Shown: positions 1 to 64,000 of the stretch, piece by piece
How the letters are laid out: every line of letters begins with the position of its first letter
Numbering within the stretch: the stretch's first letter is position 1
From: Branchiostoma floridae
Lineage: Eukaryota; Chordata; Leptocardii; Amphioxiformes; Branchiostomatidae
Direction of reading: 5' to 3'
DNA: 64,000 bases
Assembly (NCBI RefSeq): GCF_000003815.2
Contig: NC_049992.1
Span: 12,802,354 to 12,866,353, forward strand
The notes under the pieces: generated by a model
Told to the model about the DNA's origin: nothing
The model's input: only the letters and a program-made list of their open reading frames with translations
Databases searched by the model: none
Program-made: the position numbers and the translations under genes

Positions 1-1985
<1,985 letters not shown>

Positions 1986-2501
1986 TTTGCGTATGGCGCT
2001 GGTGCCAAGGTCTTTAAAAACCTCCAGCCGATCCAACACCTGGGCTAGTGTACAGTTCTATTTGTCAAAGATAGTTTGGTAACGAAATTGTTGTTCTTGT
2101 CTTTACGTCTACGTCAAGAGAGTTGTGTGTTCTGGATGATCCACCGGTCTTAAGAGCGTTGTAAAATTTCGTTTCTCGGCGATGTTTTAAAATAAGTCCG
2201 TTGTCAGCCTTAGAGTTCCCTATCCTCCTGTTCCACCACACTGAAGCCTACTGGTCCCCTGTCTTAGCCATCCAGCTTTGCTGTTGCATAGTTAAATTTG
2301 CCATACTGCCGTAGGGACTGGTTTTTAACAGTGGGGAGCTGACCTCTAATGGCAGGTATGGCTGTATGGTCGCGTAACAGTGAACCCACCTACCGGCGTC
2401 ACGAGATGTCGTCTCGAACGTTTCCGGACGTCGTGGTGGCGTTCCGAACCACCGTAGCGAGGTTAGCACATTCGTTTTAAAGACAGTTGTGTTCGTACAT
2501 A

Positions 2502-2601
2502 NNNNNNNNNNNNNNNNNNNNNNNNNNNNNNNNNNNNNNNNNNNNNNNNNNNNNNNNNNNNNNNNNNNNNNNNNNNNNNNNNNNNNNNNNNNNNNNNNNN
2601 N
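2502..2601. other. assembly gap
   Basis: Exactly 100 N, the conventional size for a gap of unknown length. It lies about 0.5 kb upstream of the first visible Emx exon, so an upstream Emx exon or promoter could be partly hidden here. Confidence 1.
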
Positions 2602-5600
2602 TTCTTCACCTATCAAGCCCCGGTACTATGCAAATGACGCCTGTTTGTAACATTGTGAAGCCCAAATGTTGCTGTGTTCCTGATTGGCTAATTGTCACTC
2701 TATTCATGCAGGGACAGACCATTTTTCATTGATTATTAGCATCAGGGACTTTTGATTTAGGACAAAAATATTCCTTTCACCAATGCCTGGGCAACCGATC
2801 AGTGTAGCTTTACTTTAGTAGCAAGCTAAACCGCTGTTTTTCCTATCTTTCAGTTCAGGGGAAATATATCTACGATCCTACAGAAACACCCGCCAGTTTG
2901 TATGTGGAAACGCCCCCCATTTTACGCTCTAATGTGGCAATGATAGGTTGGATGGGGTCAATTGGCGGCCATCTTTGAAGCGACCGGGGGAGCCCATAAC
3001 GAGGCGCTGACAGCTTTCAGGTGCAGGTAACTTCAGACAAGATCTGATAACCGCACAGAAAACATAAACAAACATGGCGGATTGGTCCCAAGGTCACGTG
3101 TAACGGGCTTCTCTCACACACAAGTCCTGTAGGGGCCTAACACATCAAGAACAGCGTCGTAAACCACATTTAGTCGACATGAAAAGCTTTTTACGAGGGG
3201 AATTCTTCGTCTGTAGGGTTTTCTAAGCTTCCAAGTGTCCGAGAAGGTAGTCTCGGAGGGACGTATCCGTTTCAGGGGTGGACAGTGATAAGAGGTGTTT
3301 GTGTGTCACAGTTCACACACAGACAGCCCATTTTAGGTCAAACCTGCTCACAATTACCCTGATGATAATGTTGGCGGGTTATGGAAAAATAGAACAATGT
3401 TTTCATGAAACTAAAATGACACAAGATAGAACAGTAATACTTGCTGTGATCATGCATATCTTATTTTGTACAAAACAGCAAAATTAAGCACAGGAAACGT
3501 GCTTCGTTCTACTAGTGCTGATAGACTCAGAGAGAGGGAAGAGAGTGGTGGTAATAGGTTAGCGAATGAAAAAAAGTTAGTGCGACAGAAAGTAGCAAGT
3601 CTTTTCAAGATATTTCAAAACCTTGAAACAAAATCAAAAGGAATTGCTGGACGTGATATGTGTAGAATATCTAACCGATTTAATCCATAATATGTAAAAC
3701 TACATTTTTATCTAGTTATGTAGAGAAATGGCAACACAAAGTCTGACATTGACTATGGAAAGAACGCAGACATGTGCATCGGTGCGTACGCACAACAGTA
3801 AGTTGGAAATACTTATAGTATAGAAAGCTATAAGGCGCAGAAAAGTACCATAAAAAACCTCCTTGCATATAAATTACACATTTTCTGAGGGTAAGCGTTG
3901 GCATTAGTCCTCTTTATAGCTATACATGGACAGAAACTACGTACTCGTAACGGTCACAAATCATCATCATTAAATTGTGGTCATATTTTCATTATTTTGC
4001 TTAGCCTCATTTGGCATATGTATTCTGTTATCTGAATTGATGATAAGCTGATCGGTGGATCGTTTACTGGCTTGCTTTCAGTCTTGTTTACAACGTTATT
4101 CAATTGATCAATTGTAGGAATAGCTTGGAATATATTTGGCAGTCAGTAACATGGAGATTTCTTTTTTGGTTTCTCCAGCTGTAACACGTTTGATAAAGCT
4201 AACAGGGAAACGATCCGAAGACCATTGAAGGAAAAGAAATTTAATTTTTAATAGTTGCGTTCCCTGTTATTTGTGGTTGTCCGAGACCGACAGATCTGAA
4301 ATTTCTGAAAAGAAAAGAGTTAATGACTTTAGTTTCTAACCACATTTCTTACATGCCAATTAATTAAAAAATGTGGTAGTGAGAAAATTAGCGTCAAAAT
4401 AATCGTATGACCTGTTGCCACCTTTGCTGACGTCACAGCAAGTTTGTGATTGACAGCTAAGAACACCTGTTCAACTTAGGGCGACGGACTGTTCCCGCCA
4501 AAATCTGTTTCGATTCGGCGGATTTAGACGAAACCATCCCTGCAAAACTGTTGACACGTTTCTCTCCTGTAGTCCGTTCTGGGAAAGGTTTGAAAGTTTA
4601 TCTCTTTAGCACGTAATTGTGATGGTTTTTGCACTGCAGGCGCACCTCTGTACGGTGATTATCTCACCTGGATGCCCCCCTACCTGACAAGGCGTGAGGC
4701 CCAATTGCTTCTCCCTCCTATTGTTTTTCCGCTCCATTTCAAGATGAGTTAGTCGTTTTTCTTCGGGTGGCCTCGGGCGCCTCTCATCCTGATTTGTTGC
4801 CGGGTCACCTCCGTCCTACACCTCGCCCACCCCACCTGAAACCTATCAGTAGAACGATCTGATCTGCTCAGCTAAGTATCTTATTTGCAAGATACTTACT
4901 TCGCTAAAAGCTTGTTGAGATACCTGAGGTAGATACACCACCTTCGATGGCACGGCGTTTTTTTCCCCACAGAAATGTCCCGCGTTTTCTTCTTCCTTCT
5001 CTCGGGCTATTCGTTAAGATGAACAATAGGAGATTCCATAATTTACCCAGCCTTCACGTTTGAACAAAACAGCTACAGTGGAGGCCATTCTATCAGCGGG
5101 AGGGGGCGGGGTCCTATTAACCCCCATAAGAGCCAAAGCTATCCTCATTAATTAACTGATGCCGTTTAAACATTGACACAAATCGTTTTGCCTCGAGGCC
5201 GTGTATCTATTCCTTTGTTCTGCCCTCTTATCCAAACTTACCAAACCCCTCTATCAGCTTAACAACAATCAAACTGCCTACTGCCGCTCAAAGAACCACG
5301 AGAATCCATCTTACAAAATGACTTCAAATCCAGACACAACTTCTGGTCTTGTGAGCACAGGTGTTCAAGAGTTGTCCTTGAATAAATTATAGGTGTTTTT
5401 GTTCATCCATTAAGTAGAATTAGTTACTTTGGTCCGCGTCATTTCATTTTAAAACTTTTTACGAGGCTTGCATGATTAACGAGAAGTCACCACGCCTGAA
5501 ATGGTGCTTCATAAATAACATCAGGTCATTTGTCTTCAATGGCAGGCCATTACATATCAATTCGTAGTTGTTGTTATTTTTGTTGTTGAAAACCTTGAGA

Positions 5601-5904
5601 AGTATAGAGATCTTGTTCGATCACTGACGAAATGTAGTAAATGCTACCTAAAACGTCTGATCGTTTCCGAAATTTCTATAGCCGCTTGAGTAACTGTTTC
5701 TTCGCGTATCTTATTACCTGGATGTCTAACCTTCATAACGAACATCAGGTCGTTACTTGCTATAGAAGGTTCGTAGCTTTTGGTTTGATCGAACGACATT
5801 ATACAAACACATCTCAAGCTACATATTCAACATTACTAAGAAACGAGAAGAAGCCGAACAAATGTATTAGACTAGTTTTAGAATTCATATTTTAGAAACC
5901 ATGT
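2602..5904. other. non-coding stretch upstream of Emx
   Basis: No exon with recognisable protein similarity was found on either strand. It is a plausible location for Emx regulatory DNA because it is upstream of the gene and comparatively poor in the palindromic elements seen elsewhere. I see no specific site that I can defend. Confidence 0.5.
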
Positions 5905-5998
5905 GTACTGCATTACTACCTTTTGTATCTATATGCCTGTACTTAGCCCGATAGGGCATGAATGTGCAATAAAGGCTATTATTATTATTATTATTTAA
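5905..5998 (+). mobile_element. LINE 3' tail fragment
   Basis: The sequence contains CTTAGCCCGATAGGGCATGA followed by GTGCAATAAAGG and an (ATT)n tail. It matches the 3' end of the longer LINE at 58530-60055 (TTTAGCCCACATGGGCAGGA, then CAAATAAAG and ATT repeats). Short hairpin plus microsatellite tails are typical of CR1/L2-like LINEs. Only the 3' untranslated end is recognisable here. Confidence 0.65.
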
Positions 5999-6195
5999 AA
6001 ATCGAGGAGGAAAAACTAAGTTTGTCTTAAGATAGGTTGTCACAACATCAAATGTCTTTCTCTATTCATTATTATTTCTAAATTGGTTAATAAGACCGGA
6101 TAAATCATTAGATTTATCAGATTTGTAAGCATTTATAAGCATTTCTGATATTTCAGGGCATATATAATGTCTCCGAACTCTTGATAGAGACAATT

Positions 6196-6299
6196 TCTAT
6201 TCTATTCTATTCTATTCTGTTCTGTTCTGTTCTGTTCTGTTCTGTTCTGTTCTATTCTATTCTATTCTGTTCTGTTCTATTCTATTCTGTTCTATTCTA
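6196..6299. repeat. (TTCTA/TTCTG)n microsatellite
   Basis: Pentanucleotide array of about 20 units in which blocks of TTCTA and TTCTG alternate. It has no coding role. Confidence 0.95.
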
Positions 6300-7221
6300 A
6301 TAGTTAGTAGATCGTATAAGAGTCAGTTTCCTAGAATTACTTTAATAGATTATGTATCACATAGTTCACATTTCACCAATTATCCCCATCAATCATCCTA
6401 AGGAAGAATTGATTTGATAGTTAATTCTCCTAGGACTGTGCGTATGAGATCATGTACCTGTAGTACACAATTTAACGGGGTAGAGGGCGTTCTCGAACCT
6501 CTTCTTCTCACAGAGTGCCACATCAAGTCACGTCCTTGTAGTCCGTAAATTCTTCCAACCCATTTACTTGTCTGTACCTAGGGCCTATCTTCGTCTGAAG
6601 CGCTCATTGCTATTGACATAGTACAAGAACTCTCATTTTTACTTCTATACAGAAATGACCCCCCCCCCCCTCTCTGCAACAGTAGAATATAATGCGATAA
6701 CGATCTAATGCCTTCAACCAATTAGAGCACATCATTCTCTGACGAATAGCGCTAATCCATTCTGTGAGCAATCTTCCAGCTAAGATCCTCACCTCAGGCG
6801 AAAACACCACCTGGCGAGCACTACTTAAAACCACGTCAAACCTCATTGCTTCCCCGATGTTTAAGATGATTCCCCCTGTTCTCCCTTTGTTTGCAGAAGG
6901 CTCGACTATTGGCCACAGAATGTTATCAAAACACTGTAATCCTTGCGCAATATCAGCCAAGGGTTCCAAATTACCAGCCGGTGTTGTTTACTGTGATTGA
7001 ATACCCAAAGGATCATGACCCTATCACCGAAGCTAATAGACCCTTTATTTTCTACATACCAGTCATTAATGAAGAAAGCGTCCTCTTGCTTGCTGTGGGT
7101 ACTTCATATCATGACACATTCAGTTTGGCCACGTTTTGACCCCGAAGGATATACCTGTACAGTAGGATGACTGAACCATTGAACCTCACAAGGATAAATT
7201 ATTAGCTGTCCAACACTGCAG
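6300..7221. other. unannotated stretch
   Basis: Contains short overlapping open frames near 6610-7139 on both strands, none with a recognisable domain or convincing splice sites. I see no gene here. Confidence 0.5.
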
Positions 7222-7225
7222 TATA

Positions 7226-7938
7226 GGGCTTATTCACGTGACGTCATCACCCCTTGCTCCCGTGCGCCGCCATCTTGGGGTCCATGCGCTACACAGTACA
7301 GCGATGTACAGCGTGGGTCTCCAAGTGTCCGAAGAAAGTGAAGTGGGTCGCACGATGTTTGACTATACAAAGAGTCTACAACCTTAAATCTTATTTTCAC
7401 TACATAAATCGGGTAGAAATCACCCATTTTCCCATTATCAGTGAGGGAAAGTTTGACCCACTCCGGGTCCCCAAGCACGCAGTGACAGTGGAAAGTTATC
7501 TGACCCATCGTTTACTCTCTTGTTCAGATACAAAATTTGTACTACACACATTCGTTCTGAAAATTCTACCAGTAAGATGAGCTCTACTTATGGCAGAAAC
7601 CCACATTTGTTTCCGAGTCGTAGCACTAGTACATGACTTCGTTCCCGTCCCGGCTTTGCTTGTTTGTTACACGAGAAACGCGAAACAAACTTCACTGTAT
7701 TCCGATGTGTGTAGGCTTTACCAGTGCTAGACCAACATCCCACCACAAGATAGCACACCCTGATTATGAACCTAAACGCTTTGAGGGGAAATTGTGCGTT
7801 GCATAAGAAATATTTTCAATTTTTACGGAGAGTTGCATAGCGAGCCGCTGTGAGCCTCGCTCAAAGTGGACCCCAAAATGGCCGACTTCGCTCGTTGCCA
7901 TGGCGTCCGGAGGGTGGATCACGTGACTGAATAAGCCC
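7226..7938. mobile_element. 0.7-kb inverted-repeat element, TATA target
   Basis: The ends are GGGCTTATTCACGTGAC and its complement GTCACGTGACTGAATAAGCCC (one extra base pair of slippage inside), flanked by TATA on both sides (7222-7225, 7939-7942). Inner arms also pair loosely (GCCATCTTGGGG near 7269 with CCCCAAAATGGC near 7872). No transposase frame is visible, so it is non-autonomous. The TA/TATA target suggests a Tc1/mariner or similar mechanism. Confidence 0.8.
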
Positions 7939-7943
7939 TATAA

Positions 7944-8888
7944 GACTAAGTTTTGAAAAGTGGTAGCACATATAGAGTTAGGAATTCTAACATGACACTA
8001 CTTGTATGCATGCATGTCTTACAACACCGTTTGGTATTGTTTTGAGCTCGCGATCGAGAGTCGGGGTCAGCTGAAGTCATCCTGGTTCGGTTGCAGCTCC
8101 ATTGAGTGACAATTTCAGGTGTTAAGAAACGTTTAGCCGGAAGTATTTTGGAGAAGTAAAATGTTGTAGATGTTCCGGTCAGGCTGTATGGAGACATATG
8201 GGACCATTTAGAATTCTTAGCGATCCTTGGAAGCGTTAATGTCTATAATTAGCCTCTTCTTGGCTGTCTTTTCGGCATGACTCCAGCAAACTGACAAACC
8301 GCAGACCAGAACTGGATGGTTTAGAAACTAGGTCGACTGCCATTACTCATCAGAAATGGCTTCATAGGGTCTTCATCGTGTTTCTCATAGGATCTTCTTA
8401 TCAGTGATCTATGGATGGTTATAATTGTGTGCGAACTGAGAGAGAAAAACATCCATATGCAGGAAAAACACTGTGAAATAAATTAAGTATAAGAAAATGT
8501 CGGCAGTTTTCCGTCTATATTTATTGACTGAATAGCACAATTCTATAGATATGCGTTTTGTCTAGTTTTACTTCAAGTATGATGTAGTTCCGTCCTAAAG
8601 GTTTTTAATCTTGTCAGTAAGTCTATAAAGAGCAGCGTTCAATCTATTCATATATTGAAACAAGAAGCAAGTAATTGCAAACAAGCAACAAACACACAGA
8701 CGAACATACAAACAAAACAGACACATGACATGACATGACACAGGGCTGCGTAAAGCCGTAAAGGAGTCGACCTAGGGAACCGTCACAGGAAACTAATTAT
8801 TTAAAACATGTAAAGTTGGAAGAAGAAAAAAGCTCGACTGCAAAGTATACATGTAATAGGCTCTGAATGGGTAAAGGGTACTGCGAGC
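7944..8888. other. unannotated stretch
   Basis: No coding or structural feature recognised, apart from short direct repeats such as ACATGACATGACAC near 8722. Confidence 0.5.
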
Positions 8889-9064
8889 TAATCCCCAAGC
8901 AGATCCTACGGCAGCATGCGATAGTATGAAAAGCTGGCAAAGGAGTGAGTTAAGCCGGCTAAGGAGTGTGTTTCGCTACCGGGGACACCTTTTGGCCGAC
9001 TACACGCCTTGGCCAGTTTGGTACTATCTCAAGTTATGCCATTGTAGGATCTGCTTGGAGATTA
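8889..9064. mobile_element. MITE family 1 copy
   Basis: Starts TAATCCCCAAGCAGATCCTA and ends with GGATCTGCTTGGAGATTA. It is flanked by the perfect direct repeat ACTGCGAGC (8880-8888 and 9065-9073), so the insertion is dated to after the last major rearrangement of this site. The centre contains CCGGCTAAGG/GGCCGACTA arms as in the other copies. Confidence 0.92.
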
Positions 9065-9315
9065 ACTGCGAGCAGTGGCACGTACATTGTACCGGGTGAG
9101 ACGTCGCAGGCTTCCCGGCCCTGTACCCGGCCTGCGTCCCGTCAGGACAGAGGACCTCCCCGATGCGGCAGATTACCCGCCATCTGCGGGGGAAATGGCC
9201 TCCTAATGGCGGTATATATTAGCCACTAACCAAAACCTCCGGTCAGAAACAGACAACTTAACTGCGCGCATGAATGACATGCTCTCACACGGTCACAGGA
9301 ACAGTGTCGGCTAAT

Positions 9316-9370
9316 GCTAAGGGCACATTTCCAATCCGGGCCACGGCCGGGCAATTTAGGGAACTAAAAG
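9316..9370. mobile_element. partial MITE family 4 end
   Basis: CACATTTCCAATCCGGG plus a CCACGGCCGGGC stretch matches the ends of the elements at 41412, 50935 and 52018. I could not find a clear opposite end, so this may be a truncated copy. Confidence 0.45.
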
Positions 9371-10059
9371 TATGATATAAAAGACAACGAAACACACAGA
9401 TTGTACCAAAATATTCAAGAGCATAACCCTCGGTTGGGAAATATGTCCCAAGCATAACTCTTTCTCTTATATCATTTCAATACGTCACGATTGACTAGAC
9501 ACTAAGACAGAACAACTACCCACTCAAAGTGTTATTACTACTATCCTACACTACGGCTCTAGGTAACTAAATGACCGGGTTCACACTTGCGTAACGTTAT
9601 ATATTCAAGTCCGTATTTGGTCCATATGGAAATGTTAGCCCCCACAGGTCACTGGAAAAATAGTAGACATTGGGCAAACATACACGGATAACATGCCAGA
9701 AGACAGGGGTATAGTTTGCGACCCAGCTAACTCCTCTGGCATTTAATATTTCTACAATTTTTTTCATTTCTACTATTTCTTCAGCAACCTGTGGAGCCTG
9801 TTAGAGGCTTAGACTTCCGTACGGATCTCATACGGACTTGAATATTACGCACGTGTGAACCCGGCTTGCTGCGGTAGCACGCCTCTTGGTGGTTTGGATC
9901 TGTCGTCGCGTGAGCCCAATAGAACCCTCTGAAGCGTTTGAAAGCCCGTGATAGAAGGGAGACTGGGATGAACTTGACAATGAGATGATCTCACTGATAG
10001 CACGACATCTTGAACTTGAGATCATATTCATACGCTCTGAAAGAGATTTGATGAGTTTA

Positions 10060-10620
10060 AAATGTCAGTATAGAGATTTCATTTTGGGTGCCAAGCTGTG
10101 ACTAAATTACAGTAATTGAAGACATTAAAAACATTGTCACAACCCAGCGTAAATAAAATCACCAGGATTTGTCCATTCAGTATTATACGTAAGTGGCTCC
10201 CAACAGCACATTTCTGTACAGATTACCTCCCCTCTCCATTCTACTAGACGGGTACTGTACTGCGAATGTGCTGCGATCTAGATTGGAGCTGTGTTAAGGT
10301 TGTCTTCATGATTGAAATGTTATGCAAAAGGTAAAGGCACTGGAAAGACAACAAAACATACAAAGCATAAAAAGACTCGTTCGTTCTGTGGAACTCCCGA
10401 GCGCTTGGTCAAATCGCTGGGGCACTGTCTGTGAGTCAATGTCAGTGTAGAGATCATATTTTTTGTGGCAAGTTATGACTAGATATCAGACATAACTATA
10501 AATAGAATGTCATGCAAACTGACTGAAAAGGCAACAAAACACACAAATCGTACAAAGAGTCGTTTTCTTGTAACCTGTAAAATTTGTTGAGCGTTCTGTC
10601 AAATCGCTCGGTTGGAGCGC
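10060..10620. repeat. duplicated MITE-core-like segment
   Basis: Two related blocks (roughly 10063-10430 and 10440-10620) each contain GTCAGT-TAGAGAT, then an AGGCA or AGACAACAAAACA segment, a GTACAAA or ATACAAAG segment and TCAAATCGCT. The inner motif is the same one found inside MITEs with quite different ends at 17985, 19916, 38765 and 44249. Confidence 0.5.
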
Positions 10621-10934
10621 TGTTATACCCTGTCACATATTATTATCCACGATCTTCGGGCATATCGATGGAAGGTCGGCCATATTTGATATAAAATCGA
10701 CAAAGGGTTGCGCGTATTTTTCACCTGAAAACCGCCCCTGTCACATATAAGCCATACATTGTACCCTGTACAATACTTGTGTGTCACGGGGGACCGAAGA
10801 GTAGGTGTCATGAATGTAGTATATACATAACGTTCTGTTCTGTTCTTAGGTTCCCACCATACGATGTGTAGGTGTAACTGTCTAGGGCATTCTCTTGTCC
10901 TAGTTATGAGGGTCTGCATGGGGGGTCCTGACAA

Positions 10935-11105
10935 CGCTTAACGCTAAATCCGGGATGGCTGACGACGCTTTACGTTGAATTCACAAAGGCTACCAACGCT
11001 TTACGCTTCATCCCACTACGAATTACGTAAACTAAAATAGCTTCCCTACGAATTACGGGAAATTGAAAAGGCCTGCCTACGCCTTACGGAAAAGAGCATG
11101 CAGAC
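10935..11105. repeat. degenerate tandem ACG-CTTTACG / TACGAATTACG repeats
   Basis: Five to six diverged units of about 25-38 bases, each carrying ACGCTTTACG, TACGAATTACG or ACGCCTTACGG. No open frame or promoter element is obvious. The function is unknown; it could be a decayed satellite. Confidence 0.5.
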
Positions 11106-12440
11106 AGTTATGTCATTGAAGTGCTACTAACAACGTCAATGGACGGAGTCTTGACTGATCTTGAATGAGTTTTGGCCACCGTCACATGTGCAATAAAGTT
11201 ATATTATAATATTATTATAAGCGAGGCTCGAGCGACTGCCGCAGAATCGTCGTCCGATCAGTTTTCGCCAAATGTGACAGAGGTACAGCGAGGTCTCAGC
11301 GAGGTCACGATCCCAGTTGAGCGGGGATGTTATCAAACCGCGGTGTCTCTTGGTCGACAGGTTTACGGGGAAGTCATGTTTTGTCCACAGTCTCTCTTCA
11401 GGCCCACAAACGGAGTTGAAAGCTCGCTGCACGTCGACTGGCATACAGGGTTACCCGCCTCTTTGTGTGGGAGCGTTTGGTTAATGTGTTTCTGAAATTC
11501 CATCTTTGTCGTGTAAGTTTGTTTTTCTGTCCAAGATCAAAACCCTTCGTCTAATGACAGTTGCCGTGTTCACCTTGGGCGTTATAGGAATAAACAGAGA
11601 TGCTAAATACCCACCCCCACCCCCATCACACACATGTCTGTAATAAAACTACCATTTCCGAAAGAAACTTTGCTCACATTTGTTTCGGGTAAAGAACGAT
11701 CGTCATTTTGACCTTGTAATGATCCTATAATGCAGAAGGTCAACTCTCTTAGATTGGCTGTGCCAACCGTTTAACCGTGTTGTCATTAATTCTGCAACAA
11801 GGTATTGATAATTGGAGAACGCGTCGCGTGGTACATTAGAAAAGAAACCACCTTTTTAAAAATATTTTCTTTTTTTTTGTTGGAAAGACCAAAAGTTCCC
11901 GTAAAAGAGCGATGCTCAGTAGCAAGTTTATATGCAGGACAAGATATCATGCATCATTTTAGCGTCAAGTGCATACTGGACGAACTACGTGTATGAGAGA
12001 TGTATGAGTGCACCTACGTACCTGAAGTACTGTACAAAGATAAGGTAAAAGACCCCCCCCCCCCCCATAAAATCGTGAACTTCTTTAACACTATAATGAT
12101 GATGCACAATGTAGAATCAAAGCTATCAAATCGTTGAAACGTTTAGTTTATTGAAATATGCGTCTCATACCATTAGTTACATATAACAGGCTTCACTAAA
12201 TATTTTCGTTGGCTTGCAGGGAGCAAGAGTGATCCTGCGGCGCTATTGACACGGGGTTGTTGCGACTCCTATTGGTACAAGGTAAACTGCAGTTCGAGTT
12301 ACAACTATGTACTCCACGTATGCGGACCGAGCAGAAGCGCCACGTAGCGGATGTTTCTTCAATTGCAGCAATGATACTGGCACGGATACATAATAATAAT
12401 CATCTGGTGTATTTTGCCAGCCAGTAGGTACCCAGTATGA
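11106..12440. other. unannotated stretch
   Basis: Contains a poly-C run (12051-12066) and a segment near 11240-11275 that resembles the right end of the inverted-repeat element at 39042-39169 (CGTCGTCCGATC then TTTTCGCC). No gene recognised. Confidence 0.5.
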
Positions 12441-12625
12441 GTAATGAGGCTGTTTAACGTGATCGAGGCACCTCCTCGAGCACGGGACCCCCGTTTTACG
12501 TCCCTCCCGGAAGACGATTTCGTGGAAACTTCGTGAGGCTACAGCAATCCGGACGTCCTTGGTTGGTCCCCCATCCAAGCACTGTCCGGACCGTCGCGTT
12601 GCTTAACTTCCGAGATCGAGGGTAC
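12440..12625 (-). mobile_element. 5S rRNA-headed SINE (Deu-SINE-like)
   Basis: Read on the minus strand, 12622-12545 resembles the 3' two thirds of 5S rRNA: GATCTCGGAAGTTAAGCAAC, then CAGTGCTTGGATGGGGGACC. It is followed by a tail with GGACGTAAAACGGGGGTCCC and CACGTTAAA. The tail is shared with the tRNA-headed SINE at 15730-16187. Deu-domain SINEs with 5S-derived heads are known in deuterostomes, including amphioxus (from memory). The head lacks its 5' part, so this copy is truncated. Confidence 0.75.
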
Positions 12626-12642
12626 ATGAATCTCATCAACAT

Positions 12643-12786
12643 TAATCTTCAAGCAGATCCTACGGTGCCATAAGATAGTATCAGCCTGGCCAAGGAGTAC
12701 AGCCGGCCAAAGGGAGTCAAACGGGCACCGAGCACCTACGGTGGGTTTGATACTATATTACGCCACTGTGTATCTGCTTGGAGATG
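12643..12786. mobile_element. MITE family 1 copy
   Basis: Starts TAATCTTCAAGCAGATCCTA and ends TATCTGCTTGGAGATGA. The arms include GATAGTATCA and its inverse TTGATACTAT. The flanking repeat is imperfect (ATCAACAT against CATCAAAA), so this copy is older than those at 331 and 8889. Confidence 0.85.
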
Positions 12787-13748
12787 ACATCAAAACTAGG
12801 CTAATTAGTTAACATACTTAAACAACATAAATTTTCACTGCAGTAAACAACCAATTCAATAGTTGTTCTTACATTACATTACATTAAATTATATGCTATA
12901 TGGACTATAAGGAGGTAACCTCCTTGCTTATATCACATGTACTATATGTCCGTAAATACTAGTACTTGATATGTACAACCCACGGCCCCAAAAGGTTATT
13001 TGGTGGTTTGCAAGATACAGTAAATGCATTTAAGTTCCCGGGGATTTCATTTCGCGGTAGCCGGAAAATGGAGTGTTCGTGGTGGTTTTGAGTTCGCTGT
13101 ATATAGCGCCATCCCGCGAACTTAAATGTATTTAAGGTACTGTACTGTACAAACGGACAGAAAAGTCTGATTTTGAACTGTCACTGATCTAACCCAGTAT
13201 CTACCCTCGTGGCACACGTAGCAAACGTAGTTGCTCTGAAGCTCTTGAAGGAAGGGCCAAAATTACCAACTGTTGTACTTCACTTTGTTACTACTTTTGA
13301 AGTGCTATTTTATGGCATTTTGGTAGGGCTAAGTTGAAGGTTGCTGTTGTAGTTAGTACACACCGAGTTCGAACCTCCTGTCGTTGGAGTGTGAAGTCAG
13401 GAAATTTACGATGTGATTAGTAATGTCTGGGAAACAAAAACACGGTGTCAAAAACACAGTAACGTCACGTCTGAAAAGTGTTCTATCACCTCTGTGGCAC
13501 CTTTGACAGACATGTTAGAAGGTTTCTCCCCACCCAAGGCTTCTTCCGCTGTAGTTAGGTCAGACTGAAATCTGGGACTTAGGTGTGGTGAATTCTCAAT
13601 AAAAAGAAGGAGGCTCACTTCTTCTGCTAGGGTCAGTTGAGTGGAGTTGGCTTGTAGAGAAATGAGAGAGCTTCTCCAAGCAGCCATTTGGTCGCGGGGA
13701 TAGTAGTTCCCTGGATTATGTTTACCGACTCACTGTGATGGGAGAGAC
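12787..13748. other. unannotated stretch
   Basis: Contains a loose inverted repeat at about 13005-13145 (GTAAATGCATTTAAGTTC with GAACTTAAATGTATTTAAGG), probably another short fold-back element. No gene recognised. Confidence 0.5.
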
Positions 13749-13897
13749 CAGAGAGAGAGAGAGAGAGTAAGAAACAGACAGACAGACAGACAGACAAAGG
13801 AAGACGGAGAAAGACAGAGAGAGACAGAGAGAGACAGAGAGGGACAGAGAGAGACAGAGAGGGACGGAGAGGGACAGAGACAGAGAGAGACAGACAC
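13749..13897. repeat. (GACAGAGA)n simple repeat
   Basis: Purine-rich array of GAGACAGA/GACAGACA variants, about 150 bases. The open frames across it on the minus strand are repeat translations (Leu/Ser/Val), not genes. Confidence 0.95.
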
Positions 13898-14371
13898 AGA
13901 AAGGGTCTGCTAAGTATTATCATCATATCGAAGTATTTGTCACCCTCTGACGAATTGAGCTTCTTGCGTGCGTACGGAAAATGTCCAGTCTCTGTGTGTC
14001 TTATTATTTGTGACGAGTATACTCTAGCGGTATTTCCAAAGAACCAAGGAGTTAACATCCTGACCCCGGCCTCCTACACTCTGGAGAACAAGTCTGTTTT
14101 TTTTTTGTAGCCGTTTAAAGAGTTTCGTGTGTAGCGGTTACTAGTACTGTCATGAGAGGTAACTCACGTCTTCCTGTGAGTAGACGACTTTCTCAACCCG
14201 GTTTTGTCCTGGGGTTCCTAACTACAGAACTGTACTGTAATCTAGCAACTTGTGAAATATATATAACATACATTTGAGCGTCCCCACTCATAGTTCGTCC
14301 CACAGCGGTACATTTGTGTGGTCTTCTGCACTGGGCAATGGATGATTTTAATCTACAGGTGTTGTGTGAAG

Positions 14372-14598
14372 TACCCTGGGAGCCAGCCGGGATCGGGCAG
14401 CTTGGACAGTTTATTCGGTGGCCCAAGATACTAGTAGTCAGGCCCGCCCGATCTCCTATCAGCGCCCGGGGAGTTTAAGCCCGATGAGATCCTTCAGGCT
14501 TAAACTCCCGGAGCGCTTATGTGAGATCGGCGGGCTGACTGCCTTGGCTCCCCGAACAAAACTCGCTAGCTACCCGGTGCTGTCTGGCTCCCATGGTA
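14372..14598. mobile_element. MITE family 2 (TACCCTGGGAGCC termini)
   Basis: Palindromic element with ends TACCCTGGGAGCCAGCCGGG and the complement ending CTGGCTCCCATGGTA. Inner arms contain CTTAAACTCCC and its inverse. It is flanked by GTGTGAAG (14364-14371) and GTGTGAAT (14599-14606), an 8-base target duplication with one change. Sister copies are at 16188-16345 and 51505-51715. Confidence 0.92.
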
Positions 14599-14736
14599 GT
14601 GTGAATGGACACTATGATGGATGCGTTGATCGTCGGGGCGATGTAGCAAGCAGTCGCCGACAATAGTCAAATATGTGAGTCATCAATCTAAAGGCAAAGC
14701 CCATATCCGAACATGACTCCCGAACACTAGCCGACT

Positions 14737-14874
14737 TAATCTCCAGGCAGATCCCAAGGTAACATGATAACGTTATAGTATCAAAAGCTGGCCAATACAC
14801 ATTCTAAGAACAACTACACGTCTTTGCTAGCTTTGATGCTATATTATGTTATCATAGGATCTGCTTGTAGATTA
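14737..14874. mobile_element. MITE family 1 copy
   Basis: Ends TAATCTCCAGGCAGATCCCA and GGATCTGCTTGTAGATTA with arms around AGTATCAAAAGCTGGC. No target duplication is apparent; the right end abuts a LINE fragment directly, which suggests that one flank was replaced. Confidence 0.88.
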
Positions 14875-14875
14875 C

Positions 14876-15110
14876 CCTTTTTGTTAAATATAATTATTTT
14901 ATTCAGGTATACAACTGATATACATTTATTGCAGTAGCGGCCTAGTGTATTTATTGGGTTTTGAAGGCCATTTTGGCTAGTTTGGAAAGTAGGACAATGC
15001 CGTCTGCATAAATATAGACTCGATACTTTTGATGCATTTAGCAGGGGCGCATCAAAATCTCTCGTATTCAGTTCGTCTGCCAACATATGCTGAACACCCA
15101 TTGGAAATCC
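14876..15110 (-). mobile_element. LINE reverse-transcriptase fragment (degenerate)
   Basis: On the minus strand the frame from about 15101 encodes LNTRDFDAPLLNASKVSSLY and, further on, GLQNPINTLGRYCNK. This is clearly homologous to LNTGDLDTPLLHSSKVSSLF and GLQNAINVLGLYCNK in the LINE at 58530-60055. The catalytic YADD region is frameshifted (the reading passes into LCRRHCP). It is a dead fragment of the same LINE family. Confidence 0.88.
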
Positions 15111-15729
15111 ATGAGTCCGTTTCTTTGTAGCTCAATATCTAAGCGGTACTTGAAGACTGGGAGTGTCTAAAACAAACATTAGGGTCTGGTTTCCACATCG
15201 GTCGTCCAGCTGCATTTTTAGCTTAATTACGTAGACTTTGGCGTTGGCCCAGTAACGCTACTTTTGCCAAGAAGGTTATGTATGTGGGTTCCGCGTATCT
15301 GTCTGTCAACGCGTAGCAGATGTTGAGGAGACACCACCCCCCCCCCCCTCCCTCCCAGCGGCTTGGCAGTGCATCCAAAATTCCGACCTCGATGTCTCGT
15401 TTTCTGAGCAAAGTGTGGTGAGCTATTGGGCCGAAAGTACGTTGTATCTTTTGGTCTCATAGCGACTGGAATGGCACTGGTCGGTGTTGCTTCAGACTTT
15501 GAAAGATAATAACTCAATAGGAGGTTGACGAATCGTCATGACAGAAGGACAAATACTGCTACAAAGGGAGATATAGAGAAAGAGGTAATGGCATAAACAT
15601 AGATATGGACATATGTTTACTCAGTTTAGCACAGCTGCTAAGCTGAGGTGACGGAAACAGCATATATGATAGAAAAATAAGAATATATGGATTCAGACCA
15701 AGTTTTCGTTGAAGTTGCTGAGATTAGTC

Positions 15730-16187
15730 AGATCGCGTGGCGTAATCGGCAGCGTATTGGGCTCAGCCCAAGAGGTCTCGAGTTGGAAACCTGCCATGTC
15801 ACCAATCGTGTGCCCTTGGGAAAGGCACTTCACACTACGCTCCAAGCAGAGGTTAGGCTCCCGCTGTTTTTTAAACGTTTTTAGTCGTTTTTATCGGGCT
15901 TTCTATTTTGTCATCTTTCTTGAAGTACGCCAGCCAAATTTGACACATCAAGATAAAAAAAAATAGAAAGCCCGATAAAAACGACTAAAAAAACTGCTTG
16001 GAAAGTAACTTCACACGACTTTTCTCACTTCTCTCTGGTAAAAATCAGTACATAGCTTCTGCTAGGGACGTCCCTCGGACAGGACGTAAAATGGAGGTCC
16101 CGCGCGTCTGGGGAGAGTCACACCCTACACACGTTAAAGAACCCGCCGCACCTTTCGAAAAAGAGTAGGGGCGTGCTCCGGTGTGCG
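15730..16187 (+). mobile_element. tRNA-headed SINE with internal fold-back insertion
   Basis: The head at about 15735-15805 has a box A-like TGGCGTAATCGGCAGCG and a box B-like GAGTTGGAAACC at tRNA spacing. After it comes TGCCCTTGGGAAAGGCACTT, and after an inserted hairpin (15878-15993) the tail with GGACGTAAAATGGAGGTCCC, CACGTTAAAGAACCC and AAGAGTAGGGGCGT. The tail is the one shared with the 5S-headed SINE at 12440-12625. The tail is interrupted again at 16188 by a MITE and resumes at 16346. Confidence 0.8.
15878..15993. mobile_element. small fold-back element nested in the SINE
   Basis: The left arm starts TTTTTAGTCGTTTTTATCGG and continues into GCTTTCTATTTT. The right arm, AATAGAAAGCCCGATAAAAA then CGACTAAAAAA, pairs with it over about 40 bases around a 32-base loop. 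It separates two parts of one SINE, so it inserted later. Confidence 0.8.
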
Positions 16188-16345
16188 TACCCTGAGAGCC
16201 AGCCGGGATCGGGTAGCTAGGACAGGAAAGGGTAGCGATAACTCCTTCAGGCTTAAACTCCCACTAATGTGAGATCTGCGGGCTGACTGCCTTGCGTCCC
16301 CAAACAAAACTCGCTAGCTACCCGGTCCTGTCTGGCTCCCATGTC
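16188..16345. mobile_element. MITE family 2 copy nested in the SINE tail
   Basis: Ends TACCCTGAGAGCCAGCCGGG and GTCTGGCTCCCATGTC. It is flanked by the perfect direct repeat CCGGTGTGCG (16178-16187, 16346-16355), part of the SINE tail. Only one CCGGTGTGCG would exist in the uninterrupted SINE, so order of insertion is certain. Confidence 0.92.
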
Positions 16346-16423
16346 CCGGTGTGCGATGCTACAAATCCTTCCGTCTGGAGATCACACGAATGGAGGCCTC
16401 GTCTCCGGTGTACCGAAAGTGCG

Positions 16424-16680
16424 AAAAGGAACGAAAAGGAGCGAAAAGGAACGAAAAGGAACAAAAAGGAGCGAAAAGGAGCGAAAAGGAGCGAAAGGGA
16501 ACGAAAAGGAACGAAAGGGAACGAAAAAGAACGAAAAGGAAAGTACCGAAAGTGCGAAAAGGAACGAAAAGGAAAGTACCGAAAGTGCGAAAAGGAACGA
16601 AAAGATTGGATAGGAACGAAAAGGAACGAAAAGGAAAGTACCGAAAGTGCGAAAAGGAACGAAAAGGAACGAAGTATGAA
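16424..16680. repeat. GAAAAGGAAC minisatellite, left arm
   Basis: About 25 units of a 10-base motif GAAAAGGAAC / GAAAAGGAGC, interrupted by three copies of a spacer AAAGTACCGAAAGTGC. All three forward frames are open because of the repeat; they are not genes. The complement of the same array lies at 17710-17805. Confidence 0.93.
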
Positions 16681-16924
16681 GCAAAGTGAAATAAAATTCG
16701 ATGGGAATATAAGGTAGCGATATTGTGATCGGCAAATGCATTTGAAACGGACTTTATTTTTGTATTTTGTGGCTTGTTCCACGAAATATCTAGAGCTCCA
16801 ATGGTTCAACGGCGAACCGGCGGGAAAGTGCACGCGTGGAAATAGATAAATACAAATCAAAGGCGATGGGCGGAGTCACGAATCAGTGCGTCCCGGGTTC
16901 CCACGCGGGCTGTCACAGATGAAA

Positions 16925-16949
16925 TTGGGTGGGGGGGGGGGGGGGGGGA
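16925..16949. repeat. poly-G run
   Basis: About 20 consecutive G after GAAATTGGGT. Likely length-variable and a probable sequencing weak point. Confidence 0.9.
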
Positions 16950-17609
16950 TGTTTGAAAGCCGCTGAGTAGCGCGCTAGAAAAATGTTTGACGGGTTAGGT
17001 TATATTTCTACGGTCCCAAAAATGTCACAAAGTCGTTTTCTAGTGGTCCCGGCCTAAATTATAAGTGGCCCCGGGCAATCGGGACACCGCGTTGATTTCA
17101 ATTTGAGACCTGGTTCCAAAGACTTTTTCTGCCGAACCTGCACGGGAGACGTGAGTCGCCCGCCAGATCTCTCCGTAGTTTCCCAATATCCTTTGCACAA
17201 ATTCCTCACGTTGGCCATTTCTTCCCGCAAAATGATTAATACTGAGTATTAGTACAACGTGAGGAAAACTCCTTGGTACAATGTATACATGTCTATCCTT
17301 TCACAGCTTTTCTTTTGTCGTGAACGAGGAAGAAGATATGTCTCCAGTCTCCAGAAAACCAAAAATGTTGTGGGCCCTGTTGAAGGGAGCTGTCATGCTC
17401 GTGGGGCAGCAGTTTATTAGCATATCCTTCCTGACCGGACTTCTATTAGACGTAAACAATCACAGGTCATTTGCATGCGGCGCTCCCATCTTGGGAGAAC
17501 AGAAGCCACCCAAATACAACAACAACGCTACAATCTTTCCTCATTCTGAAAATGTATATTAATCGATATTCATCCATCACCCACCAGTAACTGATTTTAG
17601 TCCTTGCTT

Positions 17610-17709
17610 NNNNNNNNNNNNNNNNNNNNNNNNNNNNNNNNNNNNNNNNNNNNNNNNNNNNNNNNNNNNNNNNNNNNNNNNNNNNNNNNNNNNNNNNNNN
17701 NNNNNNNNN
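17610..17709. other. assembly gap
   Basis: Exactly 100 N, bordered on the right by the GTTCCTTTTC minisatellite, which probably caused the assembly break. Confidence 1.
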
Positions 17710-17805
17710 TCGTTCCTTTTCGTTCCTTTTCGTTCCTTTTCGTTCCCTTTCGTTATTTTTCGTTATTTTTCGTTCCTTTTCGTTCCTTTTCGCACTTTCG
17801 GTAGA
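17710..17805. repeat. GTTCCTTTTC minisatellite, right (inverted) arm
   Basis: Nine units that are the complement of the array at 16424-16680, ending in CGCACTTTCGGTAGAC, which is the complement of the start of the left array (ACCGAAAGTGCG). The true length is unknown because the gap cuts the array. Confidence 0.9.
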
Positions 17806-17984
17806 CCCCTCGTCTCAGCCATACAGTACGTGTGATTTACATCATTCACCCGACGGGGACACCTGGCGCACCCCGTCTTGTATCAGCCAAAGGCAAAGAA
17901 AGAGTAATGTCTGTCACCCCGCAAGGGGCGGTATAAGTATTAAACCACAATGGCGCGGGATAACTCCGTACATCGATTTACTTA

Positions 17985-18204
17985 GGTGGACTCTCACTAC
18001 ACTTGGGTCACACTTGCGGCACTGCGGGGTTCGTTCACTGCGGCACTGTTTCGTTATTTGCGCGATTACATAAAAGTATGACAGATAGCAGACAACAAAA
18101 TACACAAAACAGAAGAAAATTCGTTCTTTATCTCTGAAATTCGTTGAGTCATCTACGAACCCCACAGTGCCGCACCGGTTCCCCATGTGCAGTGAGAGAC
18201 CACC
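17985..18204. mobile_element. MITE family 6 (GGTGGACTCTCAC termini)
   Basis: Ends GGTGGACTCTCACTACACTT and the complement GTGCAGTGAGAGACCACC. Inner arms are GCGGCACTGCGGGGTTCGTT and its inverse. It is flanked by the perfect 8-base duplication TTTACTTA (17977-17984, 18205-18212). A second copy is at 44249-44494. The core contains the ACAACAAAATACACAAAA motif shared with other MITE families here. Confidence 0.92.
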
Positions 18205-18212
18205 TTTACTTA

Positions 18213-19915
18213 CTACTGCTATGTGCGGATTTCAGCGTTCCCTTCTGTATATTCTAAAATTAGAAACTCAAGTACTGTACTGGCTCACTTTAGTTTCATA
18301 AGCACAATGCTCCTGTGAGAATCAATTACAAGTGGTACAATGTACACGATACCGCCGATGTCAGTACATGTAATACACAAACATGTACATATATGTTTTT
18401 GTCAACTAGCCTCATTTACCCATATCAATGTGTCATGTACTGTCTGATATTTCAATGATTATCAAACGTTTATCTGGCTGTTGTTCGAAATTTGACGGAA
18501 ACATCCCCTACCACTCCCACCCCCTAAAAACGCACACAACTAGAAAGAGTCGTACAAAACGCCACTGAAATTGAATACAGGCAAACAACGTAGGGTCATA
18601 TAGAGGCTTGAAAACTATGTCACCTATGTAACCTAAAACTGTGCCGTTAATTAGTCAACCAGACCCCCTCCCGTCACTCAAAAGAAGAGGGGTCTTTCTC
18701 GGTGTGAGTGGATCATACTTTACAGTCGGGTCTCAGGGTTGACATCTTGCAAAGGAGGTAGTCACCTGTTATATGTCAGTCCTTCCACGAATATGGTAAA
18801 ACTAAATAAACAAATACATAAAAAGAGTCCAGTATCTAAAAAAAAGACGTTGACGATATTTAGCGATAAATATACAGAGTTTTGTTGATGTAGAATGTGC
18901 CGATTGTACCTCACCCAAGAAGGTTATAATTTGAGTGTTTTTTGTCTGCATTTGAAGGACTATAGCACTACAAAGATCAATACTTTATCCTAGCCTCCAC
19001 CAGGCCTTCCTACGAGGGTGCCGGGGGATCGTAGAATTCGGCAAAATATCGGAAAATTGGCCAAGGGAGTCAGTTGACGCTTTGGTTCACGTTTCCCCTC
19101 CGGAGCGGGCGACCAACTCCTCTGGTAGCAAAACTCACCTGGCAAATCATTCTCCCTATAATGGCCAGCGTAGTCAGTCTGGTAGAGACTAACATTATCC
19201 AGCCTTGTCCGCTTTACTCCGCTCCTTAAGGTCGCTACGTTGGCGGGTAGTGGCTTTCGGGAGCGGACTAAAGCGGACAAGACTGGACTCCAGAAAAGTG
19301 TATTAAGGAATATTTACGAGCGCTTTCGTTCCGATGTTCACTTATCCAAGTCTAACGTTACATGTATAAATAGGATTGTCTAGACTCAGTACATATTCTG
19401 ACTGAACATGGTTATGCAAAGCCAAAGTGCTAGCAAACCCACCCTGTAATTACTCAAATACCTTCAATATCTTATTACTGCATAAATAGTCTGACACTTA
19501 TTGCATATGCATACACGAAAAGGGTCCTATTAACTTTGATAGACACTAAACTTTTATAAAGCTTCAGGTCAACATTGTCTACTGCAACAATATTGGACCC
19601 GATCCAAACCAGACTTCAAATAATTCTAGCATTCTAGTATTCTAGTACACCACTTCAGCCTTATGCAGCAAGTTCGGTCGCGGTCTATTTGACTCTCCCC
19701 TTTTCGTGAATGGCTCCCCCTGTTCCGTGGAGAGATCAGCGGTCGTAAACTCATGATCTTTGCTAGAACTTACCGTCTTCAAAATAGAAGCATACGATTC
19801 CTCACCAGACTGTTAAATTCCTCGTGCCACTAGACTAAGTGTAAACGCGAAACAGAATATGAATACAGTCTCTGAAACCTGTTCACTACTATTCGCCAAC
19901 TCTTCGTGATACCAC
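18213..19915. other. unannotated stretch
   Basis: Includes a possible decayed palindromic element ending GTCAGTCTGGTAGAGACTAA near 19169-19190, similar to the terminus of the MITE at 40848-41065. No gene recognised. Confidence 0.5.
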
Positions 19916-20147
19916 CCTTTCCACTAGGACGGCGCTCTCGTCGCGCTCTCGCTGCGACCCAAAATTTGACATATTGCACAACGAATTGTGTAGAAAAGAA
20001 ACGGATATTTTCAAACTTTGTGCGTTTTGTTGTCTTTTAGGTCACACTTTTGCATTTTGTATGATGTACCTGTATGTATAGTATGAAAATGAAGGTTTCA
20101 CATATCCTAGTCAGGTCGCAGTGAGAGCGCCGCGCGATCGCCGTATG
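19916..20147. mobile_element. MITE family 5 (CTTTCCACTAGGACGGCGCT termini)
   Basis: Left end CTTTCCACTAGGACGGCGCT, right end region GAGAGCGCCGCGCGATCGCC. The core contains TGTGCGTTTTGTTGTCTTTT and CACACTTTTGCATTTTGTA. Copies with the same ends and core are at 38765-38985 and, in reverse and interrupted, 40806-41218. Confidence 0.82.
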
Positions 20148-20661
20148 ATGTTACTACAAATGCAATACCACGCCTACTTTAAAATCTTTCAATTGAGTGT
20201 CTACATTGAACTTGTATTTCAAACTACACTTGTTATTTTGATGTGTTAGTAATTTTACCGTGCTTCAATAAATCCGAATGTAAGGTTACTACACCTTTCA
20301 GCCGTGAGGCTGCCAGCTGTATGACATGTTGACAAATAAACCATTATGTGTATGGTGACCTTGAAAAGTCGATCTTCACAAAGAACGCATGCGTCATCAT
20401 ACCGTCTACTGTGGTGGAACTTCAGACATGCGCATTAAACTGACCGAGTTTGTACTGAGACTGGGACATAACAGAAACGCTATACTCCAAACCTCCAAGA
20501 GGGACTCGGCAAGGGTTAGCATTACCAAATAAGTAAGAATTTGTTGTTTTTCAGTGGTACGCCTGTCAATGGGCACGTAGTCCACCGGCCTCCTGAAAGA
20601 GTGCCTTTTCATCTGGAAATCTCGAGTTACGGTGTACGTGCAGTATGAAGGCGACTTTCTG

Positions 20662-20669
20662 TATAAAAG
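20662..20669 (+). promoter_or_regulatory. TATA box of the globin gene
   Basis: TATAAAAG sits about 30 bases before a presumptive start site near 20695. It is followed by a non-coding first exon ending at 20745 (CGAAG/GTACG donor) that would splice to an acceptor at 21451-21452 (TTTCAG), 47 bases before the initiator ATG. The ordering fits a short 5' leader interrupted by one intron. Confidence 0.7.
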
Positions 20670-21499
20670 GGGAGGAACCCAGTGCGGCTACGCGTACAGG
20701 CAGCGAGAACTACCGGCAAGCCAGCACTGAAACAATCCATCGAAGGTACGATAGACTGGGGGTAAATGTTGCGTTTCCTTTTAAAATCCTAATAATTTGG
20801 GGTCGGAAGTAAGTTTTCGCTTTTTGGTAGATTTTGGCCGAATTGATATACGGTAAACAATATAAACAATGTAAAACTAAATAAAAAAATAACATGTAAA
20901 ACTAAAATGCATTAGGCATCGATATTTTTCAACATAATTTCTAGTCATACAGATATACATTGTACAACTGTACGAGTAAAATTTTCTATTTCATAAGAAA
21001 TGAGTGGACCATGGTTGGACAACGATTTTTTGTCACTCAGAAGTCAAATTGACAAGTTGATGTCCCCTTGCTAGCGGCCGACGCGGCCGACCATAAAAAG
21101 AGTCGGCAGGTTTTGGTCAGGGTCGGTCGTGTAACCAAACCACAACATTTGTTTTGGGGGAATTACTCTTACACGTACCATACAGACTCCCTTTGGAAGG
21201 TTTTAAAGCGTCACTATCTCTTCATATCAAGTTTTTACAAAAACGGCATTGTTGTCGACTAAAATTTTACCATATACACCTCTTTAAAATACTGTGCTTT
21301 TAAAGCGTTCCTCTTTTCATGTACATCGACTTTGCTGTTACTTTTTTCTTCTTAGACTAACAAAAATAAATCCGCTGTAGACGTAATTGCTTAATTAATT
21401 TTTTGTCGTGCATCTTTTTTGTTGACTGAATGTCGTCTCCTTGAAATTTCAGACTTGGCATTCACTGTTGTGTCTACACTCCCCAAGACAAGAGGTAAA

Positions 21500-24400
21500 A
21501 TGGCGCTGTCTGCAGCCGAGCTGGCGACTGTGAAACAGGCCTGGGCAAAACTGACCGCGTCGTCCTTTGAGGACGCAGGAGAGAAAGTGTTTCTTGCGTA
21601 AGTGTTTATTTGATTCTTAGTCTGGCATTTTTCACTACTTCAGTACTTTCTAAACGAACTGCGTTAGCCACTTTCCGAACTTCTGGACCGGCGGCGTTTA
21701 TTTTTTGGTAGAGCGCTGATGGCGTCAGAGTTTCTATAGGAGAGGGAGTTTTGCCTTTGATTTTTTAATCTATAGTTGCTTTTTTTGTCGTATTCTAAAT
21801 TTTCTCTGACGGGCATGAATTCCAAGCTCTATTCGCGTGGAAGGTCGAGTACTTGGGTTGCGGCGAAACCAGTAGTGCGCACTGAATGGCACACTGATCG
21901 TCCATCGATTTTGTTCTTGGACCCCATAGTGCCAAAATGTCTACGTGCCAAAATGTGGGTAATCTTTTGGGCACGCCGTAGAACTTGACGTGCAGGCAAA
22001 ACTTTGTGTGCCATCAGGTAGTGGATTCGCCCCCCCTCCCCTTTTTTGTTCAGAAAATGTTTGGTCAATCGGTTCGCCCAGCTATTACATTCGCATATAT
22101 ATGTCACAGTAGAGATCACGATCCAGTAGAATCGTCGATTCTCCTAGGAGAGATTGCGATAGGAGCTGGTCCTAGGGCCAACTCCGATCGGGATCTCTCC
22201 TAGGAGAATCGGCGATTCTACTAGTATAGATTGCGATCGGGGTCTCTCCTAGGGCCAACTCCGATCCAAACTCAAATGATGCTAAGATATGGGAAACAGA
22301 GTGCGATCGGGATCTCTCCTAGGAGAATCAACGATTCTACTAGTAAAGATTGCGATCGGGATCTCTCCTAGGACCAACTCGAATCCAAACTCAAATGATG
22401 CTAAGATATAGGAAACAGCAATACTTGTTTTGATAAACAATGATTGTACAATGTATTTAGTATTAATGCAAACCTACTAACTCATTACTTGTCACAAGCC
22501 TACTTGTGAAATGTACGCAATAGGTGTGAGATTGTGAGTAATATCTTGAAACTCTGCTTGGTATTTTGACACCTGTTGATCACTTAACAATGGTTATTGT
22601 TCTTCTAAGACTGTGAAATGATTCAGGACAAGTCTATTATAACATTTTTGCCACTTCTTTATCAGAAATTACTTTATCAGATAACATACTCACATGAAAT
22701 TTACCATGAAAGTGATGCTATATACTATAGTGTACCTTGAGTAAAGCTGAAGAAGTGACCCTAGTGTGGTAGTCTTGAGTGAAGTTAACATTGTAGAAGT
22801 GACAATGGCTTGAGTGTAGTTGGTAATGAGTTAGTAGGTTTGCATTGATACTAAATAAAATCATTGTTTATCAAAAAAACGTATTGCTGTTTCCTATATC
22901 TTAGCATCATTTGAGTTTGGATTGGAGTTGGTCCTAGGAGAGATCCCGATCGCAATCTGTACTAGTAGAATCGCCGATTGTCCTAGGACAGATCCCGATC
23001 ACAGTCTGTTTCCCATATCTTAGCAACATTTGAGTTTGGATCGGAGTTGGTCTTAGGAGAGATCCCGATCGCAATCTGTACTAGTAGAATCGTTGATTCT
23101 CCAAGGAGAGATCCCAATCGGAGTTGGCCCTAGGACCAGCTCCGATCGCGATCTCTCCTAGGAGAATCGACGATTCTACTGGATCGTGATCTCTACTGTG
23201 ACATATATATACGCCTTGCTTACACGTCTTCGCATCGGCACCTGCAACTTAAACCGTTGAGTATTTTTCGAACCCCGCAGCGGCGCAAGCGTGACACAAG
23301 TGCAGTGAGAGTGCACCTTAACCGCTCGACCACAGGGACATGTTAACGAAGTTGCCTTGATGCAAGATTTGTGTATGTGAAATCCCCCCTCCCCTGATAA
23401 CTCTGTCTCTGCTTAACGTAGGCTCCTGAAGGATCCCAACATCAAGGCAAACTTCAAGAAATTCAAGGACATCCCCGAAGCCTCTCTTCCGGGAAATGCC
23501 GACATGCGTGCCCATGGTAAAAAGGTAAGGAGAAACTGAAAAATTATTCAAATTATGCAGATGACATCTACATTACAATACACCTTTCTCACGTAGCGGC
23601 CATGATAGATCGAAAACGAGGTCAATGAGGCAAACAAAAGACAGTCTATCAAAATACAAACGCAATACCAAGAGACCATGTCTAGCGGTGAAATAGACGT
23701 TAAACAAGGACAACAACAACATCAAAATAAGCAGTTCAACCAATGATAGCATGGAATTAGGAAATCGATCAATAAGAGAACGGCTGCATGTTCGTCAAAT
23801 ATTTGCATTATTATGTTTTTGTTTTGCATCTCTTAATGGACTTTGGGATCAGTCTACGCTACTCAAAATTGCTACATCTCTCGGTGCACAACACTAGTTA
23901 TAAAATATCGATGACGAATAGACATCCAGGTAATAAGATACAACAAAAAGGAGTTACTCAAGCAACTGGATATGATTTTGGAGACGGTCAGACGCTTCAA
24001 CCTAGTAAATATATTTGTTTGTTGTCATTTGATCCTAAATTTGTGTGGTTTGGGGGAAAGCTAAATGGGAGTTGATTTTATAAAAAAGCTCGTTTGACCA
24101 AGGAGGTTGAATAGGGGATTCAGCCTCCTTGGTTTGACAAATAAATTTGTGTTTTCTAGTGAAAAAATATGTGAAAGCTCTCTGACATTTTTAATTAGCA
24201 AAATAGGCTACTATAATGACAACATTTCAAAAACAAGTTACTACAACTTTTCCAACTATGACGTTTTCTATCCTAAAATTCTATTTAGAACCGAATAAAT
24301 GTGATAAGCAATTAAGTATCAAAGGAGAACTGTTTAGGTTTGTGTGAATGTTTTAGGTCAGTCCTGTGGCGTGGCATACAAAATGAATTGATCACTATGA

Positions 24401-25410
24401 TGTGACTGAAAATGCGCAGTTTTGGGGTAAGAGATAATCTTAAAGAAAAACTCATTCACACATGATACTCACGGCCTTTGTAATATACCACAATGTTTGT
24501 ACAATTTCTGAAGAAGTGAATAAATTGCCAGTTTATTCTAGTGACGCTGAAGAAGAGTGATGAATGTTATCCGTTATTTAACCCAGATGTACATATTGAA
24601 TTGTATTTGAATAAATGAATGATTTTATTTTATTTTTGAAAGGTGTGCACGGTGTTGGACAAATTTATCAAAGGTGATGAGGGAGCTGCCAAGAGCACCG
24701 GAACGATGCACAAGGGCCTGGGGATGTCGAACGACCAGATCGGCGTAAGTTACGCTGCCTTATGTTGCAACGTCGACATTCGCAAGCATGGGCAGTATCC
24801 AGCTTGTGCATCAGAGCTTTTATTATTATTCCATTCTGATCTAATTTATTTCTATGTTACATTATGGTATAGTATTTTGTGAAAGTCGTTACAAGCTCAT
24901 GCTGTGCTTTACTTATAAGCATTTTCAAACCTTTGTAACTTAAGTAGTATGTGTTACATTTTGTTTGCACCATTGATTTCATTTAATGTCTGAGGTTCCC
25001 CACCAGGGCAGTATTGAAAACCGCCGATTAAAGGTGATAGATACTAGTATGTATCCCTCTGGTTCAATAAATGAATAAACAAGACAAACAAGTCAAATTA
25101 GTACGTATACTCCTACGACAGCACATCGACAATATGTTCGTCATAGTCACGTAAATGCATCGATCCACGTTAAAAATATAGGCTGAACCAATACTAGGAA
25201 GGCCCAAGGAAGAGTCACAAGACAAAGAAACGTATTTGCATTTGTATTTGCGCCATAAGATAAAGTAATACTACTTATCATTTTGTTCTGACGCAGGCGA
25301 TGAGGGGCGCCCTTGTGGCCGTGTTGAATGACGCGGGAGAGGGCGGTGCTGTGCCTGCCTGGAATAAACTATTCGACCACTTCATGGAGGTCCACAAGTC
25401 CGGCTACTGA
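21500..25410 (+). CDS. globin (intracellular haemoglobin-like), 138 aa
   Basis: Four coding exons: 21500-21597, 23422-23524, 24643-24744 and 25297-25410 (TGA 25408-25410), all with GT-AG borders and matching phases. Exon 1 encodes the A and B helices (LSAAELATVKQAWAKL). Exon 2 covers C to E and contains FKKFKDI and the distal histidine E7 in MRAHGKK. Exon 3 carries the proximal histidine F8 in GTMHKG. Exon 4 carries G and H with PAWNKLFDHF. There is no signal peptide, so the protein is cytoplasmic and expected to bind haem and O2. Introns fall at B12.2 and G7.0 (the ancestral animal pair) plus E11.0, a central intron in phase 0 directly after HGKK. 138 aa is slightly short for a globin (usually about 140-150). 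The promoter is at 20662; a likely poly(A) signal is at 26021. Confidence 0.94.
21915..22030. mobile_element. MITE family 3 fragment
   Basis: GTGCCAAAATGTGGGTAATC, then TTTTGGGCACGCCGTAGAAC, and AAAACTTTGTGTGCCATC match the interior of the elements at 27127-27448 and 41916-42197. Both termini are missing. Lies in globin intron 1. Confidence 0.75.
22096..23211. mobile_element. 1.1-kb fold-back element in globin intron 1
   Basis: The two halves are inverted copies for most of their length. The left end ATGTCACAGTAGAGATCACG pairs with CGTGATCTCTACTGTGACAT on the right. Further in, TGATAAACAATGATTGTACA and AACCTACTAACTCATTAC on the left pair with TGTTTATCA and GTAATGAGTTAGTAGGTT on the right. 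Each arm also contains repeated small palindromes (TCTCCTAGGAGA, GATCGCGATC). There is no open frame of note. A transcript of the intron could form a hairpin of several hundred pairs. Confidence 0.88.
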
Positions 25411-27126
25411 GCGCCATCTAGCGTGACCTTCATGAAATACAACGGACCCACGACGTGTTTTATTACGTCCAAAAGTGGACAGGCTTTTCCCCTTCACTAT
25501 ATGGCTTTATTTGCACAGTAGGGGTTTCATGGGGAAAGAGCAAAATAGTTCATAGTTATTTTTCTTGAACATCTAATCTTTCCCGAGAACAGCAAGGCGG
25601 GTGTGGGACATATTACATACAGACACAGATTGGACGTAAAGCATATGTTTGTGTGATTTGCGTGCCCAAAAGTGTTTAATATTCTGAGCTGGGAAAGGAT
25701 ACAACAGTGTAAACTTAACAGTTAAGTCTCTGAGTGAAATGGTCTGTACAACACGACTATGGGTGTTTTGAGATGTTGTTTCATTGCCGTGAGAAAGTGC
25801 TGTTTGAATAGTCCAGGAGGAGATCCTCAGAAGAGGCCTAGACAAATGAGAAACGTGTCGCACCCTGTACATAACCAAGCCACTATCATAGAATAATAGT
25901 TTGGTGTCTCCCAATCATTTTAGGTATGATGTTCTATGACATGGGTTGGGAAATCGTGATTGTAAGCCTCTTTATGCAAGTCTATGCAAATTAGCCTATT
26001 ATGCTCCGAATCCAAATCAAAATAAAGCAGCATTACTTGAGTAATGCTTGTCCAAAAAAGTGCCTAGTGAGTTTCTGTGGCAACCGTTGCTACTACAATA
26101 TACCTCCATAGCAACGGGAAGGCCTATAACTTTATACAGTAATTCAAAGTATGTATGTTAAGGCAGAAATTGTTGAACGTGGTTTTCAAGGAAATCCAAT
26201 TTGATGTGCCCTCGATGCATCGTATGTACAAGTACGGTGGTTCAAATGACCCATTGGTCTCATTGGATGCATTAGGCAGTGTTCATATTTTGGATTTCAG
26301 TTTTGAAGGTATCATTGGGTATACAGTGTGTGCTGATTACGTACAGGGTGTGCTACGAGACGATTTCTTCTCAAGTTTCTTCTTACGGACTAGAAAAGCT
26401 GTTCTCTCATTGTTTGCGTATAATCTAGATAAAAGGGTTACCTTTTTTTACTTTAGATACAGGCAAGCATCGTTTATACACCCTCCATTCTGTGCCTTTT
26501 CCTACTGACTGTAATTGTTAATGTCCTGCAAGTGTAACCAATCCTTCACATTAAACTGTCAAAAGTCGTTATAACGCGATGTGTTGCTGTGTATTTACTT
26601 TGCTATTGTGTTGGCAATAGCTGAATATTTCTACGAATACGCCATATTTCTACGAATATGGCGTATGAAACTTTGATTATGGCTAAATAAGGCTAGAACA
26701 AAAAAGTCGAAAGGTTATGAAAACAAGGATTTGAGTATTCATACTTACATGTGTGAGCTGTGTGCATTGCGTGTATATACATGTATAATAAAGTAAGAAC
26801 GAGGAATAACATAAATCCAATCACACTCAGTATGAAAGTGCCTCTGAACACTTTTAAGTCTCTTGATTCGTCTGGTGTTTGGGGCGGCGTTCCAGCAGGA
26901 GCTACGCGGTATAGAAGTACGTGATCGATCATACATGTAGCCGCAGTGGATTGCAGTGAGGTAGTTGTTAGGATCAGTCCGTCGCAATCTACACAGCAGA
27001 AAGAGGTGTCTGCTTCCCTTACAGTCGACTGAAGCATCCTACCCGAGTTACGGGCGCTGGAGGATGTAAGTGCAAGTCTAGGTCACGCTACGGTGTCCGT
27101 GATCCCTAAACTCGGTTGCTTAAAGC
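25411..27126. other. globin 3' untranslated region and intergenic DNA
   Basis: AATAAA at 26021-26026 is a plausible globin polyadenylation signal, giving a 3' UTR of about 620 bases. An open frame of 117 codons at 26155-26508 has no recognisable domain. A 13-base palindrome pair (TACGAATACGCCATA / TACGAATATGGCGTA) lies at 26633-26667. Confidence 0.5.
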
Positions 27127-27448
27127 CAAGGGCACAACCCGCCGTACGTGCAAATACGTGCTGTATATGTGCCAAAACGTGGACAATCTTTTGGGATCCG
27201 TAAGTGGTAAGTACCGCCTCCGTACGAACTCGTAGGGAATCCGACGGATTTTGGAGCACACAGACATGCCGTAGAACTTTACGTGCAGGCAAAACTTTGT
27301 GTGTCATGGGTCTGTGGACTTGCCCCCGGCAAGTGCGAGTACGGGCGACGCGCCTGCCCTGTACAGCCTGAACGTTTTCAGTATTACGGGGCGGACGTGG
27401 CCTCCCCGGAAAAAAAAAACCGGACACGTACGGCGGGTTGTGCCCTTA
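27127..27448. mobile_element. MITE family 3 (AAGGGCACAACCCGCCGTAC termini)
   Basis: Ends AAGGGCACAACCCGCCGTAC and the complement GTACGGCGGGTTGTGCCCTT. The interior has TCCGTACGAACTCGTAGG and CCTGAACGTTTTCAG, as in the 41916-42197 copy. Non-coding. Confidence 0.9.
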
Positions 27449-27511
27449 GATTAACTCTAATATCTAGACAGGGCCTTTTGCCGTGGGAGGGAAGAATTCA
27501 AGCTTTAATAC

Positions 27512-27944
27512 TAGGGCTGGGTACCGGTACAGAAAATTCAGGTCCAGGTCCGGTTCAGGTCCAGAGGATCAGGTCCAGGTCCGGACCTGAACCTGGACCT
27601 GATTCAGTATAACTCACACCAATGGTCCATTTCACTACAAAGAAATCTGTTTGGTGGAGTATTAGACTTACACTGGCCTGTTAAAATCCTACAACGTTAT
27701 CTGCGCATGTACGATTTACTGTAAAACTTGGTAAAAATGACTATAAACTCTACTCTACTCCACTCTTGTTATTTTCTTCCACCTGCAAACGCCAAAAAGT
27801 GTGAATGCCTGATCAAATAGTATGTTAATTTTCTAATCGGTCCAACATCCGGTCCAACTAATTTTTTCAGGTCCGGTTTTTCTGGACCGGTCCAATAAGA
27901 AAAACCGGTTTTGTACCGGTACGCTGTACCGATACCCAGCCCTA
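27512..27944. mobile_element. hAT-like MITE (TAGGGCTGGGTACCGGTAC termini)
   Basis: Ends TAGGGCTGGGTACCGGTAC and the near-complement GTACCGATACCCAGCCCTA. It is flanked by a perfect 8-base duplication TTTAATAC (27504-27511, 27945-27952), diagnostic for hAT-type transposition. The interior carries alternating ACCGGT / GGTCCAGGTCCGG stretches. A rearranged relative is at about 42770-43246. Confidence 0.92.
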
Positions 27945-28122
27945 TTTAATACACAAGCTTTCTAATTCCTAGATCTATCAAAATGATATATTATAGGTTA
28001 GTCCGATTGTAACCAGCACAACTTACACTATTGATGTTGATTGCATTAGACCATAGCCTGAAATCTGTCTAAAACCATTCTTTTGTGATGCTTAACAGTT
28101 CTGGGTTGTTCCAAATTGAAAG

Positions 28123-29454
28123 ATGGCAAGAAATGGCGCCGAGGGATCTTCGGTACATGAGTACGAAGACGTAGACAAGAGGTACGAAGAAAGGGATGGC
28201 AAAGATGTCTTTGTGCTGAGTTCCGGGCTGAAGCGGCAAGTCCCCAGAGTACCACCAACTCGTCATCGTGACAAAGACGAAGACCAGAAGTACAAAGACG
28301 AAGACAAGAAGTACGAAGACGTAGACAAGAAGTACAAAGACGAAGACAAGAAGTACGAAGACGTAGACAAGAAGTACGAAGACGTAGACAAGAAGTACGA
28401 AGACGGTAAGAATTGTTTTGCATTGAGCTCCGGGTTGAAGCGCAAAGTCCCCAGAGTACCACCACCTCGTCATCATGACAAAGACGAAAAGTCCCCAGAG
28501 TACCACCACCTCGTCATCATGACAAAGACGAAGACAAGAAGTACAAAGACGAAGACAAGAAGTACGAAGACGTAGACAAGAAGTACGAAGACGTAGACAA
28601 GAAGTACGAAGACGTAGACAAGAAGTACGAAGACGGTAAGAATTGTTTTGCATTGAGCTCCGGGTTGAAGCGCAAAGAACCTGAAGTACCACCACGTCGC
28701 GATCGTAAAAAAGAGTCCAAAGACGTGGACAAGAAAGATGTATCTAACGTGTCCAGCTCTGGACTTAAACGTGAAATGTCCCCGCCTCGAGTCCGCCATC
28801 TTGACATGGGAGATCATGTGGTGGACTATGGAGGGTACAAGGAAGAAACCCACCCAGATGACAGCTACAAACCAGACGATACATACAGGGGTAAAGATGA
28901 GAAGAATTGCTGCTCTGGTCTTGATGCTAAAGGTAGGTCCAAGCCGTTGGATATATAATTTGTCACAATATAAGACTATACTGTTGTAGTGTTGTATATG
29001 TTTGCGTTTTGTAGATATGTAAGCAACTATTTTGTCCTCTCACACACAGATGCAAGCGTGCACAATAACGAGGCACTTGTAATGATATTATGCTTTGTTT
29101 AAGGTGCCCTAGAGTGAGCCAAATTATGAAAACTAGTGCAATTTCTTATCATCTTTTACAACACAGATTGTAGGATTTATTGGTTATTCTTGGAGTCTCA
29201 TATCATTCTGTTGGTAGTACTTTAATGTTTTAATACATATTAAGTAACTACGTGAGAGGGCGATGTAGTATGAAATGGTAGGTGTTGTTTGTGCGGCATG
29301 AAAAAAGGCATTCAGAGATCGCGATACGAAATTAACATATTTCAGCGATAGAAAGTAGCGTTATCGCAATGGAAATATAGGGATGTGTTTTGTGTGTGGT
29401 TTCGCTCTCTCTTTCTTTGTGTGTGCCTGTGTGTGTGTGTGCCTGTGTGTGTGT

Positions 29455-29487
<33 letters not shown>

Positions 29488-32400
29488 TGAGTGTGTATGG
29501 TGCGTGTGTTTTGTGTTTGATGTGTATGGTGCGTGTCTTTCTGTCTGCCTCACGGTGTTTGTGTACGTGCACGTGTGTAGTGTGTTTGGTGTGTGTGTGA
29601 GGGGGGAGTGTTTGGTGTGTGTGTGTGGGGGGGGGGGTGTTTGGTGTGTGCGTCTGTCTCTCTCTCTGCCCGTGTTTGTGTCAGTATGTCTGTTTATATT
29701 TTTGTGGCCAGCATAAATAAGAACCTACTGATGGATTGTAATGATATTTGGTATGTGGGTAAGTTTTGGGACGACTACAAGGTACATATCCATGCATAGA
29801 TTATTATCTAGATATGTAAGTCATTACTTCCATGAAATGTCATGGAGGCTAGATTTTACCCAGCGTTTGTCTGTCTGTGATGGAGGTTATATTTTACCCA
29901 GCGTTTGTCTGTCTGTGTGTGCGTGTGTGTGCGTGTGTTTGTGTAAACAAGATAACTCACGAACGACTGGGTGGATTGGTTTCATACTTGGTGTGTTGGT
30001 AGGGTGTGATGAAAGCTGGAAATGATTAGATTTGGGGTACTTCCCTTGGTACTGCAGCGCAACTTCTGGTTTTGCTATCTCGTGTTCTGAACAACCTATG
30101 GTCACGATTTTGGGATGTTAGGTAGCTCTTGTGCTCAGAAATAAGTGACATAAGTTTGGGCCCCCTTTCGGCTAGTTTTGGGAAAGCAGAGGCATTTTTG
30201 TCAAAAACTCCTGAAGACGATAACTCAAGAAGGGAACAACGGATTTTCATAATTTTTGGTATGTAGGTACCTTAGACAATGTTGTAGAAAATGAAATACC
30301 AATTATGCAAAATAGGAACACATTAGCATAATTAATGAGAATATTCTACCATAGTAGTTTTTTCTATGTATCTATTGTCCCGGACATGATATTGTCTTGA
30401 CATTTGGGTGGTAGATAGCTTTTAGTGTCATGACAAAGTGAGGCAGGTTTCAGCCTCGGAACTGTAGGGGAGTTTTTGTCAAGACATTCCAAAGAGGATA
30501 ACTGCAGAAAGGATTGACGGATTGGCATCATATTAGGCATGTGGGTACCTTAGGCAAAGATGTTCATAATGATGTACATGTTATTCAAATGAGGACTTGG
30601 TTTGCATAATTAATGAGGAAATTGTATAATTCCATTGTTTTCAAGAACTGGACTTCAATAAATGTAACACATGATAATTATGATAGGTGGAATATAAGCA
30701 GATACCAAATATGGTAATTAGGAACTTATTTGCACAATTCTTGTAAAGATTGCAAAACCACTTTATGATTAATGATGGGAATGTTATTATTGTGGCATGT
30801 GTACGTTAGTCAATGATGAACAACACAATGCATAAATTATCTTAATGCGTTAGTCAATTGCATGAAATTTACCACTTTTACAGCTCTAAATATTTCATGG
30901 AGGTATGAGGTAGCCGAAATCTAGCTTTCAAAAATAAACTATTTCATGGAAGTAAGAGGTCTCTCAAGTTTACGATTGATGTAATATGACGCCTCATTTT
31001 ACATCTCAGGGTGCGTCACGGAAATGTGGAGTAAGTTTAAATCCAGGAGAGTCTATGCACTGGGCTGCGGACTCGTGGTGATAGTGGCAGTTGTTAACGC
31101 TGTAGTCCTGTCAACTTATCTCGGATCTGAGAGTAAGGTAGGCAAATATTCAATCACTCTTGCTCTCAATTAAAACTTTGATGGGACAGAAGAGTCATTT
31201 GTAAAATCACTCAAACCATGCTGTACCATTGTCTGTATCTGTGGAGGATATTTTGGTACTTTTAGGTCACAAGGTTCTCACAATACAGGATTGACCTTGA
31301 CCCCCCCCCTCCACAACTGTGTTTTAATACAGCAAAATACATCATAACAAAGCCTAAACTCTACAAGATTTTCTAAAATGCTGCACACGTGTTTGTCACA
31401 CAGGAACACGATTCCAAACCTCAAGGCGATATGATAAACGGAGACAAGCTGAAGAAGCCTTTCTTTACTCCATCGTTCACCGAGTTCTACGCAGAAAACA
31501 TCTCGACTGTTGTAAACTCGACTTTATTCTCTTCACCGTCGATGCTGGCATTAAAAGAATTCGTGACTACAACCAGCGGAGACGATGACATCTCCCCCGT
31601 TACCCTCACATCGGCATCTCTATCAACAACGGGTTTGTAGATAGTGACTGTTTGTAAATAATGATCTGTGTAAAGGTATGGTTGATACAGTTAACATCGA
31701 CTATCATAATTCTACCGGGTGCCCTTATACCGCCACCTAAAACAACGTTAGTATAGAGATCTTCCCATGATTGTCTTGAACACCGCATGTTAAATATCTT
31801 AAGTGTAATACAATTCAGGTATTTAGGTGTTGAAGACAATCTTGAGAAGGCCTCTTCAACAACGTTCTTTGAGGTGGCGGTATAATGGTACCTGGTGGAA
31901 TTATGAGAATGTATGTTACACATCTGCATAAAGAGGTTTACAATTCTAAGTACATGTACAGTACTGGTATGGGCAGTGTCAAAGGCGGATGCCCAACACG
32001 TCTGGATGTTGTTACACATTTCAAGATAAGAAATGTTTACAAAGTAGGGGCCTTCACCTTTGACCCTGGCGCATGCGTGCTTAGCTACAACTTGCCACGA
32101 CCCTCCTTACTGTCAGTTTCCAAAAACAATGCTTTTGAATATTGATTTTTTTAAAGGGATGATTTAATATTGATGGGAATAACCCGTGTATGTGGAAACT
32201 GTATGTCTCACTTTTTAAAAAATCACATTTCCATGCTATGAAATAGAGAATATTGAGTACGTGAGAATGCCTTGTCAACAGGGTCAAGAAGGCGGATATA
32301 AATGTACCTGCTTACTCAAATATGATAGTTTGGATGTCCAACCAGAGTTAAAATTTCCATGAAATGATATCTTCTGCACAGCTATTGACGAGTGTATAAG

Positions 32401-34927
32401 GAACCCCTGCCAGCATGGGACCTGTGTGAGCAACGGTGGAGCATACGATTGTACCTGCTCACCTGGATGGACTGGACAGAACTGTCAGCAAGGTGGGGTC
32501 CTTGATATGTGGCTTTGCTGAAGAAACTTGTTGCCTTGTCAATACATAACGTCAACTACATTACTTCTGCCTCTCTCTCACTCTTTCTTCTGGAGAAGAC
32601 TTTTGTGCTTGCCCGGTTGAATTGGTAGTTTTCAAAATGATGCTCACATGTTTTCCCACAGGCCCTAGGCATGCTAACTTTACAATTTCATCGTCTTTTA
32701 TTGTACAGATATAAACGAGTGTACCAGAAAACCATGTGAACTTGGGCGCTGTATGAACAAAGATGGCAGATATAACTGCACCTGCATCATATCAGGGCTA
32801 ACTTAACAATTTATCGTCTTTTATTGTACAGATATCAACGAGTGTACCGGGAAACCATGTGAGCATGGGCACTGTGTGAACCAAGATGGAGGATACAAAT
32901 GTACCTGCTCACCTGGATGGACTGGACAGATATGCGAGCAAGGTAGTACATGTATAGTAATGATGACTTGGATGAGGAAATATTTTCAGGTTGATACATA
33001 TGTCTACTCTGTGATATTCAAAAACATGAAATACTTGCATCATCTATTATCGTGCAGATATCAACGAGTGTACCATGAAACCATGCCTAAGTGGACGCTG
33101 TGAGAACAAAGATGGCGGATACAAATGTACCTGCTCACCTGGATGGACTGGACAGAACTGTCAGCAAGGTGGGGTTCTTTTATGTACTAGTATAGTAACG
33201 CTGACTTGGCTTGTTCTACATTTTGTATAGCTTTTCTTTGTATATGTCTTTCGGAAGAATATTTTTCATCTTTGTCCAATTGTCTTATTTGATACTAACT
33301 CTTACCATCTGCATATTGACATTCTGAGCAGAGCTAACTTGACCATTTTATCGGCTTTTGTTGCAAAGATATCAACGAGTGTACCATGAAACCATGCTTA
33401 CATGGGCGATGTGAGAACAAAGATGGCGGATACAACTGTACCTGCTCACATGGATGGACTGGACGAAATTGCCAGGACTCAGGTAAGTACAGTTTGAAGA
33501 TTTTCCAAAGATACCATAATTAAACTGTAAGGCACAGGAGGTAATAAGAATAAAATAACAACATTGTACACTGCAGCAAAGACTGATTTTTTTTGTTTTT
33601 GTTGACGAATCATACCATTGTTTCTCACAGCCGGCCCGTGCCATAGCGGTTGGACAGAGTATAACAACCACTGCTACAGGGTGATAAAAGAAGAAGTTGA
33701 CTGGGTTACGGCAAGCCGGGGTGTGATGCACTCGCACTGGGTACAAGCCTTGCTTCTATCAGAGACAGGAGCGAGAACAAGTTCATTGAAGATCTTATCT
33801 CTGCAGCTAGTGAGTGATATGCAACTCTTTATCACATTCCTGCACTGCAACTATAGGTGTCGCTGCTTGCAGATGCGGTCCCAAACGTAAAGCACATATT
33901 ATACGTATTCCTGTAATTACAGGTTCTAAATGGATGCCCTTCGCCCACTGGCTATGGGTTGGACTACGGTTCGATAGCCGCACTCATGATCAGCATCTGA
34001 AGTGGACGGATGGGTCAGGAACATCTTACACAAACTGGGCTCCAGTAGACAGTATCCAACTTGGTATATCTACAGTCGTAGACGTACTTATGGCCATTGA
34101 CAGTGGGTACAGATGTGTCGGTGTGTACCCCAAGGTGCGTTGACCTGTTTACTACTCAGTAGATTAGGCAGGGTTGTGTCGCACCTTGTTATCGAAAGTT
34201 ATCTTACAGACATGGAAGCAGGGGGTGGGGTAGGGGCTAACGGTTGCTAAAAGTTTCTAGAGCCGCTTGAACGAATGTAGCCTTCTGTTGATATAATCTG
34301 TGACCAGGATGTCCCTGTAGCTCATCTTGGAACTACTGAGGGCTCAGAAATCACGAGCTCAACTTAGCTCACAGTTGACTTTCTGGTTTCAGTTCATGGA
34401 AGACCCCTTAACCTTTCAATGGTGCCCCTGCATATATCAATTGAGTGTTCAGTTTTAGAATTATGGATGATTTGTTTTATAGCCTGAAATATAACAGATC
34501 AAATCTTAAGTTTCTTTCAATCAATAATATGTCCTGCTTTGGAATAAAGCATTGCTTTAAGTCAAATACATCGATGTTAATTTCATTTGCTTCTTCCTTG
34601 CCAGGGTGCAATTGTATTTTAAGATCACTCGCCATCCCAACTTAGCCATTATAGACCAATAACGTTACTTATAATCAATTTCATGGCGAAAGCTTTTTAA
34701 GACACAGAAAAGTAATACATAGAAATGGTGCGCAACTAGCCTTGAGTGCATAACCATTTTGGGGTTGATCTTTTTTTCAACAGGCGACAACAGTCTTAAG
34801 TGGAGGATGGTCGTTCACGCAAATGAAGGTGCAAAGAGGCATGTGGAAGAAGATTCCATGTGAGAGGAAGCTTCCCTACATTTGCAAAGGTCCAAGTAAC
34901 AACAACAAGCATAACAGCCATGGCTAG
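28123..34927 (+). CDS. type II membrane protein with charged heptad tail, EGF repeats and C-type lectin domain (damaged copy)
   Basis: Exons: 28123-28932, 31010-31137, 31404-31632, EGF exons 32382-32492, (32709-32785 broken), 32832-32942, 33058-33168, 33369-33482, lectin exons 33631-33809, 33923-34134, 34784-34927. Exon 1 encodes a cytoplasmic region of DKKYEDV-type heptads between repeats of SSGLKR-PRVPP. Exon 2 encodes the membrane anchor ([19 protein letters not shown]); there is no signal peptide, so type II topology. Exon 3 is a Ser/Thr-rich stalk. EGF exons are phase 1-1, 37-38 codons, calcium-binding type (DINEC...GWTGQ). The lectin has all framework Cys and W positions but no EPN/QPD or WND motif, so calcium-dependent sugar binding is doubtful. 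Odd: a 44-base tandem duplication (28447-28534) shifts frame in exon 1, one base is missing in 33631-33809, and the second EGF exon is truncated. It may be a pseudogene, a defective allele, or contain assembly errors. Confidence 0.85.
29411..29510. repeat. (GT)n / (GC)n microsatellite
   Basis: Low-complexity TG/CG tract with variants continuing to about 29700. The Cys/Val-rich open frames here are repeat translations. Lies in the first intron of the lectin gene. Confidence 0.95.
29700..30640. repeat. dispersed GATATTTGGTATGTGGGTA repeat, several tandem diverged copies
   Basis: Each unit has a core such as TAACTC-(A/G)GAA...GGATTG...ATGATATTTGGTATGTGGGTA. Copies are seen near 29730, 29950, 30220 and 30500, followed by TTTGCATAATTAATGAG-like AT-rich spacers. 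The same core occurs at 35780-36600, 37600-37720, 38230-38350, 45070-45130 and in GC-richer form at 54690-55280. Confidence 0.7.
31714..31896. mobile_element. short palindromic MITE in the lectin gene
   Basis: Ends ACCGGGTGCCCTTATACCGC and GCGGTATAATGGTACCTGGT. Inner arms ATTGTCTTGAACACC and GGTGTTGAAGACAAT pair. About 180 bases, in the intron between the stalk exon and the first EGF exon. Confidence 0.8.
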
Positions 34928-35690
34928 ATCTGCCGAAGAGAAGGAAATTGATACCAGAAAGATGATATCATTAAAAGAGTATTCAGTATACAGGAAGGAA
35001 TGATATTGTACACTGTGAGTGAGAATTAAGATTTAGTAAAATTCCTTCCATATTCTTTTTCTTAGACAATACGTAGCTTGACTGTCTGTTTCGTATCTTA
35101 CATCAGAAATCTAAGTCCTGGCTTAAGAGACCTACATTACAATGGACAGACTCAAGTATAGAAAGAATTAGGAAGTTATAAAATGATACCTATAATCCTA
35201 AATCGACTGACGCCTGTCTTATTTATTAGTGATCTATATTGTAATGGTCAAGTAGAGTCAGTTTAAGTAAGTTAGAAAATTTCAAGTTATTAAGTGAATG
35301 TTACCAAAGAGAACGGAATGATGGAATCGGTGTTCCCAAATTTAGACTACCAAATGTTCTGGTGGAGCAGCATGTACAATGTGCAAGGAGAAGCGGTACA
35401 ATGCAGGGTGGGGCCTTTATTACTGGACGTTCTAACGTTATATCAATTGTTATTATACCATGTGTGTTAATCACATTTTCAAATTTAAATGCCTATATTT
35501 AGTTGCTCTCATATGGCTTTTTTTCGTGCAGATTGTTTCTATCTTAAATATTTGCCTCTAAACATAGCAGTGTGTTTTCTGTTAATTTATGGAATCAAGA
35601 GATTAAAATGTGGCTTCAAGATTTCTCTTTTTCTATATTTTTTGGCGACGCCTATCAATATAGTGAGCCTATTAATATAGTGTGCTCCGT
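34928..35690. other. 3' flank of the lectin gene
   Basis: The sequence becomes AT-rich after the stop; ATTAAA near 34970 could serve as a polyadenylation signal. No further exon recognised. Confidence 0.45.
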
Positions 35691-36620
35691 TTGACAAGAA
35701 TTCCCAAAATTCGCAGGCATGTTAGGAATTTTTCTCTGGCACGTCAGTAATTTTCAAAAGCCTACGTAGTTCCATCAGCCCTTTAGAAGGGAATAACTCG
35801 GGAATAGGTTGACAGATCTTCATGATACTTGAAAGAAAGATAGCTTCAAAGATGTACATGTCTTAAATGGTTAAATGCTAATCATGCAAATTAGAGGCTT
35901 ATTTGCATAAATAAAGAGGACATTTTATGAATACAATGCATTTCATGTCAGAATGCTCAAAAATATGTCATATGTAACTCAAAAAGAGAGAAATATTAGG
36001 TTAACGGTTAAGTATATATCCGATTGGTAACAATTTCCGAAATTCCACAGCAATTCCTCCCCTCGTGCGGAATTGCACAATCCTTTTGGAAGGGAATAAC
36101 TCGGGAAGGGGTTGACGGATCATCGTCATTTGATATGAAGATAACTTCGGAGATGCCTTCCATAAATAAGAGCTATTAATACAAACCCAAGGCTAATTTG
36201 CATAATTAATGAGAAGTTTATTAGGCCGCACTATTTCATTACTACTAGGACACTCAAACATGACATATGTAACTAGAAAAGAGAGAACTATTGATAGACG
36301 TCAATTATACAAATCGTTACCTAATTTACTTAATTAATGAGAAACTGTTATTATAGTGTTAAATGACGAAAACTCCATTCTTGTGACATTTGGCAGCGGC
36401 GTGTACGTTAAGTTGAACATGCGGACGCACGTCGTGCAAATTAGGGTCTCATTTAAATGATTTATGAGAAAATGCTACAATAGCTTTCTTTGCTAAAACT
36501 TTCATACTTTGAACATATTGTTATTGAGGTAGAGAAGATGATCAAATGATATATTTTATGCAAATGAGGTCCTCGTTTGTATAATCAATCAGAAACATTT
36601 ATAATAGGTCACTTGTCACA
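35690..36620. repeat. tandem diverged copies of the GGGAATAACTCGGGAA repeat
   Basis: Blocks beginning near 35785 and 36095 share GGGAATAACTCGGGAA, GGTTGACGGATC, then TTTGCATAATTAATGAGAA and ACATATGTAACT-(A)AAAGAGAGAA. A weaker third block follows to 36620. Related to the repeat at 29700-30640. No coding capacity. Confidence 0.7.
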
Positions 36621-37519
36621 AGAGATCGATTTCTTGCTAACAGCAATGCCGTACAAACATCCAACGCTTAAAACAATCTTCATACATACAGCCACGCGAA
36701 AGGGTGGAACACAAACACAACACACCTATAACAACAATCATTAATACTTATAAACAATACTACAGTCGACATGGCAATAGTTTTTAATGCCACACTTATT
36801 TCTATTAATTTTTCATTCTAAAATCCTTTGCCTTACGTTCTTCATAGAGCTAGACGTTCCTTCATAGCCCTAACAAACACTTCAAGGTAACAGAACAGCT
36901 TAGCGGCGGTTTGCAGTGTCCTCATTAACAGACGTATCACTCCGCATGTCGAGGGGTGCTCACTGCAAGTAAATGAACATGCGGCTATCAGGAAAAAAGT
37001 CAATTAAGTCTAATAATAAAGACAAGAAATCAAAATGATGAAATAGAAATTAAGCAAACAATTATAGATTCATTTTGAAATGGACAGTTATATTCTTATC
37101 ACTTGCCTATTTCTAAAAAAAGTAGTTATTTGTCTTATCATCAAGGTACTATGTAAATTTAATCCATGCACTTAAGCATATGGACTGGCACGGGTAATAA
37201 CAAACAAAACAAGAGTTCGGAGACCTCATACCTCCATGAAATTTTCTGATTATGCAAATGACTTTCACATCTGCATAATTCATGCCCGGTTATGTACACC
37301 TTTAACACATATTTAAATAATTATGCAAATTAAGCCCAAATATGCATAATTTGCACCTCAATATGTACATCTCTGCTATTAAAAGATACCTGCATGCTAT
37401 ATATCATGGAAATCCGTCGTTCCTACGTTTTCCTTATTCTCCTTGGAAGATTTTGACCAGAATGCCCCTGCACTTCCAGAGCAAGCGGCAAGGGGGGCCA
37501 AAACATACATCACTTTTTC
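36621..37519. other. unannotated AT-rich stretch
   Basis: No gene or clear repeat ends recognised, except CATACCTCCATGAAATTTTC near 37227, which resembles the edge of the adjacent dispersed repeat. Confidence 0.45.
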
Positions 37520-37800
37520 CTTAGATCACAAGCTATCTGCCACCAAAAAATCATAGCATGTCCAGGTCAAGATACGAAAAATCGAAGTTCTGATGCAGTA
37601 CCAAGGTCGCACACCAGGGGACCCAAAATCGACCTTGACCTTCGTCTTCCCAACCCCTATCCACATACCAAATATCATTACAATCAATCCAGACGTTCTA
37701 GAGTTATGCTGGCCACAAATATGCAGAAACACAGACAGACATGCAGACACACAACACACAGACACACCAAAAACTATCCCTCCATTTTTCATGGAGGTAA
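37520..37800 (-). repeat. dispersed repeat with CATTTTTCATGGAGGTAATA end, minus orientation
   Basis: Reads on the minus strand as an ACCTCCATGAAAAATGGAGG end, a TG-rich tract, then CCAGCATAACTCTAGAACGT, GATATTTGGTATGTGG and CAAGGTCGATTTTGGGTCCC. The matching plus-orientation copy is at 38146-38350. Confidence 0.75.
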
Positions 37801-38145
37801 TAGTATCATAACTTAAACTATGGACATATTTTTACCGGAATTGGCACTCCGGCTATACGCTGGAGAACGTTGTCGGTTGAGTTGACGCCCCATGCCAGCT
37901 GGAATCTCGGGTTTGCTCCATCTTCACTGGCAACAGGCGCCATTCAGTTCCAGTAGGCATGCTGGCACTTATTCCTGGGGGAAAAATTACAATATTACAT
38001 ACAGTCTTCTCTCTGTCATCGAGAAATGTGATTATTGTCTAGCTCGATGTATTTGATCGTACGTAAACGTGGGATCCTTAGTGATTATCAAATTCGATTC
38101 GCTCTGATATACAGTATTAGGTTATACTATGTTATTTCGTGTTAT

Positions 38146-38350
38146 TACCTCCATGAAAAATGGAGGTATAGTTTTTGGTGTGTCTGTGTGTGTGTCTGTG
38201 TGTCTGTGTGTCTGTCTGTCTGTGTGTGTGTGTCCGCATATTTGTGGTCAGCATAACTTTAGAACCTCTGAATGGATTGTAATGATATTTGGTATGTGGG
38301 TAGGCATTTGGAAGACAAAGGTCAAGGTCGATTTTGGGCCCCTAGGATTT
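38146..38350 (+). repeat. dispersed repeat, plus-orientation copy
   Basis: ACCTCCATGAAAAATGGAGG (itself a palindrome) starts the element, followed by a (TG)n tract, CAGCATAACTTTAGAACCTC and GATATTTGGTATGTGGGTAG. Together with 37520-37800 it forms an inverted pair around the last exon of the tectonin pseudogene. Confidence 0.75.
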
Positions 38351-38764
38351 TTTTCTTCACATTTCTTAATAGAGGCCATAAAATTTACTTAATTTAGTTG
38401 TTAAAATCATTTTTAGACCATATATATGCCCTGGTATTACAACCTAATGACCTGAAATTTGGCCCAGATGGGCATTGGACAAACCAACTGATCTGGAATT
38501 TGGTATAGGGGTAGCTTTAGCGCTGGAAATGAAAACTGGTTTATAAAGACCAGTCTATTTTGCATAGATAGGGGATTTCTGGAAGAGTCCATTGTTGTAT
38601 GGGGATAACTTTTTTAAAAATCCCGTTTGGAGTAGGATGATGTTGTGGGACAGGTCAAGCTAGCATAGGAGCTGTAATCAAGTGAATTCGCCTCTTCGTG
38701 ATGGCGAAAGTGTACAAGCATACGTACATTCAATAGAGTTACGAATATTCTGTATTTTTATACC

Positions 38765-38985
38765 TCCTTTCCACTAGGACGGCGCTCTCACCGCGCCTAA
38801 AATTTAACATATCGCTCAACGAATTGTATCGAAAGGAAACGAATCTTGTTACACTTTGTGCGTTTTGTTGTCTTCTCAATCACACCTTTACGTTTTGTAC
38901 GATATACCCAGTATGAAAGTGAAGGTTACACATATCCTATGTACGTCGCGGTGAGAGCGCAGCATGATCGCCGTCCTAGTGTAAA
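38765..38985. mobile_element. MITE family 5 copy
   Basis: Ends CTTTCCACTAGGACGGCGCT and ATGATCGCCGTCCTAGTG. The core TGTGCGTTTTGTTGTCTTCT and GTTTTGTACGATATACCCAG matches 19916-20147. In intron 5 of the tectonin pseudogene. Confidence 0.85.
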
Positions 38986-39041
38986 GAGCAATTTAGGGGT
39001 CTCAAGACCAGATTCCTGCTGTGCGTCTTGAGACCACATCA

Positions 39042-39169
39042 GACGACGAGTCTGCGAGCTCTAAATTACGAGGAGGCATGACCATGATGCCGACGAAGAA
39101 ATGGCAGAGTTCTCCCCTTTCCGTCAGGGTCATGCCTCCTCGTAATTTAGAGCTCGCAGACTCGTCGTC
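39042..39169. mobile_element. perfect 42-bp inverted repeat with 44-bp loop
   Basis: The left arm 39042-39083 (GACGACGAGTCTGCGAGCTC...) is fully complementary to the right arm 39128-39169. No mismatch was seen over 42 bases, so the structure is young or maintained. The right edge resembles a sequence near 11245. Confidence 0.85.
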
Positions 39170-39509
39170 CGATCGATTTTCGCCTTATGTGAGGGGGGTA
39201 TGAAGTAGACAAACATACATGTAGATTGTATCATCAGTCTATACGCATAACAACGGTGGATTACCAACTTCAACATAAAAGTAAAAGCGCTGACCTTCCC
39301 TGATGAAGACGTCATTGTCGTCGTCCACTCCCCAGACAATGTTGTCTCCTGACGACACCTGTTTCAGTTCCTTCCCCTCGACGTAAACCCAGTCGGTGCC
39401 TGTAGAAGCCTCGTTCCCGTGCGTCCCCGCGCGGTAGAACACGTGGTTGGTCATGTTCACCCCCCACACACCCGCGGACCCAGTTGACACGAACTTCAGT
39501 CCCCAACTA

Positions 39510-40736
39510 AAGGCCCCCTCTCACTTGACGTGCGGCACGCTTGCGGCATTGCTGCGTTCGTTCACTGCGGCACTGTTGTGTTAATTTCGCCAATTTTGTC
39601 TTGCACTCACACTGACGTGCGGCACTGTTGCGTTTCTAGACTAAATGAACATGTTATTGACAATTGCAGCGTTGTCAATTCATTAAAAATCACTGTAAAA
39701 TGATGAGAATGCCCCAAAATGAGATTTATAATGAAAAAGATTTCCCTTATGATAATGAATTATATGATACATATGCTATAAATAACCTTGAAAGACTTTT
39801 ACTGTAAAGGAAATAACCCAAATGAACGGACACGAACCATATACCAGATTTGAATCGATGTGTACGTTTTGCACCATGTAACGTTATGTGTAATTATGTA
39901 TGTTTATATGTTTATTCACCAATTTTGCAAATCTTTCAAATGAAAATGCTTGATATTTCATACTTTTTTGTATGACGCGGAGTATTTTCATTGTCGACGG
40001 ATGGCTTGCCAGCCTATTGATGTCTAAGTCTATCATATTTGTAAAAAGTGAGAAAGATATGGCCCATCGGTCCGAATGACTGCAATTTTGTATTTTATCG
40101 GCAGCTGGCTACCAGCAATGATTGCAACGTTATAACGCAAACGCAAACTCGTTATCATCCAACATAAATAATTTCTATTTGAACGTTGTACGATAATCTT
40201 TTTCTCTATATCCGTAGGTTAATAGATAAACCAGTTACTTATTTTTTGTTTTCAAGTATAGAATCCATTAAATAAATCAAAAGATGTATTTTTTAGTTAA
40301 CTCTGAATACGGATACAAGGTAAGTTTTGTGGAATTCGCATTTTTTTTACTGGATCCAAAACCGCTGTAAAATTATTAGAAATGCATCTAAAATAGTTTT
40401 TCGGTAATAAAAGGATGTTTACTTTTGATTCTTGGTGTAAAATAGGCAAAATATATCCTTGATACTGTTTGGGGCATGGTGGCGGCACTGTGGGGGCACT
40501 GTTGCGGCACTGTTGCGGCACTGTTGCGGCACTGTTGCGGTACCGTTGCGGCATCTTGCCACTTGCGTTATTTTTAAACTTTTTAAAAAACGTTGCGCTT
40601 GCTTGCGGCACTTCTAGGTTTGCTTGCGGCGCCTCTAGGTTTGCTTGCGGCACCTCTAGGTTCCGTGGCGGTACATCTGCGTTTTCGAACGCAGCAATGC
40701 CGCAAGCGTGTCGCACGTCAAGTGAGAGGGGGCCTT
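39510..40736. mobile_element. 1.2-kb transposon inside a tectonin exon
   Basis: Terminal inverted repeats AAGGCCCCCTCTCACTTGAC with continued pairing through GTGCGGCACGCTTGCGGCAT for over 45 bases. It is flanked by TA on both sides (39508-39509, 40737-40738). The right part has a tandem TTGCGGCACTG array. No intact transposase frame. Subterminal GCGGCACTG and TCGTTCACTGCGGCACTGTT resemble MITE family 6. Confidence 0.92.
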
Positions 40737-40805
40737 TACGTACTGCCAGCGGGTACCTGTAGTTATCATATGCAAGTATAATCTCATCCGATCCAATCCG
40801 ACTCA

Positions 40806-41218
40806 ATTAGGATATGTGTAACCTTCTCTTTCACACTGGGTATATTATAGTCTCTACCAGACTCCGAATCGCTGGAAAAAATCGTAGAAATGGAACACTG
40901 AATAGAGGAGTAAGCCGACCAGAGGAATATAGCTAGGTAAGGAACAGCACGCGATCTCCGTAGGTCGCGTACTTTTCCCTGGCCGGCTCATTCCTCTGGC
41001 CGGCTTACTCCTCTATTTGTTCCATTTCTACGGTTTTCCAGCGACCCGGAGTCTGGTAGAGACTAGGTATATTATACAAAATGTAAAAGTGTGACCGAGA
41101 AGACAAGGTCAACAAAGTGTAAAAAGATTCGTTTCTTTTCTATACAATTCGTTGAGCGATATGTCAAATTTTAGGTCGCAGACAGAGCGCTGCGAGAGCG
41201 CCGTCCTGGTGGAAAGGG
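40806..41218 (-). mobile_element. MITE family 5 copy, interrupted
   Basis: In reverse orientation to 38765-38985: GGATATGTGTAACCTTC at the left, GAGCGCCGTCCTGGTGGAAA at the right. It is split by a second MITE (40848-41065) and its outer left end is missing. Confidence 0.8.
40848..41065. mobile_element. MITE family 7 (TAGTCTCTACCAGACTCC termini) nested in family 5
   Basis: Ends TAGTCTCTACCAGACTCC and GGAGTCTGGTAGAGACTA. Inner arms are GAATAGAGGAGTAAGCCG and CGGCTTACTCCTCTAT. It is flanked by the direct repeat GGTATATTA (40839-40847, 41066-41074). The nested position gives relative age. Confidence 0.92.
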
Positions 41219-41411
41219 GGTATCCTAAGCCTTAGTTTTCTAGCTTTGGTGTAAAAGTAATAGAGTTTACCATGTGTGGTACTCTTTGTAAAATGCAGTA
41301 AGGCCTATAAGAATAAAAAACGTTGTGTTTCCGATTTCAACCCTCAAGACTTAGGATCGGTATGTAGGGATGTTTTCTCTTTTATTCAGATTTTAGATGT
41401 TGCTGCTTAGC

Positions 41412-41630
41412 TGGTTAGGCTAAGGCTAACGTCACATTTCCAAACCGGTGCCCGGCCGGGCTATTTGTGGAAACGAAAAAAGATAGAAAGGTATAGACGG
41501 ATAATGCCCACGATTAACGATTCTTCTCTTTACGTCTTACGTGTAGTGAAACTAGTGTCTTTATAACTAATTTTGGCTCCCGAAAGCTGCCCGAACGGGT
41601 CCCGGCTTGACGTAGGCTTAACACTTGAAA
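41412..41630. mobile_element. MITE family 4 (CATTTCCAAACCGG termini)
   Basis: Left GTCACATTTCCAAACCGGTG then CCCGGCCGGGC; right GAACGGGTCCCGGCTTGACG. The interior has ATGCCCACGATTA. Copies in the intact gene are at 50935-51135 and 52018-52217. Confidence 0.72.
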
Positions 41631-41915
41631 CCCCCGAAGCCGAAGGATGGCGCAGCGCGACTTGGATACGTTTTACCAAGGAGGTTGATTTGTAACCTCC
41701 TTGGTTTTACTCCAAATACAGGGGACCTAAGGGATTTCTTTTGCTTTTGAAATAAGGAGAACATTTTGGAAAACAATGTTTACATCACTCAGCGAAGATT
41801 TCATAGTCCCTGGCCAGTGGTTGACATAAAACATTCAGGTCACTCTCGAGAGACCTAGGAGTGTGTAACGATAAAATAAGATTTCGCCATGAATCGAGAA
41901 ATACCTCTTTTAAGC

Positions 41916-42197
41916 TAAGGGCACAACCCGCCGTACGTGCAAATACGTACTGTCTACGTGCCAAAACGTGGGCAATCTTTTGGGATCCGTAAGTACCGCC
42001 TCCGTACGAACTCGTAGGAAATTCGACGGATTTTGGAGCACACACGCCGTAGAACTTTGTGTGCCATCGGGCTGCGGATTCGCCCACCGTACGTGCCTGA
42101 ACAGCCTGAACGTTTTCAGAAAAAAATGGCGGACGTGGCCATGGCCTCCCAAAAAAAACGTACGGACAAATTGAACGCACGCCGGGTTGTGCCCTTA
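41916..42197. mobile_element. MITE family 3 copy, 30 bp from a pseudogene exon
   Basis: Ends TAAGGGCACAACCCGCCGTA and GCCGGGTTGTGCCCTTA. The paralogous intron of the intact tectonin gene (around 51425-51440) has ACAACATTTAAAAGAGG uninterrupted, whereas here that sequence is split with TTAAAA on both sides. This is a directly visible empty site. Confidence 0.93.
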
Positions 42198-42769
42198 GTT
42201 TTAAATGTTGTCAGGCGACTGGATTACCTATAAGTGTATCTGCTGTGATCCCCAACCGAAGAAAAGTGGAGCCATGATGATTGACGCCCCAAACTGAATA
42301 TGCGGTAGAGCTGACGTCTATCTGGCCATTCCTCCAAAATGTCGGTACCAGGTTGTTCCAGTGGGGTTACTGGCATTTGTACCTGATTGGGAACACATGA
42401 TCGAAGTCAATTCAGGGTGTCCTGTTGACTTTCCTTGGTACTGCAGCAGAATATTGGCTCTGAATATGATAATCAGAAGTGCCTGTAGCATTTTTATTTA
42501 TGTATATGAATGGGTTTTATAAAATAAAAAAATCAGCCCTAGCGCTGAATTAAATGCTCTTTTACCTTGGATGAAAGGTAACGTTACATTGACAAGGCGA
42601 ACATATTTAACTGTTTAAAATCACAGAAGAATATATACAAACAGTAAAAGATCCGGTTACAATGTGCTATTCAAAAGTTGGACAAGGTAAGGACATGGGC
42701 TTTTAGAGTATCGTACAGTGCGGACTGGCAACTGGTCAAGTTTTTTGCTCTTGTTTCCGGACTGGTCCA

Positions 42770-43246
42770 TTTCGCAACAAAAATCTCTTTTTTGGAGTAT
42801 TCGACTCCCAATGGCGTTTTAAACTAACTGCCTATTAAAAAAGAAGTATACATGTGCACTATTGACTGTAAAGCTTGATAGAAATGACTATAGACTGTAC
42901 TCTACTTTGCTCTTGTTATTTTCCTAGACCGGTAAGACCCGAAGCGCGTGAATGCGTGATCATATAATCATATTTTCCAATAGGTCCAACATCCGGTCCA
43001 CCGAATTTTTTTCAGGTCCGGTTTTTCTGGGCCGGTCCAATAAGGAAAACCGGTTTTATACCGGTACACCGTACCGGTACCCACCCCTAGTACATACATT
43101 GGTTTCCACGGCTGTGGGGAGAGATACGTGGCAGTGTTTTCAGTATCGTCCATTCACAAGTTTTCACATACTAAATCAGGTCCAGGTTCAGCTCTGTACC
43201 TGAACCGGACCTGGACGTGAATTTTCTGTACCGGTACCGCCCCTAG
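42770..43246. mobile_element. rearranged hAT-like MITE related to 27512-27944
   Basis: TGGTCCATTTCGCAACAAA, then AACATCCGGTCCACCGAATT and GGTTTTATACCGGTACACCG follow the order of the 27512 element. A separate end AATTTTCTGTACCGGTACCG then CCCCTAG follows in inverted orientation. It is probably two fused or nested copies. Confidence 0.7.
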
Positions 43247-44248
43247 TCTGTATTGTTCAGACTTGTACAGGTTCTGTGCAAATTTCAAACACAGCGTGAC
43301 ACGTCAGTCCTCGTGTGTTTGGCAAAATACCCCCACCATGCCCCGAAAGTACCGTGAACGGATGCCAAAGTCGCCCGAAATTTGCCTACAGCTATCCATT
43401 TATTCTTTTTTTTTCTGTTTAAATTACTACTTAACAATGGGCTACAAACTGCTACCGAAGACTACTGCGTGTCCACCGGTCAACTCATACCACAAACAGT
43501 GACGTCATGTAGCGTATTGATACCCTGGTAGGTCCATGTCCAAGTTTCCTCTCACTTGCTCTTGCAGCATGGTTTGGCCATGATACAACTTACAAGAGCA
43601 AAGGGCACTTTGACTAGTGACTTGAAAGAATAGTCGGGACATACAGTCCACCATCTGGCAACCTTGGCTGAAGACAGACGAAGGTGGACAACTTATGTTG
43701 ATAGCATTGCTGCCCCTATTACCGGTGAGGCTATGGGACCGGTGAGGTGAGGTGACAAACTGCCTTGTATTGTCACACTCCTGCGGTCATGCTCCACGTG
43801 TCAATTATGATTAAACATTCTTCTTTAGGATTGCTTTCCAACCGGGTCAACAGGCGTCAGTAAAGAGAGGTCAAGGACAACATTAGATTACCCTGGTCGG
43901 TCCCACGCCTTAATTAGCTATGGCCTCCTGCTGATTATTTTCAGTTGTTGGCATGTTAGTCCAAGGTCAGAGTGCTTATTTATCTTTTGATGCAATTGAC
44001 TGAGTAAACATGGTGTGTATACATTGTATGTTGAGTGACCACAGAAATCAACAAATATCTTTTTGGTGCGTTTTTATAATTAAAAAATGATTTTTGATAA
44101 ATTGATGACGCTGCAATCAGTCCAATAACCTTTCCATCTGTGCTTGAAACGTCGCGGCAAATGTGCCCTATGCAAGTGTGAGTGCAAGGGAAAATTGGCG
44201 AAAATAACACAACGGTGTCGTAGTGAACAAACCTAACCGTACCCTTAA

Positions 44249-44494
44249 GGTGGACTCTCACTGCACTTGGGACACCGGTGCGGCACTGCGGGGTTCGTAG
44301 TTGACTCAACGAATTTTAGAGATAAAGAACGATTTTTGTTTTTACGTTTTGTGTATTTTGTTGTCTTCTAAGTCATACTTTTACGTATTACGCAATATCT
44401 AAATTATCAAAAATCGCGAAAATAATAAAACAGTGCTGCAGTGAACGAACCCCGCAGTGCCGCATCGGTACCCCAAGTGCAATGAGAGTCCGCC
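44249..44494. mobile_element. MITE family 6 copy
   Basis: Ends GGTGGACTCTCACTGCACTT and AATGAGAGTCCGCC. Inner arms are GCGGCACTGCGGGGTTCGTA and CGAACCCCGCAGTGCCGCAT. The core contains TTGTTGTCTTCTAAGTCATA. In intron 3 of the tectonin pseudogene. Confidence 0.88.
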
Positions 44495-46579
44495 TTTAAG
44501 GAGCACTCTCCCTGACAGGGTTGACTCTTGCGGCAATGACTTGCGATTGATATCGTCAGACATTTCTGCGAGAGTCAACCCTGTGTGTGGGGGGGGGGGG
44601 GTGCCTAGGTGCTGCAGTCCAGCAATTCAAACACAGACAGGCAAAGACAGACAAATACACAGACAAACCCAAAAGTACTTGGAGTGAAGAAATGATACTG
44701 ACCAAGTCTCGTGTAGATGGTGCTATCGGTTCCAATGCCCCAGACAGCGTGTCCCGACGCGACATTCTTCATCTGCCCCTCGACGTTCACCCAGTCGGTG
44801 CCCGAAGACGCTTCATTCTCGAACGTTCCCGAGCGATAAAAGGTGGCGTTGTTGTGGTCCACTCCCCAGACTCCCTTGGACCCCACCGACACGTACTTCA
44901 TCGAACCGTCAATGGGCTTCCACCTTGGTGCTGAAAAGGACACCAAAATGAGATGGGAATTCGAAGGCGAATAAAAAAAAAATATCTGTAATAGTAACAA
45001 TGTCGAACTCTAGCTATAATTACCTCCGTGAAAAGGAGGTATTGTAGTGACTGTTTGTTTGTCCCGGTGATGGCTGATCGCAAGATAACTATAGAACGCC
45101 TGGATGGATTGTTTCGAAACTAGATGTACGTGGGCAAGTATTTATCATATATAAGACAACGGAATGCTATGGATTATTGGCCCCTGGCGACTTGTTATGT
45201 CACAGAAGCCGAAGTTCCGATTTCGTGTCATGGACATGCTATGGATATGGTTTAGGGAGAGGAAGGGAGAGGACATCGTGTGGGTTTTGGCCCCCAGTAT
45301 TGTGGGGTGGATGTAGGGGACAAATTTGTTGCCAGAGTTTGACGAAAAGCAACTCATGATCAAGAAGGGTTTGGCAGATCGTCGCGATTGTTGGTATGTT
45401 CATAGCTTAAGTAGTGATTTACATAATGATATATGCTTCTCATACAAATCAGCATAATTGTTTAGGAACGTTTACTTGTTTTTTACTTGTAAATCTTACC
45501 TGCCTGCATTACTGTGACGAGCAAATCCTGGTTGTTTGTTAAACTTGCATTCAGTTGATGTGCCTTCGCCATCGCTTGTTCTATCAGGCCTATGGTATCA
45601 ATATGGTATTAATAATCTTTATTGCATCATATTACCCGGAGAGCTATACATGCACACATGACCAAATGGGGCCTGATTCATGTGCGTTAATGAAGATATC
45701 AAAGCCTAGAAAGTTCAAACATTATACACTAGTTTACTAGGTACCATTACACAATAAACTATGTACTGACATACTATATATTATACAATAAGATCAGAAC
45801 CTGTTAGAAATAAGAAGACTTATGTTATGGGTCAAATAATCTATTTGTACCTACACATTCATGAAAATCAATGAAATACTAACTGTTTATCTGGGCAGCT
45901 TCCTGAGAGGTCATTCCGAACGCCTCCTCACCGAACCATAGCGTCACAACACACAGCAGAATGACGGCTTTCACCGCATGCAAGTTCCCCATGTTGACTG
46001 CAATACAGCTAGGGAGAATTAGAAATGTAACATAGAAATATTCTAAGTTTGTCAAAGATTGTATCACCAGAATTCTACCATTATAACTTTCTGACAAAGT
46101 TGCTATGTACCAGTCTAAATACATAATCATTTATTCTGAAGAATCGAGAAAACACAACTTAACATATTGATATAGGATTTTGTCTTTCATTATTAAGTAG
46201 GAATTTAAATCTGAAAAAAACACAGTGGCATGGACACTGTCTAATCTAAAGATGACTTACATGTTTTCAGAAGGACCGTTCTCGACAGAATTCTCTCCGT
46301 GTGACAGGAGAACTTGCTTCTATCTGACAGTATGGTCTTCTTACAGTCACATGTTACATGTTATCGTAATAAAATTTCCAAATGGTGTTTTAACATGAGA
46401 ACGGTAATGACGTCACTCAGCTTTAGGCTGAGATGCCAACAATTGAAGATAATCATCAGAAGGCCATAGCCATTAAGACGTGGGATAACTATGCAATGGA
46501 CGGGACCGACCAGGGTAATCTAATGCAGTTGTCCTTGACCTCACTTTACTGACACTTTTGACTGAGTTGGGAAGTAATC

Positions 46580-48340
46580 TTAAAAAGATTATGTCTAACC
46601 GTAGTTGACAGGTGGAGCATGACCAGAGGAGAGTTAAGTACTGTGATATAATTATGAGACAGTTTGCAGCTTATTGTTCAGTAGTTAAGGGAAAAGAATA
46701 ATTGGCTCTCCTTTGGTGCCAAAGCGACCGCAAACAACAGGGTTACATAACAAAACCTCGCTGAAGAGTTTGATAGAATACCAAAACCTGTTAGAGTCAA
46801 TTCCAAGTCACCAAGATGGTTTTGAAATAGTATTTGTAATAAGTTTGAACTATTTTGAGTAAAAGAACATTTCAGTCACTAAAGTTCGAAATTGTTCAAA
46901 CATTTCAAAATGAAAGTTTAAACATGTTTGAACCTTTTTATATTTGTTGGAACATTTGGGAAAGTAATGATATAATTATCTCTTTATTTAGAACAATTTT
47001 CAAACATCAATGTGTTTTTGTTATTGTTCCAACATGTTCCAACATTTTGGGTCATTTTTTCCCTCCATAAAAACTTTTATTGGCCCCATAAACAAAACTG
47101 CTAAGCTTGGTCCTTTGTTTGGCTCTTGTATTTTTAGATTTTCTTTAGTATATACTGGTGAGTCTTTTGTGAGAAGGTGGCAGACACACATAATTTCCTG
47201 CACTTGGCAGGGATGTGTGAATTGCCCTCTTCCCAGCCCACTGACCCAGTTTCATCATATTGTTTCCATGTTCGAACATGTGATCACAAATGATGCATCT
47301 ATGTTGGAACAGTTTAGAAACTAACTAACTAATGTATTTGATGTTAGAAATGTTTCTAACATGTTTGAATACTATAGAAATATTTAGAACGTCACATAGA
47401 TGTTACAAATAGTTCTAAACAGTTACTTATCACAGTTAAATTGTTACAAAGATTTCCAAAATGTTAGAACAAAAGGCAAGAAACACCCTCTCGGTAACAT
47501 GGAATCGACTCTATGAAGAGTTGCAATCTTGCCTTTGACTATGTATCCTGCGTAAAATATTAATGTTCAGAGTTTTCATCATTAAGCACTTATATATTTG
47601 CGTCACCACTCGAACACAAAAAAATTCTCTCGTACATGATCATATTAGATATACATGTATATATATAGTAAGTTACATAATTCCAAAACGTATGGGCCCG
47701 ACGGCCTGCAAGTTAATAAGTGTTCTATCAGCGGCAGGCAACCAGCGATGATTACATTGCTTGTAACGCAAAGTCAAATTAGCAAACGTTATCACCCAAC
47801 CTAAAATTATTTCTTTTTTCAACGTTGTACGATAATGTGTTTCTCCACATCTGTAGATTTAAGAATCGATAGACCAGTTACTTATATAGTGTTTTCAAGT
47901 TTAGAATACTGAGCTATTTCCCATCAAATAAATAAAAAGTAGACATTTTAAAGTTAGTCTGAATACGGATACAGGTTAACTTTTGTGAAAATGCCAGTGT
48001 TGTAACTGAATCAAAAACCGCAGTAAAATGATCAGAATTGCATCCAAAATAACTTTTCAGCGATAAAAGGATATTTACCAATGATACTTAAAATAGGCAA
48101 AATATAATATTGATACTGTTGATATGTTGCAGTTAGGATAAACTTCAACTAGTTCTCTTTACAGAATATCAATACACAGCTAGGATATTAATATAAAACC
48201 TTCTCCAACAAGATTTCTCCAGTGTCACTGACCAAGGTCCCTGTACTGACGAAAAACAACGGATGTTGTTTGAAACCCCTGACCGTTTCCAACAACATAT
48301 CCAGTTGCTTGAGTAACTGTTTATTTGGCGCTTCTGTAAG
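46580..48340. other. spacer between the divergent tectonin promoters
   Basis: The inverted similarity of the two gene arms ends near 46580 and 48340, so this stretch is the centre of the inverted duplication. At 46850-47480 it is packed with imperfect palindromes of the type GAACATGTTC / TTCCAACATG / TTGGAAC. No gene recognised. Confidence 0.6.
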
Positions 48341-48570
48341 ATTACTTTCCAACCAGGTCACAAAGCTTCAGTGAAGAGAGGTCAAGATCAACATTAGATT
48401 ACCCTGGTCGGTCCTGTTCCTTACAAAGTTGTCCAGGCCTTGATTAGCTATGGCCTCCCGCTGAATATCTTCAATTGTTCAGCGACATGTTAAACTATAC
48501 CTGAATGACGTCGTTACCGTTCTCGTGTACGTGTTAAAACATCATTTGGAAATTTCATTACCATAACATG

Positions 48571-48579
48571 TATATAAAG
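48571..48579 (+). promoter_or_regulatory. TATA box of the intact tectonin gene
   Basis: TATATAAAG about 30 bases before a leader exon that ends at 48670 (AACAT/GTAAGT donor). The leader contains CAGATAGAAGCAAGTTCTCC, which is conserved in the inverted copy near 46320. The leader intron ends at 48944 or 48955, just before the ATG at 48961. Confidence 0.7.
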
Positions 48580-48960
48580 ACTGCAAGAAGACCGGACTGT
48601 CAGATAGAAGCAAGTTCTCCTACCACACGCACGGGGAAAATTCTGTGGACAAAGGTCCTTCTGAAAACATGTAAGTCATCTTTAGATTTCTTATCAGACA
48701 ATCTTTATGCCACTTTCTTTTAGATTTGATATCTAACTAATAATTTAATGATAAATAACTAAATCCTATTCATATGTAAAGTTCTGTTTTCTCCATTCTT
48801 TAGAAAATTCATGTATATGTATTTGGATTGGTATATAACAACTTTGTCAGAAATTGTAATGGTAGAATTCCGCGAACTCTGGCAAAGTGATATCATTTTT
48901 GATAAATCTAGAATATTTCTATGTTACATTTCTAATTCTCCCAGCTGTATTGCAGTCAAC

Positions 48961-51900
48961 ATGGGGAACTTGCATGCGGTGAAAGCCGTTGTTCTGCTGT
49001 GTGTTGTGACGCTATGGTTCGGTGAGGAGGCGGTCGGAATGACCTCTCAGGAAGCTGCCCAGATAAACAGTTAGTATTTCATTAATTTTCTTGAATTTGT
49101 AGGTACAACTAGATTACTTCATTCATAAGGCTTTTTATTTCTAACAGGTTCTTATCTTATTGTATGATGATATAGTATGTCTGTATATAGTGTATTGTGC
49201 ATGTATGCCTAGTGAACTAGTGAGGCTGCCCAGATAAACAGTTAGTATTTCTTTTATTTTCATGAATTTGTAGGTACAGCTGGATTATTTCCTTCATGAG
49301 GAATTTTATTTCTAACAGGTTCTCATCTTATTGTATAATATATAGTATGGCAGTACATATTAGTTTACTGTGTAATGATTCCTAGCAAATTAGTGTATCA
49401 TATTTTAGCGTTCGAAGCTGTAATATCGTACATTTATTTACGTACATATGCCGTAGACCACATGTGGCTTAGTACATATGTAGCCCTGTAGGTAATAAGA
49501 TGCACTAAAGATTATTGATATCATTGATACCCTAGGCCTGCTAGAACAAGCGGTGGCGAAGGTTCAACACCTGAATGCAAGGGTTGTTAACAACCAGGAC
49601 TTGTTCGTCGCAGTAGTGCAGTCGGGTAAGATTAAAATAACACACAAGTAAACTTTCCTACTAAATCATGTAAATTAGCTCCTGATTAGTATGAAAAGCA
49701 TATCATTATGTAAACTATTACTTAAGCTATGAACATAGCAACAATCATGACGATCCGCCAAGCCCTTCTTGAGTTATTCTTGGTCAAACTCTGGTAACAA
49801 ATTTGGCCCCTACAGTCTCCTCCTACATTACCCGTTGACTTATCCCAAAAAATCCATCAAGGTGTTCTCTAGTTGTCTTGGGAACATACATCCCCGGGAC
49901 AAACAAACGGCAGTCACCACAATTCCTCCTTTTCACGGAGGTAATTATAGCTACAGTTTGACATTGTTAGTATCACAGATGTTAATTTTCTTTTCTTTAT
50001 TCGCCTTCGAATTCTCTCTAATTTTAGTGTGATTTTCAGCACCGAGATGGAAGCCTATTGACGGTTCGATGAAGTACGTGTCGGTTGGGTCCAATGGAGT
50101 CTGGGGAGTGGATCACAACAACGCCATCTTTTATCGCTCGGGAACGTTCGAGAATGAAGCGTCTTCGGGCACCGACTGGGTGAACGTCGAGGGACAGTTG
50201 AAGCAGGTCGCGTCGGGATACGCTGTCTGGGGCATTGGAACCACTAACCTGATCTACACGAGACTTGGTCAGTATCATTTCTTCAGCCCACGTACTTTTG
50301 GGTTTCTCTGTTTGTGTTTGTGAGCCTTGCACAAGTGTTTACAAAGGGTCCTACACTTAGGGCCAGTTCACACGAGGAAAATTGATGGTCGTCCGACAAT
50401 TTCTGTATTATTTTTTGCCAATTTTCCCTTGCACTCACACTGACGTACGGCACATTTGCCGCGACGTTTTAAGCCAGATGAACAGGTTATTGGAAATCGC
50501 AGCGTCGTCAGTTCATAAAGAAATCAATTTTGAATTATAAAAACTCATCGAAAGTATATTCCTTGCTTTCTTTGGACACTGAACACACGCTGTATACACA
50601 CTATGTTTACTCCGTCCACTGAATCAAATGATAAACAAGCACTCTGATCTTGGTCTAACATTCCAACAACTGAAGATAATCAGCAGGAGGCCATAGCTAA
50701 TTAAGGCGTGGGACCGGCCGATGTAATCTAATGTAGTTGTCCTTGACCTCTCTTTACTGACGCCTTTTGACCTGGTTGGAAAGTAATCCGAAAGAAAAAT
50801 GTTTAACCGTAGTTGACAAGTGAAGCATGACCAGAGGAGAGTTGAGTACTGTGATGTAATTATGAGACAGTTTGTAGCTCATTAAATATTGTTTAGTTGT
50901 TATATGATTAAGGGAAAAGGATTAGTAGATGTAAAGCCTACGTCGCATTTCCAAACCCGGGCCCGGCCGGGTAGCTTTCGGGAACGAAAAGTATAATATA
51001 AAAGACGCCAACCTACACAAGACGTCAAGAGAAAAGTCGTGGGCATTATTTGTGTATATTTTATGTATACATTTCCATTTTTCGTTTCCACAAACAGCCC
51101 GACCAGGCCCAGGTTCGAAAATGTGCCGTAAGCACTTACAAATACGGAATGCTAATTAGCACGTCTAATTATCATATTCAGTGCCAATATTCTGCTGCAG
51201 AACCAAGGAAAGTCAACTGGAATTGACTTCGATCATGTGTTCCCAACCAGGTACAAGTGCCAGAAACCCAACTGGAACAGCCTGGGAGCAAATTGCCGGA
51301 GGTCTGAAACAGATAGACGTCAGCTCTACCGCATATTCCGTCTGGGGCGTCAATCGTCATGACTACATCTACCGACGGGTGGGGATCACAGCAGATACAC
51401 CTGCAGGTAAACCAGTCGCCAGACAACATTTAAAAGAGGTATTTCTGGATTCATGGCGAAAGGTTAGCTTTCTGTTACACACACCCGGTTCTCTCAGGAG
51501 TGACTACCCTGAGTGCCAGACAGGATCGGGCAGCTAGCGAGTTTATTCGGGGGCCAAAGGCAGTCAGCCTGCCGATTTCTTACTACCAGGAGGTTTCCTG
51601 GCAGCGAAACCCCCTTCAGGCTTTAAGTCCCCGAGCGCTAATATGAGATCGGCAGGCTGACTACCTTGGGTCCCCGAAACTCGCTAGCTGCCCGATCCTG
51701 ACTGACACCCAGGGTAAGGAGTTCAGTTAAATTCATCCTCATAAGAGGTGCCATTGATGATGTCCGACCATGCAGCTCTAACTAGCATGGCGGCTAGCAA
51801 GTGACCTGACTGCTTATTTGGTAAACCGCTGGCCAGGAACTATAAAATCTTCACTGATGAGTGATGAAAACATTGTTGGACAATTTTCAGCGTGTTTCCG

Positions 51901-53382
51901 TTATTCCAAATATGCAAAAAAAGAGTGATACGAAAGGCTCACCAGGTCCCCTATATGTTGATTCAAACAGATCCAAGTCGCACGGCGCCATGCAATTTTG
52001 GCTTCGGGGATTTCGAGTGTTAGGCCTACGCCACATTCCCAATCCGGGGCCCGGGCAGGCAGCTTTCGGGAGCCAAAAGTATGACACCAAACTACACAAG
52101 ACATAAAGAGAATAGTCGTGGGCATTATTTGTGTATATGTTTTACGTATACATTTCTCTTTCGCGTTTCCACAACTAGACCGGCCGGGCCCGGTTTGGAA
52201 GTGTGACGTTAACTTTGGCCGGCTAAGTAATATCTGAATAAAAGAGACAAAATCCAACATGACACAACATTTTCAAGCATTGATACATTTTATAAAAAGT
52301 ATCACACGAGGAAACTTTTATCAATTTCACACCACTTGTAGAAAACTAGAGCTAATAAGAGATAATGTAGAACGGTTGAGATTATACTCACTATATGATA
52401 ATTACAGGTACCCACTGGCAAAACATTGCGGGCCGTCTGAAGTTCGTGTCGACTGGGTCCGCGGGTGTGTGGGGGGCGAATGTGCACAACCAGGTGTTCT
52501 ACCGCACGGGGACGTACGGCAACGAGGCTTCTGCAGGCATCGGCTGGGACTACATCAGGGGGCAGCTCCTGAAACAGGTGTCGTCAGGAGACAACGTTGT
52601 CTGGGGAGTGGACACCAACAATAAGGTCTACATCAGGGAAGGTCAGCGCTTTTGCTTTTATGTTGAAATTGATAATCCACTGTTGTCATGCGTACAGACT
52701 GATGATACAATCTACATGTATGTTTCTCTACGTCATACTCCTAAATGATACAGATACATTCGTACACAAAACATATTTCAGTATGAAACGTATCTGTTAG
52801 TACATTTTCAGCATCATCATGGAGCGAATTCACGGCGTAGATTAAAGCTCTTGTGCTAGCTTGACGATGTATACTTGTAACTGTAAACTATTCTTTCGTT
52901 CTGACCTGTACTTAATCCTGTGTATCGCTCCTTCTGATTGGTCAGGTGTTAAAATTTTGTAACACCCTGCTGGTCGGACCAACATGAAATGGGGCCTTCT
53001 GATTGGTCCACGTCGCCTGACTATATGATAATACACAGCATAACATGAAATAACTTAGTACACTGTATAACCTAATAGTGTATATCATAGCGAATCGCAT
53101 TCGATAATCACTAAGGATCCCGGGTTTCCGTACGATCACATACATCGAGACAATGATTACATTTCTCGATGACAGAGAGAAGACTATATGTATATTGCAA
53201 ATTTCTTATCCCCAGGAATAAGTCCCAGCACGCCTACTGGAACCGAATGGCGCCAGTTGCCAGAGAAGATGGAGCAAGTAGAGGCAAACCCGAGATTCCA
53301 GCTGGCATGGGGCGTCAACTCAACCGACGTTTTCCAGCGTGTAGCCGGAGTGCCACTTACGGTAAAAATACTCTTGGTATAA
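48961..53382 (+). CDS. secreted tectonin-repeat (TECPR-type) lectin, about 321 aa
   Basis: Six coding exons: 48961-49069, 49536-49625, 50040-50267, 51251-51406, 52408-52641, 53216-53361; the internal junctions are phase 1. The last exon can read on to TAA at 53380-53382, or splice (G/GTAAAA) to an acceptor near 53688 followed at once by TGA. Exon 1 is a signal peptide (AVKAVVLLCVVTLWFGEEAVG), exon 2 a short helical segment (LLEQAVAKVQHLNARVV), and exons 3-6 hold six tectonin blades, each with the W..I-G-LK-VS...VWGV-----IY-R-G pattern (for example GLKQIDVSSTAYSVWGV). Six blades fit a closed beta-propeller like fish-egg lectins and horseshoe-crab tachylectin-1, which bind bacterial glycans. 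A role as a secreted innate-immune or egg lectin is inferred. The coiled exon suggests oligomerisation. It is arranged head-to-head with a pseudogene copy. Confidence 0.9.
50935..51135. mobile_element. MITE family 4 copy
   Basis: GTCGCATTTCCAAACCCGGG then CCCGGCCGGG on the left; CCCGACCAGGCCCAGGTTCG on the right; AAGTCGTGGGCATTATTTGT inside. In intron 3 of the tectonin gene. Confidence 0.75.
51505..51715. mobile_element. MITE family 2 copy in tectonin intron 4
   Basis: Ends TACCCTGAGTGCCAGACAGG and CTGACTGACACCCAGGGTA. Flanks AGGAGTGA and AGGAGTTC are a decayed target duplication. The inverted pseudogene intron has the site without the insertion (CTCTCGAGAGTGACCTGAAT near 41847). Confidence 0.9.
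52018..52217. mobile_element. MITE family 4 copy
   Basis: CACATTCCCAATCCGGGGCC on the left and GGCCCGGTTTGGAAGTGTGA on the right; the interior ATAGTCGTGGGCATTATTTG is shared with 50935-51135. Confidence 0.78.
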
Positions 53383-53689
53383 GTTGTGGAATTATTTTAC
53401 TTGTCATCACCAGTGTCTGCCCATATCGTGTTATTGTTTTATTCGTCGTCTCCTTTGACTGAAATTGCATGAATTCAGCTAGCATGTGGCACAGTATCTC
53501 GATAGTATAGTGTTAGAAATACAAGAAAGTGATAAGAATATATAATTGGCCATTATTGAAATGAATCTATAATTGTTTGCTTGATTCATATTTCATCATT
53601 AGGATTTCCTGTCTACATTATTAGATTTGATTGACTTTTTTGCTAATTGCTAATAGTCGCATGTTCATTTACTTCCAGTGAGCACCCGT

Positions 53690-53999
53690 CGCCATGCGGC
53701 GTGATACGCCTGTTGAGGACACCGCAAACCGCCGCTAAGCTGTGCTGTGACTTTGAAGTGGTGACAGTGATGGCCATTGTTTGTCTGGCATGTTTTTTTC
53801 TAATTCTTACACAGTATGCTGATCTTATGTTTTGTATTAAGACGTCCGGATCAGCTTGCTCGTTTGCTTATTCTTTTTTATTATGACTAGCGCCACGTTT
53901 ACTATGTTTGAAGGTCGCATCTATCTCAATGCAAGTACAAAAGGCGTCACTTGTTCTTCTCGGTGTTCATATATACGTAAAACTACTTTGGCTTTCAAG

Positions 54000-54071
<72 letters not shown>

Positions 54072-54660
54072 ATATATACCGTTCATCAAGCAAACGTTAA
54101 GTGAGGGCTACACCCAAAGTTGTACATACATTGCATTACAAACGAACATTAATGTATTAATCACATACTTTTTATTAATCATATACTATAGACTCATAGC
54201 AAACACCTCTATGGAACTGGAACGTAGATATCATGTTACATCTATAAGACGTTCACCACTTGGCCGTGAAAGACTTTCATCTATTTGTACGACAATGAGA
54301 AGATTTGTGAGATCATCTTGTTCTTATCCAGTAAATGGTTGCAAATGGCTCGTGGATGGAGTTTGGAGAATTCTTGTGAAATGTGAATGATATGTTAGTT
54401 ATTCTTTAGACCAGCAGATGTTAACGAGAGAGTGAGCGGAATAAACGGAACTCATACTTTCGCCAAAAAGCAAATCTGCATGCACCTTGTTCAATGCTGC
54501 TGTTGGCGAGAGGTCTTTCAGACAATACATACCCAGAATAACTCAAAGTAAAACTCTTGTCATCAATGCGGTCTGTCCTTATAACCCTTAAATTTGCAAA
54601 AGTTTGTCAGCTGTCAGATGCACTTTCCTCTGGTTACCTGCATGTATGCAGGTATGGTTT
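53690..54660. other. tectonin 3' flank
   Basis: Contains a pure (GT)n microsatellite (54003-54070). Short open frames on either side have no recognisable domain. No gene recognised. Confidence 0.5.
54003..54070. repeat. (GT)34 microsatellite
   Basis: About 34 perfect dinucleotide units. Confidence 0.98.
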
Positions 54661-54689
54661 TGATGCTGGTGGAAACTTTTCGGTAGCCG

Positions 54690-55280
54690 GGGATGTAGGG
54701 CGCTGTATCTCGTGAACGGATGGTGCGAGCACGACGATTTTTGGTACGTGGGTTGGGGGTGGTAGCCTAACACTCAGGTGTGATTTTGGGCCTCCTGGCG
54801 CTTGACCTTGACATTGAAGGTGGCATTTTTGGTGTTTTGGGGGCACTTTTGGCGCTGTGTGTCCGGAACGATACGCGCGATTGCGACGATTTTTGGTGCA
54901 TGGGTGGGGGGTTGTTGCCTGTTGCCTAGGATTGACTTTGGGCCTTGTCGCGTTTGAACTTGACCCGGCAGGTCGAATTTTGTGTCCGGGAGGGGTGTTT
55001 CCGGAGTTATATCTTCTGAACGGCTGGTGCTGGCGCGATGATATTTGGCACATGTGTCGGCGGTGGCTGAATAATGCTCAATTTTGATTTTGGCGCCCTT
55101 GGTGCTTGAACTTGACATTTTAGGTTACCTTTTGTGCGGGCACGGGGCGTGCGCTGTATCTCCGGAACGCAAGGTGCCATTGTGTTGCCATTTGGTACGT
55201 GAGTTGTTTGTGGTGTCCTGGTGGTTAGGGTTGATTTTGGGCCTCCTAGTGCTTGAACTTGATACTGTATAGGTTGACCC
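54690..55280. repeat. four diverged tandem units of about 150 bp
   Basis: Units starting near 54698, 54851, 55000 and 55150 each run GCTGTATCTC-GAACGG, then CGACGATTTTTGGTACGTGG (or ATGATATTTGGCACATGTG), then GATTTTGGGCCTCCT, then GCTTGAACTTGACATT. This is a GC-rich relative of the dispersed repeat at 29700 and 38146. Continuous open frames across it are coincidental to the GC content. Confidence 0.75.
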
Positions 55281-57504
55281 TGTTTTAGTGTGGTTGGGGC
55301 ATCCTCCCAATATCTGCTTGGTTTTAAAAACAGATTATGGTTGGGTGTAGAACCATCATCTGGCCTGGGCCACCTTCAATGTATCAGGTTACTTAGTGGC
55401 ACTGACAGTTTGCCAGATGACGGGAGTGTGCCAGATTATATATCTGTTGGTCAGGTATAATTGGAGTTTGCTTATTACTCTTTGTGGTGTTTCTAGAGCT
55501 GTATAGTACTGAGTTTTAAGTTCCGGTACCAGTTCCTTTACCCTGTTGGCAATCATGGTTGAACTTGAACTTAAACAGAAGAAGATGCAATTTTCTAATG
55601 TGGAGGAGAACTGTATAGAGTGTGGGCATAAGAGAAAGGTATGTGTATGATTTGTCCTGTGTTTCTTTTTGTTTCTTTGGTAATGCCATTTCCATACTGT
55701 ATACACGTCAGGTAATTTGTTGTTTTGGGCTAGTCATATTCGCTTGGTTTTTGGGCGTGCTTAATCTATGGTACAGGCAGGGTTAAGTGGTGGAGGCTTA
55801 GCTTTGTTCTGTTTTAAATTCAGTATCGTTTGTTGCATTTTGTCGCGGCAAATATATGATGAAATTCCCCTTCTAAGCAACTGCTCATTGGTTTGTGGGG
55901 ATGTTTGCTGGGTGTTTGCTTTGACTACAACAGCTTCTGAACTTTTCAAAGCTTCCATTGCCAGCAGCTTGCCATCTATAAATGGGATTGACAAGGACAT
56001 TTTTCATAGTAAATTATGCTGTTAAATTTGGCTTAAATACTACAGGAGATTTAGGTTTGGGTTGGATGGATTGAATGAAAATATCATACCACCCTGGGGA
56101 CTAACTGTTGCTGCTGCATGGGGGCTACCACTATTCATGTTGTCTAATGTCTATGGAACTACAGATAAAAGTATCATTGGTCAAATTATGCGAGTAACAT
56201 TCCGATGTCAAGTGAATAACACCCCAGAAATAAATCTTTAATGAATATCATTGGAAGAACACAAACCAAGGAGACTTAGCAGCTGCATTAGGTCAGTACA
56301 TTGAAATAGGAAGATATTAGTATATCATGTGACAGAGTAACTACATGTGCATGGGCCATCTGAGACAAAAAAAGGTAGCGTCTCAACAACTTCAAAGTAC
56401 TGTGGTTGGTTACATACTTAAGAAATCCAAAATAAGTAATGTTCATCCCTGTCCAAACTTACAAATTCAGAAAATGGAATTTCAGAGTCAGACTTTTGCA
56501 TGGTGCACAACCAACACAGTAAAAAGCTCATTTTTCCAACCACGTACCACAGACAAAAAGGCAAAAATACACAATAGGTCTACAGAAACCCAATACATTT
56601 CATGCAGGCCTGAGGTCTACGAACTCTTGTTTGTGACAGATTCAGCTATCTGACTATGATATTAACGTTACAGTATTTTCTTATAAGATATTCCTTTGCA
56701 TTATTGTATGTAACGTGGGGTTCAAGCACCACCAACTGACCATCCCAAAAGGTTCGGGCTTTTTGGCGTAGTGGTGATTAACGGTGGTTAGGATGTGCAG
56801 ATCCAGCTTAGATTACCGGGAACCAGACAGTAGATTTTCTACTCAGACCTCTCTTATTTTTTTACACACGCAAGCAGTGACACAGAGAGAGCACCGAAGG
56901 TCATTTAAGCAATAAATTCTCGAGCACCCAGGGGAGTGTCACAGTGTAGAGCAACCAGCTGCCCGGTACCAAGGTCAAACGGGTGGGGCATGGCAACAAA
57001 GCCGGCGTGACAAAGAAAAATCATTATTTTAATACTGCTCTTGTATTGTAGGTATTTCATCGGGTTGCAAGTTGTCTATTTGGCGAATTTCTACTCATAT
57101 TCTTTCCAGCAACACATGGGGGTTGTTAGAATCCTACCAAATAAATAAATTTGACACAGAGACACCCAAAACTACTTGTCTATCTCCATTTTCCATGGAG
57201 ATAATAAATGATAGGGGTTGAGCATGTTTACCGAGTACGCCGAACGGACACACACCATGATCCAACCAACGTTTCCCTCTGACATTAACATAAAACACCA
57301 TGAGTTACATCTTACATCGAGCTCAGAAGACGTTTTACAACTAATGACCTAATTCCCGACCTACCCTGCTTTAAAAGGTCAACATAGAATTGTGTGTTTG
57401 TTGACCTTTGCACCACGCGTGGTCTGACCAAGGACGTTATTGTCTGACCACATCTCTTGGATTCGTTCATTCAACATTTGGACGACTGTACTGTAAGGTG
57501 AATC
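55281..57504. other. unannotated stretch upstream of the ectoine synthase-like gene
   Basis: A small candidate exon at 55555-55640 encodes MVELELKQKKMQFSNVEENC and a CIECGHKRK zinc-knuckle-like end with a GTATGT donor, but no partner exon was identified. Fragments of open frame at 55768-56240 and 56345-56653 have no recognisable domain and may be a decayed transposon. The last 150 bases before the ATG at 57505 hold no clear TATA box. Confidence 0.4.
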
Positions 57505-60500
57505 ATGATCGTTCGCCATTCCGTCGACCTTGTAGAGGGTCCTCTACCGAACCCAAATCTCCGGGGCAAGCAGCTGGTCGCCCCGGAGGATGGCATGAAC
57601 CACACCGCCTACGATGTCTTTCTCCAGCCGGGCGAAAGCGTATGTTTGACATCGCCCCCCTCCCCCCTCCTGAACCATGTGTACTACTGTGTATCGGGAC
57701 GTGCAACAGGCACAGCATCCAACGGCCAAGTTTACGAGTTCGCCGCTGATGTTGTAGTGGCGTTTTCATCCAGCATCAGTTGTACGGTAAGTATCAAGCA
57801 TTATGTGAGGTTACGACTGTAGGTAATAGCGTTTGACTGTGAAATCCTAGTATGTGACTGTCCCGTGCCACTACTCTGACACCCTTGTCACTTTTTGTTT
57901 GTTTGCATTGACCTCATCATTGACCTTAACGCCAATCGATCTTTGATCATTGTGAAAACAAGTAGGCTATAATCTGTATGGTATAGAGTAACATGTGTTC
58001 ACTGTTGGTCTTGTGCCCTAATAATACACCGACAGGGACTGCTACCCCCTCTATTGAATGATATATCTACTGACCAGGGGACCGGACATGGTTGTCCTTT
58101 CTCTAACCTCTTAGAACACGGAGCCACATATCCAAACGAGGCCCGGACGTGCTGTTTGCAAAGATGAAAAATGAAAGTGTACACGTATAATTAGAAATTT
58201 GCTGATCCCTTTCGTATATTCTATTATCTTTATATCAAATTTTTCGTTTCCTTAAATTGCATGCGCGGCAGGGCTTCGGTGTGAAAAGCCTTTTTAAGGT
58301 GACCTATCATAGCTGCAAAGACTGTAAAGAGTACATGAGTCACAGAGAAAGAATATGCAGGTGAACGTAAAGGATCATTAATACTAGAAATTCAGTGACA
58401 TTTAGTTGTTGCTGTCGTCCTTGTTTTACGTCTATTGCCTAGCCAGACAAGGTGAGTCAATATCTGTAACGGTAGGGTGCGAGAATGAGGTCTTCAGATG
58501 TGATAAATTTGCAAAGTCGCAGAGGCACTGGACAGCAGTGTATATTATGTGTACAGGGATGTGTTCTAAGCCCCTCGCTATTTAATCTGTACGTTAGTGA
58601 TTTAGTTAACGATCTCAATACAGGAGACCTAGATACCCCTCTACTTCATTCATCCAAAGTATCAAGTTTATTTTATGCCGATGACGTTGTCATGTTGTCA
58701 ACAAGTCAACGTGGCCTACAGAACGCAATCAATGTTCTCGGCCTTTACTGCAATAAATGGAAACTAACAGTAAACTTAAAGAAAACGAAAATCATTGTTT
58801 TCAATCGTACGGGACGATTGTTATCAAACTATAAATTTTGCTTATTCGACAAAGACATAGAAGTGGTATCCTCGTACTGTTATTTAGGCGTAGTATTTAC
58901 AGCGGGGTGTAAATTTAACACAGCAATGAAAACCCTCCAAAAGAAGGCACTAAGGGCGCTATTTAGCATAAGAACAACTCTTGGAGGAAACAATGCTTCA
59001 GTACCACTGCAATGTAAGTTATTTGACGCTTGTGTTGTGCCAATATTATTGTATGGTGCAGAAGTGTGGAGCAATTCTAGTTTAAACGACAATTCTCCAT
59101 TAGAGCAAGCACATCTAAAGTTCTGTAAAGTTGTCTTAGGTGTAAGAAGAAATGCCAGTAATCTCGCTACTAGAGCGGAGCTAGGAAGATTCCCTCTATG
59201 GATCGAGGCTTTCAGTAGACTATTTTCTTATCATTGTAGATTAACTAGAGAAGTACCGACAAATAGCATACAATATGAAGCATTTCTTGTACAACAAGAC
59301 CTACACAGACGCAATATACCATGCTGGCTATCTAATGTAAGTAAGATTTTGGAGGAGTCGGGTTATGCATACCTATTGTTAAACAACGGTCGAGATATAC
59401 CATCAATTCAGTCGGAGGTGAAGCAAAGACTGAAGGACATTTACCTTCAAACCTTTTACTCAGGGCTGAACTCCAGTGGTAGGACCGGAAACCAAGGAAA
59501 CAAACTAAGAACATATAGAAAAATCAAACATACCTACGAAAGAGAACAGTACCTTAATATTCAGAATTTCAACCATCGCCGAGCCATGGCTAGATTAAGA
59601 ATCAGTGACCATCCCCTACAAATTGAAGTGGGAAGATACAACCAGACTCCTCCGAATAATAGACTCTGTACACTTTGTAACTCCAACCGTATAGAGAATG
59701 AAGTCCATTTTATATTAGAGTGTCCTTTATACAATGATATGCGCAACTCTTTTATCAGTGCTCTGAATGTAGTAGATACACGATGTAAAGAGTTAACCAA
59801 CGACAACCTGTTTGTACATATAATGACAACCACAGACAACTTTGTACAACACAAACTCTGTGAGTTCGTATACACATGTTTTAAGAAAAGGGAAGAGTCA
59901 GGTAAACGTTAGATATAGTGATAGCTTAGTTGCAGATGTATTGTCTATTCAATTGTAATGTTACAGTACTTAGTCTTTATAATTAGTATCCCATTATGGG
60001 ATTTGCTGCATTTAGCCCACATGGGCAGGAACATGCAAATAAAGATCATTATTAATATATTATCACTAACGATTTGTCGATGCCTGTTGTAAAAAAAAAT
60101 CATGCTGTTGATTTGTATAAATAAAGTGCGGAAATTGATTTGGTTAGGACACCAGCTTATACAACATCTAAACAAAATCTTACAGTCATCTTGGTCTTCA
60201 TTTGAATTTTGTTTATACTATGGTATCGTTTCCTTGATAGGTTAAGGTCACATCTGATGAAAAGCTCCGCCTCTTTTGCATCTATTGTGATGACGTCGAG
60301 CCGACTGTTGATCGGGCCGTGGCTCGGGCGCTTTCGGAGATTGTCGGTACCGATCGTGACATCGACTGGGGCCGAGGCCACAGCCGAAGGTTCCTGAAGA
60401 AGTCGGACGGGTTCCCGATCAGCGTTCACAACACCTATGGAGAGGCTGGGGCAAGCAATGCTCTGTGCTACAAACATCACGTTGAATCTGCCTACTACGT

Positions 60501-61192
60501 GAAAGGTACTTGTATTCGTAGCGTGCAGTACGCTGTATGATTGATAGGAGGCGTTTATGCCTTTATGCACATAGGGCGTACATGTAGGAAAGGTTTTCAG
60601 TATTAACAGGTGGTCATTGTAAATAGGTACTACCCGTCCATCAAAAGCTGACCACAATGACCAAGTGTATTTTGTGAAGATAGACTTTGTGAAGTCGCTT
60701 GTACAGGTTTAACTGTATTACAGTGGAAGCCAGTTAATTGCACAATGGATAATCGCACACTTCTGTTAAATGCACGGAATTCTTAAATCCCGTGGTGGTG
60801 CGGTCCAGCTTAATAACTTCGCTTTGTTGCACCATTCGGATAATTGCACGAAACGCACTGGCAAATGCGTTGTGCAATTAAGCGGCTTTTACTGTATGTC
60901 TAATTTCCTGAGTTGTATATTTTGCTTAATTTACTAAAAAAAAAAACACCAGTCGTTCCCCCTTGTCTCTCGGTTAGGCAGAGCCACCTACACGTGGGAA
61001 GAGGGTGCCCAGAAGGCGGAGACCCGTATAGACGCTACCAACGGAACCGTCTACAGTATGAACGAGCACGACGCACACCACATGGTCGTGCACGAGGACA
61101 TCCAGGCCCTGTGTGTGTTCCACCCGGTCCTGGTTGGCAACGAGAACCACGATTTCAGCGGAGGGTACTCTGGGTTCAAGCCTTCCGAGTGA
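57505..61192 (+). CDS. two-domain cupin protein with C-terminal ectoine synthase (EctC), 253 aa
   Basis: Exons: 57505-57786 (GTAAGT donor, phase 0), 60241-60505 (phase 1), 60978-61192 (TGA). The C-terminal domain, from about residue 122, aligns along its length with bacterial ectoine synthase: GTDRDIDWG near the start, CYKHHVESAYYVKG, GTVYSMNEHDAHH and LCVFHPVLVGNENHD. The Glu of HVES, the Tyr of TVYSM and the second-loop His of HDAHH correspond to the three metal ligands of EctC. EctC closes N-gamma-acetyl-diaminobutyrate to ectoine, a compatible solute. The N-terminal domain (about 1-112) has the same MIVR start and cupin strand order (VYYCVSGRATGT...ADVVVAF...LRLFCIY) but lacks all three ligands. 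No signal peptide, so cytosolic. No EctA or EctB is in the window. Bacterial origin by transfer followed by intron gain is inferred. The substrate could differ from the bacterial one. Confidence 0.94.
58530..60055 (+). mobile_element. 5'-truncated LINE (CR1/L2-like) in intron 1 of the EctC gene
   Basis: A long frame to 59909 encodes the C-terminal half of a reverse transcriptase: GCVLSPSLFNLYVSDL, the catalytic FYADDVVM, and the WKLTVNLKKTKIIVFNR and YLGVVF thumb-side motifs. Next comes the typical LINE C-terminal region ending in a Cys/His cluster (LCTLCNSN...NEVHFILECPLY). The fingers domain, endonuclease and first frame are missing, as in target-primed insertions cut short. The 3' end has TTTAGCCCACATGGGCAGGA, AATAAAG and an ATT-rich tail. 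The apparent start codon upstream (58485) is host intron. Uninterrupted frame over about 460 codons indicates a young insertion. Confidence 0.92.
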
Positions 61193-64000
61193 TATTTCCG
61201 TTAGATAAAAAGTTGTTTTGTTTGATAACACTAGGGGTGGCGGTTTCGCTTGAAACTTTTCATAGAAGATTTATTTGCAAGTTCATGTCCGGGAGATACT
61301 AGTAATTGCAAGTACATGGTGGAAACATAAGAGGCATACAATTGACAATATACAGGGATAAACATAATTGTAGAATGAGAGGCTAATCGATTCCTATTGT
61401 TGACTAATATTACTATTAGTTGGATTTGACTTCTTTTTTTGGAAACAGAGGAAGATGAAAAGACCGACTTGTTCTATAATTTGTGGGTTCTGCGATTTTA
61501 AGAGGAAAGTGGCTTCCTGTTCATCTGTGAATGTGGGGAAGTATTATGTGTTGTCTGTTTATTGTCAGGCACTATGGCCAATAAGAACGAACAATTGACA
61601 GTGTATTTAAAAAAACGATAATCTAGTATACTTAAAATCAAAATACAGGATTCACACTGTATCTCGTGTACGTGGTCTGTGTACGACGTGACAGTAGTTA
61701 TTCCAGACCTTACTTGTGGAAACAACATCAGAGTATAATGGCACTCTAACAATATCGTTCTCAGACGCCAAGAGGGGAGTCGCAAATGAATGCGCCAGCT
61801 TACGCCTCCTGGTGTCAAAAGTGTCCACGCGCATCAGTGCAAAGAGCCAGCTGTTGCTGCTTCATCTTAGTTGTGACATAACAATCTTAAGTTCCTTCTT
61901 TCATATACAAGATGACATAGAAGCGACTTGTATGACAAACGTAGGAGCGAACTGCCATCCGGATGGATACCCAAGCTATATCACTTCATTGTTGCGAGGT
62001 AAAACAGAGTTGCTCATTGTCAATACTACGTACTTCGTCAAGAGGTGACCTTTCTTCCTATAGGTACAAATTGTGCGTTCCGAACTCCCCAAGCCTGATC
62101 CACTGGACTTGACACGACAAATAAAATTACAGCGACTTTTGTCAGGTCTACATGTATAGCAACTACTTACAGTACAACTTAAGACACATAACGTTATATG
62201 GATATCTATAGGTTTGAACAAATCAACATATATGGTCTAGCATGTCATTTACACTATTGGTCCTATGGTATAAACATTCGTGGATATATTGCCTACTTGT
62301 ACACAATTAGGATTATCGCCTGCCAGAATGTAGTTTAGATTTATCTATCGTACAGAGAGTAGCAAATTCTTTAGAGCAAGCGGAAAGTAATACTAGTAAC
62401 GTTATATCTAGAGAGATCAGTTAAAGTATAACGAACTGTAATTTCGAGAAGTAACTAACATATACTAGTTATTGACGATGCAACTTATTAAATCGTCGGC
62501 GGACAGAAGTTGGTACCTTTAAATCTGAACCGGAACAGAACATATATAACTTCTTAATCATTTGTTGGCGATTATCGGATATTACTGCAAAACATCAAAG
62601 CATAGGTACTTAACCGTAGAAATGGAAAATATAAGTATAGAAATGCAAATATATGACGGACCAACAGACTCTGGCTGTAAGAATAATTGCAATTTTCTCA
62701 TTGTTTGAAGCGCTAATTGTGATGAGCAGTTAGGATCGTGTTTTTTTTGCCCCGCAATGCAGTGGACTGTCTCTGTGTCAGTGTCTCCAGAGGGCTGATG
62801 TAACAACTCAAAATCGAAACGTTTCTCAAGCTCTTGCTTTCCCTAAGCGTTTAAAGTTTAATCCGTCCTTTTAGGCTAGCTGATAAGCGGAACCGGGAGC
62901 TTGAGAAATTTTGCCTTCTCACACCTGCTTGGACATTGCTTAGACTCCACCTGCAGCTTCGTCTACCAACGTCTGGATGGGGGGTGGGGGGTGGCTGAGG
63001 GTGCTTGTATACATGTAGATTTATGTAGAGCGTATATGCATATAAGTTATATAAAGGTAGTGTGTCAACTGCCCTATGTATTGACAAACTCGATCCGCAA
63101 TGAAGTTTCCACAAACTGCTCAAAAATTCGCAAAGGATTTTGATAGAAGCATTTTCTTTCCCCTAGTCACCCCTCCATACGTAATTGGAACAATTCAGGC
63201 GTAAATCGTTTATCGTCAGGGTACCAAGTAAGTTTTTGCCCTGTTTAAGTGCACGAACGTACCAAGAAAGGAACTTCAGGTACCAAGAAAGAACCCGTAT
63301 CTTAAAGATAAGATTTGATATCTGTATAACATGCGTTGAATGTTTTATAGAGAGAGCGGGCCAATAAGGTTAGAATAACATTGTACTTACTTGTATTTTC
63401 ACCCAAATACAAAATGGTACATTCTAGAAGCACTGCTTTACATAGACCAATCACAAACGAGAATTGTGCTGTGATTTTCCGTTCAAGACATTGGGCGCCA
63501 TTGTCCGACTCTTTTTTCGACGGAGGAACGTCGGATCGCGGATCGCTGGATCTGTTCGCAAGATTGAACTGAAATGTTTCTCGTCTGCGTTCACCGTGCA
63601 TTGTGTGAGTGGCTGCAGGCCAGTCCAGGGAGGTTTCTATAATATTTTGTCTGGAATTTTTCAGTCAGTCATTCCGTCAGAGCCTCAAAAATCTTACGTC
63701 AACAAAGAACGCGGCACTAAAGACAGCAAAGTTGGCTTTTAATTGAAGCTTTTATCCAGATTTTTGGCACAATTTTCTGTTTATATATTGATGATCTCAG
63801 ACAAAACGCGCGGGTCCCGGATCGATATGAAACAACAACCAGTGCCCCAGCTCACTATGTAGAGTGAAATAGTAACGTTAAGTCAGAACCTGAAAAACTC
63901 CCACAAAGATTTAGATTTAGTTTGAGTTGTTGTTTTTTTAAGGAAGGAAAATAGAAAAGAAAAGCTCAGCTGTAGTGGTCTCGACAGATGGTCTCGACAG
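61193..64000. other. 3' flank, no gene recognised
   Basis: No open frame here shows a domain I recognise. The region contains only short direct repeats (for example AGGTACCAAGAAAG near 63219 and 63278) and ordinary AT-rich DNA. The 3' UTR of the EctC gene probably occupies the first few hundred bases. Confidence 0.5.

Follow-up and report, generated by a model that had tools for sequence, protein, structure and literature searches.

We analyzed a 64,000-nucleotide stretch of the Branchiostoma floridae genome (hereafter, the window) and found that it carries a gene whose product, judged from its sequence, is a tandem EctC-EctC fusion, in which an ectoine synthase (EctC) domain follows a first half that is itself a degenerate EctC. 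Our favored explanation, which we regard as probable, is that this tandem bicupin was gained from bacteria long ago and has been kept as a metal-cupin cyclodehydratase whose substrate would be an N-acyl-diamine distinct from the product of EctA. Sequences related to ectA/ectC from Branchiostoma floridae and Saccoglossus kowalevskii are already in print (Harding et al., cited in PMC5924519 and PMC5796728). These very likely represent the same gene family, and possibly include this very gene; as cited there, they come without architecture, copy number, affiliation or an indication of which of ectA and ectC each animal has. Beyond this printed occurrence, neither the tandem architecture nor the bacterial affiliation turned up in our searches of the open-licence PMC literature.

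The gene is predicted to encode 253 aa, from an ATG at 57505 to a TGA stop ending at 61192. The three spliced exons of the original prediction hold, with the frame, end points and protein length as described there and both introns bounded by GT..AG. Other splice choices are likewise open in frame (12 models of 249-257 aa in all); the model adopted is the one found in the paralogues. The features, all on the forward strand, are as follows:

57505..57786, forward strand: exon 1 (codons 1-94), covering most of the degenerate EctC half at the N terminus; intron 1 follows it in phase 0
57787..60240, forward strand: intron 1, 2454 bp, GT..AG, containing a reverse transcriptase ORF
60241..60505, forward strand: exon 2, the end of the N-terminal half and the start of the C-terminal EctC half (about 60313, aa 119)
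60484..60486, forward strand: codon of Glu176, which aligns with Glu57, an Fe ligand in EctC of P. lautus
60506..60977, forward strand: intron 2, 472 bp, GT..AG, phase 1
60978..61192, forward strand: exon 3, the remaining EctC half through the stop codon
61052..61054, forward strand: codon of Tyr208, by alignment the Fe ligand Tyr84
61076..61078, forward strand: codon of His216, by alignment the Fe ligand His92

The reverse transcriptase ORF within intron 1 matches RVT_1 (E 2.8e-15), and an Rfam scan of window positions 40000-64000 gave no matches.

A search of the animal's own genome (513,431,437 bases in 431 contigs) revealed four two-domain loci, namely the window copy, C11, C8a and C8b, of which C11 is frameshifted. 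The three intact copies are 46-59% identical and have their intron positions and phases in common. Between the window copy and C11, whose intron 1 is only 181 bp long, dN/dS is 0.30. Both this ratio and the persistence of three intact copies speak for constraint on the gene. Since the same two-domain gene is present at three further loci, the EctC match is not due to chance. Bacterial contamination or a chimeric contig might be suspected, as the EctC family is mainly bacterial (PMC5924519), but the probability of this is negligible: the locus is carried by a 21.8-Mb contig, it has two spliceosomal introns whose positions recur in paralogues that lie on another contig, and the first of these introns houses the reverse transcriptase ORF. 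Thus, the earlier view of a native, intron-bearing gene is well founded.

The C-terminal half matches the Pfam model PF06339 (Ectoine_synth) at aa 123-247 with an E value of 8.4e-31 and 107.3 bits, against a cut-off of 27, and solved EctC chains align inside aa 121-249 (E 1.7e-17 to 1.4e-14). This part had been recognized originally, and the motifs quoted for it, including YKHHVES and CVFHP, are in place. The claim of intact metal ligands also stands, as Glu176, Tyr208 and His216 correspond to Glu57, Tyr84 and His92, the Fe ligands of EctC according to PMC6344544. With the solved EctCs (PDB 5onm, 5onn and 5ono from P. lautus; 5bxx and 5by5), the window protein shares, in addition to this profile match and these ligands, the substrate contacts Arg25, Thr40 and Tyr52 and the product contacts Ser23 and Phe106; Cys104, Glu114 and His116 are retained as well, and position 38 is His, the same as in all five ectABC EctCs compared. 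Unlike the solved enzymes, it is a 253-aa tandem, scores 107.7 with the NCBIfam ectoine synthase model PRK13290.1, under the curated cut-off of 128, and has Gly140 in the place of Trp21, a residue that contacts the substrate, with a Trp (Trp137) three positions earlier. Trp21 is present in the same five ectABC EctCs, and the Trp21Ala variant of P. lautus EctC is reported to have 9.7% of its activity left (PMC6344544). Weaker matches, which we set aside, were to 3rns (E 4e-5), 3ugm (E 0.0015), F-112 (E 0.051), 2vqc (E 0.19) and 8ysx (E 0.64).

It went unnoticed in the original prediction that the N-terminal half is an EctC domain too, although a degenerate one. Profile comparison with hhalign of 11 N-terminal halves against 61 single-domain EctCs gave a probability of 99.2 and an E value of 1.7e-19 over 102 collinear columns, whereas the best of 30 column shuffles reached a probability of 1.4 (E 0.038) and the reversed control 0.1. 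The N-terminal half of the window protein alone aligned with the EctC profile with a probability of 95.7 (E 1e-8). Exon 1 alone has no Pfam match, and aa 1-118 have no PF06339 match and only a sub-cut-off one to Cupin_2; the tandem reading of the window N-terminal half therefore rests on its relatives and on the profile comparison. In 10/10 bacterial genomes encoding tandem proteins, PF06339 does match the N-terminal half (E <= 3.8e-4). The metal ligands of EctC are absent from this half. Fusions of EctA to EctC have been reported from some Eukarya (PMC5796728); such a fusion was ruled out here, as the first half is EctC-like.

Full-length bacterial relatives with the same tandem architecture came from 10 of the 80 loci kept in a genome scan that relied on one peptide pattern and so covers only relatives carrying it. 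Their hosts are seven Stappia, Mesorhizobium sp. Root554 and two other alphaproteobacterial genomes, both MAGs, of which one belongs to Rhodobacteraceae and one to Salinarimonadaceae. Both halves of these proteins align with the amphioxus protein at 32-35% identity, and their N-terminal half is degenerate too. They differ from the window copy in having Phe84, Ser104 and Cys38. We found no published name for tandem EctC-EctC proteins. With a profile of the N-terminal half at E < 1e-40, matches occurred in 4/297 genomes drawn from the order of the seed genome G003, three of them already known; beyond G003 itself, there were none in 385 genomes of its class or 398 of its phylum, and none in 244 and 296 genomes from the phyla of G012 and G013, respectively. 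Many of the weaker matches lay in open frames of single-domain EctC length, and one genome (G940) and some of the longer frames may represent other tandems. A phage origin was rejected: only 2 of 50,697 phage records matched, on the EctC half only, and the 80 loci retained from 163 viral stretches align from residue 108 or later. Among 118 plasmid records, none covered more than 80% of the query at one place.

In a tree of 135 columns with long branches, whose root was placed by choice on six canonical-type rows, the four amphioxus rows form one clade (99/87) and join the ten bacterial tandem rows in another (98/99). The tandem clade falls among orphan EctCs, within a 68-row clade (99/96) that excludes the canonical-type rows. 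When the bacterial tandem rows were removed, the amphioxus rows had no starred wider placement, and the AU test rejected a clade of amphioxus and canonical-type EctCs only mildly (p 0.036). Three columns (Tyr187, Trp189 and Met210) distinguish the tandem proteins, being Tyr, Trp and Met in 14/14 of them and in 0/68 other EctCs aligned. The displaced Trp (WGxG.SRR) occurs in the window copy, C11 and C8b (C8a has Phe instead), in 10/10 bacterial tandem proteins and, by our binning, in 53/61 single-domain rows (54 if L063 is counted). The window protein resembles the orphan, or solitary, EctC-type proteins described in PMC5924519 and PMC6344544, both in this motif and in clade membership; the latter paper describes orphan EctCs as keeping the hallmarks of ectoine synthase with a shifted Trp, and the reviews consulted call their function unclear. 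A further likeness is that ectAB is not found nearby in 79/80 of the EctC-type loci kept. The orphan EctCs examined differ from the window copy in being single-domain and in having Thr at position 38 in 48/53 cases.

A six-frame search of the animal genome, in which genes split by introns could be missed, gave no match to EctA, and for EctB nothing over the cut-off, only two fragments, which scored 31.7 and 29.7 bits where 552.2 is required. Among the bacterial tandem hosts, EctA was over the cut-off in 4/10 genomes, the same four that also encode another EctC, scoring about 200 bits; the other six, some hosts being MAGs and perhaps incomplete, had no EctA over the cut-off. In 8/10 cases the tandem gene adjoins siderophore genes, encoding an N-monooxygenase and IucA/IucC; the remaining 2/10 have no siderophore genes nearby and no IucA/IucC match genome-wide. 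The animal genome also has no match to IucA/IucC (PF04183). Among the open-licence PMC papers listed by our searches, several of which mention both ectoine synthase and IucA, none was evidently devoted to a tandem EctC or to an EctC gene next to IucA/IucC.

These observations bear on whether the amphioxus protein is a true ectoine synthase, as originally claimed, which would convert N-gamma-acetyl-diaminobutyrate from the diet, from symbionts or from an unrecognised acetyltransferase of the animal into the osmolyte ectoine. The retained metal triad and active-site positions (Arg25, Thr40, Tyr52, Cys104 and Phe106), His38, and Tyr84 in the window copy would fit this. Moreover, an orphan EctC of P. 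syringae is reported to have led to ectoine formation in an ectC mutant of H. elongata, a data set that the review describing it terms not yet conclusive (PMC5924519), and orphan EctCs are said to retain the structural hallmarks (PMC6344544). Nevertheless, we consider ectoine synthesis unlikely, given the displaced Trp21, the lack of an EctA match with EctB fragments only below the cut-off, the mild AU result, and the placement of the protein in a tandem, orphan-type clade, whose bacterial members mostly come from genomes with no EctA over the cut-off and adjoin siderophore genes. Of the products first proposed, ectoine is unsupported; what fits is the alternative of a related cyclic amidine, formed from an N-acetyl-diamine of endogenous origin.

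The ligand-free N-terminal half, the NCBIfam score and the replacement of Tyr84 by Phe in C8a, C8b and 10/10 bacterial tandem proteins could instead point to a non-catalytic binding or regulatory bicupin that holds a small metabolite or metal. This we judge a slim prospect, because Glu57, His92, Arg25, Thr40 and Tyr52 are invariant across the 14 tandem proteins, as in an active site, and biosynthetic enzyme genes adjoin 8/10 of the bacterial loci. The Phe residues (10/10 bacterial and 2/4 amphioxus) also count against the cyclodehydratase that we favor, in that they suggest that the Tyr84 ligand is dispensable in the tandem clade, so its chemistry may differ.

A structure predicted for one bacterial relative (L034), standing in for the spliced window protein, showed a bicupin fold similar to that of ureidoglycine aminohydrolase (DUF861), a likeness that comes from this relative only and has no sequence match. 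An enzyme of that kind, hydrolyzing an aminal or amidine and resembling EctC merely by ancestry, is very improbable: identity to (S)-ureidoglycine aminohydrolase and other DUF861 bicupins is 9-12%, compared with 30% (rmsd 1.8, 117 columns) to EctC 5ono, and sequence searches return EctC, with no family in common with DUF861.

Returning to the cyclodehydratase that we favor, our model suggests that a bacterial tandem EctC entered the animal lineage, most likely from an alphaproteobacterium-like donor, and that the gene then acquired introns and was duplicated; the direction, date and donor of the transfer are our reconstruction. The N-terminal copy, having lost its metal ligands, would serve as a scaffold or a built-in pseudo-dimer partner. 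In the C-terminal copy, Fe(II) would be held by Glu176, Tyr208 and His216; by analogy with EctC chemistry, the amide carbonyl of the substrate would be activated, a nearby amine would attack and water would leave, producing a cyclic amidine, or the reverse. From the displaced Trp21, the lack of an EctA match and the gene context in bacteria, we hypothesize an N-acyl-diamine substrate distinct from N-gamma-acetyl-diaminobutyrate, the EctA product. On this model the protein works in the manner of EctC, but we do not class it as an ectoine synthase. As the closest bacterial relatives found often lie beside iron-scavenging genes, the product is probably a different ring-shaped molecule rather than ectoine. 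More tentatively, a siderophore-associated bacterial tandem EctC may have been domesticated to make a new cyclic amidine from an animal N-acyl-diamine in a metal-dependent cyclodehydration, with chemically different Tyr84 and Phe84 subfamilies; we regard this fuller version as possible but doubtful.

The tandem form common to an animal and to bacterial siderophore clusters narrows the question of what orphan EctCs do to testable substrates, and the gene is a probable example of an animal retaining a metabolic enzyme of bacterial origin long enough for introns and paralogues to arise. Should the amphioxus protein make a cyclic amidine that is not ectoine, this would constitute a new class of animal metabolite.

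The gene at 57505..61192 proved real, with the coordinates of the original prediction right. Its three exons, separated by two GT..AG introns of phases 0 and 1, encode a 253-aa product, and a profile search matched the C-terminal half (aa 123-247) to Ectoine_synth PF06339 (107.3 bits, E 8.4e-31). Solved EctC chains also matched this half. The exons have a G+C content of 55-59%, against 42% for the window. Intron 1 carries a reverse transcriptase frame, probably a non-LTR element, and Tectonin exons lie upstream.

Features of the window gene and its surroundings
44608-45009, minus strand: Tectonin/propeller exon, lectin-like family
51169-51534, plus strand: Tectonin/propeller exon, lectin-like family
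52380-52745, plus strand: Tectonin/propeller exon, lectin-like family
57505-57786: window gene, exon 1
58476-59912: open reverse transcriptase frame (RVT_1), 478 aa, within intron 1
60241-60505: window gene, exon 2
60978-61192: window gene, exon 3

Elsewhere in the window, 16268-16714 is a tandem repeat tract in which long frames overlap and KERKGTKRNE-type units recur.

The gene had been called an ectoine synthase. Its place in the EctC family stood, but the label was too narrow: the protein is a tandem EctC of the orphan type (without ectAB nearby), and it scored 107.7 with the NCBIfam ectoine synthase model, below the cut-off of 128.

Family and protein searches located four loci in the amphioxus genome: the window gene (C14), C11 (10.03 Mb), C8a (C8, 7.29 Mb) and C8b (C8, 18.41 Mb). 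At C8a and C8b the two-domain gene is intact. The C8a product shares 50% identity with the window protein, the C8b product 46%, and the two are 59% identical to one another; both genes have same-phase introns aligned with the two window-gene introns, and C8b has one more. C11 (L008, G000:C11:10030283 downwards) is a close copy, 89% identical in the EctC part, in which a one-base insertion in exon 1 closes the frame after 81 aa. It is possibly a pseudogene, or else the insertion reflects a sequencing or assembly error. Across all exons, with the frameshifted piece compared in register, C11 and the window copy gave dS 0.164 and dN 0.050 (ratio 0.30). Intron 1 of C11 (181 bp) is too short to contain the reverse transcriptase ORF. 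Separately, window 61384-61542 matches a stretch near C8a (L009) at 82%, probably a dispersed repeat.

We then aligned the window protein with P. lautus EctC, whose numbering is used here, taking residue roles from PMC6344544. Glu57, Tyr84 and His92 are preserved as E176, Y208 and H216, as are Ser23, Arg25, Thr40, Tyr52, Cys104 and Phe106; the Tyr84 ligand position is Phe in C8a and C8b. Gly140 occupies the place of Trp21, with a Trp three positions upstream. The canonical Trp21 is present in all five ectABC EctCs aligned; all 10 bacterial tandem proteins carry the shifted Trp, as do 53 of the 61 rows binned as single-domain (54 counting L063, mis-binned owing to its long N-terminus). At position 38, the window copy shares His with the five ectABC proteins; C8a and C8b have Thr there, and the 10 bacterial tandem proteins Cys. 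According to the same paper, Trp is displaced by two residues in some orphan EctCs, which mostly retain the binding residues, and Trp21Ala and Tyr84Ala keep 9.7% and 15.1% of activity.

Scanning genome contigs with one peptide pattern gave 363 stretches, of which 349 were relatives. Among the best 80 retained, 10 aligned with both halves of the window protein and 70 only from residue 105 or later. The tandem bearers are all Alphaproteobacteria: seven Stappia (one MAG), Mesorhizobium sp. Root554, a Rhodobacteraceae MAG and a Salinarimonadaceae MAG. In a tree with long branches (81 rows, 135 columns), rooted on six canonical-type rows (five from ectABC operons, one Marinobacter), the four amphioxus rows (99/87) and the ten bacterial tandem rows (99/93) each formed a clade, and the two were joined (98/99) within a 68-row WGxG-type clade (99/96). 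Outside it fell seven other single-domain rows and the canonical-type rows. An AU test mildly rejected grouping amphioxus with canonical-type rows (p 0.036); once the bacterial tandem rows were removed, the amphioxus rows had no starred wider placement. Independently of the tree, the Tyr187, Trp189 and Met210 columns (window numbering) hold identical letters in 14/14 tandem proteins and 0/68 others. EctC membership, tandem architecture, ligand residues and kinship with the bacterial tandem proteins are established, and a bacterial origin of this animal tandem orphan-type EctC is likely.

At eight of the ten tandem loci (L034-L043), genes for a Lys_Orn_oxgnase monooxygenase (PF13434) and for an IucA/IucC-FhuF synthetase lie next to the tandem gene, their families assigned by family scans at L043 and by tblastn to those copies elsewhere; at L043 a 2OG/WelO5-like protein follows. 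L034 and L036 lack both genes at the locus, and neither genome has a PF04183 match. A PF06339 search found a second EctC (~200 bits) in four of the ten genomes, precisely those with EctA over the cut-off; of the other six, four have sub-cut-off EctA matches and two none. Thus, six genomes, some of them possibly incomplete MAGs, retain the tandem protein without an over-cut-off EctA. Among the 80 loci, tblastn placed EctA and EctB near EctC only at L080 (flanks of at most 6 kb, some shorter).

Seven annotated plasmid EctC loci without ectAB (L024-L029, L198) have NRPS/PKS/acyl-carrier neighbours (3/7), a tryptophan halogenase (1/7) or other genes (3/7); the single-domain orphans of L025, L026 and L028, beside NRPS, PKS or acyl-carrier genes, hint at natural-product ring formation. 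A 435-aa frame (G940:C81:2169-2884) matches the N-half profile twice and is perhaps an independent tandem EctC. Viral contigs contained 163 stretches encoding EctC relatives (80 loci retained, L114-L193), and one protein of Pseudoalteromonas phage MN313256.1 (21666-22004) carries the annotation ectoine synthase/ParB multidomain.

In the amphioxus genome, IucA/IucC gave zero matches, as did EctA in a search that could overlook an intron-split gene; EctB gave only sub-cut-off fragments, which are generic because controls matched too (14/14). Two reviews, PMC5924519 and PMC5796728, cite Harding et al. for ectA/ectC-related sequences in Branchiostoma floridae and Saccoglossus. Among the papers listed for ectoine in amphioxus, Branchiostoma, lancelet or Saccoglossus, we recognised no further one on animal ectC, and listings for EctC with siderophore, cupin or NRPS returned no tandem EctC paper.

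The bacterial context suggests a siderophore's hydroxylated or acylated diamine as the ring-closure substrate, although two of the ten members lack such context. Our model is that the gene was acquired from bacteria and that the window protein would bind Fe(II), its N-half being presumably inert. By analogy with EctC, the amide carbonyl would be activated and the amine would close the ring, on a substrate probably other than the EctA product. We hold with reasonable confidence that this is a bacterially derived tandem EctC, a cyclodehydratase acting on an N-acyl-diamine other than the EctA product; our confidence is set slightly lower than it would otherwise be because the orphan-EctC literature is compatible with ectoine synthase activity. 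The range of candidate functions for the animal tandem EctC is narrowed.
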